This document shows, one piece after another, positions 1 to 64,000 of a stretch of DNA of 64,000 nucleotides (position 1 is its first letter; each line of letters begins with the position of its first letter). This DNA comes from a virus. The position numbers and the translations under genes are program-made. The stretch covers positions 124,001 through 188,000 of IMG/VR virus record IMGVR_UViG_3300027847_002834. One strand, 5' to 3'. A model generated the notes under the pieces. That model was not told where the DNA came from. It did no database searches and saw only the letters and a program-made list of their open reading frames with translations.

Positions 1-432
1 TTTAATTATATCATTTTTAGATCTTAGTTTAGACAATCTTTTGCTTTCCATCTTATATCGTCTATTTTTATTTTTAGATATACCAGCATAAAATACATCA
101 GCTAAAGTTATATCATATACAGAATTATTATCTATATTTCTTCTACAATAAAAATTAAATGAAATACTACCAGCCGATGATGACATGGAGCAGAACATCA
201 CTACATAATTTTTTACTTGCATATTATGTTTATCTTTAGGATAATCCACAGATATGGTTTTACCATGAGTTATATGACTAGGGTCTACAACTTTTAATTC
301 ATCATTAATAATATCAAGTGTTTTATTTGTAATTGGTCTAAACATATTAGCCAACGTATCAAATTCTCTAATTTGTATATGATGAGGCTTGTCTTTAAAA
401 AACCCTTCGGTTAGTATGAATTTATTATTCAT
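1..432 (-). CDS. Hypothetical protein, 3' end outside the window
   Basis: The minus-strand frame is open from an ATG at 432 to the window edge, giving at least 144 codons with no stop. The protein begins MNNKFILTEGFFKDKPHHIQ. The ATG overlaps the stop codon of the upstream gene in a TAATG arrangement, so the two are translationally coupled. The visible part mixes beta-type hydrophobic stretches with a basic end (RNKNKSIGAY reversed in order near the edge). I recognise no domain. Position in a block of probable virion genes suggests a structural or assembly role, which is inference only. Confidence 0.7.
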   Translation of the reverse strand, partial: MNNKFILTEGFFKDKPHHIQIREFDTLANMFRPITNKTLDIINDELKVVDPSHITHGKTISVDYPKDKHNMQVKNYVVMFCSMSSSAGSISFNFYCRRNIDNNSVYDITLADVFYAGISKNKNRRYKMESKRLSKLRSKNDIIK

Positions 433-1310
433 TATGTAATGTCTTTTTTCATAGTATCTATTATTTTCGTAAACAATTGCGGATGATATTTTGCTATAGC
501 TGGAGAAAATAAATCATTACCATTAATAGTAGATGCTCCCAATGTGGCCATAAATCTCATACCATCTTCAAACATAGAAAGACTTTGTACTCCAAATGTT
601 CTAATTATCTTAGATGCAAACTCATATGTTGTCAATCCATGCAGTACACCACTATCAGATAAACATCTAAGAAAGTCTTTAGCATCTGAAAAATCAAAAT
701 CAGTTAAATCAATATCAAAATCCTTAATAGTAATTTGAGATAGATTACCTGCCTTTTTGAATGCTTTACTTAGACTTGCATTAAAGAATGACTTCATTGT
801 AAATGTAGTTACAAGAAATCTTAATTTATTAATTTCCCCTGCATAACTACCCATTAGTCCATATCTCTTTGCAAATAATTTAATATAAATACTAGACATG
901 AAATCACAAATATCATTTTCAAATGCAGGCTTTATTGGTTTAACTGAATAATATGCACAGATGTAACCATAAATTATAATAGAATATAAATCTTGTGGGG
1001 GAATATTAAAAACATTCTTTCTCCCCCATACAGACATGTTTATTAAAATCTTTTTTGTGTTAGTATTAAATGCTGCGGGTAGAATATATTTTTGAATATC
1101 CACGAACGTATAATTTTTAAGGTCGTTACCCATTTGTCTCTGTACTAGTTCGTATGCAAAATTACCTTTTGCTTTATTCGAAAATAATTCTACAGTATCA
1201 AGAATTGCCTTTCTGCCTTCTTCTTCTACTTCGAATGAACTTAGCTTAGACTTTGGATAGTCTAAAATATTCTTAGCATTGTTTAATAAAACTAATTTTT
1301 GCTTAGCCAT
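432..1310 (-). CDS. Hypothetical protein (292 aa)
   Basis: A complete 292-residue reading frame coupled at both ends by one-base TAATG overlaps to its neighbours. The protein is soluble-looking and largely helical, with a hydrophobic stretch near residues 105-125 (YSIIIYGYICAYYS) that is too polar for a confident membrane helix. No catalytic motif is visible. It lies directly downstream of the gp53-like baseplate candidate and upstream of the partial gene, so a tail or baseplate role is possible, but the sequence itself does not show it. Confidence 0.75.
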   Translation of the reverse strand: MAKQKLVLLNNAKNILDYPKSKLSSFEVEEEGRKAILDTVELFSNKAKGNFAYELVQRQMGNDLKNYTFVDIQKYILPAAFNTNTKKILINMSVWGRKNVFNIPPQDLYSIIIYGYICAYYSVKPIKPAFENDICDFMSSIYIKLFAKRYGLMGSYAGEINKLRFLVTTFTMKSFFNASLSKAFKKAGNLSQITIKDFDIDLTDFDFSDAKDFLRCLSDSGVLHGLTTYEFASKIIRTFGVQSLSMFEDGMRFMATLGASTINGNDLFSPAIAKYHPQLFTKIIDTMKKDIT

Positions 1311-2101
1311 TAATTAGCATCCTCATCTTTAGCATATCTAACCTCTAAAATATCATTAACTTCTAATGTCCCATCCATTCCATCACCCAATGCGTTATCT
1401 ACTGCTTTCCATGATAATCGCTTTGCATCACCACTAATATCATCTATTAAAACATAATCTTTATTATATACAGGAAGAGCTGATAACTTGACCTGTGTAG
1501 GAGAAGCTATTGCAATATCTACCGATTCAGGATGCGGGACATAAGCCAAATCAATAAACCCATTATCTATGTTCGTATCGGTAAGATCAAATTTTTGTCT
1601 GATAAAAAATACACTTGTTGCCACTGTGGTTTCCTCTGCTGCAAAAATACTCAATTTAGGCTTAACTTTAGTTGAAAATAACTGAAGAGTTAACGTATTA
1701 GTATTAACTTCTGGAGATGCATCTAAATTAATCAAATTAACTGATATTTGATTATCTCTAGCTATATCCAAAATAGCCGAATGAGTAGGAACTAAAATTT
1801 CTGATTTTGTAAAATCTTCAATTGATGCCATGTCATTTATATATAGGAGCAATGTCCATAATCCAGTAACGCTATATTCTTCATATGAAAAATAATCTGG
1901 TCGGTAATGAAACTTCTGTTCTACTTTCTTCTTAACTGAATTCTTTAGAAGATAATATCTGAATTTTTCATATGTAACTATTTCAGGTGAAACAAACTGG
2001 ACAGTTACAGATCCTTCTTTTTTTAGGAATCTTCTTCTATGTTTATCGACATCAGTAATAAGATTCCTAAGCTTCTTTGCTTCAACATCTATTGTAGCCA
2101 C
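1310..2101 (-). CDS. Probable baseplate wedge protein, gp53-like
   Basis: The 263-residue protein has an N-terminal half that resembles the T4 gp53 family: a segment of the form FHYRPDYFSYEEYSVTGLW followed by LLLYINDMASIEDF. In that family a 'YRPD..SYE.YGT..LWWLLL..N' pattern is typical. The C-terminal half is beta-rich (residues about 135-263) and ends in a small acidic tail. In T4, gp53 helps lock baseplate wedges around the hub. The stop overlaps the next start by one base. The assignment rests on motif resemblance only; another virion protein is possible. Confidence 0.45.
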   Translation of the reverse strand: MATIDVEAKKLRNLITDVDKHRRRFLKKEGSVTVQFVSPEIVTYEKFRYYLLKNSVKKKVEQKFHYRPDYFSYEEYSVTGLWTLLLYINDMASIEDFTKSEILVPTHSAILDIARDNQISVNLINLDASPEVNTNTLTLQLFSTKVKPKLSIFAAEETTVATSVFFIRQKFDLTDTNIDNGFIDLAYVPHPESVDIAIASPTQVKLSALPVYNKDYVLIDDISGDAKRLSWKAVDNALGDGMDGTLEVNDILEVRYAKDEDAN

Positions 2102-2119
2102 TTATACGTCTCCTAGTTA

Positions 2120-2818
2120 CTAATATGGGAGAGTACCAACGACTTTCCCTGTTTCTGTAATCATTTTAATTTCAGGCTTAGGTGGAAGAACTGATGTAGA
2201 ATCTTTCTTCTTATCACTTGATCCCGGATACATATCTTTTCCCCATGTCATATTACATTCTTCAGTAGTAATAGTCGCTAACCCCATTATCCTTTCACGT
2301 TCGTCGTCATCAACAGGGTAAGTCTCTATTATATGCTTCCAATTCCCGCTTACGTGGTCAATAGGAAGGTTTAAGTATCCATTATGATACTTAGCATGTA
2401 AATCAGATAACAATGGCATACATCCTACTTTGTTTTGAAAATGTAATTCAATAACATCCTTACATATATCAAATGTACAGAAAGATAATCCTTTATTTAA
2501 TTTATCAGATATTACAGCTTTACAAATAGTAAAAAGGTTTATTGGATGGTGATGTATTTCAATGCTACATTCAGAAGATAACTCTTTAGTCAAAGAACAT
2601 GCATTCTTCCCTAAGTTTTCAACTAAATATCTTATCCATTGTTTATACTCTAAACTACTTCTAATCAATCGTTCAGTATTTTTTATAAACTTGATAAAAT
2701 CACTTTCAGCATAAAAACATTTTATACGGAGAGACAAAGTGAAGGGACTATCATTTACTTGTATAGTATTATCTTCTTCGTCGTTAGACTGTTGTATTAA
2801 TTCTTTTTCTAGATTCAT
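2120..2818 (-). CDS. Conserved phage protein with IEIHHHP motif
   Basis: A 232-residue protein. Residues about 85-125 contain IEIHHHPINLFTICKAVI and a later PLLSDLHAKYHNGYLNLPI segment. The pairing of a 'EIHHxPF.L.DI' motif with a 'PLS..HE..H.G....P' motif is, as I recall, seen in a widespread family of small proteins of large phages whose function is unknown; the histidines suggest a metal site. The start overlaps the end of the upstream 457-residue gene by about 35 bases. The C-terminal tail is Lys/Ser/Pro-rich and probably disordered. Recombination or nuclease function cannot be claimed from sequence. Confidence 0.6.
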   Translation of the reverse strand: MNLEKELIQQSNDEEDNTIQVNDSPFTLSLRIKCFYAESDFIKFIKNTERLIRSSLEYKQWIRYLVENLGKNACSLTKELSSECSIEIHHHPINLFTICKAVISDKLNKGLSFCTFDICKDVIELHFQNKVGCMPLLSDLHAKYHNGYLNLPIDHVSGNWKHIIETYPVDDDERERIMGLATITTEECNMTWGKDMYPGSSDKKKDSTSVLPPKPEIKMITETGKVVGTLPY

Positions 2819-4157
2819 TTACTGCATCCGTAAATCCATCGTGATACATAGATAGCCTGTTAATAGCTTCATTCTGTACATCCATGCTTTCTTTCATTTT
2901 CTTGAGATTAGTTCTCTTAAACTTACCAACTACTCGTTTAGTAAATCCTGATAAGGCTTCTAAATCTTTAAATAAATCTGAACCATTTAAACTATGGAAC
3001 AGATGTGAATATGGAATCTTTGTACACATTCCACCTTCATAATAAGAGCAAAAGATCAATTTCTGTTCGGTATCATTCATTACCCCAAAACTATTCCATC
3101 CTACTTTAAATAATTTTGAAACCTTAGCTGGGTCTGAAAAGAAATCTTGTTCTTGATGGCGAATATCATCTGCGCTCATTAAAACTATTGCCGCTGAATA
3201 TTTTTGATAACTTGGTCCTTGTGTACTCGATCTAAATGTACCCGCATCAATGTATCCTTTCTTATTCAAGAGAATATCTTTGTACAATGAAATATCCTCA
3301 CCATCTATAAAAATATTGGTAAATTTTCTAATCATTGTTCCAAAATAAGAATTAAGTTTTCCTGCAAATGCCCTAAATACTCCTTTATAAATAGAAGAAT
3401 ATTTATTAGCATAGTAATCATCAACTAGTACATCATATATGCTTGAAAAATTATTTGCTATCATTGGAACTACTTTAACACTTAATGGAATTGATCTTTC
3501 GTCAGGCTCACCACGGGTAGGAGCATCAAAATGTATCTTCTGTCTTACCTCTATCTTAGCGGTAATAGAAGTAGACGTAGGACGCAAATCTAACATCGTA
3601 CTAGTATCTACTCTAATATTAGTTGCTCCTTTTGAATATGTTGCCTTAGGAGCTTTATCTTTTTCTTTAGCTGCTGCAGCTACATCTCGCTCTGAATTCT
3701 GTATTAGTTTTTGGATATGGCGAATATCATCTACTATTGCCTCTAGACTATCTTTTGCGGCGACATAATCACCATATAACTTCGAGTCTTTATATCTGCG
3801 TTCGTTATCTGGGCCACCGCCAGAATGAGCTGTTGCCTTTCTTATAACTGCTAGAGCTTTATCTCTCTTTTTTGTGAGATCTGCTAAATCAGTTAGTTGT
3901 TGATTTAATTTCTCTTCTAATTCTTCTTTGTTATCTTCAAATAAAATTGCTTTATTTACATCAGTATCAGTAGACTCCAATCTGATCTCAGAAAATTTAC
4001 CAGTTATTCTATTTTGTGTAATATAAAACTGGAGAGTTCCACTTGAGACCGCTTCAGTTATGTGGTGCAGATAGTATAACTCTATAGTCTTTATCATACC
4101 GGGAAGATATCTCTCCTCAATATTACCTGAAATAATGGCGGGGTATACAAATATCAT
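2784..4157 (-). CDS. Hypothetical coiled-coil protein (457 aa)
   Basis: The 457-residue product starts MIFVYPAIISGNIEERYLPG and has a charged coiled-coil-forming region at about residues 75-170 (Glu/Lys/Gln-rich, with EELEEKLNQQLTDLADLTKK). The remainder looks globular and beta-rich, followed by a helical C-terminus. Length, lack of enzyme motifs and place in a run of virion-type genes suggest a structural protein. The 3' end overlaps the next gene by about 35 bases. No family is recognised. Confidence 0.7.
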   Translation of the reverse strand: MIFVYPAIISGNIEERYLPGMIKTIELYYLHHITEAVSSGTLQFYITQNRITGKFSEIRLESTDTDVNKAILFEDNKEELEEKLNQQLTDLADLTKKRDKALAVIRKATAHSGGGPDNERRYKDSKLYGDYVAAKDSLEAIVDDIRHIQKLIQNSERDVAAAAKEKDKAPKATYSKGATNIRVDTSTMLDLRPTSTSITAKIEVRQKIHFDAPTRGEPDERSIPLSVKVVPMIANNFSSIYDVLVDDYYANKYSSIYKGVFRAFAGKLNSYFGTMIRKFTNIFIDGEDISLYKDILLNKKGYIDAGTFRSSTQGPSYQKYSAAIVLMSADDIRHQEQDFFSDPAKVSKLFKVGWNSFGVMNDTEQKLIFCSYYEGGMCTKIPYSHLFHSLNGSDLFKDLEALSGFTKRVVGKFKRTNLKKMKESMDVQNEAINRLSMYHDGFTDAVNESRKRINTTV

Positions 4158-4172
4158 CTTTATAATCCTATT

Positions 4173-4463
4173 TTACCAAAGGGTAACAATATCTCTTTTT
4201 TTATTAACTTTTTTCTTTTTAAATTTTTGATTGATATTTTTCAATCTAGAAATTTTAGTTTGAGCCGTTGTCTCCTCAACAATAGCACTACTATCTTGAG
4301 GAGATTCAATAGCTTCTTCTACCTCAGGAGCTTGTGCAATTACAGTTACTGGTCGTTCAGTTAAATAATGTTTAACAATAGATTTCTTTTCAGATTCTAA
4401 TCTATCAGCAACCTCTTTATGAATTGCGGGCATTGCGGACATCTCGAGCATTTCGAGTACCAA
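4173..4463 (-). CDS. Small Lys-rich hypothetical protein
   Basis: A 96-residue frame that overlaps the last 47 bases of the upstream gene. The start is uncertain: ATGs at 4463 and a few codons inside (for example MPAIHKEV at about 4433) have no clear Shine-Dalgarno sequence. The middle is acidic and Pro/Ala-rich (APEVEEAIESPQDSS) and the end is strongly basic (KFKKKKVNKKRD). This charge split is typical of a small disordered accessory or assembly protein. Function unknown. Confidence 0.5.
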   Translation of the reverse strand: MVLEMLEMSAMPAIHKEVADRLESEKKSIVKHYLTERPVTVIAQAPEVEEAIESPQDSSAIVEETTAQTKISRLKNINQKFKKKKVNKKRDIVTLW

Positions 4464-5340
4464 CTTGCGCTTTCGAAGGCTCTAATCCATGTCGTTTATA
4501 TAAATCAGCAAGAGCACGTTCATATTGAGAAGCAGAAGTAATCTTTCCAGCTGAAACAGCTTGTTTTAAACGAAGAACTCCAATTTTTAAATCGCTATTT
4601 CTTCCTGTTCCTATTCTAGATACCTTTCTAGCAGCATTAGCCATAGTTGTTCTCAAACTATTAGAAATATTTAATGGATTTAAATGTCTAACAGCTTTTT
4701 TTATTCCATGTGTAGTGTCTGTTTTATCTCTGTTATACTTTCTACCAACGGCATGGACAATGAAACCTTCTTGGAGTGTTCCTGAGTCATCAACTTTTTC
4801 ACATGTTAATGCTAAACGAACTATTGCATCTCTATTCATCTTATGTGCCTTTTCAAGAATCTGACACTCAAAACTACAAGTAGAATTTATAGATTCACTT
4901 TCAAGCAAAGGAATACCGATTAGACAATTATCTAATGATATCTGCATAAACTTCTCATGAATTATTTTTCCTTGAAATGAATCTAGGTCTGTAATGTTTC
5001 TAGATGTAGATTCTGAGATTATATAATTCTTTAAACTAGTTTTTACACTATTCTTTGATAACATATCAGATGCTAACATTTTACTTTTCTTCGCAGTATT
5101 AACTGCTGATTCTTGTAAAGTCTTAACTGTATTAGGAATAACTCTATTTTTTGGTTTATAACCAACATGATTCCAATACTCAAACAAATTACTTAATAAT
5201 CCAGCCTTTAATACACAATATTCCCGATATGCACTTCCTTCACGAATAATGTTTCTGGCATGGCCATTAAATAAAATTGAGTCAATAGAATACCAGTTTT
5301 CCAAGTTAGTTGAAACCCTTGTTTTAAATGTCTTATCCAT
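4417..5340 (-). CDS. Hypothetical protein (307 aa)
   Basis: A 307-residue reading frame starting MDKTFKTRVSTNLENW. The second half is rich in Arg, Lys and Ala (HLNPLNISNSLRTTMANAAR and later repeats of NARD/RNAR at the extreme C-terminus), suggesting nucleic-acid or capsid/tail contact. No membrane segment or enzyme motif is visible. A 64-base spacer separates it from the upstream gene. Function not recognised. Confidence 0.7.
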   Translation of the reverse strand: MDKTFKTRVSTNLENWYSIDSILFNGHARNIIREGSAYREYCVLKAGLLSNLFEYWNHVGYKPKNRVIPNTVKTLQESAVNTAKKSKMLASDMLSKNSVKTSLKNYIISESTSRNITDLDSFQGKIIHEKFMQISLDNCLIGIPLLESESINSTCSFECQILEKAHKMNRDAIVRLALTCEKVDDSGTLQEGFIVHAVGRKYNRDKTDTTHGIKKAVRHLNPLNISNSLRTTMANAARKVSRIGTGRNSDLKIGVLRLKQAVSAGKITSASQYERALADLYKRHGLEPSKAQVGTRNARDVRNARNS

Positions 5341-5404
5341 AGTATAAGTAATCCTTGTGTATTTTTCGATAATAAAAAATCTTTTATTTTTGTTCTGTTA
5401 GTAT

Positions 5405-5842
5405 TCAATCAAGTAAATCCGATAAGAGGGATCTATCTGGAATATCTTCCTTGTTCCTATTAGCTCTGTGTTCCATTCCTGTTATTTCATTATCAGTAAA
5501 CAATAAACAAAATTCAGAACTATTCTCAACTATGACAGCATAGTAAAAGTCTTTTGCTTTCCAATGCCTCTTATTTTTATTTGGTACTTGTTCTATTCGG
5601 CCTAGTTTTTTAGAACTTCCGAATATTTTAGAGAATAATCCTGTATCTCGTTCTATGCAATCTTCTTTATTTTTTGATGTTCTAACCAATGCTCTATCAT
5701 ATTCTTCATGTGTGAGTAACCAACATCTTTCATTTGAGCCATTTGAGTCTTCAACCCAAATGGCATAATAAGCATTTTTAGCATTAGTGAATACAGGTTT
5801 ATCTCTATTTATTATCTCTGTAACTATTCCCATTTTCGACAT
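5405..5842 (-). CDS. Hypothetical protein with internal duplication
   Basis: The 145-residue protein contains two similar halves. Residues about 20-70 (AYYAIWVEDSNG...CWLLTHEEYDRAL...SKNKEDCIERD) match the pattern of residues about 93-140 (FYYAVIVENSS...CLLFTDNEITGM..RANRNKEDIPDRS). Each unit has a YYA-hydrophobic-V-E strand, a 'LLxTxxE' step and an 'xNKEDIxxR' end. This looks like a tandem duplication of a small alpha/beta domain. It lies just downstream of the UvsX gene (12 bases apart), so it may act in recombination, but no function is known to me. Confidence 0.7.
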   Translation of the reverse strand: MSKMGIVTEIINRDKPVFTNAKNAYYAIWVEDSNGSNERCWLLTHEEYDRALVRTSKNKEDCIERDTGLFSKIFGSSKKLGRIEQVPNKNKRHWKAKDFYYAVIVENSSEFCLLFTDNEITGMEHRANRNKEDIPDRSLLSDLLD

Positions 5843-5853
5843 TTTTAATTCTC

Positions 5854-7149
5854 CTATTCAATTACGGCTTTATAACGATCTATAATTTCTGTTTGAATTG
5901 TCTCTTGTACTGCTGCGTCAAACTCTTTTGCAAACTCGGGATTTTCATTATATTTAACTAAACAATTTTTAGTCCCTTGCCATTTTACTTCTGGACATGT
6001 AATCAATTTACCCCATGCTCCAGGTTGTATTCTTTTATGATTTACTAATAAGTTATAATTAGTCCAAAAATTAGAAATGCCAGTATTGAAATCAACAACT
6101 AACTGGATAATTACATTTGGGGGAAATAACTTATTCTTTACACATTTAGCATCTATCATTACACCATCAAATCCCCATTGATCATATTTAAGATCAGATT
6201 TGACTTTCAATAGTAATAAATGAAATGCATTATATTCAATAGCCTTGCCTCCTGGCATAACTCTATTCTGGCCTAAGTATCTCAAAGGATTGGCTGTTTT
6301 AAATTGTCCTATATCAATTTTATCTCTTAATTGATTGATTGCTATAAGGCTAATATTACTCTTTCTCATTTTAGAAATATATCTAGGTAAACAAGATGAT
6401 AAAATTCTAGCCTTTAAACCCATTGTTTTTGCAGGGTCAGTTTCTTCACTCTCTCTTTCTTTATCCGTTGACGTATTTGCAATGGAATCCCATGCTACTA
6501 TAGCTGGATAGTCTTCAATGCCTTTACTTATCTTGTATGCCATAGTACCTTGAATAGTCTTGAAAACCTTCTCAACCGATATATCAGTTGAAATTTTTAA
6601 TCGTCTGGCACCCATTGATGCACCACGTTCCACTGTCATAGCTTCCTCTGAATCCAGGAACTTGTGTAGCAATTTACCATTAAACTTTTTCTGACTAGTG
6701 CCTATAATCTGAGCTAGGAGTGCAGACTTAAATGTTCCTGGTTCCCCAACAATAATTGAAAATGCACCACATGCAAATCCTCCACCCAAAATAGCATCTA
6801 ATACATCTACTCCTGTTGGGAAAGTTTCTATGATTCCTGAACTCTGACTTATATCTGCCTTTGTTTCTAAGAACTCAGAAAAGTCATCAAGTAATTCATC
6901 ACTCTGAACTTGTTCTTCGTCAGATAGACCATTATCTTTCCAATTGTTGTCTGGCTTTAATACTTCTACTTCTTGATCTTTCTTAGAATCTATTAATTTC
7001 TGTTCGTCTTCATTTAAATTGAGAGTCATGCTCTCTAATGATTTTTTTGCAGCAGCATTAAGTTCATGTTCTGCATTTTCATCAAATAGCTCTTCAACGC
7101 TATCAACAGTATCTACATCGTCAGGACCTATGGTTATCTCTTTAGGCAT
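5854..7149 (-). CDS. uvsX: UvsX/RecA-family recombinase
   Basis: The 431-residue protein is a RecA-fold strand-exchange ATPase of the phage UvsX type. After an acidic, probably disordered N-terminal extension (about residues 1-105), the core begins with TGVDVLDAILGGGFACGAF and the Walker A motif GEPGTFKS at 135-142, close to the T4 UvsX form rather than the bacterial GPESSGKT. A Walker B-type strand PAIVAWDSIAN and a polar INQLRDKI segment (loop 1 region) follow. It would coat ssDNA and promote recombination-dependent replication and repair. It sits in the minus-strand block between an actin-like gene group and a duplicated small protein. Confidence 0.92.
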   Translation of the reverse strand: MPKEITIGPDDVDTVDSVEELFDENAEHELNAAAKKSLESMTLNLNEDEQKLIDSKKDQEVEVLKPDNNWKDNGLSDEEQVQSDELLDDFSEFLETKADISQSSGIIETFPTGVDVLDAILGGGFACGAFSIIVGEPGTFKSALLAQIIGTSQKKFNGKLLHKFLDSEEAMTVERGASMGARRLKISTDISVEKVFKTIQGTMAYKISKGIEDYPAIVAWDSIANTSTDKERESEETDPAKTMGLKARILSSCLPRYISKMRKSNISLIAINQLRDKIDIGQFKTANPLRYLGQNRVMPGGKAIEYNAFHLLLLKVKSDLKYDQWGFDGVMIDAKCVKNKLFPPNVIIQLVVDFNTGISNFWTNYNLLVNHKRIQPGAWGKLITCPEVKWQGTKNCLVKYNENPEFAKEFDAAVQETIQTEIIDRYKAVIE

Positions 7150-7215
7150 TTATAACTTCCTCATCTATTCTACAAGTGTTAAACTTATTGTTAATTTATT
7201 CTTAATCGCCATTTA

Positions 7216-7584
7216 TTAATCCTTAGTTGAAACTTTAAGACCTTCCGATTCTAGTCTCGCTACAATGTCTCTAACGCCCAATTCTTCATCACCACCCGCA
7301 GCACTTAGCTTTCTTCTCACTTCAATTTCTTGTAGAATAAGTTTATTAATTTCTTGATTCATTGTTAAAATAGTAGAGAAGAAAGATGTAGTCGTTTTAA
7401 CTTTTTCTTCCATTATGAACTTATGTTTATAATCCATATCCTTAGGAAAAATAGCAGAGACCCCATCTTTCAAATCATATAGATCTTGTAGATCAGTTTC
7501 TATTCTTGCTTTCTTCTCAGTTAGATCAGCTAACAGTTCATAAATTTTAGGATCAATTTTATCTACTGCAAAATCATCTGCCAT
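7216..7584 (-). CDS. Hypothetical helical protein
   Basis: A 122-residue, mostly alpha-helical protein with heptad-like segments (ELLADLTEKKARIETDLQDL and later EINKLILQEIEVRRKL). It is placed two bases after the actin-like gene and 66 bases before uvsX. UvsY, the T4 mediator of UvsX loading, is a small helical protein of similar size (137 aa) and this gene is next to uvsX, so a UvsY-like role is worth testing, but I see no diagnostic motif. Confidence 0.65.
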   Translation of the reverse strand: MADDFAVDKIDPKIYELLADLTEKKARIETDLQDLYDLKDGVSAIFPKDMDYKHKFIMEEKVKTTTSFFSTILTMNQEINKLILQEIEVRRKLSAAGGDEELGVRDIVARLESEGLKVSTKD

Positions 7585-7586
7585 TA

Positions 7587-8648
7587 TTAATCCCCATAAT
7601 CAGATATACCCTTTATTAATAATCCCTCCGCTACACATGCTAGAGGATCTTGAGCATGAACTATGTCCTGTATCTCAAATGGAAATTCATCATAATCACC
7701 AATGATCCCTTTAAACATATCCATGAACCCTTTAGCCATACTAGTTCCACCAGATACAACCACAGGGACCGATTCGGGCAATTGAACGTCCTGTAGTTCA
7801 TTGTCTAATTTATCTTTAATGGTGTCTAATGCATATGTTATTAAATTCTGATAGTAATAACAAATAGCTTCTCTAATTCTACGTTCTTTTTTGTTTCCTT
7901 GTTTATAATCCGAAATATCTGTATTATTTTCTTTTATTGATGTGATTCTGTTTGGAACTGTTCCAAATTGTCTAGCTACATTGTCGTCAATCCAATCTCC
8001 ACCTCTACCAACACTAAATTCCAAAACTAGATTTCCTTTAAAAGACATAGCACAATTCGTCATACCCGACCCAAATGAAAATGAAAGCCCAGTAAAATTA
8101 CTATCTGAACATTCATTATATATTATAGCCATTGCTTCATTGACAGGAACTGCTTTATATCCTAACTCGTTGAATATTCGCTTAAATACATTTGTATGGT
8201 ACAAGATATCATTATTAGAATCTATTGATGCAGCAGGAATTGAATAATAACATATTCCGTTTTTGGTTCGACCAACTAAATGTTCCATAACTAATGCAAG
8301 AACATCTAATGAATCAACATCTGATGATGATATAAGACCGTCTTTCATTGGTCTCTTTACAGGATTACCAAAAATATTAGCCATCCTATAAGCATCTTCT
8401 GATATGATGTATATCATATCTTCTGTTTCAACATAACTAAGTTGAGTTAAATCGGAAACATTTGACGAATCCTTTTCAATTGGAAGATACATATTTCTGA
8501 TACTTTTTACTGATATAGCCGAATCATTATCATCCTGTCGGGCACAAACTAAGTTCATTGTACCCACATCGAGTCCAATAATATCTAGCTTTTCTTCTTG
8601 TTTAGATGTTAAATCTGTTATTTCGGATTCATCTTTTTTCTTTGGCAT
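7587..8648 (-). CDS. Actin/Hsp70-superfamily ATPase (ParM/MreB-like)
   Basis: The 353-residue protein shows the actin-fold ATPase signature: a phosphate-1 motif GLDVGTMN at residues 25-32, a phosphate-2 motif FSFGSGMTN near 190-198, and an adenosine motif VVSGGTSMAKGF near 300-311. Length and motif order fit ParM/MreB-type filament-forming actin homologues or a truncated Hsp70 ATPase domain lacking the substrate domain. Phage actin-like proteins are known in a few systems, where they move or position phage DNA. It overlaps the upstream 172-residue gene by 20 bases, which suggests the two work as a pair, possibly an ATPase and its adaptor. Confidence 0.8.
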   Translation of the reverse strand: MPKKKDESEITDLTSKQEEKLDIIGLDVGTMNLVCARQDDNDSAISVKSIRNMYLPIEKDSSNVSDLTQLSYVETEDMIYIISEDAYRMANIFGNPVKRPMKDGLISSSDVDSLDVLALVMEHLVGRTKNGICYYSIPAASIDSNNDILYHTNVFKRIFNELGYKAVPVNEAMAIIYNECSDSNFTGLSFSFGSGMTNCAMSFKGNLVLEFSVGRGGDWIDDNVARQFGTVPNRITSIKENNTDISDYKQGNKKERRIREAICYYYQNLITYALDTIKDKLDNELQDVQLPESVPVVVSGGTSMAKGFMDMFKGIIGDYDEFPFEIQDIVHAQDPLACVAEGLLIKGISDYGD

Positions 8649-9147
8649 CTTCTTTTCCTATATTCTTAAGGTTTTTTATTCTGTCTTTTATGTTTTTTAG
8701 TGGTTTCTTCTGTTTAGTATTTACTACACCCTTTACAGACATTCCACCTGTATCAATAGTTGGAATATAATCATCAACATCATTCTTGTTAGTTCTTTGT
8801 TTAGATGTATCATCATTTCCAGATACAACAATTCCACTAGTCACCAATATCTGAAGTTGGTCATTTATTAGAGCTAAAGACTTATCTAAAGATCCAGATT
8901 TATCATTAACTAATTTTTCCAATTCACTAAACCGTTTATTAACACTAGATCTTAATCTATTTATAGATTTTTCAATTGTTGGTGCATCTGTATCTTCTTC
9001 ATCATTACCAAGAACAGGAATATTATATTGATTGTGCATAAGGTCACACATCATGTCAAGATTTTCTAATACCCGTCCTTCCCAATTTATCTTAAGTTTT
9101 TCAGCATCCCTTTCAAGTTGCTTGGTTCTCGCTTTTATATTACTCAC
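8629..9147 (-). CDS. Hypothetical partner gene of the actin-like ATPase
   Basis: A 172-residue protein with a helical N-terminal half (about residues 1-105, including heptad-like INRLRSSVNKRFSELEKLV) and a charged, Lys-rich C-terminal tail (KQKKPLKNIKDRIKNLKNIG). It overlaps the start of the actin-like gene by 20 bases. In ParM-type systems a small DNA-binding adaptor is encoded next to the filament protein; the basic tail would fit that, but order and motifs differ and this remains inference. Confidence 0.65.
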   Translation of the reverse strand: MSNIKARTKQLERDAEKLKINWEGRVLENLDMMCDLMHNQYNIPVLGNDEEDTDAPTIEKSINRLRSSVNKRFSELEKLVNDKSGSLDKSLALINDQLQILVTSGIVVSGNDDTSKQRTNKNDVDDYIPTIDTGGMSVKGVVNTKQKKPLKNIKDRIKNLKNIGKEDAKEKR

Positions 9148-9168
9148 ATTCCACTCAATATGTTATGA

Positions 9169-11724
9169 TTATGAACAACCACTAAATCCACAGTTTGTAC
9201 ACATTATGCAACCATTTTCATACTTTAAGGATTTAGTTTCACAACTGGCACAATAATCTGCGGATGTTTGTCCATCGTTGATATATTTCTTTAACACTCT
9301 TGAAATTCCTTTCTCAAAAGTAAACATATTTATATCTGATGTTTTGTGAAGTTGCTCACATATAAAATGAATCGGTACATAATGTCTCAACATTGTTGAT
9401 ACCATTCTAGTATACGTTCCCAAATCCGGTCTAAATGAAGATGCTAAATCCTTTATTACCATTCCTTCATCCCCATCTACAGATCCTAAATACAAATCAT
9501 AAGTCCTAATACCATTATCACTTCTTTTATTTTTCTTAATCCACCCTGACTTATATTTAGACGGAATAGATATTTCTCCCTTCTGACCACCAAATATCTC
9601 ATACGGTTGGCCATCAATTTGTCCTACAAAAAAGATCCATTCGTTTCCTTCAATAGTTGAATAGTGAATATCACATTGTAACATATCAGGACGTTTAGAT
9701 GGAAAAACTTCTTCATTTTTATCTTCATCAATTGGTTCTTTTGATATTAGAACTCCACTTCTGCAACCATCTCTATAAATTGTAATACCCTTTAATCCAT
9801 GTTTCCATGAGTCCATATAAATATCACAAACTTCATCAACAGTAACATCACTTGGTAGATTAATAGTAGAAGATATAGAATGAGTTATATATTTTTGAAC
9901 AATGCCTTGAAGTTTAACTCGTTTGCTCCAATTGATGTCCGACGCAGTACATCCCCAATATGGAGATTCTTCTAAATTAGTTTTCTTTGTTGCTGTTCTC
10001 CATGCTGCTAACTGTGGATGATCTGTATCAAATTCCATCCATGAATCACCAAGGTCATCAACAAAATCAACTTTTGCACCTGGATCATTTGGATTTACCT
10101 TTCTGCGTCTTGTATATGATAATTGGTATACTGGCTCAATGCCGGATGAAACGTTAGCCATAAGTGAAACTGTTCCAGTAGGAGCAACTGTACTTATTGA
10201 TACATTACGTCTACCATATTTCATGTTTCGGTTATATATCTCAGGAAAATCAGATTTAAGCATTTGAATGAAGTCAGAAGTTTTCTCTATGTTGGGATCG
10301 AATCCTGCAAATGGACCCCTTTCAACAGCCATATCAATAGATGAATCCCATTCAGCTTCACACTTAACTTTCATTATCATATCAGTAATAGTTAAAGCAT
10401 CATCGCTATCAAACTTGATATTTTGTGCCGCTAAACAATCACCTAATCCAGTAAAACCTAATCCGGTTCTTCTTCCCTGTTCTGCCTGAAAACGAATCTC
10501 CATCCATGTTCGTTTTTCTATCTCTTTTATATGTACAGGACAGTCATCAGAAGCTACCTTTTCTAAAATTCTATCAATGTATTTAATTTCCAAATCTACA
10601 ACATCATCCATAAGGCGTTGTGCTTCATACGTGTACTCATAAAACAATTCAAAATCAAACTGTGCATTTTCAATAAAAGGGTTCTTTACAAAGCTATAAA
10701 GATTCATACACATCAATCTACAAGTATCGCCGCCCTGCATCGCAATTTCCGAGCAAGGATTTGTAGAACTATTCTCATACTGAGGATAAACTGAAGATGG
10801 CGAATAATTATGCTGAGTATCCCAAAAAATTAAACCAGGTTCTGCTGTTGAATGAGCAGATTCATTTATCTTCATCCATAATTCTTTTGCATTAACAGTC
10901 TTGTAAATATTATCTGAATTACATGGCCAACACAAATCAAATGTATCATCATTTTCAACTGCATTCATAAAATCATCACTAAGACGTACTGATATATTTG
11001 CACCAGTCACCTTAGTCAAATCGGCTTTAACTGAAATAAACGCTTCAATGTCAGGATGCCTAACGTCCATTGTAATCATCAATGCTCCACGCCTTCCACC
11101 TTGTGCAACTTCACGTGTAGTATTAGAGAATCGCTCCATAAAAGAAACTGATCCAGTTGACGATATCGCCGCATTACTCACATGTGTGCCTGCTGGTCTT
11201 AAATCAGAAATATCGACTCCAACCCCACATCTCCGTTTCATCAATTGTGCTAACTGTTGATCACTATAACATATACCCGCATATGAATCATGTGGGGGAT
11301 CTATAACCACACAATTAGATAGTGATCCAATCTGTTTATCATTACCCAATATGGACATAATTGATCCTTGGGGTATTATATATCTAAATCCGTGTATAAG
11401 ATGATAAATTTTAGAACGAGTTAATTGTTTTCTATTTCTGCCATACTCTGATAATTTTCCAGTATCTTTTACCTTTTTAGTTGATTCTACTTCAGATTTA
11501 AAAAATTCATCAGCCAATCTGCTATGCATATCATCTGGGGTTAATTCAAAATAGTTTCCACTAGAATCTTTTACACAATATTTATTTATCCACGTTGTTG
11601 ATGGTAAATCTTCTCCGTTGAAATAATTAGTAGCGGCACCTAATACATCCTCAAATTTATAGCTATCCATTTTCTTCTTAGTTCTCCTAGATTTTTTAAC
11701 TACAGTACTCTTCTTTAAGACCAT
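9169..11724 (-). CDS. nrdJ: Adenosylcobalamin-dependent (class II) ribonucleotide reductase
   Basis: A large reductase, 851 residues from the ATG at 11724, which has an AAGGAAG ribosome-binding site seven to eight bases upstream; the frame also extends to a TTG at 11757. Class II hallmarks include GVGVDISDLRPAG, SSTGSVSFMERFSNTTRE, the NPCSE motif (NPCSEIAMQGGDTCRL), PTGTVSLMANVSSGIEP and a C-terminal Cys-rich tail (YCASCETKSL then CIMCTNCGFSGC) as in NrdJ enzymes. It reduces ribonucleotides to deoxyribonucleotides in either oxygen regime using B12, which the phage must obtain from the host. No class I small subunit or class III activase gene is present in the window. Confidence 0.92.
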   Translation of the reverse strand: MVLKKSTVVKKSRRTKKKMDSYKFEDVLGAATNYFNGEDLPSTTWINKYCVKDSSGNYFELTPDDMHSRLADEFFKSEVESTKKVKDTGKLSEYGRNRKQLTRSKIYHLIHGFRYIIPQGSIMSILGNDKQIGSLSNCVVIDPPHDSYAGICYSDQQLAQLMKRRCGVGVDISDLRPAGTHVSNAAISSTGSVSFMERFSNTTREVAQGGRRGALMITMDVRHPDIEAFISVKADLTKVTGANISVRLSDDFMNAVENDDTFDLCWPCNSDNIYKTVNAKELWMKINESAHSTAEPGLIFWDTQHNYSPSSVYPQYENSSTNPCSEIAMQGGDTCRLMCMNLYSFVKNPFIENAQFDFELFYEYTYEAQRLMDDVVDLEIKYIDRILEKVASDDCPVHIKEIEKRTWMEIRFQAEQGRRTGLGFTGLGDCLAAQNIKFDSDDALTITDMIMKVKCEAEWDSSIDMAVERGPFAGFDPNIEKTSDFIQMLKSDFPEIYNRNMKYGRRNVSISTVAPTGTVSLMANVSSGIEPVYQLSYTRRRKVNPNDPGAKVDFVDDLGDSWMEFDTDHPQLAAWRTATKKTNLEESPYWGCTASDINWSKRVKLQGIVQKYITHSISSTINLPSDVTVDEVCDIYMDSWKHGLKGITIYRDGCRSGVLISKEPIDEDKNEEVFPSKRPDMLQCDIHYSTIEGNEWIFFVGQIDGQPYEIFGGQKGEISIPSKYKSGWIKKNKRSDNGIRTYDLYLGSVDGDEGMVIKDLASSFRPDLGTYTRMVSTMLRHYVPIHFICEQLHKTSDINMFTFEKGISRVLKKYINDGQTSADYCASCETKSLKYENGCIMCTNCGFSGCS

Positions 11725-11764
11725 TAAAAAAACTTCCTTTCTTGTCGGATTCTTCAAATCCTAA

Positions 11765-12511
11765 TCATTCTAACTTCTTATGTAAACAAAGAGCGATACC
11801 GATAGAATCCGCAATATCTGAAGATACTCCAGTTTGTGAATAGATGTCATTTCCTATCACGGATAACTCTTTGTCGATTTCCTTTTGCTCAATCTTAAAT
11901 TTGATTTTATTATTTTCATAGAGCAAGGTCTCATCCTTTATTTTGTTCTCTATTTCAACTTTTTCATCTCCACTAAATGGGTTTCGTTTTCTCTTCAATG
12001 ACGACTTTAGTTTATCTAGAAGCTTCTTTTCACCAACTAATTGCTTTTTAAAGTTATCAATATAAATATTCTTTTCTGCTATTAAATAATCAAAAGTTTC
12101 AAAATCACCAGTAACACTAATGTTAAAAGTTCGACATACCTCTAATTGTGTTTTCCATTTTGGTGTGTTGGATGCAATTCCATTCAATGAATTGGATTTC
12201 CAATGGCTAGGATCATACAATACAATATTGTCTTTTACTGCTGAATATGCAGCATGTATAAATACTCCATTTATCCTAGCCAAATACGTCAAAGTCTTAG
12301 CTCCTGAAATAGCCAAGATTACATCCTCCATAGCAACATAATCAGGTTTATATCTATTAAATAATCGAGTAGCTTCATTGTGATAGAAACTTAATTTCTG
12401 AGGAAGACTTAATTTAGACGATGGGCAAATAGATCCATAATCAACTAACAATCCATCATCTAATACCGACCACCCTGTTGTGGTGGCCGGATCAAAGCCT
12501 AATATTATCAT
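11765..12511 (-). CDS. RuvC-like resolvase/nuclease with inserted helical segment
   Basis: The 248-residue protein starts with the RNase H-fold motif MIILGFDPATTTGWSVLDDG (Asp7), has a second acidic residue in DYVAMEDVI (Glu62) and a last acidic pair in SDIADSIGIAL (Asp232/Asp235), the order of catalytic residues in RuvC-type Holliday junction resolvases. Typical RuvC proteins are 160-190 residues; here a charged, coiled-coil-like block of about 70 residues (about 150-220) lies before the last motif. It would process branched DNA before packaging. The start overlaps the NADAR stop codon (TAATG). Confidence 0.8.
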   Translation of the reverse strand: MIILGFDPATTTGWSVLDDGLLVDYGSICPSSKLSLPQKLSFYHNEATRLFNRYKPDYVAMEDVILAISGAKTLTYLARINGVFIHAAYSAVKDNIVLYDPSHWKSNSLNGIASNTPKWKTQLEVCRTFNISVTGDFETFDYLIAEKNIYIDNFKKQLVGEKKLLDKLKSSLKRKRNPFSGDEKVEIENKIKDETLLYENNKIKFKIEQKEIDKELSVIGNDIYSQTGVSSDIADSIGIALCLHKKLE

Positions 12512-12993
12512 TATGGAGTAACCTTCTCTCGTATATCCATTAATATTTTACCTAATTGATTTTGACCTCTATTTGAATAACCCCAATAATTACTAAACGG
12601 TGACATTTCCCGAAGTTCTTTATCTCCAGTTGAAATTAGACGTGACTTCAATTCAGGATTCTGATCAAATTTAGCATAGCAGCCATCATACATCAACTGC
12701 CACTTGTTATTATCCCAATCATCTATTGACTTGCACCCTTTAGATATAGCTTTAGCTTCTGCTGGAGTAGTTGCCGCCTTTATGTATGCCCAGTCTCCAG
12801 GTTCATCACATCTTCTAGTATAATACCATTGTGCCACACTATCCCACCATTCATCATCCAAATAAAACTTTGATGGATGAAATACTGATAGAAAATAAAA
12901 CACACTGCTACTATGTGGACCATGGAAATCTATATAAGATACTCCTCTTGGGATATTTATAACTTTATCTCTTTTCTGTTTTTTTAATGCCAT
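12511..12993 (-). CDS. NADAR-family protein (ADP-ribosyl glycosidase-like)
   Basis: The 160-residue protein matches the NADAR (YbiA/DUF1768) pattern throughout: FLSVFHPSKFYLDDEWWDSV near 34-53 where the family has the 'F.......EHYYQ' region, YAKFDQNPELK at 106-116, STGDKELREMSPFSNYWG at 121-138, and GQNQLGKILMDIR at 143-155. Family members hydrolyse N-glycosidic bonds of riboflavin intermediates or remove ADP-ribose from guanine in DNA, countering DarT-type toxins. In a phage an anti-defence role is the likeliest reading. It is coupled to the RuvC-like gene by a one-base overlap. Confidence 0.82.
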   Translation of the reverse strand: MALKKQKRDKVINIPRGVSYIDFHGPHSSSVFYFLSVFHPSKFYLDDEWWDSVAQWYYTRRCDEPGDWAYIKAATTPAEAKAISKGCKSIDDWDNNKWQLMYDGCYAKFDQNPELKSRLISTGDKELREMSPFSNYWGYSNRGQNQLGKILMDIREKVTP

Positions 12994-13008
12994 TTTATAA
13001 CCTCTCTA

Positions 13009-13938
13009 TTATAAAGACCAAGATTGTGTATGTAATTTCACAATCTCAGAAGTAACATTCTCATTATCAGGAATACTAACAATATTACAAGCTAAGTCAA
13101 ACTCATCTACTGAATTATCAAAGAATACTGTACATTCCAATTTGTGACATAAACAATATGTAATATATCTCGACGGAAATCCAAAGAATCGTTCACATGA
13201 ATGTAATATATTTACTATATTTTGATCCGTTACATTTGAAACTGGCATCACATTCAATAATTCTTTTATTTCAGACATCTGATGATATGTATAATGTTCA
13301 CTTAGATCACCTAATATGTAAACTATCAGTGATTTATGTTTTCTTGCTAAAAATTCTAAATAACTAAACTCAATCATTTGGTCCTCATCAGATTTCTCTA
13401 AGTGAAGAATAATAAATGGTCGGTGTGACTGAATTCTTGCAGTTGGAGGCATTAAAAAGAAATCATCTTTCTTTAAAGAATTAAATTCTTCTATAACGCC
13501 ATCCTGTTTATTATTACCATGAATAGTTTCAGGTTTACCTTTTGGTGTTTCTACTATTCTAGGATCCTTTTTCTTTTCCTTTTCAGTTCTCATATCAGAA
13601 GCAGTAAAATCAGTTATGCAATCATGATCTGCTTCCTCATCAACTTTTCCACATTCTACACATAAAGATTTCTTTCGTCTATATGATAAAATAGTTTTTA
13701 TTCGCGCATCCAATTCAGGAATAACCTTTAATGGAGTAGATTCTTCGGGTTTAAGTTCGGGCTTACCCGAAATTATATCTTTGTCTTCTAACTCAACTCC
13801 TCTCATATCAGATTTAACATAATTTTCATAACATGTATGTTCTGATTCAGCTTCCGCTGTACCACACAACACACATAAATCTTTCTTTTTTCTATATCCG
13901 GAGATAGATCTCTTTTTGGGTTCTGATACTCTTTTCAC
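13009..13938 (-). CDS. Protein with two CxxC-HxC zinc knuckles and a GT-B-like C-terminal half
   Basis: The 309-residue protein carries two copies of a C-x2-C-x8-H-x-C motif (Cys22/Cys25/His34/Cys36 and Cys93/Cys96/His105/Cys107), each preceded by a basic YRKKKDL/YRRKKSL stretch and followed by a 'SDMR' tail, so the N-terminus is a tandem repeat. Residues about 155-309 resemble the C-terminal half of a GT-B/GT9 glycosyltransferase (PFIILHLEKSD..., then NIVNILHSCERFFGFPSRY) but lack the clear donor-binding motif. It lies eight bases downstream of a GT9 gene and may be its partner. The glycosyltransferase link is inference. Confidence 0.65.
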   Translation of the reverse strand: MKRVSEPKKRSISGYRKKKDLCVLCGTAEAESEHTCYENYVKSDMRGVELEDKDIISGKPELKPEESTPLKVIPELDARIKTILSYRRKKSLCVECGKVDEEADHDCITDFTASDMRTEKEKKKDPRIVETPKGKPETIHGNNKQDGVIEEFNSLKKDDFFLMPPTARIQSHRPFIILHLEKSDEDQMIEFSYLEFLARKHKSLIVYILGDLSEHYTYHQMSEIKELLNVMPVSNVTDQNIVNILHSCERFFGFPSRYITYCLCHKLECTVFFDNSVDEFDLACNIVSIPDNENVTSEIVKLHTQSWSL

Positions 13939-13946
13939 TTAAATTC

Positions 13947-15179
13947 CTATAGTTGTAATAATCTATTTATTTTTTCGTGTGCCTGTTCAAAATCAATATT
14001 ATTGAAACAAGGGGACATTCCATTATCATTAAATGGACATGGGGTATGACCATGTAAACAACAGTATCGCCCACCATAACTACATACATCACTTGGCTTA
14101 GGTTCTATGTAATCAACATTATCATATAAACTAACTCGTATATGACCAGGAAATGGACCATACAATGAAAATGCAGGAACCCCCAATGCAGCAGATAAAT
14201 GTACAAACGATGAATCTGGTGTTATAACCATTTTAGAATGGGCTATAATACTAACAGCAATAGCTATCGTTGAACTTAACTTTGATATGTTATATACATT
14301 CTTTCTTAAATCAGGAGGGATAGTTGCTTCAATAAACTTATCCATCTGTTCTTTTAAATCTGGTCTGTCAACTATGACTATAGTTCTACCTTGTTCTAAT
14401 AATGGAGTTAAAATATTCTTCCAGCATAGCAATGAAGGAGTTCTAATAGGTGACGAAGCTCGTATCTGAACTCCTATAAATTCACCTGCGGTTATACCCA
14501 TCTCTTTCAGTTTAGCAGCTACAATGTCGTTATTTTCAGTTTTAGTGTACTGTATGGGTTTTAATTCATTATCCGGTATATCAAGTCCCATCCACCTTGA
14601 AAATAGTTTATATGCATTTACTTTCTTAGCTTCATTGCATCGCTCTATGACTCCTTCAAATGTTACATGATAATCTGCTTTCTGAAAGTAGTTATAATCA
14701 ATTGGTAGGTGGACCAACTCATCTATACATTCCCAATTATCAACTAATGAAAAGTAATTAGGAGCACACGAGAAGATTATGTGACAGCTAGGATATTTCT
14801 TTTTGAGATAGTATAGATTAGGCTGGATAAACATCAAGTCACCTATTCCTCCAGTTCTCCACACCAATATTGATTTGTTAGTTAAATCTTGTCCATTGTA
14901 TGGACGATATATATCTTTGAATTTAACCTTGGAAGGTTCTAAACATTCATCCCCATTAGGATCTTGTTTTAATCTATCATACAAATAGATAGACATTACC
15001 TTTGATGTTCCTTTTGTGAATTTATGCTTTGCAAATCTATCTATTGAAAATTCAAATGTGACTTTAGATGTTCCTATAACCATACCTGGGGTAGATTTTC
15101 GCAACTCTTCAATATTATCATACATAGTAGTAACATCGCTATGGACAATACCTAACTCAGTTAATAATTTAGGATCCAA
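13947..15179 (-). CDS. Glycosyltransferase family 9 (heptosyltransferase-like)
   Basis: The 410-residue protein has an extra N-terminal region (about 1-100) and then the GT9 core: ILVWRTGGIGDLMFIQP at 104-120 (the family's 'R..GiGDvl...P' motif), GEFIGVQIRASSPIRT in the middle, and ITPDSSFVHLSAALGVP followed by FSLYGPF at about 318-342, the donor-binding motif of ADP-heptose:LPS heptosyltransferases. It would transfer heptose or another sugar to an acceptor that cannot be named. Cys-rich residues near the end (CSYGGRYCCLHGHTPCPF) may bind metal. An RfaE2-like enzyme that could make an NDP-sugar is encoded at 25692. Confidence 0.85.
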   Translation of the reverse strand: MDPKLLTELGIVHSDVTTMYDNIEELRKSTPGMVIGTSKVTFEFSIDRFAKHKFTKGTSKVMSIYLYDRLKQDPNGDECLEPSKVKFKDIYRPYNGQDLTNKSILVWRTGGIGDLMFIQPNLYYLKKKYPSCHIIFSCAPNYFSLVDNWECIDELVHLPIDYNYFQKADYHVTFEGVIERCNEAKKVNAYKLFSRWMGLDIPDNELKPIQYTKTENNDIVAAKLKEMGITAGEFIGVQIRASSPIRTPSLLCWKNILTPLLEQGRTIVIVDRPDLKEQMDKFIEATIPPDLRKNVYNISKLSSTIAIAVSIIAHSKMVITPDSSFVHLSAALGVPAFSLYGPFPGHIRVSLYDNVDYIEPKPSDVCSYGGRYCCLHGHTPCPFNDNGMSPCFNNIDFEQAHEKINRLLQL

Positions 15180-15181
15180 TT

Positions 15182-15526
15182 CTAATTTTTCCTCAGGTTC
15201 AATATTAATTCAGTTTGCTTATGTAATATAGAATCGTGTAAACAATTCAAGGTAGTTGAATCAAACAGAGTAACTGCTCTTCTACCAGCCTTCTCCAAAA
15301 AATCAAAATATTGAGTTATATGGGTTTCTACTTCCTCCATTTGAGAGATCGGATTCAATAACGATAAAGATATAGCTTTTATAATCGAATCATTTCCTTC
15401 ACGGTATAACTCTTTCTTATCTTTGTTATCTAATATTTTAGATCTACTTCCTATCTTTGAAATCTTCCTAAGAAGTATTCTCTTAGTTTTTCTGTAACTT
15501 CCAACTTCAATTTTAATTTTTGCCAT
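15182..15526 (-). CDS. Small basic hypothetical protein
   Basis: A 114-residue protein, first gene of the minus-strand block. The N-terminal 40 residues are strongly basic (SYRKTKRILLRKISKIGSRS), the rest helical with EEVETHITQYFDFLEKAGRR. No family is recognised. It ends two bases before the GT9 start and shares its transcript. The basic start would fit RNA or DNA binding. Confidence 0.65.
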   Translation of the reverse strand: MAKIKIEVGSYRKTKRILLRKISKIGSRSKILDNKDKKELYREGNDSIIKAISLSLLNPISQMEEVETHITQYFDFLEKAGRRAVTLFDSTTLNCLHDSILHKQTELILNLRKN

Positions 15527-15736
15527 TTACTCATTTATTCTTTATATAAGTAACAGTATCTTATTTGTGAGTATAAAAAGATATATTATATATATTAATA
15601 ATTGGAATACTTCTTATGTAGTATTCTGTGGTGGTAGCTGGTGGGATTTTTATTATCAATATTATTTAGAACATATTTAAAGAAGGTTCATCAACGATAC
15701 AGCCTTCAAAAAGAAACTAAAAAAAGGAAACACAAA
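15527..15736. promoter_or_regulatory. Divergent promoter region
   Basis: About 210 non-coding bases lie between the minus-strand block and the H1-like gene. They contain very AT-rich promoter-like tracts (TATAAAAAGATATATTATATA near 15572-15592 and TATATTAATA near 15591-15600) and a 7-bp hairpin GAATACT/AGTATTC at about 15605-15626. Direction of each promoter cannot be told from sequence alone. The plus-strand frame is open further upstream (to 15641) but without a convincing start. Confidence 0.4.
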
Positions 15737-15964
15737 ATGGAAAGCAACGAACAAGTACCAGTACCAGTAGCGGAAGTAGAACTAGATGCATATGATTCAA
15801 CTATTTCATCACTACAAGGCAAGTTCACTGCATTCGTAACTGAAGCTCAATCCGGAAAAGGAAAAAAAGCCTCTGCTCTTAGAGCAAGAAAACTAAGTCT
15901 CGAACTTAGAAAGGATCTACAAGAATTCAGATCAGCTTCAGTTACTAACGATAAAGCACACTAA
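15737..15964 (+). CDS. Histone H1-like small DNA-binding protein
   Basis: The ATG at 15737 has an AAAGGAAA ribosome-binding site nine bases upstream and gives a 75-residue protein. The segment SGKGKKASALRARKLSLELR followed by KDLQEFR (residues 39-65) matches the pattern of bacterial Hc1/histone H1-like proteins ('G..AAG.RARK.L.EL.KL.QE.R'), which bind and condense DNA. The N-terminal 25 residues are acidic. It may compact phage or host DNA. The gene is monocistronic, ending at a strong terminator, which suggests separate, possibly high, expression. The family call is by pattern only. Confidence 0.55.
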   Translation: MESNEQVPVPVAEVELDAYDSTISSLQGKFTAFVTEAQSGKGKKASALRARKLSLELRKDLQEFRSASVTNDKAH

Positions 15965-15979
15965 GATTTTATTTTTTAG

Positions 15980-16025
15980 TAAAAAAAAAGCGACTTAGGA
16001 ATAACCCCCTAAGTCGCTTCTTTCA
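15980..16025. terminator. Bidirectional rho-independent terminator
   Basis: A perfect 12-bp stem AAGCGACTTAGG (15988-15999) with CCTAAGTCGCTT (16008-16019) and an 8-base loop. It is preceded by nine A and followed by TCTTT, so it can work in both directions between the convergent genes ending at 15964 and 16035. Confidence 0.9.
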
Positions 16026-16034
16026 CGTCTTGGA

Positions 16035-16571
16035 CTACTCTGGTGACTTCATCAACTTGATTCCGAACACTTGTTGGGCATCGGTGATGAACGAGGTCAC
16101 CGCAGCATCCCGTGCACTCAAATGCAAAGCACGAAGTCTATCAATTTGATCATCGATTTGATGGAGGGCTGTTGCGTATTGTGTCGGCGTTGTCGCTGCC
16201 TCCACATCATGCTGAAGCATGTCGAATTCAGTACGACGTGACTTCGGAGGTGTGGGGGTAGATGACGGAGTAGCCACCACCATCTCCTCCACATCCAAAT
16301 CAATCAGATGCGAAACATCCATATGACGTTTTCCCTTGATCCGGTTCTTTCCCTTGTTTCCTTTCTTCCACCTTTGCCTATCAATGGTGGTTATCCCGAG
16401 GATGTTGCAAATATTCGTCGACCGCATCGTGGGATATATGGTCGCGATTGCATTGTACTGCCCCAAAAGAATTCCCTTCTGATCTTCGGACCACATCCGG
16501 GAAATTCCTGAACGCTTCTTCTTCATACTGATCGGACCCAAAATAAGGTCCTGTTGGACGTTGATGGTCAT
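16035..16571 (-). CDS. GC-richer accessory gene, probable HTH protein
   Basis: A 178-residue protein with a GAGGGA ribosome-binding site five bases before the ATG at 16571. Base composition is visibly richer in G and C than the neighbouring genes. Residues about 25-75 (MWSEDQKGILLGQYNAIA... then STNICNILGITTIDRQRW) look like a helix-turn-helix followed by a basic patch KKGNKGKNRIKGKR. Next come a Pro/Thr linker (TPSSTPTPPKS) and a helical end. The gene lies alone on the minus strand between plus-strand genes, as expected of a recently acquired moron with regulatory potential. Function not recognised. Confidence 0.65.
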   Translation of the reverse strand: MTINVQQDLILGPISMKKKRSGISRMWSEDQKGILLGQYNAIATIYPTMRSTNICNILGITTIDRQRWKKGNKGKNRIKGKRHMDVSHLIDLDVEEMVVATPSSTPTPPKSRRTEFDMLQHDVEAATTPTQYATALHQIDDQIDRLRALHLSARDAAVTSFITDAQQVFGIKLMKSPE

Positions 16572-16724
16572 GATGTTCCCTCTCTGTAGAGATGTTTTTT
16601 GTGAAGGATGAAACTAAAGACCAAATAGTTTCATCCTGATTTAAAAGATATATATATAGTACAGATTACTCATAAAACAAGAATTTATTTTAGAAATAAG
16701 GAATAACAGTTAAAGGAGCTTTTA
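16572..16724. promoter_or_regulatory. Divergent intergenic region with 12-bp inverted repeat and promoter-like tract
   Basis: A perfect inverted repeat AGGATGAAACTA (16605-16616) and TAGTTTCATCCT (16626-16637) with a 9-base spacer lies about 35-65 bases upstream of the minus-strand accessory gene. It could be an operator for a dimeric regulator or a leader hairpin. It is not followed by a T-run on either strand. An AT tract AAAAGATATATATATAGTAC at 16643-16662 resembles the recurrent promoter-like motif and would serve the polymerase gene, which has its own AAAGGAG ribosome-binding site. Confidence 0.45.
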
Positions 16725-19700
16725 ATGTATAAAATTACCAGCAGTCATGCTGATTGTAACAATTGCGAATTACTAGATTGCGCGTCCGCCACATCTGATA
16801 CCAACTGCAAGGATAACTTAAAGTCAGTAAACGTATTTATTGTTTCAGAAAATCCAAGTAAGGAAGATACCATCGGGGGGACATGCCTAGGTATAACATA
16901 TCCACCCGGAACCCCATTGATAGGCAAAGGTGGAAAATTATTCAGGGAAGTATTTAATGATACAATTATCCCTTTAAATATTAATTATTTTATTACAAAC
17001 ATGGTGTTGTGTCATAGTACGAAACCAGATGAATCTCCACAATCAAAGATTGCACATACAGAACATTGCAAACCAAACATGTTAAAAATGTTAGAGGTAT
17101 GTGAACCTGATTTAATCATTTCATTAGGCGCAAATCCAATGAAAACATTTGGTATTCACGGAGGAGTAACCAGTAATAACGGAAGAATGTTTTCATACAC
17201 ACACGAAGGAAAACAATATCCAGTATTAGTTGCAACTTCCCCTAATTATATTGACAAGAAAGGTGGACTGAACTCTGAAGCTGGAGATGAATTCATATTG
17301 GCATTTAAAAATGCAGCAGCATTCTTAAATGGAGAGGAAATAGACGATGGGGCCGAAGAATCAGAAGGCCAGAAACATTTATTCAATATTGATCCTAAAT
17401 ATTACAGCGAAGATTACAGACTTGTAGATATTCAATATATCGCAAGACAACAAAAATTGATATTCATCTTTAGAGATAAAGATAATAATAAAATCTTCTA
17501 TGAACAAGATCAACAAGATAAAAACTACTACTGGTACACTAATAATTCAGAGGGAAAGTTAATTGAATCATTTGAAGATTTAACTCTTAGAGTTGGCAAT
17601 TATAAGCAACGTGGATTAACCAGTAACTGCTATGAATCAGATATTAGACTACCTGAAAAACATGCAATAGATTATTATATCCAATCAAAAGGAGAATGCA
17701 GTATTGAAAAACAAAATATTTTATTTTTTGATATTGAAGTCTATACTTATGACTATAAGGGTTTTCCTGGCGTACAAAAGGCCGAATGGCCAGTAAATGC
17801 TATTTCGTTTGCTTTAGATGATGACGATACAGAGATGTACCTTTACCATATTGAAGGGAGAATTGATTCACGGATAGAAGACGAAAAAGATAAATATCCA
17901 ACTTTAAAAATCTTCAAAAGTGAAAATCAAATGTTAGAAGCATTTATAAAACGTATTCATGAATTGGAACCAGATTATATTGTTGGATGGAATAGCATCC
18001 GTTTCGATATGAGTTATTTATATCAACGAATGATGAACATAAAAGTCAAGTTCAACAATATGTCCCCCTTCAAAAGTACATGGGTAGATGCAGAAAAGGG
18101 AAAATGTGATGTAACGGGTTATATATGTTATGACATGTTACAGTTATACAAAAACTTAACATATATAAATGAGCCTAGTTATAAATTAGATAGTATTGCA
18201 CAAAAGGTACTCAAGACTAATAAAATAGAATACACTGGCAGTTTAAATCATATTTATGAAAATGATATTGCGACATTCTTAAAATATTATGCGACTGACA
18301 CGGATCTTCTAAAAGGTCTTGATAAAGCATTAGGTCATGTTGCATTACAAGACGAGTTGAGACGAGCAGCAACAACAACTCACCATGGAGCAAATTCTAC
18401 GACTGGACTTGCAGATGGGTTATTCAATTATGCATTGAAGACTGATGGATATGTAATGAAGAATTCCAGTAAGGGTTATAAAGAATCTATTATAGGTGCA
18501 TATGTAAGAGATCCAATAGGTGGAGTATATGATTGGGTAATTGATTTTGATTATACTAGTTTGTATCCATCTATCATCTGTTCATTTAACATTGGACCGA
18601 ATACATGGTTGGCTAAAATCAATCCAACGTTGGCACACGATTACACCTATAAAACAGATGAAGTAACCGATAAGACGTTTGACATAACACTTGATCCCCT
18701 GTATAACCCCACAGTTGAACAATGGTCCTATGACACGTTTACAGCGTTTATAAAGGAACGTAATGCCATTATAACCCCATCGGGTTGCATATTTAAAAAT
18801 CACACAGAAGAGAAATCTATTTTCTATAAAATCATCAAAACCTTATTCCAAAAGAGAAAGGAATATAAAACCTTGATGTTTCAGTGTAAAGAATCTGGAG
18901 ATTCATCAAATCAACAGATCTTTGATAATAGACAAATGGCATACAAGATTTTATTGAATAGTTTATATGGCGTTTTGGCACAAGAATACTTTCGATTTTT
19001 TAATCTCGATTTAGCATCAACTGTTACATTATCAGGTAGAGAGTTAATTAGATTTGCTGGAGAACATGTAGATAATTGGATGATAGATGATACTAATACT
19101 GATATTAACTGTAACTTCAATGAAGATGTAGATAGTCAGAAGGAGTATTTCAAATATGCAGATACTGATTCAGTATTCTTGCACGTTCAGCCTTATTTAG
19201 AAAAAAAGGGGCTTCCTGTTGACAAGGAAACAATCGTAGATGAAGCATTAAAAATTCAAACGTATCTAAATATCGAATTACTTCCAAGATATGCAATAAT
19301 TCATAATATTGATCCTGTTGAAAGTATGTTTGAGTTAAAAAACGAATTGATATGTAGACGATATTACACGTTGAGCACTAAAAAGAAATATGCTTTACAT
19401 GTAGTTGTAAATGAAGGAGTAGATACAGATGAGGTTGATATTAAAGGTCTAGAAATAAAACGATCTGATTATTCAGTGTTAACAAAAACAATGTTAACTA
19501 AAATATTAGATATGATTATAAGACCTGAAGGTCAACCAGATATTGATAAAATATTAGATTACGTTAGTGAGACTAAAACGTATGCAACTCAGTTAGCTAT
19601 TGATGGCAATGCTGATTTATTCAAGAAAGTATCATTCAACAAACCATTAGAAGAATATAAAAATACTCCTCAACACATCAAAGGTATGTTAATATGGAAT

Positions 19701-19991
19701 GCTCTAGAATATGAGTATTTCCAATTAGGTAGCACAGGTATCTTATATCCTCTAAAATCATTTGAATTATTTAATGCACCAGATGAGATTCAAGATAACT
19801 TCCAGAATTTATTTCTAAAGAAGTTTGAGCAAAAGGATTTAGATGTTATTGTTCTCCCAGAGGACGTTGATTCATTACCTGATTACTACGGAGTAGATGT
19901 AAATAAAATTGTAGATTTTTCAGTTAATGATCGTGCTGATATATTATTGGAGCCACTAGTCAAAAAGACAGATGACTTATTATTATGGTAA
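16725..19991 (+). CDS. Family B DNA polymerase with N-terminal uracil-DNA-glycosylase-like domain
   Basis: A 1088-residue fusion. Residues about 1-210 resemble family 4/5 uracil-DNA glycosylases: paired cysteines CNNCELLDC for an Fe-S cluster, VSENPSKEDTIGG then PLIGKGGKLF, and TNMVLCHSTKPDE. The usual HP motif is SP here (ATSPNYI), so glycosylase activity is doubtful. The rest is a proofreading PolB: exonuclease motifs DIEVYTYD (about 335), IVGWNSIRFDMSYL and YYATDTDLL, then motif A DFDYTSLYPSI (about 605), motif B KILLNSLYGVL (about 742) and motif C YADTDS (about 811). No intein interrupts it. The domain pairing suggests the polymerase senses uracil in template DNA. Confidence 0.9.
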   Translation: MYKITSSHADCNNCELLDCASATSDTNCKDNLKSVNVFIVSENPSKEDTIGGTCLGITYPPGTPLIGKGGKLFREVFNDTIIPLNINYFITNMVLCHSTKPDESPQSKIAHTEHCKPNMLKMLEVCEPDLIISLGANPMKTFGIHGGVTSNNGRMFSYTHEGKQYPVLVATSPNYIDKKGGLNSEAGDEFILAFKNAAAFLNGEEIDDGAEESEGQKHLFNIDPKYYSEDYRLVDIQYIARQQKLIFIFRDKDNNKIFYEQDQQDKNYYWYTNNSEGKLIESFEDLTLRVGNYKQRGLTSNCYESDIRLPEKHAIDYYIQSKGECSIEKQNILFFDIEVYTYDYKGFPGVQKAEWPVNAISFALDDDDTEMYLYHIEGRIDSRIEDEKDKYPTLKIFKSENQMLEAFIKRIHELEPDYIVGWNSIRFDMSYLYQRMMNIKVKFNNMSPFKSTWVDAEKGKCDVTGYICYDMLQLYKNLTYINEPSYKLDSIAQKVLKTNKIEYTGSLNHIYENDIATFLKYYATDTDLLKGLDKALGHVALQDELRRAATTTHHGANSTTGLADGLFNYALKTDGYVMKNSSKGYKESIIGAYVRDPIGGVYDWVIDFDYTSLYPSIICSFNIGPNTWLAKINPTLAHDYTYKTDEVTDKTFDITLDPLYNPTVEQWSYDTFTAFIKERNAIITPSGCIFKNHTEEKSIFYKIIKTLFQKRKEYKTLMFQCKESGDSSNQQIFDNRQMAYKILLNSLYGVLAQEYFRFFNLDLASTVTLSGRELIRFAGEHVDNWMIDDTNTDINCNFNEDVDSQKEYFKYADTDSVFLHVQPYLEKKGLPVDKETIVDEALKIQTYLNIELLPRYAIIHNIDPVESMFELKNELICRRYYTLSTKKKYALHVVVNEGVDTDEVDIKGLEIKRSDYSVLTKTMLTKILDMIIRPEGQPDIDKILDYVSETKTYATQLAIDGNADLFKKVSFNKPLEEYKNTPQHIKGMLIWNALEYEYFQLGSTGILYPLKSFELFNAPDEIQDNFQNLFLKKFEQKDLDVIVLPEDVDSLPDYYGVDVNKIVDFSVNDRADILLEPLVKKTDDLLLW

Positions 19992-20053
19992 CACCTATGG
20001 AAGACCGAACAAGATTTAGAAAAATTAAAAAAGAGTTAGATATGAAACAATAG
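19985..20053 (+). CDS. Tiny peptide gene overlapping polymerase stop
   Basis: An ATG overlaps the polymerase stop codon (ATGGTAA) and opens a 22-codon frame, MVTPMEDRTRFRKIKKELDM plus KQ. It is charged and basic and would be translated by coupling. It could be real or chance; there is no separate ribosome-binding site. Confidence 0.3.
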   Translation: MVTPMEDRTRFRKIKKELDMKQ

Positions 20054-20103
20054 AATGAACGGATACACCCATAGGGAAGAGTATCTATACATAAAAGGTA
20101 ATT

Positions 20104-20502
20104 ATGGACATATTGAAAACATACAAGTTAAAAAAGGGGAAGTATAAAGATATACCCATTATAGAAGTACCGAGATGGTATCTAAAATGGGCATTAGAAA
20201 AGTGGGATGAATGTGAAGACACAACAATGTGTGCAACTGTATTATCTTTAGATAATAAACGAAACAAACCACTAAATAATATAACTGAAGAGTGTATGTG
20301 TACTATGAATGACATGGATGGAATTGTTTTATTTCATGGAAAAATATCAGAACTACAAACAGAAATCTTTGGTAATGATAAAAGTCTTAGAATGGAAAAG
20401 CCAGGATTGATAACTAAATGTGCATTTCCAGACAGAGACCCATATGGTACTAATGAAAAATATGCGACTTTAAGTATAACACCAATAATGACAAAAAAAT
20501 GA
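20104..20502 (+). CDS. Hypothetical protein with DUF3820-like start
   Basis: A 132-residue protein. The N-terminus KLKKGKYKDIPIIEVPRWYL (residues 9-28) followed by KWALEKW resembles the short 'GKYKG..i..vP.~YL.WL' motif of DUF3820 proteins, which are often fused to exonucleases and other nucleic-acid enzymes. The remainder is not recognised and has three Cys in its middle. An AAAGGTAA ribosome-binding site precedes the ATG. The end is ATGA-coupled to the next small gene. Confidence 0.55.
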   Translation: MDILKTYKLKKGKYKDIPIIEVPRWYLKWALEKWDECEDTTMCATVLSLDNKRNKPLNNITEECMCTMNDMDGIVLFHGKISELQTEIFGNDKSLRMEKPGLITKCAFPDRDPYGTNEKYATLSITPIMTKK

Positions 20503-20651
20503 CTAATAAGATAGTTAGATCTGTTTATAAATCGAAAGAACAAAAAAACGAGGATCGATTATTTGGAATTAGGATACTCTACCATAATACGATAGTATCA
20601 TTGGAGACTAATCCATTTCAAGTCTCATCCTTCCCTATAAGGGATGAGTAG
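20499..20651 (+). CDS. Small hypothetical protein (50 aa)
   Basis: The ATG overlaps the stop of the preceding gene in an ATGA arrangement and opens a 50-codon frame starting MTNKIVRSVYKSKEQKNEDR. It is basic at the start. The coding end lies inside the terminator hairpin region. Translational coupling supports it; function unknown. Confidence 0.5.
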   Translation: MTNKIVRSVYKSKEQKNEDRLFGIRILYHNTIVSLETNPFQVSSFPIRDE

Positions 20652-20690
20652 TGATCATATTAATAATACTAATATTGATCACTGCCTTTT
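20650..20690 (+). terminator. Rho-independent terminator
   Basis: A strong hairpin with AGTGATCA (20650-20657) pairing with TGATCACT (20676-20683) and an inner TATTA/TAATA extension, then GCCTTTTAA. A second overlapping hairpin (CTCATCC/GGATGAG) lies just upstream at about 20623-20648. Confidence 0.8.
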
Positions 20691-20769
20691 AACTCTCAAT
20701 AGTTTTTGGGGTTCTAACATAACATAACATAAGAATAATTAATTGAAGTTAAGGAGATTTTATAGTCCT

Positions 20770-21465
20770 ATGAGACTAATTGGGTATTCAAGTGGGGCAC
20801 TAGCTAAAGGGAAATTCAACGTTGCAATTGATATGTTAAATAAACATAAAAATGTTACAGCAATTGAATTATCCGCTCTATTATACTCTGAACTAAAAAC
20901 ATTAATAGATGCAATTCATACATTAAATTTATCAAAATATGAATACATATCCATACATGGTCCCAAATTTGAAAATGAAACAGAGGAAGAAATAACAGTA
21001 GAAACATTACTTCCTCTAATAGATTTAAATTGGAATATTATATTACATCCAGATGTGATATGTGATATTAATAAATGGAAAGTATTTGGGAAATTACTAT
21101 GTATTGAAAATATGGATAATAAAAAATCATTTGGCCAAACAGCAGAAGAATTACAAACCATATTTGAAGAGTTACCAGATGCGTCAATGTGTTTCGATAT
21201 AGGCCATGCCTTTCAAGTAGATCCTACAATGAAAGAAGCAAAGAAAATTCTATGGATGCACGGTCACAGATTACAAGAAATTCATATGAGTTATGTAAAA
21301 CCAGATGGTAGTCATAATCCTTTATCAGTTCAATGTTACAAGCAATACCAATTAGTAGCTAGATATATAACAGAAGATATACCAATAATATTAGAATCTG
21401 GAATAGAAGCTAATAAAATACAAGATGAACTTAAAACCGCTCATAAGTATTTAAAAATAAAATAA
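20770..21465 (+). CDS. Xylose-isomerase-like TIM-barrel protein
   Basis: The frame is open from a TTG at 20743, but the ATG at 20770 (MRLIGYSSGALAKGKFNVAI) is the more natural start and has an AAGGAG 13 bases upstream. The protein of about 231 residues has the repeating beta-strand/helix order of sugar-isomerase or AP-endonuclease-2-like barrels: YISIHGPKFE, NIILHPDVI, LLCIENMDNKKSF, MCFDIGHAFQVD, LQEIHMSY and IPIILESG. His, Glu and Asp at strand ends would form the usual metal site. Substrate unknown; endonuclease IV-type DNA repair and sugar isomerisation are both possible. Confidence 0.7.
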   Translation: MRLIGYSSGALAKGKFNVAIDMLNKHKNVTAIELSALLYSELKTLIDAIHTLNLSKYEYISIHGPKFENETEEEITVETLLPLIDLNWNIILHPDVICDINKWKVFGKLLCIENMDNKKSFGQTAEELQTIFEELPDASMCFDIGHAFQVDPTMKEAKKILWMHGHRLQEIHMSYVKPDGSHNPLSVQCYKQYQLVARYITEDIPIILESGIEANKIQDELKTAHKYLKIK

Positions 21466-21471
21466 ATCTAA

Positions 21472-21503
21472 TCTTTTAACTTTTAAAAGAATGTTTTTAT
21501 TTT
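21472..21503 (+). terminator. Probable rho-independent terminator
   Basis: TCTTTTAA (21472-21479) pairs with TTAAAAGA (21483-21490), followed by ATGTTTTTATTTT. It closes the TIM-barrel gene just before the structured non-coding region. The stem is all A-T except one pair, so efficiency is uncertain. Confidence 0.5.
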
Positions 21504-21504
21504 A

Positions 21505-22062
21505 AATAAGAACAACAAACAATTGCTACAATGGTATGTTGAATATTATTCTCAAGTCGTTAGACAATTCAACAGTAAATAGTCCTAAGCAATCAATGGA
21601 TGTCAGTTTTTTTAGTTCCGAAAGGAACTTAGGATGTTTCTGGCCTTGGAAATAATCACCCAAGTATTAAAACCAAAAAAATAACCTGAATAAATAGGCC
21701 AAAGTAATTTCTATCGGGTCAGAGAAAGATTCGATGCGTCAGCTTTAATTCCTGCACTGAAAATCAGATGGAAGGTCAAGTCATTTTAATCGGATGGTGG
21801 CGCGATCGGAGGGAGGGCGTAGCCCTCCGATTAGCCCAAGTTCAAATATCCTATTAACACCTGAAGATTAAATATTAATCAAATAATCAAGCAAAAACAG
21901 AAGAGCGCGGAACGCCAGTGGATGTGCCTCTACTGGAGCTAGAAGTTCAGAAAGAATCCAATTAAAGGGGAAAAAAAGGAAGTTAATTAAAGAGAAATTC
22001 GTCAAGATCCAAGTGCCCCAGGAAGGCAGTCCTGACGGACAGCTTCCCTCCTAGGTCTCAGA
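21505..22062 (+). ncRNA. Candidate large structured non-coding RNA (about 560 nt)
   Basis: This stretch has no convincing reading frame and is richer in G+C than its surroundings. On the plus strand many helices can be drawn: GTTGAAT 21538/ATTCAAC 21567; AGTTCC-GAAA-GGAACT 21614-21629 capped by a GNRA tetraloop and stacked on CCTAA 21584/TTAGG 21629; CTTGG 21645/CCAAG 21660; ATCGGAGGG 21805/CCCTCCGAT 21823; CCAGT 21916/ACTGG 21933; and GGAAG 22021/CTTCC 22043 around GTCC-TGAC-GGAC. Size and phage context resemble the ornate ROOL and GOLLD RNA classes, but I cannot confirm either. Exact ends and strand are inferred. Confidence 0.6.
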
Positions 22063-22066
22063 TAAA

Positions 22067-22405
22067 TCAATATTCTTTGATTTCTTCTTTCAATTGAATA
22101 TTATTAGATTGTGAGTTAATAACCTTTTGAACCCTTAAGATTACTAACTTCTGACAGATTACAAAGATGACAATTAATAATATTTCAAATGTAATCTTCT
22201 TCCATGTATAAATATCAAAGATACAAGTTAAGATAATCAATGAAAGGGATATAAGTGACAACCCCATTACATATTTAAATATTATCAATCCTATAAATTC
22301 TTTTTTAATTGTAAATGGTGAAGGGATAATATCCCATCCAACTGTAAAAGTTGATACTCCCATTAATATGCATCCTACTGCAAGAAAAAGAGTTAAAACA
22401 TCCAT
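22067..22405 (-). CDS. Small membrane protein (112 aa)
   Basis: A 112-residue protein with three to four hydrophobic helices: about residues 2-22 (DVLTLFLAVGCILMGVSTF), 37-60 (EFIGLIIFKYVMGLSLISLS running into LIILTCIF) and 72-90 (FEILLIVIFVICQKLVIL). The C-terminal tail is Gln/Glu/Lys-rich. It is on the minus strand beside another small membrane protein. Holin-like or superinfection-exclusion roles are possible for such proteins; nothing specific is visible. Confidence 0.65.
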   Translation of the reverse strand: MDVLTLFLAVGCILMGVSTFTVGWDIIPSPFTIKKEFIGLIIFKYVMGLSLISLSLIILTCIFDIYTWKKITFEILLIVIFVICQKLVILRVQKVINSQSNNIQLKEEIKEY

Positions 22406-22585
22406 TTTTTTTGATTCCGATTAGTGTTAGAAATGATTAGAACTATTTTAAAGTTCTAATTGTGAGATGAAGGAGATAATATTCAATAAACTTCCTTCGG
22501 TCGAATTACCCTCTTATTTTCCTACCCGGTGGGGAAACCCTTCGGGTTTATCCTGTCCTTCGGATAGATAAGTTTATCTTGATCT
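22406..22585. other. Intergenic region with UUCG-type hairpins
   Basis: The 180 bases between the two membrane-protein genes contain three CCTTCGG/CCTTCGGG/CCTTCGGA strings. Two form short hairpins: AAACCC 22535/GGGTTT 22544 and TGTCC 22554/GGATA 22562; the second needs a G-U pair that exists only on the plus strand. It may be a part or a relative of the upstream structured RNA, or leader structure of the minus-strand gene. A GGAG-like string sits at 22472. Confidence 0.35.
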
Positions 22586-22930
22586 TTAAGTTACGAGGTT
22601 AAATATTATTAATGATATAAATGATATAATTACATATCCAATAGAAGCCTGAAATGCAGGTTCGCTTTTTCTAATAGTTGAATCATGATATGTTGCACCA
22701 GCCAGAAATGCGAATCCAATAGATATGATATGAGACATAAAAATAATTACAAATGATACTATCTTTAAGGGATAAATTATCATTGCAAGTATGACGAGTA
22801 CCACACATGCTGTATTTGTCCCTTTTAATTTTTCAGTGTTTGATTGGTATAAATATCCAGCTGTTGCAGAACACCCAACTGATACTATTACTAATACCAT
22901 AGTGATAAGTAAAGATGATAAAATAATCAT
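22586..22930 (-). CDS. Small membrane protein (114 aa)
   Basis: A 114-residue protein starting MIILSSLLITMVLVIVSVGC, with hydrophobic segments at about residues 1-25, 42-68 (VVLVILAMIIYPLKIVSFVI then IFMSHIISIGF) and 92-112 (ASIGYVIISFISLIIFNLVT). The first segment ends in a Cys (SVGC) that could be a lipobox, though a transmembrane helix is likelier. Minus-strand neighbour of another small membrane protein; possible lysis or host-envelope role, not provable here. Confidence 0.65.
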   Translation of the reverse strand: MIILSSLLITMVLVIVSVGCSATAGYLYQSNTEKLKGTNTACVVLVILAMIIYPLKIVSFVIIFMSHIISIGFAFLAGATYHDSTIRKSEPAFQASIGYVIISFISLIIFNLVT

Positions 22931-23406
22931 TTGATTTCCAGATTGAGTGTTATAGATTCAGAAGAAGTGGAATCTAAAAATATATAGAAGTTCTGACAAT
23001 AGGCTAAGTAATATCAAAACTCTTACATTCTCTAATTTTATTAAAGACCACAAGTTAATCAATTCTTAGATTTTTATTTGGATCTTAAGTTTAGAAATTA
23101 TCTGATTTGTTATAGATATTTTTATTTAAATTAAGGCTTATTAATCTTCCTGTTTTAAAAGATAACATATCTTCTTTGGTAACTACTATCCAATTTAGTG
23201 TCTATCATATACTGATGTATGGGATGTCATCATTTGTGAGATTCATTAGTTGATACGCACCCTGATGTAATAACAAGTATGATTATTATGAATAGATGTC
23301 TCATGAATAAAGATTCATGTTGGGATAGATTGTTAATTCAAAAATTAATATATATAGATAAGAATTCATTTACTTATATGAGAATAAACAATAAAGGAAA
23401 TTATAT
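22931..23406. other. Intergenic region with promoter-like motifs
   Basis: A 476-base stretch. It holds AT motifs AAAAATATATAGAAG at 22976-22990 and ATTAATATATATAGATAAG at 23344-23362. The latter lies 45 bases before the clamp-loader start and matches the recurrent promoter-like motif. A 24-codon minus-strand frame at 23230-23304 encodes MRHLFIIIILVITSGCVSTN plus ESHK, which looks like a lipoprotein signal with a lipobox Cys but has no clear ribosome-binding site. I see nothing else that is coding. Confidence 0.4.
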
Positions 23407-24384
23407 ATGTCAATTGAATCTGATGCATTAGATTCGTTATGGGTCGAAAAACATCGTCCCAAGGAACTAGCTGAAGTAGTACTAGAAAAGGAACATCAAG
23501 ATAAAATAGAAGAATGGTTAAAGAAAGGGGCGATTCCTCATTTATTAATGGTAGGTCCAGCAGGATCAGGTAAGACCACCACCGCTAGAATTATATGCAA
23601 TTATATTATTAAGGATGATGCAGATATTTTAGAACTGAATGGTTCTGATCAAACTGGAGTAGATACTGTTAGAGATTCTATTAAAGGATTTTTAAAATCT
23701 CCCCCACATCTTAGTGCTCATAAAATAGTATTCATTGATGAGTTTGATTATATGTCCCAAAATGCACAAGGTGCACTTAGAAATATATTTGAGACATATG
23801 CAGGCACAGGCAGATTTGTATGTACGGGTAATTATAAATCAAAGATCATAGATGCATTACTATCAAGATTTCAAATTTTTGAGATGAAAACAGTATCTCA
23901 AGAGTTTGCGATTAAATATTGTCAAAGTATTTTAGATTTTGAAAAGATAGAATATGATATTGATACGGTATCGGTTATTGTTGAAAGTCTTATTCCTGAT
24001 GTTAGAAAGATTGTTGGTACATTACAACAAACCGTAATAGATGGAAAGCTACACAAGATTGATAAAAATTCTATAGCTACAGCCGAGAAAAAACTAGTAG
24101 GGTTAATCTGTATGATGTTAGACTCTATTGGAACTATTGGTTGTAAAGAAATAGTTAATTCTAGTATTGTAGAAGTACATGAATTATTAAATCAAGGAGA
24201 GGTAGATTATCTTTCTATTTATGATTTATTATTTCATAATAAGAAGATTCCAGTATGGGCGAAGATCGTTGTAAATAGATATAGTAATATGCATTATCAA
24301 TGTTTATTTCCGAACATGCATTTTGTTGCAATGGTTTATGAGTGTATACAGAATGGTAAGAAATATCACGAAACATTTGAATAA
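23407..24384 (+). CDS. Sliding-clamp loader subunit, gp44/RFC-like
   Basis: A 325-residue AAA+ ATPase starting LWVEKHRPKELAEVV within its first 30 residues, the canonical RFC/gp44 opening. Walker A GPAGSGKTTTAR is near residues 51-62, Walker B is FIDEFDYM near 115-122 and the SRF-type sensor/arginine-finger motif appears in DALLSRFQIFEM. It opens the sliding clamp and loads it at primer-template junctions. The start has an AAAGGAAA ribosome-binding site. The small subunit (gp62) is not recognised in the window. Confidence 0.92.
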   Translation: MSIESDALDSLWVEKHRPKELAEVVLEKEHQDKIEEWLKKGAIPHLLMVGPAGSGKTTTARIICNYIIKDDADILELNGSDQTGVDTVRDSIKGFLKSPPHLSAHKIVFIDEFDYMSQNAQGALRNIFETYAGTGRFVCTGNYKSKIIDALLSRFQIFEMKTVSQEFAIKYCQSILDFEKIEYDIDTVSVIVESLIPDVRKIVGTLQQTVIDGKLHKIDKNSIATAEKKLVGLICMMLDSIGTIGCKEIVNSSIVEVHELLNQGEVDYLSIYDLLFHNKKIPVWAKIVVNRYSNMHYQCLFPNMHFVAMVYECIQNGKKYHETFE

Positions 24385-24407
24385 ATAATATAGGGACCAA
24401 GGGGTAT

Positions 24408-24746
24408 ATGATTAAAACTATACAAGAACGATTAAAGAACATAGAAGAAATAAAAGATACAGTCTCAGAGTTTGTTGAGGACTTAAATACTGTGATGGGA
24501 GAACCAGTTTTTTCCCATGAATCAGATATTGTATATTATAAAATATCTAATATAAAAACTCCATTATTAGAAGTACATATTATGACAAGTAGGCTTGATG
24601 GTTTCCCTGTTAAACTTCATTGTGAAATAGATACAAGATTAGGATTCAGTGCTGAATCCGTTGAGGAATTGGAATCTAATTTATCTATGTTTTCAAATCA
24701 ATCGGTTATTACTGAATTGTTATCTAGAATTAAATCTAAACTATGA
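24408..24746 (+). CDS. Hypothetical protein between clamp loader and primase
   Basis: A 112-residue protein with a helical start (MIKTIQERLKNIEEIKDTVS) and a central beta-like part (LLEVHIMTSRLDGFPVKLHC). It has an AAGGGG ribosome-binding site and is ATGA-coupled to the primase gene. The replication context suggests an accessory function; no family is recognised. Confidence 0.65.
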   Translation: MIKTIQERLKNIEEIKDTVSEFVEDLNTVMGEPVFSHESDIVYYKISNIKTPLLEVHIMTSRLDGFPVKLHCEIDTRLGFSAESVEELESNLSMFSNQSVITELLSRIKSKL

Positions 24747-25780
24747 ATATAGACAATCTTAGAAAGCTAATAAAAGATAAAAAATTATGGGTAAAGGAAA
24801 CTACTAAAAATATAATATGCATATGCCCTTATTGTGGTGATCACAAAGATGATAGAAAAAAAGGACATTTGTATGTTAGTAAGAATCCTGAAATTCCAGT
24901 GGTTCATTGTTTTATTGGGGGATGTGCTAAAGGATTAGTACAATTTATTGAAGATATTTCAGGTTCAAGAGTTGCTGCTGATTTAATCATTTCTAAAGAA
25001 GAAGTGAATAAAGCAAAAAAGAAGTCTAAATCAGAAGGAGCAGTACAAAAAAATCAAGATGTATATGATATACCTAAACTCGACATTAAACCATTTCCAA
25101 TGAAGGTGTCACACATCAAAAAAAGAACTAATGGTAATTTGACACCTGAACAGGTACCAAATCTTATTTTTGATTTTCAAACATTCTTTAGTATGAATAA
25201 TCTTGGAAGTGTAGTTGAAAATGAAGTTGGGGAATTTTTAACTACCCTGCAACGTCAATATGTTGGATACTTAGTTGAAAATCAATCATATATAGTATGT
25301 AGAAATATTGATCCTAAATCTGAATTTAAACATAGAAAGATTATGATCAGAGAACGGAATTTTGGATTATTGGATTACTACAAAGTAGATGGGGGTAATC
25401 CTGATAGTGATAAAATTGTGTTAGCAGAAGGAGTTTATGATGTATTGGGTGAATATTCAGCCAACTCATTAAAGTACAAAGGCAATGTTAGATTATATGC
25501 ATCTGGACAATCGTATTCTTATGCATCATTACTTAAAGCTGTTTTATTTGACGAATGTTTATGTAAAGCAGATGTTGTTATTTTAAGTGATTCTAATATC
25601 AGCACCCCATTTTATAGAAAATTATTAACTAACTATAAGCACGTTATAAAGAATTTAAAAGTGTTTTATAATAAAAATAAAGGAGGAGATTTTGGAAGCT
25701 TCCCACTCGCACCTGTGGAACTCAGAGTACAACCATACAAAAAATGGAATGGCTCTACAAATAAACAATATCGCAGATAA
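24743..25780 (+). CDS. DNA primase, gp61/DnaG-like
   Basis: A 345-residue primase. The N-terminal zinc-binding domain has ICICPYCGDHKDD (Cys28/Cys31) and VVHCFIGGC (His-Cys...Cys near 53-60). The TOPRIM part shows KIVLAEGVYDVLGEY with the catalytic Glu, RLYASGQSYSYASLL and VVILSDSNI with the metal-binding Asp. It would lay down RNA primers on the lagging strand with the DnaB-like helicase encoded at 44131. The 3' end overlaps the RfaE2-like gene by about 90 bases if the TTG start of that gene is used. Confidence 0.85.
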   Translation: MNIDNLRKLIKDKKLWVKETTKNIICICPYCGDHKDDRKKGHLYVSKNPEIPVVHCFIGGCAKGLVQFIEDISGSRVAADLIISKEEVNKAKKKSKSEGAVQKNQDVYDIPKLDIKPFPMKVSHIKKRTNGNLTPEQVPNLIFDFQTFFSMNNLGSVVENEVGEFLTTLQRQYVGYLVENQSYIVCRNIDPKSEFKHRKIMIRERNFGLLDYYKVDGGNPDSDKIVLAEGVYDVLGEYSANSLKYKGNVRLYASGQSYSYASLLKAVLFDECLCKADVVILSDSNISTPFYRKLLTNYKHVIKNLKVFYNKNKGGDFGSFPLAPVELRVQPYKKWNGSTNKQYRR

Positions 25781-26348
25781 TTTAGATGCACTTAGATTCA
25801 AAACAGTAGTAATGACCAATGGGTGTTTTGATCTATTTCATATAGGTCATTTGTATACTTTGCAAGAAGCCAAAAAGTTTGGTGACATCCTTGTAATTGC
25901 TATAAATTCAGATGAAAGCATAAGAGCGTTAAAGGGTGCCGGTAGACCCATTCTTAATTTAGAAACTAGAATGGCGATATTGTCATCATTAGAAATGGTA
26001 GATTATGTTATCCCGTTTTCAGGGGAAAGAGCAACTGATGTAATAGCTCAGATTGAACCAGATGTATATGTCAAGGGTTCAGATTACACGTTAGATACGT
26101 TAGATGATGGGGAACGGGAAGCATTAGAAAATGTTGGTGCTCAAATCAAATTCATAAATACAATAGCTACTGAATCCACTAGTGATATATTAGATAGAAT
26201 TAAAAAATCTGATAATAATACTGAAGTTAAGTCTAAATTTATAAATGATGGTAATCAACTTTCAGTGGGTTGGAGATATGGTGACGAAGAGATAAAAGTC
26301 GGCATTGATGCATCTAGTGGTAATGTATTATGGGTCATGGGTGTTTAG
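25692..26348 (+). CDS. RfaE2/HldE-like nucleotidyltransferase
   Basis: A TTG at 25692 has an excellent ribosome-binding site (AGGAGGAG at 25681-25688) and would give 218 residues; an ATG at 25749 without such a site is the alternative. The core has TNGCFDLFHIGHLYTLQEAK (residues 42-61; HIGH motif), VIAINSDESIRALKG, GRPI, LETRMAILSSLEMVDYVI and PDVYVKGSDYT, which together are the signature of the C-terminal adenylyltransferase of HldE (heptose 1-phosphate to ADP-heptose). A C-terminal extension of about 35 residues is unrelated. With the GT9 gene it suggests an ADP-heptose or related sugar route. Confidence 0.85.
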   Translation: MEASHSHLWNSEYNHTKNGMALQINNIADNLDALRFKTVVMTNGCFDLFHIGHLYTLQEAKKFGDILVIAINSDESIRALKGAGRPILNLETRMAILSSLEMVDYVIPFSGERATDVIAQIEPDVYVKGSDYTLDTLDDGEREALENVGAQIKFINTIATESTSDILDRIKKSDNNTEVKSKFINDGNQLSVGWRYGDEEIKVGIDASSGNVLWVMGV

Positions 26349-26349
26349 A

Positions 26350-26376
26350 AAAAAAGGGCTCATGTCCCTTCTTTTG
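26350..26376. terminator. Bidirectional terminator
   Basis: AAGGG (26354-26358) pairs with CCCTT (26366-26370) across a 7-base loop, with a run of seven A before it and CTTTT after it. It ends the clamp loader-primase-RfaE2 unit. Between it and 26444 a second hairpin CACCC/GGGTG (about 26392-26406) and a short direct repeat TCGAATCTC occur. Confidence 0.6.
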
Positions 26377-26444
26377 TTGGATCCCCTTCCACCCAAAGTG
26401 GGTGCTTTCGAATCTCATCTCGAATCTCTGGTGTTGAGTGAAAG

Positions 26445-26576
26445 TTACTGCGGGTAATTTTCGAGGTCGTACTGCGCTTCGGCATCTCCCACTTCAGCGA
26501 CTTTACGGGTGGCGTACGAAAAGCCGGTAAAGATCCCGTTCCGGATTTTCTTCAGAAAGTTCTTTAGGCTAAACAT
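26445..26576 (-). CDS. Small accessory protein (43 aa), GC-richer
   Basis: An AAGAGG ribosome-binding site six bases upstream selects the ATG at 26576, although the frame is open further. The 43-residue product starts MFSLKNFLKKIRNGIFTGFS, an amphipathic basic helix, and continues with an acidic end (EVGDAEAQYDLENY). Its GC content is clearly higher than that of adjacent genes. It stands alone on the minus strand, like the other moron-type genes here. Function unknown. Confidence 0.5.
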   Translation of the reverse strand: MFSLKNFLKKIRNGIFTGFSYATRKVAEVGDAEAQYDLENYPQ

Positions 26577-26648
26577 AATAAACCTCTTGATAAATTGTTG
26601 ATTAGAACTCCCAATCATATAATTAGTATATAATTGTATTCCTTTCAA

Positions 26649-26668
26649 ATTATTATATATATAGACGG
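26649..26668 (+). promoter_or_regulatory. Recurrent promoter-like motif
   Basis: AATTATTATATATATAGACG matches the motif TTAATATATATAGAC seen upstream of other plus-strand units. It lies about 83 bases before the ATG at 26751. Promoter function is inferred from recurrence and position. Confidence 0.4.
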
Positions 26669-26750
26669 ATATAATATATAACAAGTAAGAATCTAAAATT
26701 AAATTTGAGAACAACAAGTAATAATAAACAATTTTAATGGATTAAATAAT

Positions 26751-27095
26751 ATGGCTAGAACGCAATCGGTAGTTAAAAAATTGTATAATGAGACTGTATC
26801 TGGTGATATTGTTTTGGATTCAGAAGCACTACCAGTTGACATTATTAGAGAATGTAATGACAAAAAGACACTTTGTGAACATGACGGATTTTATATGGCA
26901 TTCTGTAAAGCAAAACATGAAGACCAGAAATGCGTTAGGATGATTTTTGCAATCAAAGAAGGAAATAAAGTAAAGAATATAAGTAAGATAATGGATATGA
27001 TTAAAAATTTAGAATCAGTTTTTGTTTACATGGATCAGTGTTTGACAAGTAAAGAAAATGGATTCTCATATATTGATGCAATCAAGATGGCATAA
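26751..27095 (+). CDS. Hypothetical protein (114 aa)
   Basis: A 114-residue protein opening a plus-strand unit. It has four Cys spread over its middle (DIIRECNDKKTLCEHDGFYM and later FCKAKHEDQKC), possibly a metal site, and a helical end. It precedes the possible sliding clamp by 14 bases, with an AAAGGACA ribosome-binding site for the latter. No family is recognised. Confidence 0.65.
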   Translation: MARTQSVVKKLYNETVSGDIVLDSEALPVDIIRECNDKKTLCEHDGFYMAFCKAKHEDQKCVRMIFAIKEGNKVKNISKIMDMIKNLESVFVYMDQCLTSKENGFSYIDAIKMA

Positions 27096-27109
27096 CAAAG
27101 GACATTAAA

Positions 27110-27907
27110 ATGAATTTAGTTGAAGACGTAACAGAGGAAATTAAAAAGGAACCATCAAAGGAAGTTTCATTAGAGGATTTTCAAAAGTTGGTAGAATGTT
27201 TTAGAATAATCACTGAAACAAATTGTACTGATTGTGACATCGAGAAGGGGGTTATCAGACAACGAACGAATGATAGACATTCTCTATTACGAATGGACTT
27301 GACTCCAATTCTAGGAGATTTTAATTTAGGTATTGCATCCACTAAACAGAAAGTGGGTATAATGAGAATGTTTTCAGATTTTGAAGATTCGAAGAATATT
27401 CTAATAACTGATAAAGGTACATTCTTCAGATATAATGATCAACATTCAAAGATTGAAAGCACAAAGCCAGATAGAGCATTACTTGACAATCAATATATTT
27501 CAGATGAAAAATATAATGATTACACCAATATAGATTCGGATGAACTTCTATTATCTACTGAAATTGAATCTAATTTTAATAAAAAGATTAGTATTGTAGG
27601 TGAGCATATTGATTCAGATATGGTTATCATTTCAATGAATAAGCTAACTGCAACTATTGGATTAGAAGAAGCAAATAAAGAAAATAAAATAACAGTAGTT
27701 AAGGATATTCCTCTTAATCAGGAAGTTGAAAAGTCATCTTGTAGGGTTTTTATTCTACCATTCAAAATGGAAACAATTGGACCAATCAGTCTTAATATTT
27801 ATAAACGAAAGAAGAATGTTGCGTTTTGTCAGTTCGATATGACACTAATAAACGGAATTACTTTCAATGTCTATATCTTAGCAAAAATAACTTATACCAC
27901 GAAGTAA
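27110..27907 (+). CDS. Possible sliding clamp (gp45-like)
   Basis: A 265-residue protein that is rich in alternating beta strands and has two similar-sized halves joined by a flexible Asp/Ser-rich linker near residues 120-160. Strand patterns such as VIRQRTNDRHSLLRMDLTPI and, near the end, SLNIYKRKKNVAFCQFDMTL resemble T4 gp45-type clamps (228 aa). The setting near the clamp loader, primase and exonuclease fits, and no other clamp is visible in the window. There is no diagnostic motif, so this is an inference to be tested by structure prediction. Confidence 0.45.
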   Translation: MNLVEDVTEEIKKEPSKEVSLEDFQKLVECFRIITETNCTDCDIEKGVIRQRTNDRHSLLRMDLTPILGDFNLGIASTKQKVGIMRMFSDFEDSKNILITDKGTFFRYNDQHSKIESTKPDRALLDNQYISDEKYNDYTNIDSDELLLSTEIESNFNKKISIVGEHIDSDMVIISMNKLTATIGLEEANKENKITVVKDIPLNQEVEKSSCRVFILPFKMETIGPISLNIYKRKKNVAFCQFDMTLINGITFNVYILAKITYTTK

Positions 27908-27929
27908 TAATACATAGGAATACATTAGA

Positions 27930-28127
27930 ATGAAATTCATTGTAGTATGGTTAGCAGGTATGATTATATCCCCAGAAGATAGATTAAATTGGAAGATTGA
28001 GTTTCAAGTAACAAAAACTGGATACACTGGAACTTCGTTTTTTAATACAGCGGGGATCGTGGGTCTCTTAATTAAAGGTGGTTTTAGAAGTTATGAATCT
28101 TGTACTATTACTAAGTTGAAAGGTTGA
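27930..28127 (+). CDS. Small hypothetical protein (65 aa)
   Basis: A 65-residue frame with an ATAGGAA ribosome-binding site. The start MKFIVVWLAGMIISPEDRLN is hydrophobic at first, but the whole looks like a small beta-rich soluble protein (WKIEFQVTKTGYTGTSFF). Function not recognised. Confidence 0.5.
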   Translation: MKFIVVWLAGMIISPEDRLNWKIEFQVTKTGYTGTSFFNTAGIVGLLIKGGFRSYESCTITKLKG

Positions 28128-28176
28128 AAGAAGTAATTGGGAATACCCGAAATTAAACTAGTATGGAACATAATCT

Positions 28177-28362
28177 GTGATTATGATATACGACATACTG
28201 ACTGACAATTTTATAATACAGCTAGAATTGATGGGAGGGTCCTGTAGTTGCAGAAAGCAACGAGTGAGATTTACCCCTATCTCATATGAACAGGTAATAG
28301 AAATAATGAATCATAAAAAACCATTTAAGGTAGTAGATCATCATAACCGAGAAGACGAATGA
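28177..28362 (+). CDS. Small hypothetical protein (61 aa)
   Basis: The frame starts at a GTG (28177) with GGAA eight bases upstream, or at the ATG two codons later. The 61-residue protein has an SCSCRKQR patch and ends HHNRED, so it may bind metal. Its stop overlaps the exonuclease start (ATGA), which supports translation. Confidence 0.45.
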   Translation: MIMIYDILTDNFIIQLELMGGSCSCRKQRVRFTPISYEQVIEIMNHKKPFKVVDHHNREDE

Positions 28363-29480
28363 ATATATCACAACTAATGAACTATTATCCCAAATACTCA
28401 TATTTGGATCAGATAGTATCTTCATCTGGTAAAGACAAAATAACGCTCTTTATTGATTTAAAGAGTTGTATGCAATCTCTTTATCAGGAGTGGGCAGTTC
28501 GATATATCATAGATCAATCAAGAGGAACCCGTCAAGTGGATTGCTCTATGTTTGGATCTCTGTTAGAGTTTATCTCATGGCATAAAAACTATGCAAAAAA
28601 ACGAGGATTGGGGATCTCCTTCTTCGTTTTTTTGGAGTCAGGAAAATCGGGTTACCATACAAACATAGAACCTCGGTATAAAGCAAATCGTAAACTAACA
28701 GATTTTTTTGGTCTTGATTCAGATACCAAAGAGCTGTTCTTTAATGTAATGGATAAAAACTACAATGTAATAGAAAAGGTATGCAATAAGCTTCCTGATG
28801 TTACTTGTATCAGGTTAAGGTATCTTGAAGCTGATTTTATTCCATGGTATACTGTCAAAAATTTAAATGTAATGGATGAAGATCAGGTTGGGGTTATATA
28901 TTCAACTGACAAAGATATGTTACAATGTTTAGATGATGGGAAAATGTATCAATTTTATAGGCATTATAAAAATCATAAAATCTTATCTGGTAAAGATGTG
29001 TTTGATCATTACTTTAAAGATACGTTAGAGTGGAATTATGATCCTGAATATATTGCTTTAATATTAGCAATTGTTGGGGATACTGCCGATGGAATCGAAG
29101 GTATAAAGGGAATAGGGGATAAAACTATTAAAAAAGTTCTCCCTGAAATTATTGAATCATGTGGGTCTATGGAAGATATTTGCAAAAAGGTACTAAATAA
29201 AGAAAAACTATTTGAAAATCTCGGAACAAATAAAAATAAACCTCTAGAAAAAATTGCAGCAAATGAGGATATTGTAACCAGAAATTTGAAACTTACATCA
29301 TATAGAATATTATCTGATCATGTATCTAATAGTATTGATTATGTAGAAAGAGTCAAAACGATAGGAGATACGGTATCCAACAAGCGGAAAATAGTTAACG
29401 GCGAAGTGCTAAACGAAGCACTATCAAAGTTAGGGTTGCATGGAATGATGTCAGAGGACGCAGTTTTTAATATCTTTTGA
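28359..29480 (+). CDS. 5'-3' exonuclease / RNase H (FEN family)
   Basis: The 373-residue protein has the order of T4 RNase H and other flap endonucleases: ITLFIDLKSCMQSLY with the first metal-binding Asp, EPRYKANRKL, LRYLEADFIPWY, IYSTDKDMLQCL and the helix-three-turn-helix GDTADGIEGIKGIGDKTIKK at about 240-259. It removes RNA primers and 5' flaps during lagging-strand synthesis. It is longer than T4 RNase H (305 aa) because of its C-terminal part. It is coupled to the upstream small gene by ATGA. Confidence 0.88.
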   Translation: MNISQLMNYYPKYSYLDQIVSSSGKDKITLFIDLKSCMQSLYQEWAVRYIIDQSRGTRQVDCSMFGSLLEFISWHKNYAKKRGLGISFFVFLESGKSGYHTNIEPRYKANRKLTDFFGLDSDTKELFFNVMDKNYNVIEKVCNKLPDVTCIRLRYLEADFIPWYTVKNLNVMDEDQVGVIYSTDKDMLQCLDDGKMYQFYRHYKNHKILSGKDVFDHYFKDTLEWNYDPEYIALILAIVGDTADGIEGIKGIGDKTIKKVLPEIIESCGSMEDICKKVLNKEKLFENLGTNKNKPLEKIAANEDIVTRNLKLTSYRILSDHVSNSIDYVERVKTIGDTVSNKRKIVNGEVLNEALSKLGLHGMMSEDAVFNIF

Positions 29481-29490
29481 GAGATAACTA

Positions 29491-30201
29491 ATGATAAGTT
29501 GGAGTTTTATAATTGAGCGCCTAAAGGAAGAGCTTGGCCTTCCTTTTCAAGTGTTAGAACGAAGCGATGAAGAGATAGAAGAGTATCTCAAAAAAAATAC
29601 TGTAAAAAAATTCTCTAAGTTCTTTCCTACTAAATACAGAATTACTCTAGAAACTAGTGTATCAGATGTACAGGTACCAAATAGACAGAGTGAATTTTAT
29701 GTAGTTGATCCGGACGATAGGACTATTTTAAGTATAATAGATTTCATACCAACATTTGGAACTAAACTTTTAACAGGACATCCAGTCATGGGAGCATTTA
29801 GTTATAATGCTATTCCTGAATATGCACTAGCTGTTAATGCTGCAAATACCACAGAATTATTTTCGATTTATAACTATACTCATGAATTTATGGCACCAAA
29901 TATTATCCGCATCAGTCCTATATTCAATGGTCAAGCAGTTATTGAATATGAGAGATCAATTGATCCAGAGTTATCTGATATTCATCCTGAACTGGAAGAT
30001 GATTTTACAGAATTATGTATCGCCATGTTTTTTCAACAAATAGGACGTATCAGACGGAGATATAGTAATATCAATACCCCATTTGGGGATATACAATTAA
30101 ATGCCGAAGAAATCTTCTCGGAAGGAGAAACTAGGTATAATGAATTAATGGAAAAGTTTAACAATGGAACTATTCCTAACGTAATTTTTTCTAGAGGGTA
30201 A
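29491..30201 (+). CDS. Hypothetical protein, probable virion component
   Basis: A 236-residue protein, helical at the N-terminus (FIIERLKEELGLPFQVLERS), beta-rich in the middle and helical at the end (FFQQIGRIRRRYSNINTPFG then QLNAEEIFSEGETRYNEL). This organisation is seen in neck and connector proteins of large phages, but no family motif is certain. It starts ten bases after the exonuclease stop. Confidence 0.55.
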   Translation: MISWSFIIERLKEELGLPFQVLERSDEEIEEYLKKNTVKKFSKFFPTKYRITLETSVSDVQVPNRQSEFYVVDPDDRTILSIIDFIPTFGTKLLTGHPVMGAFSYNAIPEYALAVNAANTTELFSIYNYTHEFMAPNIIRISPIFNGQAVIEYERSIDPELSDIHPELEDDFTELCIAMFFQQIGRIRRRYSNINTPFGDIQLNAEEIFSEGETRYNELMEKFNNGTIPNVIFSRG

Positions 30202-30207
30202 TTTACT

Positions 30208-30267
30208 ATGAGAATAAAAACCGGTACAGATTTATATAGACGACTGTTACAAAAAACACAGAATTAA
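30208..30267 (+). CDS. Tiny peptide gene (19 aa)
   Basis: An ATG with an AGAGGG ribosome-binding site nine bases upstream opens 19 codons, MRIKTGTDLYRRLLQKTQN. The short basic peptide has no known relative. The good ribosome-binding site is the only support. Confidence 0.35.
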   Translation: MRIKTGTDLYRRLLQKTQN

Positions 30268-30292
30268 TAATATAAACATAAGGTAACTTATT

Positions 30293-30817
30293 ATGCCAGA
30301 CTTATCATATTCAAATCCTGCAAAACAACTTCCCGGTAGAAGACCAGGTGAAGTCGGAGGACCACCACTAGATAGACGTAACGCAAGAACTAGAGTGGGA
30401 AGTGGTGATTACAACAATCCACAACCTCCAGAAATGCAAGGAAATGGACTATCTACTAATCATGACAATGATGAAACTAATGTATTTGATGGAGTTAGTC
30501 CGAATGATTATGGAAAGACTGCAACAGTAGAAATACTAGTAAGTAGTACTGAGAGGAAAGTTAAAGGGGCGTATATGGGATTCGAATATTGGAATGGATC
30601 ATCATGGGTGGCCACTACAGTGGAACCTAGATACGGTGGAGCGTTGTCAATGACATTTAATGTCGTATTAGCTTCGACTCCTAGATTATCATTTAGAACT
30701 AGAGGAATGGACAATATGACATTACCAACTGGAACATATTCATATATCATGAAACTAATAGTAGATGGTAAAACAAAAGCTGAAGATTCAGCAACATTTG
30801 ATCATAGTGAAGTTTAA
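30293..30817 (+). CDS. Probable beta-sandwich virion protein
   Basis: A 174-residue protein. The first 70 residues are Pro/Gly/Arg/Asn-rich and probably disordered (PAKQLPGRRPGEVGGPPLDR). The rest shows alternating strands ending in a 'LPTGTYSYIMKLIVDGKTK' segment, which is typical of Ig-like or fibronectin-like domains on phage heads and tails. It has an AAGGTAA ribosome-binding site. The Ig-like reading is inference. Confidence 0.55.
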   Translation: MPDLSYSNPAKQLPGRRPGEVGGPPLDRRNARTRVGSGDYNNPQPPEMQGNGLSTNHDNDETNVFDGVSPNDYGKTATVEILVSSTERKVKGAYMGFEYWNGSSWVATTVEPRYGGALSMTFNVVLASTPRLSFRTRGMDNMTLPTGTYSYIMKLIVDGKTKAEDSATFDHSEV

Positions 30818-30842
30818 ATACTAACAAAAATAAGGAATGAAA

Positions 30843-30932
30843 ATGAGTAAATTATACGGATATATTGCAGAAGATATGATATTTCACGGATTTATTAATT
30901 ATCAAATTTTAGTAAGACAATATAATGCCTAG
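30843..30932 (+). CDS. Small peptide gene (29 aa)
   Basis: An ATG preceded by AAGGAA opens 29 codons, starting MSKLYGYIAEDMIFHGFINY. It overlaps the next ATG (30925) by eight bases. Good spacing and overlap make it a plausible coupled leader gene. Function unknown. Confidence 0.45.
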   Translation: MSKLYGYIAEDMIFHGFINYQILVRQYNA

Positions 30933-31500
30933 TTATAAAAGAAAGCAATTTCAAGATGGAGATTCTGTTCGTCCGGGTGATATCCCTAACGAGGATCAAT
31001 TAATACCGAAAGCTAATCTCTTTTGGTATGGAGCTAAAGATCTTATTGAGAGATTGAAAGCTCAGGGGATAATGACACCGAATAGATTACTAAAAACATA
31101 TCCGTCACATGAGGAACATATACGTGATGTATATGGGACTTATATAGATGGGGTATCTAAAGGGAATGCCGTTCCCGTTTTTTTTAGTCGGATTCCTGAA
31201 ACGTTAGATAACACAAGATCGTTTATAGAAAAGAATTCTCCAGTTAGGATTTTGATTCCTAAATTACTTAGGTCAAAAAAGAAATTTAAGATCCTAGCAG
31301 CAATGCCAAACAACCCTGACAAGTTAATCATTATAACAGAAGAACGATTAGCAAAGTTAACTATCAAAGAAGATGTATGGTATAAGTTTTTTGAAAGAAG
31401 TAAAGATCCTTATTTTAGGGATGTTCCACAAGCATTAATATTTAGTAGTGAAGGGATAATTCCTCCTTTTGCATGTAAAATTTTAAAAGTAGGAAAATGA
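30925..31500 (+). CDS. Hypothetical protein (191 aa)
   Basis: A 191-residue basic protein with a disordered start (MPSYKRKQFQDGDSVRPGDI) and a mixed alpha/beta body. It is ATGA-coupled to the following frameshifted gene. No family motif is visible; a structural or head-completion role is possible from context. Confidence 0.6.
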   Translation: MPSYKRKQFQDGDSVRPGDIPNEDQLIPKANLFWYGAKDLIERLKAQGIMTPNRLLKTYPSHEEHIRDVYGTYIDGVSKGNAVPVFFSRIPETLDNTRSFIEKNSPVRILIPKLLRSKKKFKILAAMPNNPDKLIIITEERLAKLTIKEDVWYKFFERSKDPYFRDVPQALIFSSEGIIPPFACKILKVGK

Positions 31501-31864
31501 ACTCAAAATTTAAACAAGTGCCAAATATTTTAAATCGTAATAAGGATATCTTAAAACGAGGTGGGATTGGTGCTGCTGCAGGTGGTGTAAAGGCGGATTA
31601 AAAATATCCAATGCGAATGAACGAGTTCAACACTGGAAAGCCAAATTTAAATCCTCTCAATCTGATACCCAGAAAGAATTTGCTAAACAAAAATTAAAAC
31701 ATTGGATATCTGTTGCAAGAAAAAAGAGAATGTCTTCTATTAAATCTAAAGCAATTAATTCTGGAATTAGGGGAGCAGGAATTGATGGAGCAGCTGGAAT
31801 AGTATCTCATCTTAGAGTAAGTTCTAAAATGAAAGATTATTTAAATACAACTTCTAATTTATAA
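31497..31864 (+). pseudogene. Gene with an apparent -1 frameshift
   Basis: The ATG at 31497 overlaps the preceding stop (ATGA) and opens 34 codons (start MNSKFKQVPNILNRNKDILK) ending in TAA at 31599. From about 31589 the -1 frame is open to TAA at 31862 and reads on naturally (GLKISNANERVQHWKAKFKS and onward, then two Gly/Ala-rich patches). One additional A in the GTAAAGG string at 31587-31593 would restore one protein of about 122 residues. A slip at A-AAG, a mutation or a sequencing error are all possible. The joined product is basic with Gly/Ala-rich amphipathic patches. Confidence 0.6.
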
Positions 31865-31888
31865 TTAACAAAACATGGACAATTTAAT

Positions 31889-32116
31889 ATGGCTAATGTA
31901 AAAGTAACAGTAACATCATCAACTACATTTTATAATGAAGTTATGGATGAAACAACTGTTGCAGCATATGTTGCAGCAGCAAACACGGCTGGATTTTTTG
32001 AAAATTCAGATTCTAATATTTTTATTCCATTTGCAAATGGATCAGTAGTTGTGAATGCAGAAGCATATGATCAAGCAGATAGAGAAGATGCAGGGAATTT
32101 CGGACCTGGTGTATAA
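31889..32116 (+). CDS. Small hypothetical protein (75 aa)
   Basis: A 75-residue protein rich in Val, Ala, Thr and Asn (MANVKVTVTSSTTFYNEVMD) with acidic end. It looks like a small beta/alpha protein, perhaps a head decoration or accessory protein. No motif is recognised. Confidence 0.5.
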   Translation: MANVKVTVTSSTTFYNEVMDETTVAAYVAAANTAGFFENSDSNIFIPFANGSVVVNAEAYDQADREDAGNFGPGV

Positions 32117-32131
32117 AATTTTAAATTAAAA

Positions 32132-32218
32132 ATGAAAATTATACAAGAGTTTTTAGATAGAGGTAACCATTTATATCATGCATCTAAGACTTCGGGTATT
32201 AAAGTTCTAGAGCCTTAA
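32132..32218 (+). CDS. Short peptide resembling the start of a YHxS protein
   Basis: A 28-codon frame, MKIIQEFLDRGNHLYHASKT then SGIKVLEP, ending just before a hairpin. The 'LYHAS....GI..LEP' pattern is found, as I recall, at the N-terminus of a family of longer phage proteins and of ADP-ribosyltransferase-like enzymes. This may be a truncated relict of such a gene or a true micro-protein. No clear ribosome-binding site is seen. Confidence 0.35.
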   Translation: MKIIQEFLDRGNHLYHASKTSGIKVLEP

Positions 32219-32270
32219 TCTAATAAGGCTGAATATTGCGATTGTTGTAAACACTTCTTACTACAACAAT
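32211..32270. terminator. Two consecutive hairpins, possible terminator
   Basis: AGCCTTA (32211-32217) pairs with TAAGGCT (32224-32230), and ATTGTTGT (32241-32248) pairs with ACAACAAT (32263-32270). Neither has a long T-run after it, so termination is uncertain. Confidence 0.4.
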
Positions 32271-32338
32271 AAACACTAACATTATTTATTATGTTTTAAA
32301 TTACATATATGTTTTAAATTACATAAGGGAACCTATAC

Positions 32339-32812
32339 ATGAAACTTCCATCGAAACAGCATATAAGTATTACTGCTGTAATTAGTGTGTTAACTGCAAT
32401 AATAGTATTCTTATCAACTCAAATATGGAACTATGGAGTTGAATGGAAAGCAGAAGTAGATATAGATAGGCAGAAACTAGTAATAATGGATTCACAAAAA
32501 ACATATGTTGAAGCTCAAGCTAGAAAGATGCAAAATTTAGAAGAGAAGTTAAAGGAGATTGAAATCCAAACTAGTGTTATGGATAGATTGATAACAAAAT
32601 ATTTATTATCATCTAGTAGTGGAGTATCCCTCAATTCAACTACAGTTAGTGATGGGGCAGAATTTGAACCAGAAGAAGATTTGAAAATACTAGAAGAATT
32701 AAAACAATTTGAAATTAAAACGTTTGAAGACTATAAAGAAGATTTGATGTTTGATCATGAGCAGATGCAACAAATGCAACAACAAATGCTACCCCAGGAG
32801 ACTAGAAAGTAA
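32339..32812 (+). CDS. Single-pass membrane protein with coiled coil
   Basis: The 157-residue protein has one N-terminal membrane helix at about residues 9-30 (ISITAVISVLTAIIVFLSTQ), then a long charged coiled coil (about 35-90, including ARKMQNLEEKLKEIEIQTS) and a Gln/Met-rich tail. An N-in membrane anchor followed by a periplasmic coiled coil is the architecture of i-spanins (Rz-like), so a lysis role is a candidate. No partner o-spanin is found next to it. Confidence 0.55.
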   Translation: MKLPSKQHISITAVISVLTAIIVFLSTQIWNYGVEWKAEVDIDRQKLVIMDSQKTYVEAQARKMQNLEEKLKEIEIQTSVMDRLITKYLLSSSSGVSLNSTTVSDGAEFEPEEDLKILEELKQFEIKTFEDYKEDLMFDHEQMQQMQQQMLPQETRK

Positions 32813-32860
32813 ATATTACAATAAGAATAAATTAATGTATTAAAACAAAAGGAAGTTATA

Positions 32861-33226
32861 ATGAGCCAGATACAGGAACTAGTAAACCAATGTCATGCTA
32901 CCGCATTAGATAAAGGATTCTATGATAAAACAAATGAAATCATAGATGTGTTAGGTAGTCATAGTGAATTAGTAACGAATTACAAGAAGTCTGAAATTGC
33001 AAAAAGACTAATGTTGATTACTAGTGAATTGGGTGAAGGAATGGAGGCGGACAGAGATGATAATTACGGCTATGAAAAGAAAAGTTCATTTGAAGATGAA
33101 ATGGCTGATGTGTTTATTAGACTATTCGATTTGTGTGGATGGATGGGTATCGACATTGATAGGCAAATTAAATGGAAAATGGGGCATAATAAAACTAGAG
33201 AAAAACTTCACGGGAAACAATATTAA
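32861..33226 (+). CDS. MazG-like nucleotide pyrophosphohydrolase
   Basis: The 121-residue protein has the all-alpha MazG pattern: [19 protein letters not shown] (residues 47-65) with the ExxE metal site and [20 protein letters not shown] (77-96) with the ExxD site, ending in the characteristic [14 protein letters not shown]. These enzymes hydrolyse non-canonical or excess NTPs/dNTPs to NMPs. Phage MazG proteins are thought to clean the nucleotide pool or modulate alarmones. It is the first gene of the base-modification cluster, two bases upstream of queE. Confidence 0.8.
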
Positions 33227-33228
33227 AA

Positions 33229-34923
33229 ATGATAATCTCTGAAATGTTCTATACTCTTCAAGGTGAAGGGTATTATTGTGGTGTTCCTTCTGTGTTCGTT
33301 AGGACCAGCGGATGCAATTTAAGGTGTTCTTGGTGCTTTTCAGAAAATACAGCAGTGGATACCCCAACTGGTGGAAAAAAAATAAAAGATTTAACTATAA
33401 ATGATGAGGTTTTAACTATAAATCCAGAAACTAATGTATTATCTACTGATGTAGTTATGGATGTATTAACCAGGTCGGTAGATATAGAATCTATGATTTG
33501 TGTAAAAACTAAAACAAAGAAATTCTTTGTAACTAAAGATCATCCATTTAAAATAAAAGGAAAAGGGTTTATAGAAGCTCAAAACTTGAAAGAATCGGAT
33601 ACTATAATTTCAGCTACATCAAATCAATTAAATTCGTATAGGATGAAAAATAATAATCCTATGAAAATAGAAAAGAATTTAAAAAAAATGATTGAAACTA
33701 CATCAAGAAGATTTAATTCTGGTGAAATAAAACCATATACACGGACAACTACTCAAAAACAAATCTGGAAAAAAAGGATGACAGAGAATAATCCTATGAA
33801 AAATCCAGAAACTGTTCTAAAACAATGCCAGAATACATTTAGAGGGAAAAGTAAATTAGAAGGACGGTTTGAAAAGTTTTTCGAAATTAATAATTTTCCA
33901 GTTAAATATACAGGTAATAATAAAAAAGTAGTTAGAAATAATAACAAATTGAGATTTCCTGATTTTTGTGTGGAAGATACATCAAAGGTTATTGAAATTT
34001 ATGATTCTACTATGGGATATTTAAATCCTAATGGTAGAAAAAAAAGAGATAAAGAGTGGGAAGATAATACTATTTCTTATTATAATGAATCTGGTTATTC
34101 TTGTATGGTATTGAATGAAAAAGATTTGAAAGATAAAAATAAACTTAAAACTCATGTAAGTGAATTTATTTTTAATGGTGAAGATGTTGTAGGTGTATCT
34201 CCCTTGAATGATAAACAGAAATCATTATTATATGGGAATAAACATATTACTAAAGTTGATGTCTACAATTTAACAACTAAAACTAATACATTTTTAAGTC
34301 AGGGATGTTTGGTTCATAATTGTGATACACCATATTCATCTTGGTGGACAGAAGGAGACAACCAAAGCCCTCAAGATATTATAGACTTAACGGACCAGTG
34401 GCGTCATGTAAAACACTTTGTTGTTTCTGGTGGGGAGCCTACTATCCAAAAGGATCTTCCTGAGTTAATAACATTGTTAAAAGACTTGGGTCATATTGTA
34501 ACGATAGAAACTAATGGGACTAAATTTGTAAAAGAAATGGATCCTCATTTATACAGTATAAGCCCAAAGACATCAAATAGCTATCCGATAGAAGGAGTAA
34601 AGACTCCTACTGGTAGTTGGGAAAAGGAATTGAGAATTCATACCCGTGGAAACAAATTAGATGCATTAACAGACTATATAAATAGTGGAATAGATTATCA
34701 AATAAAATTTGTAACCCAGAATGATGAAGATTTACAAGAAATAAAAGACATGATTGAAAAATATAGTATTCCTCATGATAGGGTATATTTAATGCCTGAA
34801 GGATTTACTAGAGAATTACAACAACAACGAACATCTGAAATTGCAGAGTTATGTAAGGCAGAAGGATTTATTTTTTGTCCTAGAATCCATATAGATATAT
34901 GGGGGGACAAACGAGGAGTTTAG
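33229..34923 (+). CDS. queE: QueE (7-carboxy-7-deazaguanine synthase) precursor containing an intein
   Basis: The 564-residue precursor is a radical SAM QueE interrupted by a 329-residue intein. The host parts join as SGCNLRCSW + CDTPYSSWW to give a typical QueE of 235 residues, including [26 protein letters not shown] and the C-terminal RIHIDIWG. QueE converts 6-carboxytetrahydropterin to CDG, the first 7-deazaguanine. The intein sits at the third cysteine of the 4Fe-4S motif (Cys36 of the precursor), so enzyme activity requires splicing. Together with QueC-like and DpdA-like genes it points to 7-deazaguanine in phage DNA. Confidence 0.92.
33334..34320 (+). mobile_element. Intein with Vsr/PD-(D/E)xK-like homing endonuclease
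   Basis: The element starts with Cys1 ([20 protein letters not shown], block A), has a block [16 protein letters not shown] and ends with a [20 protein letters not shown] terminus (blocks F and G), followed by Cys+1 of the extein. Its 987 nt are exactly in frame. The endonuclease part lacks LAGLIDADG motifs; instead it has NUMOD3-like NNPMK strings (twice) and [35 protein letters not shown] and [15 protein letters not shown]. That order resembles Vsr-like PD-(D/E)xK homing nucleases. It would insert itself into intein-free queE alleles. Confidence 0.88.
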
Positions 34924-34931
34924 AAAAAAAG

Positions 34932-34970
34932 GGAGATGGGAGTCTCTGAATGCCCATCTCCACTTCTTAC
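34932..34970 (+). terminator. Probable terminator after queE
   Basis: GGAGATGGG (34932-34940) pairs perfectly with CCCATCTCC (34953-34961); a seven-A run precedes it and ACTTCTTA follows. The weak T-run makes efficiency uncertain, but position and stem strength support it. Confidence 0.6.
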
Positions 34971-34984
34971 AAATTGTATCCCTA

Positions 34985-35240
34985 AGACACCCGAGTAATT
35001 ATCAGAATAGTGACAACAACAAATAAATATCACTATTCTAATACATATCCGCTCAGGAGATAGAATCCTAAAAAACTTCCGCCATCTAAGAGAATCTTCG
35101 AAACAATGGCACAGACCAATGTATTACATTGTAACAATACCTATCTCTAAGATGACGGAAATAGAATGCAAGAGTCAAGAACCGAGACGATGATTAATGC
35201 GTCCCTTAAAGTTCCGTTCTCTTGCAAATTCAAATCTATT
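34985..35240 (+). ncRNA. Candidate structured RNA downstream of queE
   Basis: About 250 non-coding bases show nested helices: AGAATAGTGA 35004/TCACTATTCT 35030 (10 bp); TTCCGCCATCTAAGAG 35077 with CTCTAAGATGACGGAA 35145 (14 of 16 paired); inside it CAATGT 35117/ACATTG 35126; then TGCAAGAG 35167/CTCTTGCA 35219 enclosing GAAC 35179/GTTC 35211 and GACG 35186/CGTC 35200. The region sits between a terminator and a promoter-like motif. No known class is recognised. A 63-codon frame at 35197-35388 overlaps it but has no good ribosome-binding site. Confidence 0.55.
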
Positions 35241-35402
35241 GCAAATTCAAAATTCAAAAAGTTTAAATTTCTTTGAAAAGTATCTTTCTTTCAACTTTCC
35301 TGCTTGGTATGCACTTGCACCCGTAGCAATCAAGATTATAGTGAATCTTAATACTAATACAGTCATAAAATACCACATTGGTAGTTGAAGCTCACTCATC
35401 AT

Positions 35403-35421
35403 AAGTTAATATATATAATAA
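35403..35421 (+). promoter_or_regulatory. Promoter-like motif before the deoxyribosyltransferase-like gene
   Basis: AAGTTAATATATATAATAA belongs to the recurrent TTAATATATATA family and lies about 25-40 bases before the ATG at 35447. The rest of 35241-35402 is AT-rich with two near-identical TTGCAAATTCAAA strings, and I see no convincing gene in it. Confidence 0.4.
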
Positions 35422-35446
35422 AAAATTGTTATCCAAACCACGAAAA

Positions 35447-35884
35447 ATGAAACCAATAATATACTTATCGGCAACTGTAACGGAATTTGAATATAGAAAA
35501 AAATGTATACATGACTATTCAGATGATTTCGTATTTATAGACCCTATACACAATACTTCAAAGATAGTTTTACTTAAAGATGATTTTCAAGGAATAGTAG
35601 ATCGATCTGTCAGAGCTTCCGATACGCAAGTTATAGAAATTGTAGAGAAAGATAAAAATGATATTTTAAGTTCAGACTATATGGTTGTATATATAAATAC
35701 TCCAACATTTGGAACAATAATGGAGATACTATACGCATATGAATATGATATACCTGTATACGGTATAAATCCAAATGGAAAATATATAAACGATATTTGG
35801 TTTAGATATCATGTGCAGAACATATATGAATCTGTCGATGAATGTTATAATGCTATTAAATTATTGGGGTATCCGCAATTATGA
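35447..35884 (+). CDS. Nucleoside 2-deoxyribosyltransferase-like protein
   Basis: From the ATG at 35447 (the frame extends to a TTG at 35426) the product has 145 residues. The pattern KPIIYLSATVTEFEYRKKC, FVFIDPIHNTS, EKDKNDILSSDYMVVYIN, and TFGTIMEILYAYEYDIPVYG is that of nucleoside 2-deoxyribosyltransferases and related N-ribosidases: Asp in 'D..~I..SD', then 'GT..E...A....IPVY'. Such enzymes swap or cleave bases on deoxynucleosides, which fits the modified-base cluster. ATGA-coupled to the dNMP kinase gene. Confidence 0.75.
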   Translation: MKPIIYLSATVTEFEYRKKCIHDYSDDFVFIDPIHNTSKIVLLKDDFQGIVDRSVRASDTQVIEIVEKDKNDILSSDYMVVYINTPTFGTIMEILYAYEYDIPVYGINPNGKYINDIWFRYHVQNIYESVDECYNAIKLLGYPQL

Positions 35885-36438
35885 AAGAAGTTGTTGCAAT
35901 TACAGGAAAGGCGAGAGCAGGAAAAGATACCATAGGCAATTTCTTAGTAAATAATTATGGATTCATTAAGTATTCTTTTGCTGATGCTATACGGGAAATA
36001 GTTAAAACTGCATTTGTTTTATCTGATTCCGAAGTTAGATCTGAAACATTAAAGGAAGCACCATTAGCTGATTTTCCAGAATGGTCAGTTAGAAAATTAT
36101 TACAAGTCATTGGCACTGACTTATTCAGAAAATATATACATGAAGATATATGGGTATATAATGTTGCCAAGAGAATTGAAAAAAATGATAACTCTAGAGT
36201 AGTTATAACAGATGTTCGATTTCCAAATGAGCTAGATGTATTAGATACCATTCCTAATGCAAGAGTAACTACTATTAAAGTTACTAGACATGGAAGAGAT
36301 GGGGATGTAGGTCTTACTGGGCATGAATCTGAATCATATGATTTACCTACAAAATATTCTATTTCAAATAATGTATCTATAGAGTCTCTACATACTAGAA
36401 TTAATCATATTATACAAGACATCAAATTGCATATTTAG
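35881..36438 (+). CDS. Deoxynucleoside monophosphate kinase (T4 gp1-like)
   Basis: The 185-residue protein opens with the P-loop ITGKARAGKDTIGNFL (Walker A GKARAGKD, residues 9-16) and has YSFADAIREIVKTAF, LLQVIGTDLFRKYIHEDIWV and VVITDVRFPNELDVL, as in T4 gp1-type dNMP kinases. These phosphorylate dGMP, dTMP and modified dCMP to diphosphates. Here it may also act on unusual deoxynucleotides. It is coupled to the upstream gene and followed by an AAAGGAGG ribosome-binding site for the QueC-like gene. Confidence 0.85.
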   Translation: MKEVVAITGKARAGKDTIGNFLVNNYGFIKYSFADAIREIVKTAFVLSDSEVRSETLKEAPLADFPEWSVRKLLQVIGTDLFRKYIHEDIWVYNVAKRIEKNDNSRVVITDVRFPNELDVLDTIPNARVTTIKVTRHGRDGDVGLTGHESESYDLPTKYSISNNVSIESLHTRINHIIQDIKLHI

Positions 36439-36462
36439 GAATAAATAAAAAGGAGGTTATAC

Positions 36463-37203
36463 ATGAATGAACACGTATTATTATATACGCCAGGAATTGA
36501 TACATTATTGGTGGAAGATTATCTTACTAGAAAAGGAATCACTCCAGAAAAAGTTTACTATGACATTAAAAGTAAATACTCTAATCAAGAACTAGAAATG
36601 TTAGATTCTAGAAACAACGTAATTATTGATTCTAGTTTCAATTTTGCTGACATTGAAGATGAATGGGCATATATTCCTAATCGAAATTTACATTTTGCTT
36701 TACATGCGTCAGCAACATATGGTAATACTGTATGGGTAGGAGGAACCCAATCGGATAGAGTATCTGATAATAACAAAGAGATATTCTCCGATTTAGGTGT
36801 AGTAATAAACAAATCTCTACCAGGTCAGAAAGATATTAGATCTCCGTTTTGGGATAGATGGAAGAGTGAAATTGTAGCGGAATGGATTGCATTAAAGGGG
36901 GATCCGGTGACATTGTTAACTGATACGTTTTCTTGTTATTTTCCCAAATCGACATCCACTGAACATCATGGTCTTTATATTAATGCAAATGTAAATAATT
37001 CTCTGTCATTTGAAACTTATGAATGCTTACAATGCAGAGCATGTTTTAGAAAAAGCGTAATTCTATTTGTAGCAGGAATTAGTAGAAAACATAGTAATGA
37101 CCAATTAATGACATGTAAAAATGAATTTATGAAAAATGAGTCCATTCATGGAACTCCAAGATATTTAGCTACTTTAAACTATATCAATTACAATACACAA
37201 TGA
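36463..37203 (+). CDS. queC: QueC-like 7-cyano-7-deazaguanine synthase
   Basis: The 246-residue protein keeps the QueC plan. It has a degenerate PP-loop at LLYTPGIDTLLVEDY (residues 6-20, TPGIDT in place of SGGLDS) and WVGGTQSDRVSD, followed by KDIRSPFWDRWKSEIVAEWI, TDTFSCYFP (153-161) and a zinc-site cluster ECLQCRACFRK (about 187-197). QueC turns CDG into preQ0 with ATP and ammonia. The altered PP-loop means activity should not be assumed. It completes, with QueE and the DpdA-like protein, a route from CDG to a modified guanine in DNA. Overlaps the next gene by ATGA. Confidence 0.78.
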   Translation: MNEHVLLYTPGIDTLLVEDYLTRKGITPEKVYYDIKSKYSNQELEMLDSRNNVIIDSSFNFADIEDEWAYIPNRNLHFALHASATYGNTVWVGGTQSDRVSDNNKEIFSDLGVVINKSLPGQKDIRSPFWDRWKSEIVAEWIALKGDPVTLLTDTFSCYFPKSTSTEHHGLYINANVNNSLSFETYECLQCRACFRKSVILFVAGISRKHSNDQLMTCKNEFMKNESIHGTPRYLATLNYINYNTQ

Positions 37204-37733
37204 AAAAAATATCACCTTATGCTATTCTTTCTAAATGGCTTCATGACGGATCTATGGAGTCCGAAATACCTAAACAGTTAGTAGATGACAAGAGTATAGG
37301 GTGTCATTATGTATTATATTATTTTCAAGATAGTCCTTATATTCAATATATTTCAAATACCTTTAATAATTATGAAATATTTAAATTAGATAGGCTTGAG
37401 ATATTTAAGTTTATTAAACAGACGATAAGATTATGTCATCATAAACCAAGATTCATTTCTAGAGTAAACGCACAAAAAACAAAGTTTGAACAGCTTATGT
37501 TTAGAAGACATCCTTATTTGAAAAGGATGGAAATTAGAAGATTGTGTGAAGTTATTGATAGCTCTGAAAATAAAGATCTTATCTATGAATCATTAGGTTT
37601 AACAGTTACTAAGAAGTCTAAGATGACAAAGAAAGAAAAGGAAGGATTTAAATCAAAACCAGTAGAAGCAGTTCCATCTGACGCTATTTCATTAGATGTG
37701 TTTCTTTTGGATTTTGGTATTGAGGAAATTTAA
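37200..37733 (+). CDS. Hypothetical basic protein (177 aa)
   Basis: A 177-residue, largely helical protein coupled to the QueC-like gene. Middle residues are basic and aromatic (FIKQTIRLCHHKPRFISRVN, RRHPYLKRMEIRRLCEVID), suggesting nucleic acid contact. The size is close to that of T4 gp62 (187 aa, clamp-loader small subunit), but no motif supports that and it is far from the gp44-like gene. Function unknown. Confidence 0.6.
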   Translation: MKKISPYAILSKWLHDGSMESEIPKQLVDDKSIGCHYVLYYFQDSPYIQYISNTFNNYEIFKLDRLEIFKFIKQTIRLCHHKPRFISRVNAQKTKFEQLMFRRHPYLKRMEIRRLCEVIDSSENKDLIYESLGLTVTKKSKMTKKEKEGFKSKPVEAVPSDAISLDVFLLDFGIEEI

Positions 37734-37735
37734 TT

Positions 37736-39838
37736 ATGGAAGATGAAAAGACATATTATAATCAAAACCTAATATCTATTTTTGATAGTAGGATTTCAAA
37801 CAACGAAGTAAAGGTTCAGGCACATTGTAGTGAAAATGAATACGGATTAGTTAATCCAATTATACAATTTTCAGTTAATGATTATAAAAATAGATCATTG
37901 AATTCAATATACATGCCGTTCCATGTACTAATGGAATTTATAACTCAATGTAAGAAAGTTATAACTTCTGCAAAACAATTTCAAGATGAGATAGCAAAAG
38001 ATTCAAATTTTAAAAAGGCATTTTTGGTATCTAACAAGAAAGAACTTAAAGTCACAGTATGTAATAAAATAGAATTTAGTGGGATGTGTTTTAGAGTTGC
38101 AGTATCATTAAAAGAAGGTTCTAATAATGAAGCTGAATGTTCATTTATAACTCTATATGAACTAGTGTCTATCTTTAAAGTTATGAGTGATTTCTGTGAT
38201 AACTATTCTGTGTATGTTAATTTATTCAGCCAACGATCAAGTAATGATAAAATGCTTAATGAATTAACTGACGTAAAATCTCTTTTACGAAGACTAACTC
38301 AGAAATCACAAGAGCAACCTACTCCAGTGATAACTGAATCTAAAAATTTTGTATTGAATGATCTAATATGTTCAGTATGTGGATCACCACAGAAGATATC
38401 ACCAACTGGGCCTATTTGTGATAATAACCACAATGGAGCAATGGGGATAACTAAAGAGGAATGGGAAGATGAAAATGAAAATGATGACATGGATGATTAT
38501 CTTAATACTAATCTCGATACGATTGAATTAGATTCTGATATTCAAGAAACCATTGATCATGTTCCACGTGTCCCCGAGATCATTCAGCCATCACAAACAT
38601 CATTTTTCACAGATGTTATATTAGACAAATCTACTGAAAATCTAGAGAACATGATAAACAGTTCTATATCGTCCACTACTTTACTTCATTCAATAGTTAA
38701 AGTAATGAATACTAAAGCAGGAAAGGACGAAATGGATATAGAACATTTCTTTCCAGGTTGTTCAAATCAAGACTATTGGTTGATGAATTACTCTAGCACA
38801 AGATTAGTAAAGCATTTCATCAATTTACACCTTAACAACAATAAAACTCTACCAAAATCAACTTCACCGTTGAGATATAAACGAGCCGAAGGAACAGAGG
38901 TTCCTGAGTTGAATCTTTGTATCATGTATGAGCTTCTTATGTATTTCACAGTTTATTCAACTGTTAGAAATCAGTTACAAGAAGAGGATGCGAATTCTAC
39001 TAACAATAAAGGTGTAATATGTTTTGCATTGAAATCAATTCTGGCCCCAATGATTTTTTCTATTTTTGATTTGATTCCAAATCAAGAAATACTAATTTCT
39101 AGAGTATCTGAGCGATTCTTTAAGTGTAAAGACGAAGGAGTATTCGATCACCTATTCGATCACATAAAATCAATATACGGAAAGGAAGTTACTATATCAT
39201 CTGAAACCATATCAACAACAATGTCCACATTATCAACTGCAATAAAGAAGCATCCTGATATGTTCTGGATTCCTAATTATTTTGAACAGAGAGTCAAAGA
39301 TGGTTCAGTATTAATCAGACATGATATATTTGACGATGTTGAATTAACCGAAGATAAAGTGAATAAGATTTTATTATTGGAATCTAATTTCAAAAGAGGA
39401 GGTTTTATAGATGTAGATAATTTAAAGGAAAAACATAAAATTAATAATTTTAATGATATTCCTGAAAAAATTCTTAAATTAGTTGGTGTGGAATCCTCAA
39501 CTTTTAATACAGCTAATTTAACTAGATACGTTAATGAGGAGATGGAAGAAGATACATATTTATCCGAAGCACTGAAGATTTGTGAACATATTAATGAGAG
39601 CTACCAAGATCTTAAAGATGGAAAATTTGACTTTTCTAATCTTCCAAGAAACGTATTGGTCTCATTTTGTATATGGGATATGAAAGCTGATAAAAAATTA
39701 TCACTTAATTATGCTTACCTAAAGAAGAAAATAGAAGAATCTTCATTAGATAAGGACTCTGCACAAGCTATACTATCAAATATTGTAAGAAAATCTAAGG
39801 AATATATTGATTTAGTTGGAAGCCTCAACCTAGAGTAA
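37736..39838 (+). CDS. Large hypothetical protein (700 aa) with zinc-knuckle-like motif
   Basis: A 700-residue protein. Residues about 1-160 are beta-rich. A CSVCGSPQKISPTGPICDNN motif near 212-231 looks like a zinc site, followed by a strongly acidic linker (WEDENENDDMDDYL). The C-terminal two thirds are helical. No enzyme motif is seen. Position between the QueC-like and tail/DpdA genes gives no clear hint; an organiser of replication or transcription is one possibility. Confidence 0.65.
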   Translation: MEDEKTYYNQNLISIFDSRISNNEVKVQAHCSENEYGLVNPIIQFSVNDYKNRSLNSIYMPFHVLMEFITQCKKVITSAKQFQDEIAKDSNFKKAFLVSNKKELKVTVCNKIEFSGMCFRVAVSLKEGSNNEAECSFITLYELVSIFKVMSDFCDNYSVYVNLFSQRSSNDKMLNELTDVKSLLRRLTQKSQEQPTPVITESKNFVLNDLICSVCGSPQKISPTGPICDNNHNGAMGITKEEWEDENENDDMDDYLNTNLDTIELDSDIQETIDHVPRVPEIIQPSQTSFFTDVILDKSTENLENMINSSISSTTLLHSIVKVMNTKAGKDEMDIEHFFPGCSNQDYWLMNYSSTRLVKHFINLHLNNNKTLPKSTSPLRYKRAEGTEVPELNLCIMYELLMYFTVYSTVRNQLQEEDANSTNNKGVICFALKSILAPMIFSIFDLIPNQEILISRVSERFFKCKDEGVFDHLFDHIKSIYGKEVTISSETISTTMSTLSTAIKKHPDMFWIPNYFEQRVKDGSVLIRHDIFDDVELTEDKVNKILLLESNFKRGGFIDVDNLKEKHKINNFNDIPEKILKLVGVESSTFNTANLTRYVNEEMEEDTYLSEALKICEHINESYQDLKDGKFDFSNLPRNVLVSFCIWDMKADKKLSLNYAYLKKKIEESSLDKDSAQAILSNIVRKSKEYIDLVGSLNLE

Positions 39839-39855
39839 TCAGAAGGAAATATATA

Positions 39856-40488
39856 ATGTTAACACTTGGAAGTAAAGTAAATAGATCATACGGAATGCGA
39901 CTTCCATTTCAAGGAGATTATGTTGATATAAATGTATTTTTCAATAAAACAAATACATTTATTGGGTTTAACCCTGACAAGAAATTAAACGACATGTCGA
40001 GAAATGGAAAAGTTAAAATTCAATTTTTTAGAGATTTGAGTCAATCAGATTTCGCTACAACATTTTTAGATCTACAAGATTTTAAAGGACCAAATCTTGA
40101 TATAAGATGTCAGTTTTCAAATATTATATCTAATCATAAAGATAAGATTCAATATTTATCAAACGAATCAATTAAATTAGCTAAAGTAACAACCAACAGT
40201 GGAACGTTTAAGAGCTGCTTATACGTGTATAGTTTTTCATTTTCAGATTATGAAGGTGACTTTATTTATGTATTAGCAGAACGTCAGCACATTGACGTAG
40301 CAATGGGGAAGAAATTAGTAAGGACAGGAGCGATCCAAATTGGAACCATAGAATGTTTAGACAACATGACAAATATGGTTCAATATTATAATGGTGGCGA
40401 ATCCAAAGATTTTGAAACTAAAGGTGAAGAAATAGATTCTATTTCGGATTTACTTGAAGGTGAACCAATAGAGGCTAGAAAAATATAA
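39856..40488 (+). CDS. Hypothetical protein (210 aa)
   Basis: A 210-residue beta-rich protein (GMRLPFQGDYVDINVFFNKT, FKSCLYVYSFSFSDYEGDFI) with an acidic C-terminus. It has an AAGGAAA ribosome-binding site and is two bases from the next gene. A virion or tail-tube-proximal role is possible. No family is recognised. Confidence 0.6.
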   Translation: MLTLGSKVNRSYGMRLPFQGDYVDINVFFNKTNTFIGFNPDKKLNDMSRNGKVKIQFFRDLSQSDFATTFLDLQDFKGPNLDIRCQFSNIISNHKDKIQYLSNESIKLAKVTTNSGTFKSCLYVYSFSFSDYEGDFIYVLAERQHIDVAMGKKLVRTGAIQIGTIECLDNMTNMVQYYNGGESKDFETKGEEIDSISDLLEGEPIEARKI

Positions 40489-40490
40489 AC

Positions 40491-41675
40491 ATGGCAATAA
40501 CAAAACCCGAAACACACCAGCACTTTTACATAAATAATTGCTTTGGTTCCTTTTTTAGAGGAGTCTTGAATTATTTTGGAGAAGTATTTTATGATAGATT
40601 TGAATACAAAGTATTAGGAAGCTATGATAAAAGTGTAGAATTCTTTAATAAAAAGAAACAACTTGGTAGTGAGGTCGATACGAATCTGTTGCCTAGTATA
40701 ACATTAGATCCAACATATGATTTTCAACCAGCAGAAGTCGGTGGCTTATTCTTTTGGCAATCCCAAAACTTTGCACCCGGTCAAGCTAGAATGTTATTTG
40801 ATTCATATGAAGGCTTTGAAGATCAGAGTTTAGAAATAACTCCCATATTCAGTAAGTACCAAGGAAATTTTGAACTTATATTTTGGGTTAATTCGGTATA
40901 TGAGTTATTAGATATTAGAACATATCTATTTCAATGGTCTGGCGGATATAGAAGAAAATTGAGACCAGAATTGTTTGAATCATTTATAGTTCTTCCTGAA
41001 GGATTAACTGATTTCAAATATAAAGATATTGATGATAATGATGTAGCAATTGACTTTGATAAATCTGATTTACTTATCAAAAAAATAACTAATGTAAATC
41101 AAGATAGAAGTACAATGCCTGTGTTATTGAGTCCTATGTTTTGGTTTGATAATATTGCTGATGCATCTAATAAATATGGCGGGGATGGCATAGCAGAATA
41201 TAAATTATCTGTATCCGTTTCATTTGAAATAGATATTCCTACATACGTGGTTGTAACGCCATATATGGGGCTAGAAAAATTAAATCTATCCTTTTCAATG
41301 GATGCGGTATATAGTAGATATGGTCCATCGCCACAATATGACGAGACAAGTGGGAAATATATTAAGGATTCGGAAGGAAATATACCAAAAATGTATTCTA
41401 GTCATGAAATAGCAGATGAACCACCTAAAAACAATCAGTTTTCACAACGTGCATATTATTCGTTTACTGCATCAGATGAAGTAATTACCGCTTTGCCATT
41501 TGAAATAGATAATCCATTTGATGTATCTAATGATGAAACTAAAATTATAGTGGTGTCATATTCTGGCCAATTGGTATATGGTCAAGACTGGACCTTCAAT
41601 GATGACAAGTCAAAAATTTTAGTACAAGTATCACCTGTCGATGGAGAGTTAGTAGAGTTTTATTTATACTCATAA
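40491..41675 (+). CDS. Probable tail/baseplate protein (394 aa)
   Basis: A 394-residue, beta-rich protein with many aromatic residues (GGLFFWQSQNFAPGQARMLF, LIFWVNSVYELLDIRTYLFQ). The C-terminal 60 residues form a small beta domain (VVSYSGQLVYGQDWTFNDDK). Composition is typical of tail or baseplate proteins of T4-like phages. Two bases separate it from the preceding gene. No specific homologue is recognised. Confidence 0.6.
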   Translation: MAITKPETHQHFYINNCFGSFFRGVLNYFGEVFYDRFEYKVLGSYDKSVEFFNKKKQLGSEVDTNLLPSITLDPTYDFQPAEVGGLFFWQSQNFAPGQARMLFDSYEGFEDQSLEITPIFSKYQGNFELIFWVNSVYELLDIRTYLFQWSGGYRRKLRPELFESFIVLPEGLTDFKYKDIDDNDVAIDFDKSDLLIKKITNVNQDRSTMPVLLSPMFWFDNIADASNKYGGDGIAEYKLSVSVSFEIDIPTYVVVTPYMGLEKLNLSFSMDAVYSRYGPSPQYDETSGKYIKDSEGNIPKMYSSHEIADEPPKNNQFSQRAYYSFTASDEVITALPFEIDNPFDVSNDETKIIVVSYSGQLVYGQDWTFNDDKSKILVQVSPVDGELVEFYLYS

Positions 41676-41739
41676 TAAGATTGTTTTTTCAATAATTGGA
41701 ATAACAATAAAGGAAATTATATTTTAACGAGGAACTTTT

Positions 41740-43164
41740 ATGGCGGCATCGTCTTACGTTATAGCTGGAGTTGATACATTCGTGCAACTATTCAGTAAAT
41801 TCTTAGACGCATCTAATGATGAGTTTTTGAGTAATCCCCTATTCGCATCATTTCTAGCTGATACGGTTAACAAGTATCTGTTTAGTTATGGTACAGGGAT
41901 AAATTATAAAACCAAAAAACTATCTAAGAAACACGATCAACGCTTTCTCAAAGTTGTAAATAAAGTCAGATCATCTGAATTTATGAAGGACACAAAATTA
42001 TTTTGGGACTCAGGTGGATTCCAAGTAGCTCAAGGTGGAGTTAGAACAGAAGATATGCCTACATTCATGGACAATTATTGTAACATGATCTGTGAGCACA
42101 ATGATAAATTTGAACAAGCATTCATTTTAGATCTTCCACCGGGACCAGGATCAACAGAAATATTTGATAGCTACAAACAAATTGAAGATATCAATCGAAT
42201 ATCCTATAATAAATTTAGAACGGATATACCTGATGATATTAGGAAGAAGATTATTTACATTCATCATTTCAGAACACCTTCTCTATATAAAACATGGAAT
42301 AAGTTTCTATTTGACGAGAACTTAGGGGAAGGCTATGAGTATTTTGGCACAGGGGGAATTGTAGCCAATTTAGCATCGGATGTGTTGATTCCTATAATCA
42401 TATACACCATACCACTAAGTACGGTCTTGAGCTATGTTAAACAGAGAGGAATTAAAAAATTCAAGTTTCATGTATTGGGTGGGGCAAACTATGTTGATAT
42501 CTTTTACCATCAATTATTCACTTATCATATAAAGCAGATTCATGACATAGAAGTAGAGATCACATATGACTCTTCTGCTATTTTCAAAGCTCTTGCTATA
42601 GGTAGATATATCAATGTGGTCAATGCAGATAAAAAACTTGTTAAGATGGATATACGGTCTGCAAACTTGCCTATGAGATTGACATTTGGAGACGGAACAG
42701 TTGAAGATACAGTATTTAAGTTGGTGAATAAGATAGCAGTTAAATATGGATTCAAGCCTCTGGATAAAATAAATAATCCTATTTATAATTTAGAGACTGG
42801 TACTTTAGGTAAAGAGAATCATATGTATTTGATGTGTTATGTATTAAATATATTTAAGACCATAGAAGAAGTATCTAAACAATTTGTAGAACGCATATAT
42901 CCGATATATGCAGCATCAAATAAAACAGAATTAGTTCCCGATTCATCTATAACTGAATTTGATACAATATGTCAAGAATTCACTCAAAAGATCAATCAAG
43001 GAAAGAGAACCAAGAAGCAATTCAACAAGACATCATCAATTTTTAAATCATTACAGATACTAGAAAAATTAGATTTAGATATTAATGAACACTATGTTAA
43101 AAAGTATTTAAGTGGTGATGACGTATCCACATGGGGTGGTGGCGGCTCTATACTTTGGGAATGA
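41740..43164 (+). CDS. dpdA: DpdA-like DNA 7-deazaguanine transglycosylase (TGT superfamily)
   Basis: The 474-residue protein has features of tRNA-guanine transglycosylase relatives: FWDSGGFQVAQGG at about 88-100 (the DSGGFQ base-binding motif), FILDLPPGPGST with a putative catalytic Asp region, YFGTGGIVANL in place of the TGT 'GGLAVG', FHVLGGANYVDIFYHQL, and YDSSAIFKALAIGR. Phage and genomic-island DpdA proteins exchange guanine in DNA for preQ0 or a derivative. With queE and queC-like genes in the same transcription direction this is the likely writer of the DNA modification. The zinc-site Cys cluster of classical TGT is not visible. Confidence 0.8.
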   Translation: MAASSYVIAGVDTFVQLFSKFLDASNDEFLSNPLFASFLADTVNKYLFSYGTGINYKTKKLSKKHDQRFLKVVNKVRSSEFMKDTKLFWDSGGFQVAQGGVRTEDMPTFMDNYCNMICEHNDKFEQAFILDLPPGPGSTEIFDSYKQIEDINRISYNKFRTDIPDDIRKKIIYIHHFRTPSLYKTWNKFLFDENLGEGYEYFGTGGIVANLASDVLIPIIIYTIPLSTVLSYVKQRGIKKFKFHVLGGANYVDIFYHQLFTYHIKQIHDIEVEITYDSSAIFKALAIGRYINVVNADKKLVKMDIRSANLPMRLTFGDGTVEDTVFKLVNKIAVKYGFKPLDKINNPIYNLETGTLGKENHMYLMCYVLNIFKTIEEVSKQFVERIYPIYAASNKTELVPDSSITEFDTICQEFTQKINQGKRTKKQFNKTSSIFKSLQILEKLDLDINEHYVKKYLSGDDVSTWGGGGSILWE

Positions 43165-43231
43165 TAAATGCTTCTTTTGCAATCCCTTATGTATGTTTTA
43201 GAATAAATTATTAAAAAGGAGTTTATACACA

Positions 43232-43537
43232 TTGCCTGCACAATCAAGATTAGGAGATATGGGAGTTGGGATTTGTTGCTGTCATTCAGACCCCACATGT
43301 ATAGGTATGGTCGGTATTCTTATAACCGGATCACCAAATCATAACACCAATTCTCTTGCAACCGCAAGAAAATATGATATTATGTTAGGATTTTGTGGTC
43401 ATATAGGACAGATGATAACAAGTTCAAATACAGCAGAAGTTAACAACAAAGGAATGGTAAGAATAGGGGATCAATTTACTGGATGCTTTAGGGGTGTTGT
43501 AGTAAGTGGATCACCAAATACAACAACAGGAAATTAA
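43232..43537 (+). CDS. PAAR-domain spike tip protein
   Basis: A TTG at 43232, nine to ten bases after an AAGGAG ribosome-binding site, starts a 101-residue protein with no in-frame ATG near the N-terminus. The sequence PAQSRLGDMGVGICCCHSDP, then GILITGSPNHNTNSLATARK and a repeated SGSPNTTTGN end, follows the PAAR pattern of proteins that sharpen the tip of phage tail spikes (gp5.4-like) and T6SS spikes; the Cys/His residues near the start would bind the tip metal. It belongs to the baseplate. Confidence 0.82.
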   Translation: MPAQSRLGDMGVGICCCHSDPTCIGMVGILITGSPNHNTNSLATARKYDIMLGFCGHIGQMITSSNTAEVNNKGMVRIGDQFTGCFRGVVVSGSPNTTTGN

Positions 43538-43540
43538 TTT

Positions 43541-44131
43541 ATGGTAACATTAGAATCGTTTTTAGCAACATCAATTACAGATCAAGTATCAGTTGCAGAA
43601 AATCTCGTCAATATAAACGCTGAGATAACTGATTTAACTGGAACAAGAACAGAAGTATTAAATAGAATAATGACCCCATCGGAAGCAGTCGTTGATACAT
43701 TTATAACTGCTAAGTTTACTGAGTTACAGACGGTAGGGGGTTATGATGAATTTAGAATTACTAAAGGTTCTGAATACAATGTAATTCCTGCAATACCGGT
43801 AAGTTTATCAACACCTGGAGCATACCCAACAAGTAATCTTAGTGATTGGATGGTTGAAGCAAAACATACAGTAGACGACGAATGGACAAATCTTTATGAT
43901 TACACTAACGCGGTTACAGATGTTATAACATCTGTTATAAATGCAAATGAAGAGTTCGTATATGCATATGATTTATTAGCACAGAAGCCGATAAATTTAG
44001 ATGGCACATATGGTATAAATGAAAGAATAGCAAATTTTAATAGAGTTCTAACGATTTTCCAAGCGGATGAAGATAAGTTAGAAGATACTGAAGTTATTGT
44101 ACAAAGAGTATTAGACACCGAGGGAAGTTAA
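43541..44131 (+). CDS. Hypothetical protein (196 aa)
   Basis: A 196-residue acidic protein, helical at both ends, with a beta-like central part. It lies three bases after the PAAR gene and its stop overlaps the helicase start (TAATG). Neighbourhood suggests a baseplate or tail-tip function. No family motif is seen. Confidence 0.6.
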   Translation: MVTLESFLATSITDQVSVAENLVNINAEITDLTGTRTEVLNRIMTPSEAVVDTFITAKFTELQTVGGYDEFRITKGSEYNVIPAIPVSLSTPGAYPTSNLSDWMVEAKHTVDDEWTNLYDYTNAVTDVITSVINANEEFVYAYDLLAQKPINLDGTYGINERIANFNRVLTIFQADEDKLEDTEVIVQRVLDTEGS

Positions 44132-45597
44132 TGTTAACTGATCAAATTTTAAATATCATATGTATCGCATGTACATGTGAGAGTAAAAACTTTAACACTG
44201 AAATTGGTAGAAACTGCAGTGGGATATTAAAGTTTTATGATAATGATAGGGACGAAGAAATACCTCAAATTTCTTCTCTGAAATATCAATTTGCAAAAAC
44301 TGCTGCGAAATTGAAACAGGATGGGTTAACAGTTGATACTATATTAGATAGTATTAAAAGCACAAGAAAATTTGATTCATTATCTAGTTATATTTCTATA
44401 CTTGAACAAAGAGATACAACTAATTTAGAAGCACAAAAGATTTGTGAAGCAATCAAGAAAAAGAAAATGTTTTTATCTTCTATGCATAATTTTGGGGATT
44501 TAAGAAATTTTGTGGAAACATATGAAACTGATGGGTTTAATAGTACACATGACGCAATGGATAATTACGGCAAAGTCATAACTGATATGTATTCTACATA
44601 TAGTACAGAGAAGAGGAATGAAAATGTATCATCCCTTAGATCATTAGATTTTAGATCAGATGGATATGAAAATGTATTTGGCCAGATTAAAGAAAATTAC
44701 TCACAGAAAAATTCAGTCCCATCTGGCTTTGGTCAAATGGACAGATGTATGAACAATGGGTTTGAACCAGGAAGATTATATATCTTTGGGGGTATTCCTA
44801 ATGATGGAAAGTCAACACTATTGATGAACTTTTGTAAAAACGCAATGTCAACCAGACGAAGAACTTCAGATGAAATTGATATCTATGTGTATATTACGTT
44901 AGAAAACTTTATAGATGAAAGTTTCCTTAGATTGTATAGTTCACTTAGAGGAACTCCCATCAAAAAGATATTAGCGAATTATGATGATGAAAAATCAAAT
45001 TGTGTATCTATATTCAAAGATATACAAGAAACAAACAATACCTGCTTGGATATGGCATATTTTCCACCAGCTAGTATTGCTGTTCCTGATATAACAATGT
45101 ATCTAAAAGAAGTAGAAGAACGATATGAAGGAAAAGCAAAGATTCGTTGTCTGTATATTGATTATCTTGATTTATTGAGATCAGGAAAAACATTTGATAT
45201 GCACCGTTTGGAATTAGGACAAGTTACTATTGATTTAAAAGTATTAGCATCAGCTATGCAAATACCAGTTGTTACATTGACTCAGTTGAATAGAGCTGCT
45301 TATAACAAGAAAGAAGGTCTTGGACTTGATATGGTAGGAGAATCAATTAAGAAGGTTGAACACGCTGACTTTTTTGGACTTATTCGACATGAAGAAGATC
45401 CTAAAGATGTATATCAACAAAATGCAACTGGGAATGGAACAATGAATATTCATATTGGTAAAAACAGAAGTGGTCCTAAAAATAAAACAATTTCATTGAG
45501 AACTGATTTTTCTACTTATTCGATCATAGATATGGACCGAAAAGATACTATGGAATTTGAAGATGTTGATGTAGATGCAAGCGATAACATTTTGTAA
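44131..45597 (+). CDS. Replicative DNA helicase, DnaB/gp41-like
   Basis: The 488-residue protein has a helical N-terminal domain (about 1-190) and a RecA-fold motor: SGFGQMDRCMNNGFEPGRLY then IFGGIPNDGKSTLLMNF with Walker A at about 221-229, a LENFIDESFLRLYSSL helix, RCLYIDYLDLLRSG (Walker B), VVTLTQLNRAAY and a C-terminal GKNRSGPKNKTISLR arginine-finger region. It is a ring helicase that unwinds DNA at the fork with the primase encoded at 24743. It lies unusually among tail and head genes. Confidence 0.9.
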   Translation: MLTDQILNIICIACTCESKNFNTEIGRNCSGILKFYDNDRDEEIPQISSLKYQFAKTAAKLKQDGLTVDTILDSIKSTRKFDSLSSYISILEQRDTTNLEAQKICEAIKKKKMFLSSMHNFGDLRNFVETYETDGFNSTHDAMDNYGKVITDMYSTYSTEKRNENVSSLRSLDFRSDGYENVFGQIKENYSQKNSVPSGFGQMDRCMNNGFEPGRLYIFGGIPNDGKSTLLMNFCKNAMSTRRRTSDEIDIYVYITLENFIDESFLRLYSSLRGTPIKKILANYDDEKSNCVSIFKDIQETNNTCLDMAYFPPASIAVPDITMYLKEVEERYEGKAKIRCLYIDYLDLLRSGKTFDMHRLELGQVTIDLKVLASAMQIPVVTLTQLNRAAYNKKEGLGLDMVGESIKKVEHADFFGLIRHEEDPKDVYQQNATGNGTMNIHIGKNRSGPKNKTISLRTDFSTYSIIDMDRKDTMEFEDVDVDASDNIL

Positions 45598-45664
45598 AAT
45601 CTTGTGAATAAAGGGTAAAATATAAACCCCCTATATAATATTATTAGGAGTAATAAAGACAACT

Positions 45665-47158
45665 ATGAGTAAAAATAAAAACGCAAAAATAAAGAATCCT
45701 TACCTGCAAATGGTGAAGGAAAGTTTGGTACAGATAGATAAGACCACGGTTCACAAAGGCCCAGTCGAAAATCTTATATCATTTACAGGAAAAGGCGAAC
45801 TTGAAACAAGCAAGCCGGTAAAGGATGTTGTTAGTATTTTAGAAAGAATGTATGCTTTAGAAGAAATGGATGAGCCAACCGTCGCTGCAGGGCAAGGTCC
45901 TGGTGATGCGGATCCAGAGAACTCGGAAGCTGAAGAACAAGACCTAGCTGATATTGCTAATGTAGGAATAGGTAATAAGCCAAATGGTTCGCAACCAGAA
46001 GGATTCAATGCAAATGCAGTGGATTCTGATGATTCCACTTCTGATAGTAGAGAAGCATCAGAAAAGTTCAAAGAAGAAGCAATTGAACTATTCGAAATGG
46101 ATGCTCTTCCGGATGTAGAAACTGGGGACAATATAGCCCAAGGAAATGCACCTGGGGATACTTTAGGAGATGAACAAGACGAACTTGATTATGATGAGGA
46201 TGAGGATGATGATACTTCAATGAAAAATGAAGGAGCAGATCCTGTTCTTCCTACCGCAGATGATAGTGATGATGACGATGACGATGATGATAAAGATGAT
46301 GATAAAGATGATGATGATGATGATGATGATGTTGATCTTGAATCTCTAGAAGAAGAAGGATTCGACTTTGAACCAACTCTTGAAGAAATGGAACTTTTTG
46401 AGACGGATGATGATAAAGATGATGACGATGATGATGACGACGATGACGATGATGATGACGATGATAATGATGATGATGATGATGATGATAAAGATGATAA
46501 TGATGATGATGATATTCTTGAATCTCTCGAAGGAGAAGATAAAGATGACGATGATGACGATGAAGATAAAGAAGAAGATAAAGAAGATGACGGTGATGAT
46601 CAGGTAGATCTAAAGGTACCTGCCATTGACACTGACACTGATGATGATGATGATGATGTGAATGAAATGGATTATGAGATGGATTATGAGATGGGTGATG
46701 CAGATGATGATGATGAAGCAAACCTAGATTCAGAACCATCTAAATTAGAAGATGAAACTGGAATGGAAGAAGAACCTGTAGGTACTACAGAATTAGACCT
46801 TCCAACTGGTGAAGATGAAGATGATGATGATGAAATTCCAGGCGATGACGATGATGACGATGATGAACCAACTCTCGGAGAAGATATCTATGAAGATGTT
46901 TTAGGTGAGATGGATGAAGATAACGCTGCTGATATTGAAGGTCCTGATGGTAAGGAATTACCAGATGAAGAAATTAATGAAGACGAAGCAGGGCCAGCGT
47001 CTCTAGAAAACGTTATCATTGCAAGAAAAGAAATTGAAGAAAGTATTGTTGATCGTTTAATTAGAGAAATGGAAAGTTTCTCTGATGATGCAGAAAGATT
47101 ATCTGAATCTACTGATGATCTTGATGATCTCGAATTCGGTGACATGTTCAACGACTAA
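45665..47158 (+). CDS. Asp-rich acidic protein with poly-Asp tracts
   Basis: A 497-residue protein with a normal N-terminus (about 70 residues, including KNPYLQMVKESLVQIDKTTV) and C-terminus (about 60 residues, IARKEIEESIVDRLIREMES). Between them is a very acidic low-complexity body built from GAT/GAC repeats, with Asp runs at about 46256-46335, 46407-46515 and 46643-46662. Basic residues occur almost only as isolated Lys in DDDKDD units. Position before the portal gene suggests a prohead core or head-filling protein, or a DNA mimic. The repeat tract should be unstable and length-variable. Confidence 0.7.
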   Translation: MSKNKNAKIKNPYLQMVKESLVQIDKTTVHKGPVENLISFTGKGELETSKPVKDVVSILERMYALEEMDEPTVAAGQGPGDADPENSEAEEQDLADIANVGIGNKPNGSQPEGFNANAVDSDDSTSDSREASEKFKEEAIELFEMDALPDVETGDNIAQGNAPGDTLGDEQDELDYDEDEDDDTSMKNEGADPVLPTADDSDDDDDDDDKDDDKDDDDDDDDVDLESLEEEGFDFEPTLEEMELFETDDDKDDDDDDDDDDDDDDDDNDDDDDDDKDDNDDDDILESLEGEDKDDDDDDEDKEEDKEDDGDDQVDLKVPAIDTDTDDDDDDVNEMDYEMDYEMGDADDDDEANLDSEPSKLEDETGMEEEPVGTTELDLPTGEDEDDDDEIPGDDDDDDDEPTLGEDIYEDVLGEMDEDNAADIEGPDGKELPDEEINEDEAGPASLENVIIARKEIEESIVDRLIREMESFSDDAERLSESTDDLDDLEFGDMFND

Positions 47159-47172
47159 GGGATATTAAATAA

Positions 47173-47213
47173 AAAAATAAGAAAGAGTTTAATAGATTCT
47201 TTCTTATTTTTTA
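47173..47213 (+). terminator. Rho-independent terminator
   Basis: A perfect 14-bp stem, AAAAATAAGAAAGA (47173-47186) with TCTTTCTTATTTTT (47198-47211), ends in a T-run. It separates the Asp-rich gene from the portal operon. Confidence 0.8.
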
Positions 47214-47296
47214 AGGAAGTTAAATCCATAATACTTGGAATTTAAGAACAAAAAAATAAATGGAACTACAATTGAATCTATATACTGGAGTAGGAA

Positions 47297-47635
47297 ATGT
47301 CAGAACGGAAATTGATTTTATATCAAGTAAATTCTAGTAAACCCATTGTCATAACTGATAATGAACAGGTTAAAACTAAAATTGAAGACATATTAGTCAT
47401 CATAAGAAATGCCTTAAAATCCCCGACAAATAGTTTATTTGAATTAATAAATCAAAAAGATTATTTAGGATTTAAGACTCAAGAAATAGCAGGATTCATG
47501 TTATCATCTGACAGTATGTTATCTGTTGATCTTCAAATGGATGACACTTCTAAAATCGAAGTTACACCTATACAAGAAGAATCCGCAAAGCAGGATGACT
47601 ATCAAACTGAATTGGTAATTGAAGATGTTGACTGA
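47297..47635 (+). CDS. Hypothetical protein (112 aa)
   Basis: A 112-residue protein with a GGAG-type ribosome-binding site, mixed beta then helical, acidic at the end (EVTPIQEESAKQDDYQ). Overlaps the following gene by about 10 bases. Likely part of the head operon; function not recognised. Confidence 0.6.
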   Translation: MSERKLILYQVNSSKPIVITDNEQVKTKIEDILVIIRNALKSPTNSLFELINQKDYLGFKTQEIAGFMLSSDSMLSVDLQMDDTSKIEVTPIQEESAKQDDYQTELVIEDVD

Positions 47636-48065
47636 ACTTCTTATTCTTGTATGTCTCATATTGATATACTACCAAGTAGCAACCTTTCTTAGTAGAAAGG
47701 ATAGACGTGATTTGATTATTAATAATAAATCATATTATGATATTATTGATAAAATATTAGATACTGCATATGAAAGTATATATAAGGATCAAATAGTTCC
47801 ATATTCTACATCTGGAATGACGCCCAATGATGACCAGTTGGAAACAACTAAACGTAACTGTGTAAAATTATTTATTCAATTATGTGGACCTTCAATACAT
47901 GAAGATTTAATAAATTTCTATGGATCAGAAACAAGTATAGTCGAAACTATACTTTTGAAGATGCAAGAAAAAATGGATAGTGACGAAATTCTGGACTTAG
48001 CTAGACGTATGAAAAACAATGAAGACAATCCCGAAACTCCAGCTCTTATAAAGGATACTGAATAA
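47625..48065 (+). CDS. Membrane-anchored hypothetical protein
   Basis: The frame opens at a TTG (47619), but the ATG at 47625 is preferred. The product of about 146 residues starts MLTELLILVCLILIYYQVAT, one membrane helix, followed by a basic RKDRRD step (positive-inside) and a soluble helical domain with two Cys. It is two bases upstream of the portal gene. A role in anchoring prohead assembly to the membrane, as in T4 heads, is possible but inferred. Confidence 0.55.
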   Translation: MLTELLILVCLILIYYQVATFLSRKDRRDLIINNKSYYDIIDKILDTAYESIYKDQIVPYSTSGMTPNDDQLETTKRNCVKLFIQLCGPSIHEDLINFYGSETSIVETILLKMQEKMDSDEILDLARRMKNNEDNPETPALIKDTE

Positions 48066-48067
48066 TA

Positions 48068-50158
48068 ATGGCCGATGCAAGCGTAACAAAACTATACAAT
48101 ATACTAAAGAATAGGATTGTTGGAACTAGGACTTCGGATGTCGATACCCAAATAGATACAGCTTTACAGTCTATCAAAAAGGTAAGTCAACAACAATCTA
48201 CTAATTCGTACATGGATGTGTTTAAGGATTTAGTACATAAGGTAGGTGGTCCTGAGACAGATGATTTTCTAAAAGATATGGATCAATCTACTGGTATTGA
48301 CACTTATCAGCAAGGTGAAAGAATTTCACGTTATCACGAATATGAAGCAATTGTTTCTAATATATCCTATTGTAAAAGAGCGTTAAAGGTTTTAGTTGAT
48401 AATATTTTATCTCCTGATGATATTACAAAAAGATCTTTACAAATAATAGTCGATGAAGAACTTTCAGACACTAATAAAGTAAGTGAAAATGATTCAATTG
48501 CAATTTCCAGATTACATGAAATTAGACGTGAAACTAAAATAGAGAAGCATTTAGAGTTTCTTACTTCTGTAACTATGAAAAAGGGAGACTTCTTTATAGA
48601 GCTTACCCATTCCCCTAAAGGTGAAAATGCGTTTTCTGTTGTTACTGAAGGTGTAGACAGCACAGATGATGCAGATTCTCTTGTTCAATTTGGGGTTGTA
48701 GATGTACCAGAATCAAAAAATGATGGAGATGTACCATTAAATTCTAGTAAAATCATTTTATATGAATATTCACCACCTGGAAGTTTGGGGGGAGCATTAG
48801 GTGGTCGTCCTCCAATTGTAACAGGAGCTGCGTCAGATGGAGCATTTAGATCAACTTCTAAAAAGGCCAGTACTACATCTAGATCGAAATCTCCTCAACA
48901 GGTGAACACTGAAGAACCAGAAGAAAAATTCAAGAAGAAGAAAAAGTTTACTGCTACACATGATGAAACTTTAGGCAACAATAAACTAGCAGAACTTAAA
49001 GATATATTTATTGCATTTCATGATCCCAAATATGTAATACGGTTAGAAACTGAAAGATTTAGAATATGTTTAGGGTATCTTGTTTTCCCTAAAGTTGATA
49101 TGTCCGGAATGCAAATCGGAACATATTCTGCTCAATCGTCAGATGTTGATACTATCTGTGCTAACATTGTAAAACAATTACAAGATAGAATGTCATCAGG
49201 ACGAGATGTACTGTCCTCTAATGGTGATCTCAGAGATGTTGTATCTGGTTACTTGAAAGTCATTAAAGATAATGAAGATTTAAAAGTTAGATATGTTCCC
49301 CCCCACATGATGTCCCATTGGAGGATGAATGCTGATAAATTTGATCCTTATGGTGAAAGTATATTTGACAGTGTTAAGTTTGATTGCAAGCTTCTCATGG
49401 CTTTAAAAACTGCTGTAACTATTAAGCGTCTAACTAGTGCAACAGATAAACGTGTTATTTCAGTAGAAACAGGTCTTCCTCGAAATGCCAAAAATTTAGT
49501 TGAAATGGTCAGAGAAGGATTGAGAAAGAGAAAGATATCTGTTGATAACTTTGGGAGTGTTGATACTATTCCATCTCATATTACAACATTTGAAGATATT
49601 TATATTCCTATGAGGGATGGAAAGAAATTTGTAGAATTTGAGAATATTCAATTTGGACCAGATCCCCAACAGGATATTGAGCCTTTAAAATTTATGAGAG
49701 ATAATATTGTAGGAAATCTACATGTTCCTGCGCCATTCTTAGGGATAGAGGAAAACACCTCTAATAGAGCATTATTGACAGTTGAAAATATAATGTTCGC
49801 ACGAACTATAATTTCTTACCAACGAGAGTTTTCAGAGTTACTTAAAGATCTATTTCAAAAAATCTATACATTAGTATATACGGATGTAGAAATGATTGAT
49901 GGTATCAAAATCACATTTCCCCCACCAAAGGCTAGTCCATATGAACACCAAATGGAATACTTAGAGCAGGCTCAGAGAATTATTGAATCTTTAGCTACAT
50001 TAGGTGTATCTAAAACATGGGCCAAAAAGAAGTATTTACCTGATTTCCCATGGGATGAAATTGATAAAGCAACTGCTTCAGATAGAACCAGAGAAGCAAT
50101 TAATGTAGAAAAATCTGAAGATGGAGGAATGGGTGGCGGGTTTGGTGGTGGCTATTAA
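48068..50158 (+). CDS. Portal protein, gp20-like
   Basis: The 696-residue protein follows the T4 gp20 plan: an N-terminal part with DSTGIDTYQQGERISRYHEY-like sequence (about residues 75-100, DMDQSTGIDTYQQGERISRY), YCKRALKVLVDNILSPDD, FLTSVTMKKGDFFIELTHSP, and a later segment NIVGNLHVPAPFLGIEENTS with the downstream LLTVENIMFARTIISYQREF helix. It forms the dodecameric DNA channel and the prohead initiation site. An insertion of low-complexity Gly/Ser/Lys residues occurs at about 240-300, and the tail is GGMGGGFGGGY. Confidence 0.9.
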   Translation: MADASVTKLYNILKNRIVGTRTSDVDTQIDTALQSIKKVSQQQSTNSYMDVFKDLVHKVGGPETDDFLKDMDQSTGIDTYQQGERISRYHEYEAIVSNISYCKRALKVLVDNILSPDDITKRSLQIIVDEELSDTNKVSENDSIAISRLHEIRRETKIEKHLEFLTSVTMKKGDFFIELTHSPKGENAFSVVTEGVDSTDDADSLVQFGVVDVPESKNDGDVPLNSSKIILYEYSPPGSLGGALGGRPPIVTGAASDGAFRSTSKKASTTSRSKSPQQVNTEEPEEKFKKKKKFTATHDETLGNNKLAELKDIFIAFHDPKYVIRLETERFRICLGYLVFPKVDMSGMQIGTYSAQSSDVDTICANIVKQLQDRMSSGRDVLSSNGDLRDVVSGYLKVIKDNEDLKVRYVPPHMMSHWRMNADKFDPYGESIFDSVKFDCKLLMALKTAVTIKRLTSATDKRVISVETGLPRNAKNLVEMVREGLRKRKISVDNFGSVDTIPSHITTFEDIYIPMRDGKKFVEFENIQFGPDPQQDIEPLKFMRDNIVGNLHVPAPFLGIEENTSNRALLTVENIMFARTIISYQREFSELLKDLFQKIYTLVYTDVEMIDGIKITFPPPKASPYEHQMEYLEQAQRIIESLATLGVSKTWAKKKYLPDFPWDEIDKATASDRTREAINVEKSEDGGMGGGFGGGY

Positions 50159-50164
50159 TCTTTA

Positions 50165-50190
50165 GAAAAAAAGACCCAAGGTCTCTTTTT
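50165..50190. terminator. Bidirectional terminator
   Basis: AGACC (50172-50176) pairs with GGTCT (50180-50184) over a three-base loop, with seven A before and TTTTT after. It serves the portal gene and the convergent minus-strand gene. Confidence 0.75.
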
Positions 50191-50437
50191 AATTTAACGA
50201 GTGGATGTTCAACTGGTTTAGAATCTTGTTATGGATTAGCCAATCAATTTGGCTGTTTGATAACCAGTATAGAATCCCCTGGTCAACGGTCGTTATTCGA
50301 TTTGGTATTTCTGTGATAATTATTGACCCGGCTGAATTGAACGTTAGGAATGAAACTCCATTTGATTTGCAAATGAATCCCAAATTAGTAACCTCCACAA
50401 ACTCATCGATACTTTCACCAATGATTTCAACCTTCAT
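50189..50437 (-). CDS. Small minus-strand accessory protein (82 aa)
   Basis: An AGGAG ribosome-binding site five bases before the ATG at 50437 supports this frame over a plus-strand frame on the same bases. The 82-residue protein starts MKVEIIGESIDEFVEVTNLG and looks like a compact beta-rich fold (FICKSNGVSFLTFNSAGSII). It is an isolated minus-strand gene inside the head operon, the same arrangement as other accessory cassettes in the window. Confidence 0.6.
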   Translation of the reverse strand: MKVEIIGESIDEFVEVTNLGFICKSNGVSFLTFNSAGSIIITEIPNRITTVDQGILYWLSNSQIDWLIHNKILNQLNIHSLN

Positions 50438-50482
50438 GGCAACTCCTGTTTTGGAAATTGAGGTTCAATTGCTATTTCTTAT

Positions 50483-50502
50483 AAATTAATATATATAGAC
50501 AA
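50483..50502 (+). promoter_or_regulatory. Recurrent promoter-like motif
   Basis: AAATTAATATATATAGACAA is identical to the site at 60083-60102. It lies about 49 bases before the ATG at 50551 and between divergent genes. Confidence 0.45.
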
Positions 50503-50550
50503 ATATTCTATATTAATAACTTGTTAAAGAACAAAATTTAAAGACAATAA

Positions 50551-51096
50551 ATGAAAAATTTCTTAACGCGATCTAATGAACTAAAAGAACATTACTATCT
50601 AGACTCTTTGCATGAGGCAGATGATGAAGCAGGAGAAGAAGTCGAAGAAGCTCCTCCTGAAGAAGAAGAAGTCCCGGAAGGAGAGCAAATGCAACCTGAG
50701 GTAGGGGCAGAAGGAGAAGCTATTCCTGGAGAAGAAGGAACGATGGATCCAGGAATGGGCGGAGATCCTGCTATGGGTGGTGGCGGTTTTGGTGAAATGT
50801 CAGGGGAAGAAATTAAAACGCCATCTGAATTGGGTAGAATCTATGAACTTAACAAGATATATGATCGTTTATATTTGATAAATAAGTTTCTAGAGAATAA
50901 TCCAGATCATAAATTAATAAAACTTAGAAAGATGGTGGGTGAATCATTCTCAATATTCAGACTAGTATTAAATAATTTACCTAGTTTTAAAGATAAAATT
51001 GATGAAGTAATTTTGGTATACTATCAATTTATATCAAGTGTAGTATTAATGTTAGAAAAATACATGAAAAAGAAATCAAGTAAACAAAAAGAATAG
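50551..51096 (+). CDS. Acidic prohead-core-like protein
   Basis: The 181-residue protein has a very acidic, Glu/Pro/Gly/Met-rich N-terminal half (EEAPPEEEEVPEGEQMQPEV then GGDPAMGGGGFGEMSG) and a helical C-terminal half ending in KKKSSKQKE. It lies between portal and prohead protease, where T4 has the small core proteins gp67 and gp68. The place and composition suggest a prohead core component. Homology is not visible. Confidence 0.55.
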   Translation: MKNFLTRSNELKEHYYLDSLHEADDEAGEEVEEAPPEEEEVPEGEQMQPEVGAEGEAIPGEEGTMDPGMGGDPAMGGGGFGEMSGEEIKTPSELGRIYELNKIYDRLYLINKFLENNPDHKLIKLRKMVGESFSIFRLVLNNLPSFKDKIDEVILVYYQFISSVVLMLEKYMKKKSSKQKE

Positions 51097-51117
51097 GAAA
51101 AACACAGGCATATCATT

Positions 51118-51774
51118 ATGGTTAGATCAATACAAGAAAGTGCTGTTTTTTCTCAACCTGAAAAAATTAAAAAATATACTGACGGCAAAGTCGTATTTGA
51201 AACATATCTTCAAGAAGCTGAAGAGCAAAATCAGAATAAGAGAGTTTATCCTAAAAATGTATTAGATGAAGGATTAAATCGAATATCTGAAAAAGTAGCA
51301 AGTAGAAGCTTCTTAGGGGAATTGGATCATCCAATTTCTAAAGATCAAGTTCGCCAAACTACAGTATTATATTCTCAAGTAAGTCATATTATTAGAGAAG
51401 CTGGTTGGGAAGGGAACTTATTGAAGGGCGTGTTAGAAACAACTCCTTATACGTCTAATGGAAAAGCTCTATCTGGCTTAATATTGGATAAAGTTAATGT
51501 TGGTTTCTCTCTCAGAGGATTAGCTGATGTTCAAGACAATGGAAAGAATCAAATGGTGATGTCGCCATTGATTATGATTGCATATGATGCAGTTAGTGAA
51601 CCATCCAATGTAAAGGCTACAATCCAAGAAGTTCGTAACGAACAATTAATTCAAGTTGTAAATGAGTCTAAAAACATGATTTGTACAAGTGATGGAAAAT
51701 GTTTTCTTCCAGATTACTTTGATATGCTGATTGAAAAGAATATAATTAACTTAAGAAGGAAATACTGGCAATAA
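51118..51774 (+). CDS. Prohead protease, gp21-like (S80 family)
   Basis: The 218-residue protein has the serine protease signature of T4 gp21: SRSFLGELDHPISKDQ with the putative catalytic His71 and KVNVGFSLRGLAD with Ser131. N-terminal residues (FETYLQEAEEQNQNKRVYPK) also match the family. It cleaves core and capsid proteins after (L/I)xE motifs during head maturation. Its place upstream of the capsid gene agrees with T4 order. Confidence 0.9.
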   Translation: MVRSIQESAVFSQPEKIKKYTDGKVVFETYLQEAEEQNQNKRVYPKNVLDEGLNRISEKVASRSFLGELDHPISKDQVRQTTVLYSQVSHIIREAGWEGNLLKGVLETTPYTSNGKALSGLILDKVNVGFSLRGLADVQDNGKNQMVMSPLIMIAYDAVSEPSNVKATIQEVRNEQLIQVVNESKNMICTSDGKCFLPDYFDMLIEKNIINLRRKYWQ

Positions 51775-51784
51775 AGTTTAGCTA

Positions 51785-52564
51785 ATGAATAATAATTTTA
51801 TAATATGTAATTTTATATTAAATGAATCTTCATCTATTAAAGATTTTTTTAAAAATCTTGGTAGCGGAATAGCAATCTCTGCAAAAACTCAAGCATTTTT
51901 AGCTTATAATATTCCGAAAATTATCCTAAAAAATCTAAAATCCACAGAGAAATCTCCAAAGAAAACTTTAAATGAAATTAGTAAGTTATTAGATAAAGCT
52001 GCAAAAGATATCAAAAATAAAACTGATACCAAAACAAAGAATATTGTAGATATTGTAACAACTATAACACTTCTGGGATTTATTTCTGGTATTTTTTTCG
52101 CTATAAATGCGGCATATGTTAGAATGGCAATGAATAAATGGACGGAAAAAGCACTTCGAGATGATACTCTTGAAGATACTCCAGGTAGAGATACAATATT
52201 ATATATAAATAAAATTTTAGTTTATTCTATGAATGTATTAATTGCCCCTGCATTAGAAGAATTATCTAGGAATATATATGCTCGCCAAGGAAAAAGTTTT
52301 TTATATGGCCATATATTGAATATATTAGAATTGTGGCAAGCATTTGGCACAAATAGAAGATTAATAGGAGGGAGTAGCATGAGTGTTATAAAAGGAAGAA
52401 TTGCTCCTACTGCGGGCCATTATGTTTTCAGTGCTGTTCAAGATAAATTAACTAAGCAGGGTCATCCTAATCTTGGCTTTTTATGCGCTTTCATTTTACA
52501 TGCATCTGGTAACTTTGTACAAGTCACTCGAGCTTTTAAGGATGGGGGAATAGTTGTAGCCTAA
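51785..52564 (+). CDS. CPBP/CAAX-protease-like membrane protein
   Basis: The 259-residue protein contains an N-terminal LxE-type site (FILNESSS), membrane-type segments at about 87-112 and 140-157, and motifs that resemble CPBP metalloproteases: APALEELSRNIYARQ with EE158-159 and Arg162, GHYVF with His212, and LHASGNF with His239 and Asn243 (family pattern EExxxR, then H, then HxxxN). CPBP enzymes are intramembrane proteases tied to CAAX processing and bacteriocin self-immunity. Its place between prohead protease and head genes is unusual. The call is motif-based only. Confidence 0.5.
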   Translation: MNNNFIICNFILNESSSIKDFFKNLGSGIAISAKTQAFLAYNIPKIILKNLKSTEKSPKKTLNEISKLLDKAAKDIKNKTDTKTKNIVDIVTTITLLGFISGIFFAINAAYVRMAMNKWTEKALRDDTLEDTPGRDTILYINKILVYSMNVLIAPALEELSRNIYARQGKSFLYGHILNILELWQAFGTNRRLIGGSSMSVIKGRIAPTAGHYVFSAVQDKLTKQGHPNLGFLCAFILHASGNFVQVTRAFKDGGIVVA

Positions 52565-52645
52565 AACTATTTATTATCTAACAAACTAGAACAAAACATT
52601 AATAAAGATTAAATTATAAATTACTTTATGGAGAAGTAACAAAAA

Positions 52646-53524
52646 ATGTTAACTAAAAAAGATCGCAAAGATTTAAGATGGGCAATGAAGGTTGCACTTC
52701 TTGAACAATCAAAGAAAATAGAAGACGCCGAAGCAAAACAGATAGTTGTTGAATTTGTAAAACATGAAGCCACTTATGAACAGCTTCTAAATCTCACATT
52801 CAACCCATTTGATAGCGAACAGGTATACGCCGAGAGTAGAGTATTAGAGAACGTTGCTATGGTTGGCATATACAATCTAAACTACGGCAAGAAGGCTTTA
52901 ATGGAAGCCTACAATGCTACTGGTATTGATGGTATTACTGATGGTAACTTATCTGTATATCTAGAAGGTCTAGGTTTATCAAGGAAAGAACGGACTATAA
53001 CCAAAGCAGCACATAAGGTAATGAAGTATGATCGTGTTGCTAAAAATTGGATGCAGTCTGTTAGAGAAGAATATGTGACAGCGTTTGACAAGAAGAAAGC
53101 TGGAGCAAGTCAAGGTCGTTTAAGAAAATTAGCTACTGCTGCAAAAAAGAACGCTGGAGACTTTACAACTAGATCTAAAGCCGCATTTAACAAGGCTCGG
53201 AAATCAACTGGAGAGCAGGCAGCAAAACTCAAAGTACGAGCATCGACGTATGCAACCAAATCGAAAGAATGGACCAAGAGAGCAGCAAAGTATACGAAGG
53301 ATGCATCAATAGTTGGTGCAAAGAAAATTACTCCAAAAACCAAAAAGGGCAAAGTGGGTGCAGGTATAGGACTAGCAGCAACGGCTGCTGCTGGGTTATA
53401 TGCATATAAAAAGAGAAAGAATAAAGGAGAAACTAAAACCGAATCAGCTTCCATAGTGGCAGAATGTTTTAGAAGAAATGGTTTAAACGCTTCATATTGG
53501 GAAAACGTTGTAACTTATTCCTAA
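52646..53524 (+). CDS. Basic Lys/Ala-rich head-associated protein
   Basis: A 292-residue protein. Residues about 1-135 look globular and helical (MLTKKDRKDLRWAMKVALLE). Residues about 150-260 are Lys/Ala/Thr-rich and resemble a histone-type tail (KAAFNKARKSTGEQAAKLKV), followed by GAGIGLAATAAAGLYAYKKR, a possible short membrane or hinge segment. The last part has an (I/L)xE site, SIVAECF, of the kind cut by prohead proteases. It may be an internal head protein that packs DNA; no homologue is identified. Confidence 0.6.
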   Translation: MLTKKDRKDLRWAMKVALLEQSKKIEDAEAKQIVVEFVKHEATYEQLLNLTFNPFDSEQVYAESRVLENVAMVGIYNLNYGKKALMEAYNATGIDGITDGNLSVYLEGLGLSRKERTITKAAHKVMKYDRVAKNWMQSVREEYVTAFDKKKAGASQGRLRKLATAAKKNAGDFTTRSKAAFNKARKSTGEQAAKLKVRASTYATKSKEWTKRAAKYTKDASIVGAKKITPKTKKGKVGAGIGLAATAAAGLYAYKKRKNKGETKTESASIVAECFRRNGLNASYWENVVTYS

Positions 53525-53561
53525 AAAAATAAGTTCTATTTTTTTACTTCTCCAGTAACTT

Positions 53562-53604
53562 ACCCGGAGGCTTGCATTAAAGTTGTGAGTCTTCGGGTTT
53601 TTTT
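53562..53604 (+). terminator. Rho-independent terminator
   Basis: ACCCGGAGGCT (53562-53572) pairs with AGTCTTCGGGT (53588-53598) using two G-U pairs, followed by a run of seven T. The stem-loop is strong and correctly placed after the basic head protein. Confidence 0.85.
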
Positions 53605-53643
53605 GCGTAATAAAACAATTTAACAATAATCGAGATTAGATAA

Positions 53644-54033
53644 ATGTCAGACGCGACAACATTACTTGAAGGAATATTAGAAGAAAAACTCTTTACAAAA
53701 TCTAAAATGGACTTCTATTGGGAAGAACTTCCCGCTATAATGGAAGCACTCAAGAAAGCACAGAAGTTTGTAAACAAATATAAAGAAGCAGCTAAAAAAC
53801 TAGATAAAGACGACGATAATATTGATGATGTAGTTATTGAAGTTCAGATTGTATCTAATTCTTTACTTAGAAATATATTAGATACAAGAAAAGAAAAAAA
53901 GCAAGGAAAATCTAAAAGTTTCGCTTTTTCTGGAGAAGTTAATGTTATGGATGCTAATAGAGTAGTTCCTGGGTTACTAAACCCTGATTACAGAATTGCA
54001 ACAATTCCATATAAAGGTCATACTCCCAGCTAA
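53644..54033 (+). CDS. Hypothetical head-cluster protein (129 aa)
   Basis: A 129-residue protein with a helical N-terminal part (PAIMEALKKAQKFVNKYKEA) and a short beta-like C-terminus. It starts SDATTLLEGILEEKL, which holds possible LxE processing sites. It may be a core or scaffold component because it lies between protease and capsid genes. No family is recognised. Confidence 0.55.
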   Translation: MSDATTLLEGILEEKLFTKSKMDFYWEELPAIMEALKKAQKFVNKYKEAAKKLDKDDDNIDDVVIEVQIVSNSLLRNILDTRKEKKQGKSKSFAFSGEVNVMDANRVVPGLLNPDYRIATIPYKGHTPS

Positions 54034-54106
54034 ACCCTATTTCAAAATATCTCTAAGATTTATATAAAGCACATTACATATCCGCATCTAAAACAAAGGT
54101 TTACAT

Positions 54107-54403
54107 ATGCAAATGAAATTAGATTCATTAAGTTATAAATTTGGAGAACAAATAAATAATCCCTTATTTATAGATACTATAAAAGATATACTATCCCAAG
54201 ATCAATATGGACTTTTGAACTTAAGGGTCAAAAGAACATTGAATAAAAAATCTAAGAGATATCAATTACAGATCGATAAGATGATTGAAGTCAATCAAGC
54301 CGCAAAAACTAAAACTGATGAATTAAAAAAGAAGCTATTAGCTTTAAAAGCTAGTAACGAAACCGAACTCGAAAAATTAAAAGATATTATATATGCAGGC
54401 TAA
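54107..54403 (+). CDS. Small coiled-coil protein (98 aa)
   Basis: A 98-residue protein with a Lys-rich helical body (NQAAKTKTDELKKKLLALKA) and an AAAGGTTT ribosome-binding region. Overlaps the next gene by about 10 bases. A scaffold-like role near the capsid gene is plausible but unproven. Confidence 0.55.
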   Translation: MQMKLDSLSYKFGEQINNPLFIDTIKDILSQDQYGLLNLRVKRTLNKKSKRYQLQIDKMIEVNQAAKTKTDELKKKLLALKASNETELEKLKDIIYAG

Positions 54404-54812
54404 CATTATAAATTTAGGTACAATACCTTCTACGGATTCCTCTGCAAAGAAAATCCTACTAGCGGAAGATATTATATCACAGTTGCTGCCACTCTTTCAT
54501 GAAGAGATAGAAGAAAAAAAGAGCCAGCTAGAAAGAAACAGAAGTGATTACTTAACACTTAAAGATAAGATCGACAGGAATAGAATTCTTCTTAGACGTG
54601 TGAGCGTTGATACGAAGAGACAAATTCTAATAAAGCAAATATTAAATCAGATCAACACATTAGTTGAATTTGAAGTAATATTTGGTGGAAATAGAAATTC
54701 GATTATTCAAATTCTTCAAGATTTAGATTCAATGAGTATAAAGCAATTATCTTCTAGCATAAAAACACTTCAAAAAATAAAAAAAAGAAGTATTCAAAAG
54801 GTTCTAAAATAA
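54393..54812 (+). CDS. Coiled-coil protein, possible scaffold component
   Basis: A 139-residue, almost entirely helical protein (LLPLFHEEIEEKKSQLERNR, then heptad-like repeats to a basic end KKRSIQKVLK). It ends four bases before the capsid start. T4 gp22 scaffold lies in this position but is longer (about 270 aa); the two small helical genes here may together replace it. This is inference. Confidence 0.55.
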   Translation: MQANIINLGTIPSTDSSAKKILLAEDIISQLLPLFHEEIEEKKSQLERNRSDYLTLKDKIDRNRILLRRVSVDTKRQILIKQILNQINTLVEFEVIFGGNRNSIIQILQDLDSMSIKQLSSSIKTLQKIKKRSIQKVLK

Positions 54813-54816
54813 AAAG

Positions 54817-56262
54817 ATGAAAGATTTACTCCTTGAGTCATATAAAACAACCAAGAAGTTTACTGGTCTAGATCCTTCAAAACCTGGATGGATTCGTCAA
54901 ATTGTAAACAATGACGAACATTTCGATATTTATACAAGATCGTTATGTGAGGGTTTGAAAGAAGAAGATCATAAGGGCTTTAAGCTCTTGGCTGAAAATA
55001 CAAGAAAGACGCTGTTAGAGAATTCTCTATACCAGCTCAATCCATATGAAACATTAGCACTTCCTCTGTTAAGAGTTTTCTATCCGAAAACTATTGCAAA
55101 GGAATTAGTAACTGTTATTCCTATGGACAAGCCAGAAATCGTTAGAGGGTTCGTAAGAGCTACATTTAATAGATTTGGTGATTCCAATAATTATAATGCA
55201 CCGTCGAATACTGATATCTCAGCAGGGCCATCTATTGGTACCCCTGTTGTAGCTACAGCGGCAACTAATGCAACTACCGATATTTTGGCAGTAGCAGGAT
55301 TGACCGCAGACGTTGCACATATCGAGAAGACCTTCAAAATTACGAAGGTAACCGATACTGGTCTAGGTGATAGCTTAGAAGTTGACATTGAGCCTACAGT
55401 TGATGGTGAATTTTCAGCATCAGTATCACTTCCTGCCGGAGATGATGTGATCACGGGTCGTATTGATTTTAATACGGGTACTCTTGATCTTGCATCAGTC
55501 AATAGCATTGTAGATACTATTGACTTCACAGCAACAGTATCATTAGAAGAAAACACAATCAATCCTAGAGTAACATTTAATATTGATAAGCTGAGACTAT
55601 TCGCAAAGGATCGTCAGATCTCGACCGAATGGACAATCCAGTACGAGCAAGACATTAAAGCGTTGTTTAATGTCAGCACTCAAGCAGAACTTGTTTCTGT
55701 TATTGGACAGCAAATTGTATTGGATATCGACAGAGAGATTGTCAATTCCCTAATTACAGCAGCAGAGAAGCTTGCCGGTGCAAGTCACTCAGCTACATTT
55801 GCTAAAACACCACCTCCAACGTACACCTGGGGTCCGAAGCAGTGGCTAGAAAATGTCACACCTAAGCTGAACGATCTTAGTGCTGTAATTTATAACGATA
55901 CAAACATAGCTGCTGGTAATGTTATTGCTTGCAATCCATTAGACGCTGCTATTTTTGAGTCCTTACAGGATTATCGTTATACTGGAGGTTCTTCAGAAGA
56001 TGGTGACTTAGGTTACGAGACTGCCACGGTAAATCACGGAAAATGGAAGGTTCTAGTTTCCAATGTTGTGCCACAAGGTAAATCAGTAATTGTTTACAAG
56101 CCAACAGAAGAAATTAGAGCGACATATATCTTTAGTCCATATGTTCCTGCCGTACTTACACCGTACCCACTTGGAAATACTCCGAGTTTAACGGTGTTAA
56201 GTCGCTATGGTACACAGTTGATTAGACCTAAGGGTATTGCTGTATTGAATATAGATCCTTGA
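54817..56262 (+). CDS. Major capsid protein, gp23-like
   Basis: The 481-residue protein has the HK97-fold gp23 plan: an N-terminal prohead-protease region with LLAE (57-60) and TLLE (65-68), NPYETLALPLLRVFYPKTIA, then a beta-rich insertion around residues 140-250, RQISTEWTIQYEQDIKALFN, and a C-terminal AGNVIACNPLDAAIFESLQD plus SPYVPAVLTPYPLGNTPSLT. It forms the head shell. Codon use is smoother than in neighbours, as expected for a highly expressed gene. A strong terminator follows. Confidence 0.93.
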   Translation: MKDLLLESYKTTKKFTGLDPSKPGWIRQIVNNDEHFDIYTRSLCEGLKEEDHKGFKLLAENTRKTLLENSLYQLNPYETLALPLLRVFYPKTIAKELVTVIPMDKPEIVRGFVRATFNRFGDSNNYNAPSNTDISAGPSIGTPVVATAATNATTDILAVAGLTADVAHIEKTFKITKVTDTGLGDSLEVDIEPTVDGEFSASVSLPAGDDVITGRIDFNTGTLDLASVNSIVDTIDFTATVSLEENTINPRVTFNIDKLRLFAKDRQISTEWTIQYEQDIKALFNVSTQAELVSVIGQQIVLDIDREIVNSLITAAEKLAGASHSATFAKTPPPTYTWGPKQWLENVTPKLNDLSAVIYNDTNIAAGNVIACNPLDAAIFESLQDYRYTGGSSEDGDLGYETATVNHGKWKVLVSNVVPQGKSVIVYKPTEEIRATYIFSPYVPAVLTPYPLGNTPSLTVLSRYGTQLIRPKGIAVLNIDP

Positions 56263-56286
56263 TGTTTTAAGTTTCTAGAAAATTTT

Positions 56287-56318
56287 CCCATGTTGTCGAA
56301 AGACAGCATGGGGATTTT
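56287..56318 (+). terminator. Strong rho-independent terminator after the capsid gene
   Basis: CCCATGTTGTC (56287-56297) pairs with GACAGCATGGG (56302-56312) with one T-G pair and a GAAA loop, followed by GATTTTT. This is a strong stem with a GNRA-type loop. Confidence 0.9.
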
Positions 56319-56381
56319 TCCGGGAATAAGAAATGAGAGGGGGTTATATATTTGTAGAACATATAAAATAAAGGAGTTATT

Positions 56382-58064
56382 ATGAAAATTGAAATCGAGA
56401 AAGCAATAGTTAATATTAATCCTAAAGGAATATCTAGATCTTTGAAATATAAACATCCAGATATTTTAACTATACTAGAAAAGCATAAAGAAACTCATAA
56501 AACATCTAATATATGTGAATCAATATTTTGGATATTAAATGATTTAATTAGCCCTCCATTATGTAGTAACTGTTTAAAAAAAATAAAATTTAAAGGTCTA
56601 ACTATAGGATATCCTGATCCTTGTGTTCAATGTACTTCAGTTAAAAGACAAAAACAGACAACATTAGATCGATATGGTGTAGATAATATAAACAAATTAG
56701 AATCAACTAAACAAAAAATAAAAGAAACATGTTTAAAACGTTACGGTGTAGAAAGTCATAATAAATTAAAATCAGTAAAAGATAAAAAGAAGAAAACACT
56801 AATTAAAAATTATGGGGAAGAAGGATTAAAGCATTCTGATATTTTAGAAAAAAGAAGGAAAACATCATTAGACCGATATGGTGAAGAACATCATCTAAAG
56901 ACTAAACGGGGGATGGAAAAACAGAAAGCTACATTATTTAAGAATTATGGTGTAGATAGCCCAATGAGAATAAAAGGGATGTCTGAACGATTTAAAAAAG
57001 TATGGGTAGAAAAGAATTTGGAATCATATGTAAAAAGATTGATTAAAGTTAGAGGTTATAAACTAATTTCTAGTTATGTTAATTCACATTCTAATATAAC
57101 GTTAGAATGTGAGAAGGGTCACCATTTTGAAATTCTATGGAATTCATTTCAACAGGGAAATGGTACTTGTCCAGAGTGTTATCCTTTAAAGAAAGGAATA
57201 TCTAAACCTGAGAAAGATATAAAAGAATATATTGAATCATTGGGTTTTGAATGTAGTCATAAAAATAGATCTATTATTACTCCATATGAGATAGATGTTT
57301 TAGTAGACGAAAAAAAATTGGCGATAGAGTATTGTGGTCTATGGTGTCATAGTAGTGGGGGAAATGTCCCATTCACTGCTAGTCCAGATCAACACTTAAA
57401 AAAGTTAAATCGTTGTGAATCTAAAGGGTATCATCTACTAACTATATTTGAAGATGAATGGTTAAATTCAAAAGATGTAGTCCTATCTATTATAAAATTA
57501 AAGTTGGGCAACGTAACTACTAAAATTCCTGCTAGAAAATGTGAAATACGAGAGATCTCATATAAAGTTAAACATGAGTTCATAGAATCTAATCATCTTC
57601 AAGGTGATAAGGCATCTACTCATAATATTGGCTTATATTATAATGAAGCTCTTGTATCAGTAATGTCCTTTTTATGTTTGAATAAACAACATAAAAAATT
57701 CGAGATAGCTAGATATTGTACTACCCCAGATACAATTATACAGGGTGGTGGATCTAGATTACTATCTTATTTTAAGAAGAATTTTGATTGGACTGATCTT
57801 ATTACATATGCAGATAGAAGATGGTCTACGGGTAACTGTTATCATAAAATGGGATTCGTATTAGATTATACTACAAATCCTAATTATTGGTATTGGGGAA
57901 AATCTATAAAAGGCAGAAAGCATAGATTAAATTATTCTAAAAGATGTCTTGCACAAATGGAAAGTTATGATGACGAATTATCTGAATTTCAAATAATGAC
58001 ATTAGAGGGATATTCATGGATTCATGATTGTGGAAATATTAAATTTTCTATAAAAAATATCTAA
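56382..58064 (+). CDS. Free-standing homing endonuclease with zinc ribbon and repeats
   Basis: A 560-residue protein with an AAAGGAG ribosome-binding site. It has an N-terminal zinc-ribbon-like part (PPLCSNCLKKIKF, CVQCTSVK), about five repeats of a 'RYGVDNxNKLxxxKxKxKxT' unit at residues 88-205 (for example TTLDRYGVDNINKLESTKQK), a second Cys motif (CEKGHHFEILWNS then CPECYP), and a nuclease-like core with ITPYEIDVLVDEKKLAIEYC followed by YHLLTIFEDEW, as in PD-(D/E)xK/EDxHD homing enzymes. It sits right behind the capsid gene, outside any recognised intron. Confidence 0.8.
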   Translation: MKIEIEKAIVNINPKGISRSLKYKHPDILTILEKHKETHKTSNICESIFWILNDLISPPLCSNCLKKIKFKGLTIGYPDPCVQCTSVKRQKQTTLDRYGVDNINKLESTKQKIKETCLKRYGVESHNKLKSVKDKKKKTLIKNYGEEGLKHSDILEKRRKTSLDRYGEEHHLKTKRGMEKQKATLFKNYGVDSPMRIKGMSERFKKVWVEKNLESYVKRLIKVRGYKLISSYVNSHSNITLECEKGHHFEILWNSFQQGNGTCPECYPLKKGISKPEKDIKEYIESLGFECSHKNRSIITPYEIDVLVDEKKLAIEYCGLWCHSSGGNVPFTASPDQHLKKLNRCESKGYHLLTIFEDEWLNSKDVVLSIIKLKLGNVTTKIPARKCEIREISYKVKHEFIESNHLQGDKASTHNIGLYYNEALVSVMSFLCLNKQHKKFEIARYCTTPDTIIQGGGSRLLSYFKKNFDWTDLITYADRRWSTGNCYHKMGFVLDYTTNPNYWYWGKSIKGRKHRLNYSKRCLAQMESYDDELSEFQIMTLEGYSWIHDCGNIKFSIKNI

Positions 58065-58088
58065 AAAAAAGACCCGAAGGTCTCTTCT
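58065..58088. terminator. Bidirectional terminator
   Basis: AGACC (58070-58074) pairs with GGTCT (58079-58083) behind eight A and before CTTCT. It is close in sequence to the elements at 50165 and 58482, which suggests copies of one terminator type. Confidence 0.65.
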
Positions 58089-58094
58089 AAAATG

Positions 58095-58480
58095 ATACAG
58101 AGCATGGGTCCACCATGTTGATTACTTACGGCTCTTATAGGAGAAATCCTATGCATTTCTGTCGACCGTAATGTCTAGCTTTCCACGTCACACCCCCACT
58201 TCTATTCATGGGAAAATGCCCGATCTATGCCACTAGATACCCAAAAGGAAACTTCTGCATGGATCTGATTATTTGTATGTGTGTGGGAATAATAATGTTT
58301 GGGTTACATTATTATTTGTTATGTCACATGCCATCCACATGCCATCCACAGGTTCTTCTAGTGTCAGAAGAACCTGCTTCATTCCACAGATTATTTGACT
58401 TCTCGTCAAATATGCGAAAGTTATATAGACTTCAACTCTCTTCTGCTTCATTTTGATATATGTATAGTAGGAATACCCCA
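58095..58480 (+). ncRNA. Candidate structured RNA between two terminators
   Basis: A non-coding interval of about 390 bases flanked by terminators. Helices on the plus strand: CATGG 58103/CCATG 58113; TTACGG 58126/CCGTAA 58166 enclosing ATAGGA-GAAA-TCCTAT 58137-58152 (GNRA loop); CAGGTTCTTCT 58349/AGAAGAACCTG 58366 (11 bp); TTTGAC 58394/GTCAAA 58405. An 11-base tandem repeat CACATGCCATC lies at 58325-58346. Short frames on both strands across this stretch lack ribosome-binding sites. The RNA class is not recognised. Confidence 0.5.
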
Positions 58481-58481
58481 T

Positions 58482-58506
58482 AAAAAGACCCGAAAGTCTC
58501 TTTTTA
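58482..58506. terminator. Bidirectional terminator
   Basis: AAAAAGAC (58482-58489) pairs with GTCTCTTTTT starting at 58496, around CCGAAA. It ends both the structured stretch and the minus-strand cassette to its right. Confidence 0.65.
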
Positions 58507-58517
58507 TGAAATGATTA

Positions 58518-58709
58518 TTAGCATTCTTTCTTTCCTAATTGTTTTTTGAAATGAGTTGCCTCTGTTCTGCCCATTCCTGATGCAATAGGTGTGGCTTCTC
58601 CCATAAATATAGGACTTCTCTTTCCTCTTACATCTTCAGCGTAAAATACAGCATACGATCCAGTGTCGTCGCCGTTGTATTTTTTAATTGAATATTTTCT
58701 AGGCTTCAT
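58518..58709 (-). CDS. Small hypothetical protein (63 aa)
   Basis: A 63-residue protein starting MKPRKYSIKKYNGDDTGSYA. It is basic and compact with a possible beta start. The ATG overlaps the end of the upstream frameshifted gene by eleven bases (ATGAAGCCTAG) and an AGGA string lies about ten bases upstream. Probably last gene of the minus-strand cassette. Confidence 0.5.
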   Translation of the reverse strand: MKPRKYSIKKYNGDDTGSYAVFYAEDVRGKRSPIFMGEATPIASGMGRTEATHFKKQLGKKEC

Positions 58710-58939
58710 CTTCTGGGTGTCCTATATCGTTAGGTAGTGGAAAGGTAGATTGGATTTTTCCACAATCTGCACAGTATGAGAAAGTTATCCGGTTACCAGA
58801 TCCGATTTTTCAGTTCAGGCGGAATATCCCCTTCCCATTCAATCGATCCCATTGTAGCAGCAAACTGCTCTGTACATTTTGCAGTTACCGATATTAACCT
58901 AGTACATATATGTGTAAGTACATCGTCTAGTATTGGCAT
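58699..58939 (-). pseudogene. Small zinc-ribbon protein gene with apparent frameshift
   Basis: An AAGGAG ribosome-binding site five bases before the ATG at 58939 starts 48 codons (MPILDDVLTHICTRLISVTA and onward) that stop at 58793. The frame shifted by one base at the A5 run (58806-58810, T5 on the plus strand) stays open to 58699 and reads IGSGNRITFSYCADCGKIQS, a CxxC zinc-ribbon-like segment, to a final HPEDEA. Removing one A gives a single protein of about 80 residues. I recall similar one-piece small zinc proteins in other large phages. Mutation or homopolymer sequencing error are both possible. Confidence 0.6.
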
Positions 58940-58948
58940 TGTTACTCC

Positions 58949-59419
58949 TTATTGTAGTAGTTCGAATTCATATTGATGGTCAGATATATTGAGTTGAACA
59001 CCAACATCCATACAATTGATATTCTTCCAATCCAATAAAATTGTTGAATGTGGATAATTACTGTCTAATACTAATCTAATAAACCATCCACACATGTATC
59101 TCTTTTGGACGGCTAACACATTATATATTTTGCCAGTCGTTCTTGATTTAAACCTCCTGTCACGCAACTGATGGGTATCCAATACTATTACTCTTTCCTT
59201 TGATTTCCCCACCGATTTGAATTCCTTTTCTACTTTTAATGCTAGACCTGCATCAAATCTATTTCTAGTTCCACTTTCAGACCATTCAATGACGTAATCA
59301 CTATGGGGAAATAACAGACCCCCACCCCCTTCCGATAATTTATTTGAAATGAGGAACGAGTAGTAAAATAGAAATATAATCATCATGACAGTAACAACAT
59401 ACAATACAATAGAACCCAT
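58949..59419 (-). CDS. Single-pass membrane protein (156 aa)
   Basis: A GGAG ribosome-binding site seven bases upstream favours the ATG at 59419 over the TTG two codons earlier. The protein has one N-terminal membrane helix (VLYVVTVMMIIFLFYYSFLI), a Gly-rich hinge and a soluble beta-rich domain of about 120 residues (FDAGLALKVEKEFKSV and later KIYNVLAVQKRYMCGWFIRL). It is the first gene of the minus-strand cassette. Function unknown; a host-envelope role is possible. Confidence 0.6.
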   Translation of the reverse strand: MGSIVLYVVTVMMIIFLFYYSFLISNKLSEGGGGLLFPHSDYVIEWSESGTRNRFDAGLALKVEKEFKSVGKSKERVIVLDTHQLRDRRFKSRTTGKIYNVLAVQKRYMCGWFIRLVLDSNYPHSTILLDWKNINCMDVGVQLNISDHQYEFELLQ

Positions 59420-59557
59420 ATCCAATCTCCGTTAAAAATTAATGTTCAAAGATAAATATATATATAATAGTATATTAAAAAAAGGGAATTTCCTCCCCCA
59501 TTCTTAGACTTAGTTAAACGAATTTATCTGTGCTAAAAGATAAATATATAAAAGATG
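59420..59557. promoter_or_regulatory. Promoter region of the minus-strand cassette
   Basis: The stretch holds AAAGATAAATATATATATAAT at 59448-59468 and a second, similar AAAGATAAATATATAAAAGAT at about 59535-59555. The region between them is AT-rich apart from a CCTCCCCC patch. The repeated AT motif is likely to be promoter sequence for one or both directions. Confidence 0.4.
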
Positions 59558-59594
59558 ACACCCATAGGGTACAATGAAAATACCCTAGGGGTGT
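59558..59594. terminator. Terminator after the minus-strand gene at 59600
   Basis: ACACCCATAGGGTA (59558-59571) pairs with TACCCTAGGGGTGT (59581-59594) at 13 of 14 positions with a 9-base loop. On the minus strand it follows the gene closely and is followed by CATCTTTTAT. Confidence 0.7.
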
Positions 59595-59599
59595 ACATT

Positions 59600-60043
59600 T
59601 TAGATGCAGTTGGTAATGTCGTAAAGCTCACCACCAAACATCATTTCTGTTACTCCACGACCCAATGCCTTCCGCAACATTGTCTTTGTGCCTTTTAATG
59701 TTTTGAATTCTGCTGGTTTGAACGTCCCATTGACTTCTAAGAAGCTAACACTGATGGCATCTTCCGGGATGTCATCGAGTCTGAATTCATTGATTGTGGG
59801 TTCACTCACAAGAATTGGATCATCCTTGATGGCCAGGATGGGGGGATGAGGAGTACCCAATTCAACTACTTGAACGTCAGGAGCCTGATAAGGAGTAATA
59901 GGATACTTCTTGAGCAGTTCCCTTGTTAAACGATGTCCAGCCCCAATCAGATATTTCTTGAGGTTACTGGTCACCAACCTGTATTGTTTGTCGTAGTCAC
60001 CAATCTGCAGATTTGGATCTGGGTACATGAACTTCTTTTCCAT
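59600..60043 (-). CDS. Minus-strand accessory protein (147 aa), GC-richer
   Basis: An ATGGAGATG string places GGAG seven bases before the ATG at 60043, favouring this start over the upstream ATG at 60082. The 147-residue protein starts MEKKFMYPDPNLQIGDYDKQ and is mixed alpha/beta (PHPPILAIKDDPILVSEPTI). Composition is clearly richer in G+C than neighbouring tail genes, as in the gene at 16035, which suggests recent acquisition. No domain is recognised. Confidence 0.6.
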   Translation of the reverse strand: MEKKFMYPDPNLQIGDYDKQYRLVTSNLKKYLIGAGHRLTRELLKKYPITPYQAPDVQVVELGTPHPPILAIKDDPILVSEPTINEFRLDDIPEDAISVSFLEVNGTFKPAEFKTLKGTKTMLRKALGRGVTEMMFGGELYDITNCI

Positions 60044-60082
60044 AACATCTCCATAGGATGTTGGGTTAAATGTTATATTCAA

Positions 60083-60102
60083 AAATTAATATATATAGAC
60101 AA
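60083..60102 (+). promoter_or_regulatory. Recurrent promoter-like motif
   Basis: AAATTAATATATATAGACAA is identical to the site at 50483-50502 and lies between divergent genes, about 92 bases before the tail-fibre gene at 60194. Confidence 0.45.
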
Positions 60103-60193
60103 TATTGTGTTATAACGGCCCACATATAAGAACAAAATTATAATAAACTTTTTTTTAAGATGAACTTATAAAGTGATGCTTTAGGAGAATTAG

Positions 60194-60757
60194 ATGGATT
60201 TTCATGGAATTGATATGCAAGGGCCGTTTATCACGGAACGAGTTTCTGTTATTCCTCCCGCTCAAGAAGCTATAGATGAACCAGGACGTTTCATATTCAA
60301 CCTAGCAGATGAAACTACTTATGTTGGAACAAGTACAGGTTGGAGAGGGGTAGTTGGAACAGGGCCAGGAATTACTAACCACTCCCAATTACAAGGATTA
60401 CTTAATGATGATCATGATCAATACGCTTTAAGAACTGATTTAGAATCAGGAGGAGATCAAGATGTAGACTGGTCTAGATTAGTAAGTACCCCAAGTCAAA
60501 TAACTAGTCTGTCATCTAATCAATTATTTGATGCATTAGATGCTAACTCTAAAAACATTGTTAATGTAGATAAATTAAATGTGGGTGCAGCAACTACTCC
60601 TACTGAACGAATTGAAGTTTCTAGTGCTATAAAAATTGGAATGTCGTTAGGTAGTGCTGATGGTACTATTAGATGGACTGGATCTGATTTTGAAGGTAGA
60701 AAAGCTGGAGCATGGGTATCATTAACTGGTGCTAATGAAGGAGGGTGGTTTAACTAA
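60194..60757 (+). CDS. Tail-fibre-type protein (187 aa)
   Basis: A TTAGGAG ribosome-binding site precedes the ATG. The 187-residue protein contains NHSQLQGLLNDDHDQYALRT, a motif common in phage tail-fibre and needle proteins, then ITSLSSNQLFDALDANSKNI and an AIKIGMSLGSADGTIRWTGS end, which resembles phage fibre head or chaperone-linked repeats. It is probably a fibre hinge or proximal fibre part. The stop overlaps the next ATG (TAATG). Confidence 0.72.
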   Translation: MDFHGIDMQGPFITERVSVIPPAQEAIDEPGRFIFNLADETTYVGTSTGWRGVVGTGPGITNHSQLQGLLNDDHDQYALRTDLESGGDQDVDWSRLVSTPSQITSLSSNQLFDALDANSKNIVNVDKLNVGAATTPTERIEVSSAIKIGMSLGSADGTIRWTGSDFEGRKAGAWVSLTGANEGGWFN

Positions 60758-63700
60758 TGGCTAGAAATCCAGACGATCCTAAAAAAACATTACATGGTCA
60801 CATTTATCTTCCCGATCTTGGAGAAAAGGGAACGGAAGCTATAACCAAATTTAATGATGCACAAGAAGACCTAGATGAACATATTAGAACTCAAGAAGAT
60901 AGATCATATGCACTACCTCCTGTTATTGCGTATGCACTAGATCCTCCAAATATTGAAGATCTATTTAGATTAGATTATCTTCCTAGTTGGCAAAATATTA
61001 GGGGATTATGGAATTTTAATGATGATAGTACAACTAATCATGCAGTTGATGTTAGTTTCTGTGGAACCTCAGGTGGAGCTAATTTTACAGGATTAGTAAA
61101 AGAGGATAATAACTGGTTCTCTGGCGTAGCTGAAGAATGGGATGGAGTTGAATGGGATGGAGTATTTAATAATCTTCCTGCTGAGTTAGAAGGTCCATTC
61201 TTGAGATGTGACTCAACTGAAGATTTCGCCGCTGAAGTTCCTGGCGTATTACATAATCCTGGAACTGGTTTTACTATTGATTTCTGGTTCTGTCCTACTA
61301 AAGATATAGATGGCACTACATATGACGGATTCACTTATCTATTTGCTAAAGTTAACTCTGCCCTTAGAAATGTAAACAATGTATGGATTTCAAATGAAAT
61401 CTTTATGGGGGTGTTTTCTGCAATTGATGGAAATCAGGGTGGTCAACTTGGAGTATTTACTCACAGATCACCATCCGAAGGAGCTCAAGTATATGCAGTT
61501 GATGATGCTGATCCTTTATATTCTGGAGTATATACTTTAGAAAACTCATGGGGGGCTGGAACATGGCATCATGTTACTATATCATGGGGAACAACTAATG
61601 GTCTAATATTATGGATAGATGGACAAACTGGCTGGGCAGGAAGTTCAGTTGGAACCGCAACTACAATGTATACTCCGGGAAGAAAACACAATCTAACAAT
61701 TGGTGGTTACTGGAGTGGCCCATCTGAAGCATTAAATAAACCCGATATGCTAGTTTCCAATTTAAGAGTTAGCAACACCGAAAGGGATCAATTGTATGTA
61801 GATACTGTATATGGGGGCGGAGATGGTTACACAGGCTCCTATGATAGCAATACAATCGCTTACATAAAATTTAATGAAGGGTCAGGCAAAGAGGCATACA
61901 ATTCAATTCCGCTTCAGTCAACCAATTTTCCTTCTTATGGTAATCCTGGAGTTGTAAAATCCGGAATAGTTTATCAAGCAGATAGAACCGTATTAGAAGA
62001 AGAAGGTCCAACTGGATCTGCATTATTTAATGATGACAATGAAGAATATCTTGATTGTGGAGCAGAACCACATACTAATCTTATTGCACATGAAACTAAA
62101 GTTGCAGGTGGATTCACATTTCAAACTGCAATAAAATTAAATGAATTAAACAAAGATCAATGTATCATTTCTAAATGGGATGAGTTTAATGATCAACGAC
62201 AATTATATGTTGGTATTGATTCTAATAATAGAGTAGAAGTAAAAATAGGATTAGATGGATTATATGATTCTACTGCAAGTCTTTCTTCTGATGTTGTCAG
62301 CTATCCATTTATAACAGTTGCAGATGCAGGATTAGATATAGCTAATGGAACATATGTTGATCAAGAAGGTTGGGAAGGTTTATCTCTAGATTCAACAGGA
62401 ATATATGATGGTGTTCCATATCTTAAAATGGAAAATTGTGAAGATCCTACATACAATGGGGAATTTGTAACTGAAGCTGATTGGGAAACAATTCACGGAA
62501 TAACCGATTCAACTCAATCATTTACAATTTCTAATGCGGGAGTGGATGATGTAAATGGAAGCTGGATGGATAAGACCAAACATGAAGAAGTATATCCACC
62601 TACTGGAGTAATGACTGAAACTAATTTTGATACATTCGATAGTACCGCATCGTTATACGAGGTAGTGATAACTGATATTAATGATGTAGTAGATGGAGTG
62701 TTTGAGTGGACCAATTTAACTGGAAGTGATGGCGTATCCATATGGGGTCGAGATTCAACTGCTGGATATGATTTATACTTATACAGAGAAAGTACTGGTT
62801 GGGTAATAAGAGATGGAACTACTGACACTGATAATTTATATTACTGGTTCCATAAGCGTCCAGGTGATAGATTGGACGTTCCTCCATCTCATTGGTTTGC
62901 TAGAATTAATGAACTTGATCAACAGCTAAGTATAGGTGCTGATCGTGGGCCAACTGCAGTAGTTAGAACAGTATCTGGTCAAATTGAAATTGATTCAGAA
63001 ATAAAAACAACTGTTACATCTGCTGGAAATGATTATTTTAATGGAGATTATCTAAGACTTGGAGAGACACTAAATGGTGTCGATATATGGTGTAGCACTA
63101 TACATGATGATGCATTAATTATATGTGATTATTTATATGGTGATACTGATTTAGCTGATGAATGGAAAAAATGGTGGATGGGTATTAGACCTAGAGATCA
63201 TGGATTTGGTGGATTTAGATATCATTTTTATGCCCCATATCAAATAACTGATATTGAAGATCAAGCTCCTCCTGCATTTCTTAAAGGATATACTGGATTC
63301 AATGCTCTTGGTGAATACATCGATGAATCAGGATCTGATGCAGCACAACTTAAAACTTATCTAGAAGATGGATCAAAATTTAATCCTGATCTAATTTGGT
63401 TTCATACGGTTGAAGGGGTTACTGAAAATATGTATCGTCATGAAGATGATGATTCTCTTATCTTAACTAAATTAAGATTGGATGGAATGACAGTAACTCA
63501 ATGGTATATGGCTCATTATACTGATTGGGATGAATTTGGATATTACTATACTTATCTATATGATAATGTAGCAGGATCTACAATTAAGGATATTCCGTCC
63601 TCATTCAATGGGATAGTTGACAATATTCCTATTCCTATTATTATAAAAAATAATAATAAGGAAAACTTTGTTTGGACTCAAGAAAGTCAACCTGTATGGA

Positions 63701-64000
63701 GAAATGTTCAAGATTCTAATGTAATCATGTGGAATAATGTTGCATCATGGGAACCGACATATCATGGTTGGTATTTGGCTACAAGTGATATATTACCTAG
63801 ACGTGATTTCACTACGCCTTATAGTGCAGATTATTTTCCAACGACATGGTATTCATGGTCTGATTTTCAAGAACCAGTATCATTATATTATCCTCTACAG
63901 TGGACAATAGATGATAGAACAGTGTGGAGAAATACTGTTGATCCACATCTAGTTATTAGACGAAAAGATTTCGGTGATAATTTAATCTACTGGCAAATAG
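60757..64000 (+). CDS. Large tail fibre/adhesin with LamG-like domains, 3' end outside the window
   Basis: The frame is open from the ATG at 60757 to the window end, at least 1081 codons, with no stop. The start is MARNPDDPKKTLHGHIYLPD. Two concanavalin/LamG-like modules are visible: residues about 160-350 (GTGFTIDFWFCPTKD, WHHVTISWGTTNGLILWIDG) and about 447-530 (AGGFTFQTAIKLNELNKDQC, LYVGIDSNNRVEVKIG). The remaining part is aromatic and beta-rich. Such modules bind glycans or attach fibres to host surfaces. It should be the host-recognition protein of the phage. Confidence 0.85.
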   Translation, partial: MARNPDDPKKTLHGHIYLPDLGEKGTEAITKFNDAQEDLDEHIRTQEDRSYALPPVIAYALDPPNIEDLFRLDYLPSWQNIRGLWNFNDDSTTNHAVDVSFCGTSGGANFTGLVKEDNNWFSGVAEEWDGVEWDGVFNNLPAELEGPFLRCDSTEDFAAEVPGVLHNPGTGFTIDFWFCPTKDIDGTTYDGFTYLFAKVNSALRNVNNVWISNEIFMGVFSAIDGNQGGQLGVFTHRSPSEGAQVYAVDDADPLYSGVYTLENSWGAGTWHHVTISWGTTNGLILWIDGQTGWAGSSVGTATTMYTPGRKHNLTIGGYWSGPSEALNKPDMLVSNLRVSNTERDQLYVDTVYGGGDGYTGSYDSNTIAYIKFNEGSGKEAYNSIPLQSTNFPSYGNPGVVKSGIVYQADRTVLEEEGPTGSALFNDDNEEYLDCGAEPHTNLIAHETKVAGGFTFQTAIKLNELNKDQCIISKWDEFNDQRQLYVGIDSNNRVEVKIGLDGLYDSTASLSSDVVSYPFITVADAGLDIANGTYVDQEGWEGLSLDSTGIYDGVPYLKMENCEDPTYNGEFVTEADWETIHGITDSTQSFTISNAGVDDVNGSWMDKTKHEEVYPPTGVMTETNFDTFDSTASLYEVVITDINDVVDGVFEWTNLTGSDGVSIWGRDSTAGYDLYLYRESTGWVIRDGTTDTDNLYYWFHKRPGDRLDVPPSHWFARINELDQQLSIGADRGPTAVVRTVSGQIEIDSEIKTTVTSAGNDYFNGDYLRLGETLNGVDIWCSTIHDDALIICDYLYGDTDLADEWKKWWMGIRPRDHGFGGFRYHFYAPYQITDIEDQAPPAFLKGYTGFNALGEYIDESGSDAAQLKTYLEDGSKFNPDLIWFHTVEGVTENMYRHEDDDSLILTKLRLDGMTVTQWYMAHYTDWDEFGYYYTYLYDNVAGSTIKDIPSSFNGIVDNIPIPIIIKNNNKENFVWTQESQPVWRNVQDSNVIMWNNVASWEPTYHGWYLATSDILPRRDFTTPYSADYFPTTWYSWSDFQEPVSLYYPLQWTIDDRTVWRNTVDPHLVIRRKDFGDNLIYWQI

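Follow-up and report, generated by a model that had tools for sequence, protein, structure and literature searches.

The stretch at window positions 21505-22062 is, on balance, probably an independently transcribed phage non-coding RNA gene of ~530-545 nt, read from the plus strand and with the RNA itself as its product. It probably represents a free-standing RNA gene because a promoter-like signal of the phage's own type precedes a stretch that contains no sizeable reading frame. Overall, it can be described as a plausible orphan non-coding RNA gene. The initial annotation had interpreted it as an ornate non-coding RNA possibly akin to the giant phage RNAs ROOL and GOLLD; the phage non-coding RNA gene is retained here, mainly on account of a 5' promoter motif that had gone unnoticed, and the proposed kinship with ROOL and GOLLD is not.

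The window, i.e. the whole 64,000-nt stretch of DNA analysed, corresponds to bases 124001-188000 of the 193,518-bp virus record IMGVR_UViG_3300027847_002834. This record is a large virus of bacteria (phage), with genes for a tail sheath, a large terminase and a type II topoisomerase. It also carries two sets of multi-subunit RNA polymerase genes, with β subunits of 1399 and 1019 aa and β' subunits of 1390 and 919 aa. Its 12 tRNA genes and its tmRNA gene are all found within the first 20 kb of the record (genome 2-19 kb), while the stretch is located at genome 145.5 kb and no tRNA gene was found in the window. The relevant genes are the following:

Genome 107291-117033 (L098 3292-13034), minus strand: RNA polymerase gene set.
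Genome 77305-83117 (L097 305-6117), minus strand: RNA polymerase gene set.
L005 17661-18073, minus strand: tmRNA gene with the tag AKTTSVETPILQFPGTVAYQVAA, adjoining the tRNA cluster.
Window 16725-19991, plus strand: family-B DNA polymerase with an N-terminal uracil-DNA-glycosylase-like domain.
Window 20770-21465, plus strand: TIM-barrel ORF of the AP_endonuc_2 type (Pfam PF01261, E 9e-8; earliest possible start at 20743), the upstream neighbour of the stretch.
Window 22067-22405, minus strand: 112-aa membrane-type ORF without family, the convergent downstream neighbour.
Window 22586-22930, minus strand: second small membrane-type ORF.
Window 23407-24384: clamp loader.
Window 24743-25780: primase.

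Several features of this genome and its relatives are worth recording in their own right. The fusion of the uracil-DNA-glycosylase-like domain with the polymerase is common to larger relatives at ~35% identity, whose neighbourhoods differ, and in relatives a QueE-like ORF adjoins the DNA polymerase. In the present window, the start of a 564-aa ORF (33229-34923, plus strand) resembles a QueE-like radical SAM enzyme, with what appears from its sequence to be an intein-like interruption after CSWC. Just 5' of the TIM-barrel ORF, positions 20561-20740 display strong local hairpins (z ~-4.3 on the plus strand and ~-4.1 on the minus strand). The cumulative GC-skew minimum is located at window 16539, where the minus-strand genes switch to the DNA polymerase, and marks a possible replication origin. 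Genes for tmRNA are also present in four related phages (G098 109075-109464, G092 167085-167470, G067 150325-150699 and G054 60857-61222).

The gap between the two convergent neighbours (21466-22066) measures 601 nt and is the second largest ORF-free gap of the 193.5-kb record, the largest one containing three tRNA genes. No ORF of at least 50 aa is found in it on either strand, in agreement with the initial annotation, the longest of its six short ORFs (22-45 aa) reaching 45 aa. None of these six is preceded by an SD sequence, compared with 74 of the 145 larger genes of the phage, and the translated frames of the stretch showed neither a match above chance to the PHROG families nor similarity beyond chance to the phage's own proteins. 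At 0.396, the GC content of 21505-22062 exceeds both the genome value (0.333) and the intergenic value (0.307), which confirms the GC-richer composition noted initially; equally GC-rich windows of 558 nt represent 5.1% of all such windows. The small membrane-type ORFs that the annotation had placed beside the stretch do adjoin it, on the opposite strand. In contrast, the terminator said to stand in front of it was not recovered, as the hairpin at this place consists of A and T only and was not reported by the terminator scan.

The evidence that bears most directly on transcription comes from the 5' edge of the stretch. Among the 8-mers found upstream of ORFs, AGAACAAA is conspicuous: 19 of its 31 copies lie at most 120 nt upstream of an ORF, a location expected for 7% of positions, which corresponds to an enrichment of ~9-10x in this phage genome (e.g., plus-strand sites at window 47245, 50528, 52588 and 60129). 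Once these 19 sites are aligned, an A is present at +13 in 17 of them and at +14 in 15, so that AGAACAAA with the A at +13 reads, from its core, AACA-(6N)-N-A. The association of this A with upstream positions is also seen for AGAACA sites, which present it in 23/31 cases upstream of ORFs vs 41/117 in coding DNA. Related phages are enriched for the motif upstream of ORFs as well (e.g., 16/29, 15/30 and 18/47 copies), showing that its use is clade-wide. The late promoter of phage AR9 is AACA-(6N)-TA/G, in which the last base is the transcription start, and is recognized by a multi-subunit polymerase of phage origin (PMC5312081, PMC9209446). The motif described here shares with these late (nvRNAP) promoters the AACA, the six bases and the start A, and a phage multi-subunit RNA polymerase is likewise encoded; it differs in its extended AGAACAAA core and in a -1 base that is not limited to T, and it is a candidate by sequence. 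A first motif search by EM was discarded, having drifted to purine-rich coding DNA. Sigma-70 promoters were about as frequent as in shuffled sequence. Two other words, ATATATAT and ATATATAG, are likewise enriched upstream of ORFs genome-wide and bring to mind the early promoter of AR9, AAATATATATTAT-(6N)-G.

The copy of the motif at the stretch and the elements predicted behind it are as follows:

21509-21522, plus strand: promoter-like motif AGAACAACAAACAA, with AACA at 21511-21514, six bases, then A-A.
21522-22055, plus strand: candidate non-coding RNA of ~530-545 nt with an uncertain 3' end; no ORF, GC 0.40, the motif at its 5' end and an opposite-strand gene next to it.
21522-21527/21588-21593, plus strand: helix of a predicted 5' domain, closing the hairpin 21537-21544/21567-21574 (MFE of a single sequence; pair probabilities 0.61 and 0.67).
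21614-21629, plus strand: GNRA-loop hairpin AGTTCC-GAAA-GGAACT (pair probability 0.96).
21630-21853, plus strand: predicted 9-bp long-range helix 21630-21638/21845-21853 around a central domain (pair probability 0.90; single sequence).
21805-21831, plus strand: 9-bp hairpin ATCGGAGGG/CCCTCCGAT, read from the sequence; the MFE prefers the overlapping pairing 21812-21818/21822-21828.
22020-22052, plus strand: GC-rich 3' hairpin AGGAAGGCAGTCC-TGAC-GGACAGCTTCCCTCCT, read from the sequence.

The copy at 21509 is a one-base variant of AGAACAAA, namely AGAACAAC, and its -1 base is A, not T. By itself, this variant is not enriched upstream of ORFs (1/7 copies), and the chance of an equally good match within the first 60 nt is ~1%, as estimated from base composition. 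The motif at 21509-21522 presents the AR9-like spacing and therefore predicts a transcription start at A21522, where the predicted 5' helix also begins. This start is followed by ~545 nt without ORF that end against the opposite-strand gene. Among 11 related records, only this locus combines the motif (including the A at +13), an ORF-free stretch of more than 500 nt behind it and, beyond that, an opposite-strand gene. At the other end, the terminator scan found no clear plus-strand terminator for the candidate RNA, and the hairpin 22020-22052 may equally be the 3'-end hairpin of the minus-strand gene 22067-22405; the minus strand gives the best local fold of this region (z -3.5).

The fold itself must be interpreted cautiously, being predicted from one sequence. 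The GNRA tetraloop reported in the initial annotation is indeed present, as the GAAA-loop hairpin at 21614-21629, and GNRA hairpins with a stem of at least 6 bp occur only eight times on the plus strand of the genome. The description of the stretch as ornate, with many strong helices, is not borne out: the MFE of 21505-22062 has a z of -1.61 (7 of 100 shuffles as good) and that of 21522-22055 a z of -1.27 (300 shuffles), while the latter interval contains 16 helices of at least 5 bp compared with 13.6 in shuffles, and eight well-supported helices compared with 8.6. The reverse strand folds equally well, and no 120-nt window within the stretch reaches z < -3.7, a value attained at dozens of other places of the genome. 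These measures are not diagnostic in either direction, since in our controls the ROOL of plasmid pMP118 obtained a z of -1.40 on its own strand, tmRNAs covered a range from -0.7 to -6.2 and coding segments one from -3.4 to +0.2, many of the latter folding at least as well as the stretch. As a genuine ROOL scores the same as the stretch, a structured RNA is neither favoured nor ruled out by fold energy. The z was not significant, and a thermodynamic proof of structure was rejected.

As to families already described, no Rfam 15 model, including those for group I/II introns, RNase P, tmRNA and riboswitches, reached its gathering score anywhere in the window. With lax filters (E<=10), the surroundings of the stretch yielded just two chance-level matches, both to unrelated families, AdoCbl-II (17.3 bits for a cut-off of 36.5) and DdR1. 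The scan with the ROOL and GOLLD models proposed by the initial annotation was negative. The ROOL model (RF03087; gathering score 99.1 bits) found nothing in the whole record at E<=10, and the same search recovered the pMP118 ROOL (130.4 bits, 543 nt) as a positive control. The GOLLD model (RF02032; cut-off 150 bits) likewise found nothing there at E<=10, with matches below the cut-off in five control genomes, a set from which a known GOLLD carrier is absent. Membership in ROOL or GOLLD is therefore rejected, the covariance-model searches being negative and the ROOL control positive. What persists of the proposed kinship is a likeness in size (and GC). Like ROOL, the stretch would be a non-coding RNA of a mobile element or phage, without protein product, of ~540 nt (543 nt in pMP118) or, taking the candidate limits, ~530-545 nt for a family length of ~550-600 nt, with a GC of 0.40 and a similar fold-energy z (-1.40 for pMP118 and -1.45 for the stretch); it differs from ROOL in lacking a covariance-model match, known relatives and nearby tRNA genes. 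With GOLLD it would share being a large phage non-coding RNA, and it differs in having no model match, in being shorter than the usual GOLLD and, again, in not being near tRNA genes. Indeed, ROOL and GOLLD often adjoin tRNA islands (PMC12286853).

Further parallels may be sought in orphan phage transcripts of unknown function, such as the long non-coding RNA of phage ICP1, an ORF-less transcript of ~800 nt (PMC7567579), and lnc001 and lnc002 of phage K, also long and ORF-less (PMC9241854). The stretch resembles them in being orphan, long, ORF-less and located in a lytic phage genome; in contrast, those RNAs were proven by RNA-seq, whereas the present one is predicted from sequence. No sequence kinship of the stretch with any phage record was found.

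Homologs of the stretch were not retrieved by blastn or nhmmer in phages, plasmids and more than 100 related IMG/VR records, a collection that possibly lacks records very near the window. The relatives were found in IMG/VR via the DNA polymerase, the RNA polymerase and the clamp loader, and blastn and nhmmer were then run on loci and whole records. Single-protein searches gave no relatives; a segment of the β' subunit as query led to the clade. This includes one same-species fragment, which ends short of the region of the stretch, and records at ~50% amino-acid identity, in which the stretch is absent. The matches obtained in relatives were short or at chance level, and the best-looking one, between the 5' end of the stretch and G053 at 90269, was discarded as it falls within a coding gene. 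Similarly, exact-motif scans of viral_contigs and genome_contigs gave match numbers at chance level, and the large gaps in relatives that could be counterparts of the stretch were no more similar to it than expected by chance; at least two of these gaps, in G067 and G054, are read as missed coding sequence. Two other elements were seen. One is a region of 1.4 kb at L386 2305-3738, AT-rich, free of ORFs and with strong hairpins, located 4-6 kb upstream of the clamp loader in a related phage record of 183 kb; it has no match in Rfam. At L295 ~14400-14560 (G075 74400-74560), tRNA-like ends (GTGAGTG ... GTAGGTTCGAATCCTACTCACTCAC) flank an insert of ~90 nt, an element recognized neither by ARAGORN nor by Rfam.

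The main rival to a non-coding RNA gene is a simple spacer between convergent genes, where the stretch would be the 3' untranslated DNA of both neighbours with 3'-end hairpins on each side, and the motif at 21509 a chance match. The convergence of the flanking genes speaks for it, as do the GC-rich hairpin, which closely follows the stop codon of the minus-strand gene and folds best on that strand, the ordinary fold energy and the lack of conservation seen among the related records searched. Nevertheless, a spacer of 601 nt would be long for this densely coding genome, whose only larger gap contains tRNA genes; the GC content clearly exceeds that of the remaining intergenic DNA, and a promoter motif of the type used in the clade is directed inward from the 5' edge. 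We consider this spacer a serious though rather unlikely explanation.

The same motif could instead drive the 39-aa ORF at 21536-21655, the stretch then being either the message of a very small protein with its leader or what is left of a decayed gene, and the remainder 3' untranslated sequence or relic. The ATG of this ORF is indeed located 27 nt behind the motif, a usual distance among the genes of this phage, but no SD sequence precedes it, whereas half of the larger genes have one. Moreover, the translated frames lack a family match and any above-chance similarity to the phage's own proteins, and 400 nt would be left unexplained. This possibility is considered improbable. A DNA element, e.g., a replication origin or a recombination site, would be consistent with the location of the stretch within a region of replication genes and with hairpins able to act as DNA elements. 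In contrast, both the cumulative GC-skew minimum and the change of gene direction fall at ~16.5 kb, 5 kb off, and iterons are absent from the stretch. A replication origin at this place is thus rejected, the GC-skew minimum being elsewhere, and a DNA element of any kind appears very improbable.

Returning to the non-coding RNA gene, the RNA would be made in the infected cell by one of the two multi-subunit RNA polymerases that the phage encodes, starting at the AR9-like promoter 21509-21522, and the transcript could fold into the predicted multi-helix form. It may then act in a free-standing manner, like the long orphan RNAs of phages ICP1 and K and like ROOL and GOLLD, for which such a mode has been proposed: as an abundant, stand-alone RNA that is self-assembling or protein-binding. 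If the stretch is such a gene, a scaffold or assembly RNA may be somewhat more likely than a base-pairing regulator. ROOL has conserved kissing loops and assembles into a nanocage. More tentatively, and with considerable doubt, the stretch could be the first example seen of a novel family of large structured phage RNAs with no kinship to ROOL or GOLLD, synthesized by a multi-subunit RNA polymerase of the phage at an AR9-like promoter and perhaps assembling in the manner of the nanocages.

Giant phage RNAs form, to our knowledge, few classes with striking structures and no known function. The clade-wide promoter motif provides a handle for predicting transcription units in this uncultured group of large phages. 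If the proposed gene is real, a further, unrelated giant RNA in a phage carrying its own RNA polymerases would help to establish whether such RNAs have originated more than once, and to date the production of giant RNAs within infection.
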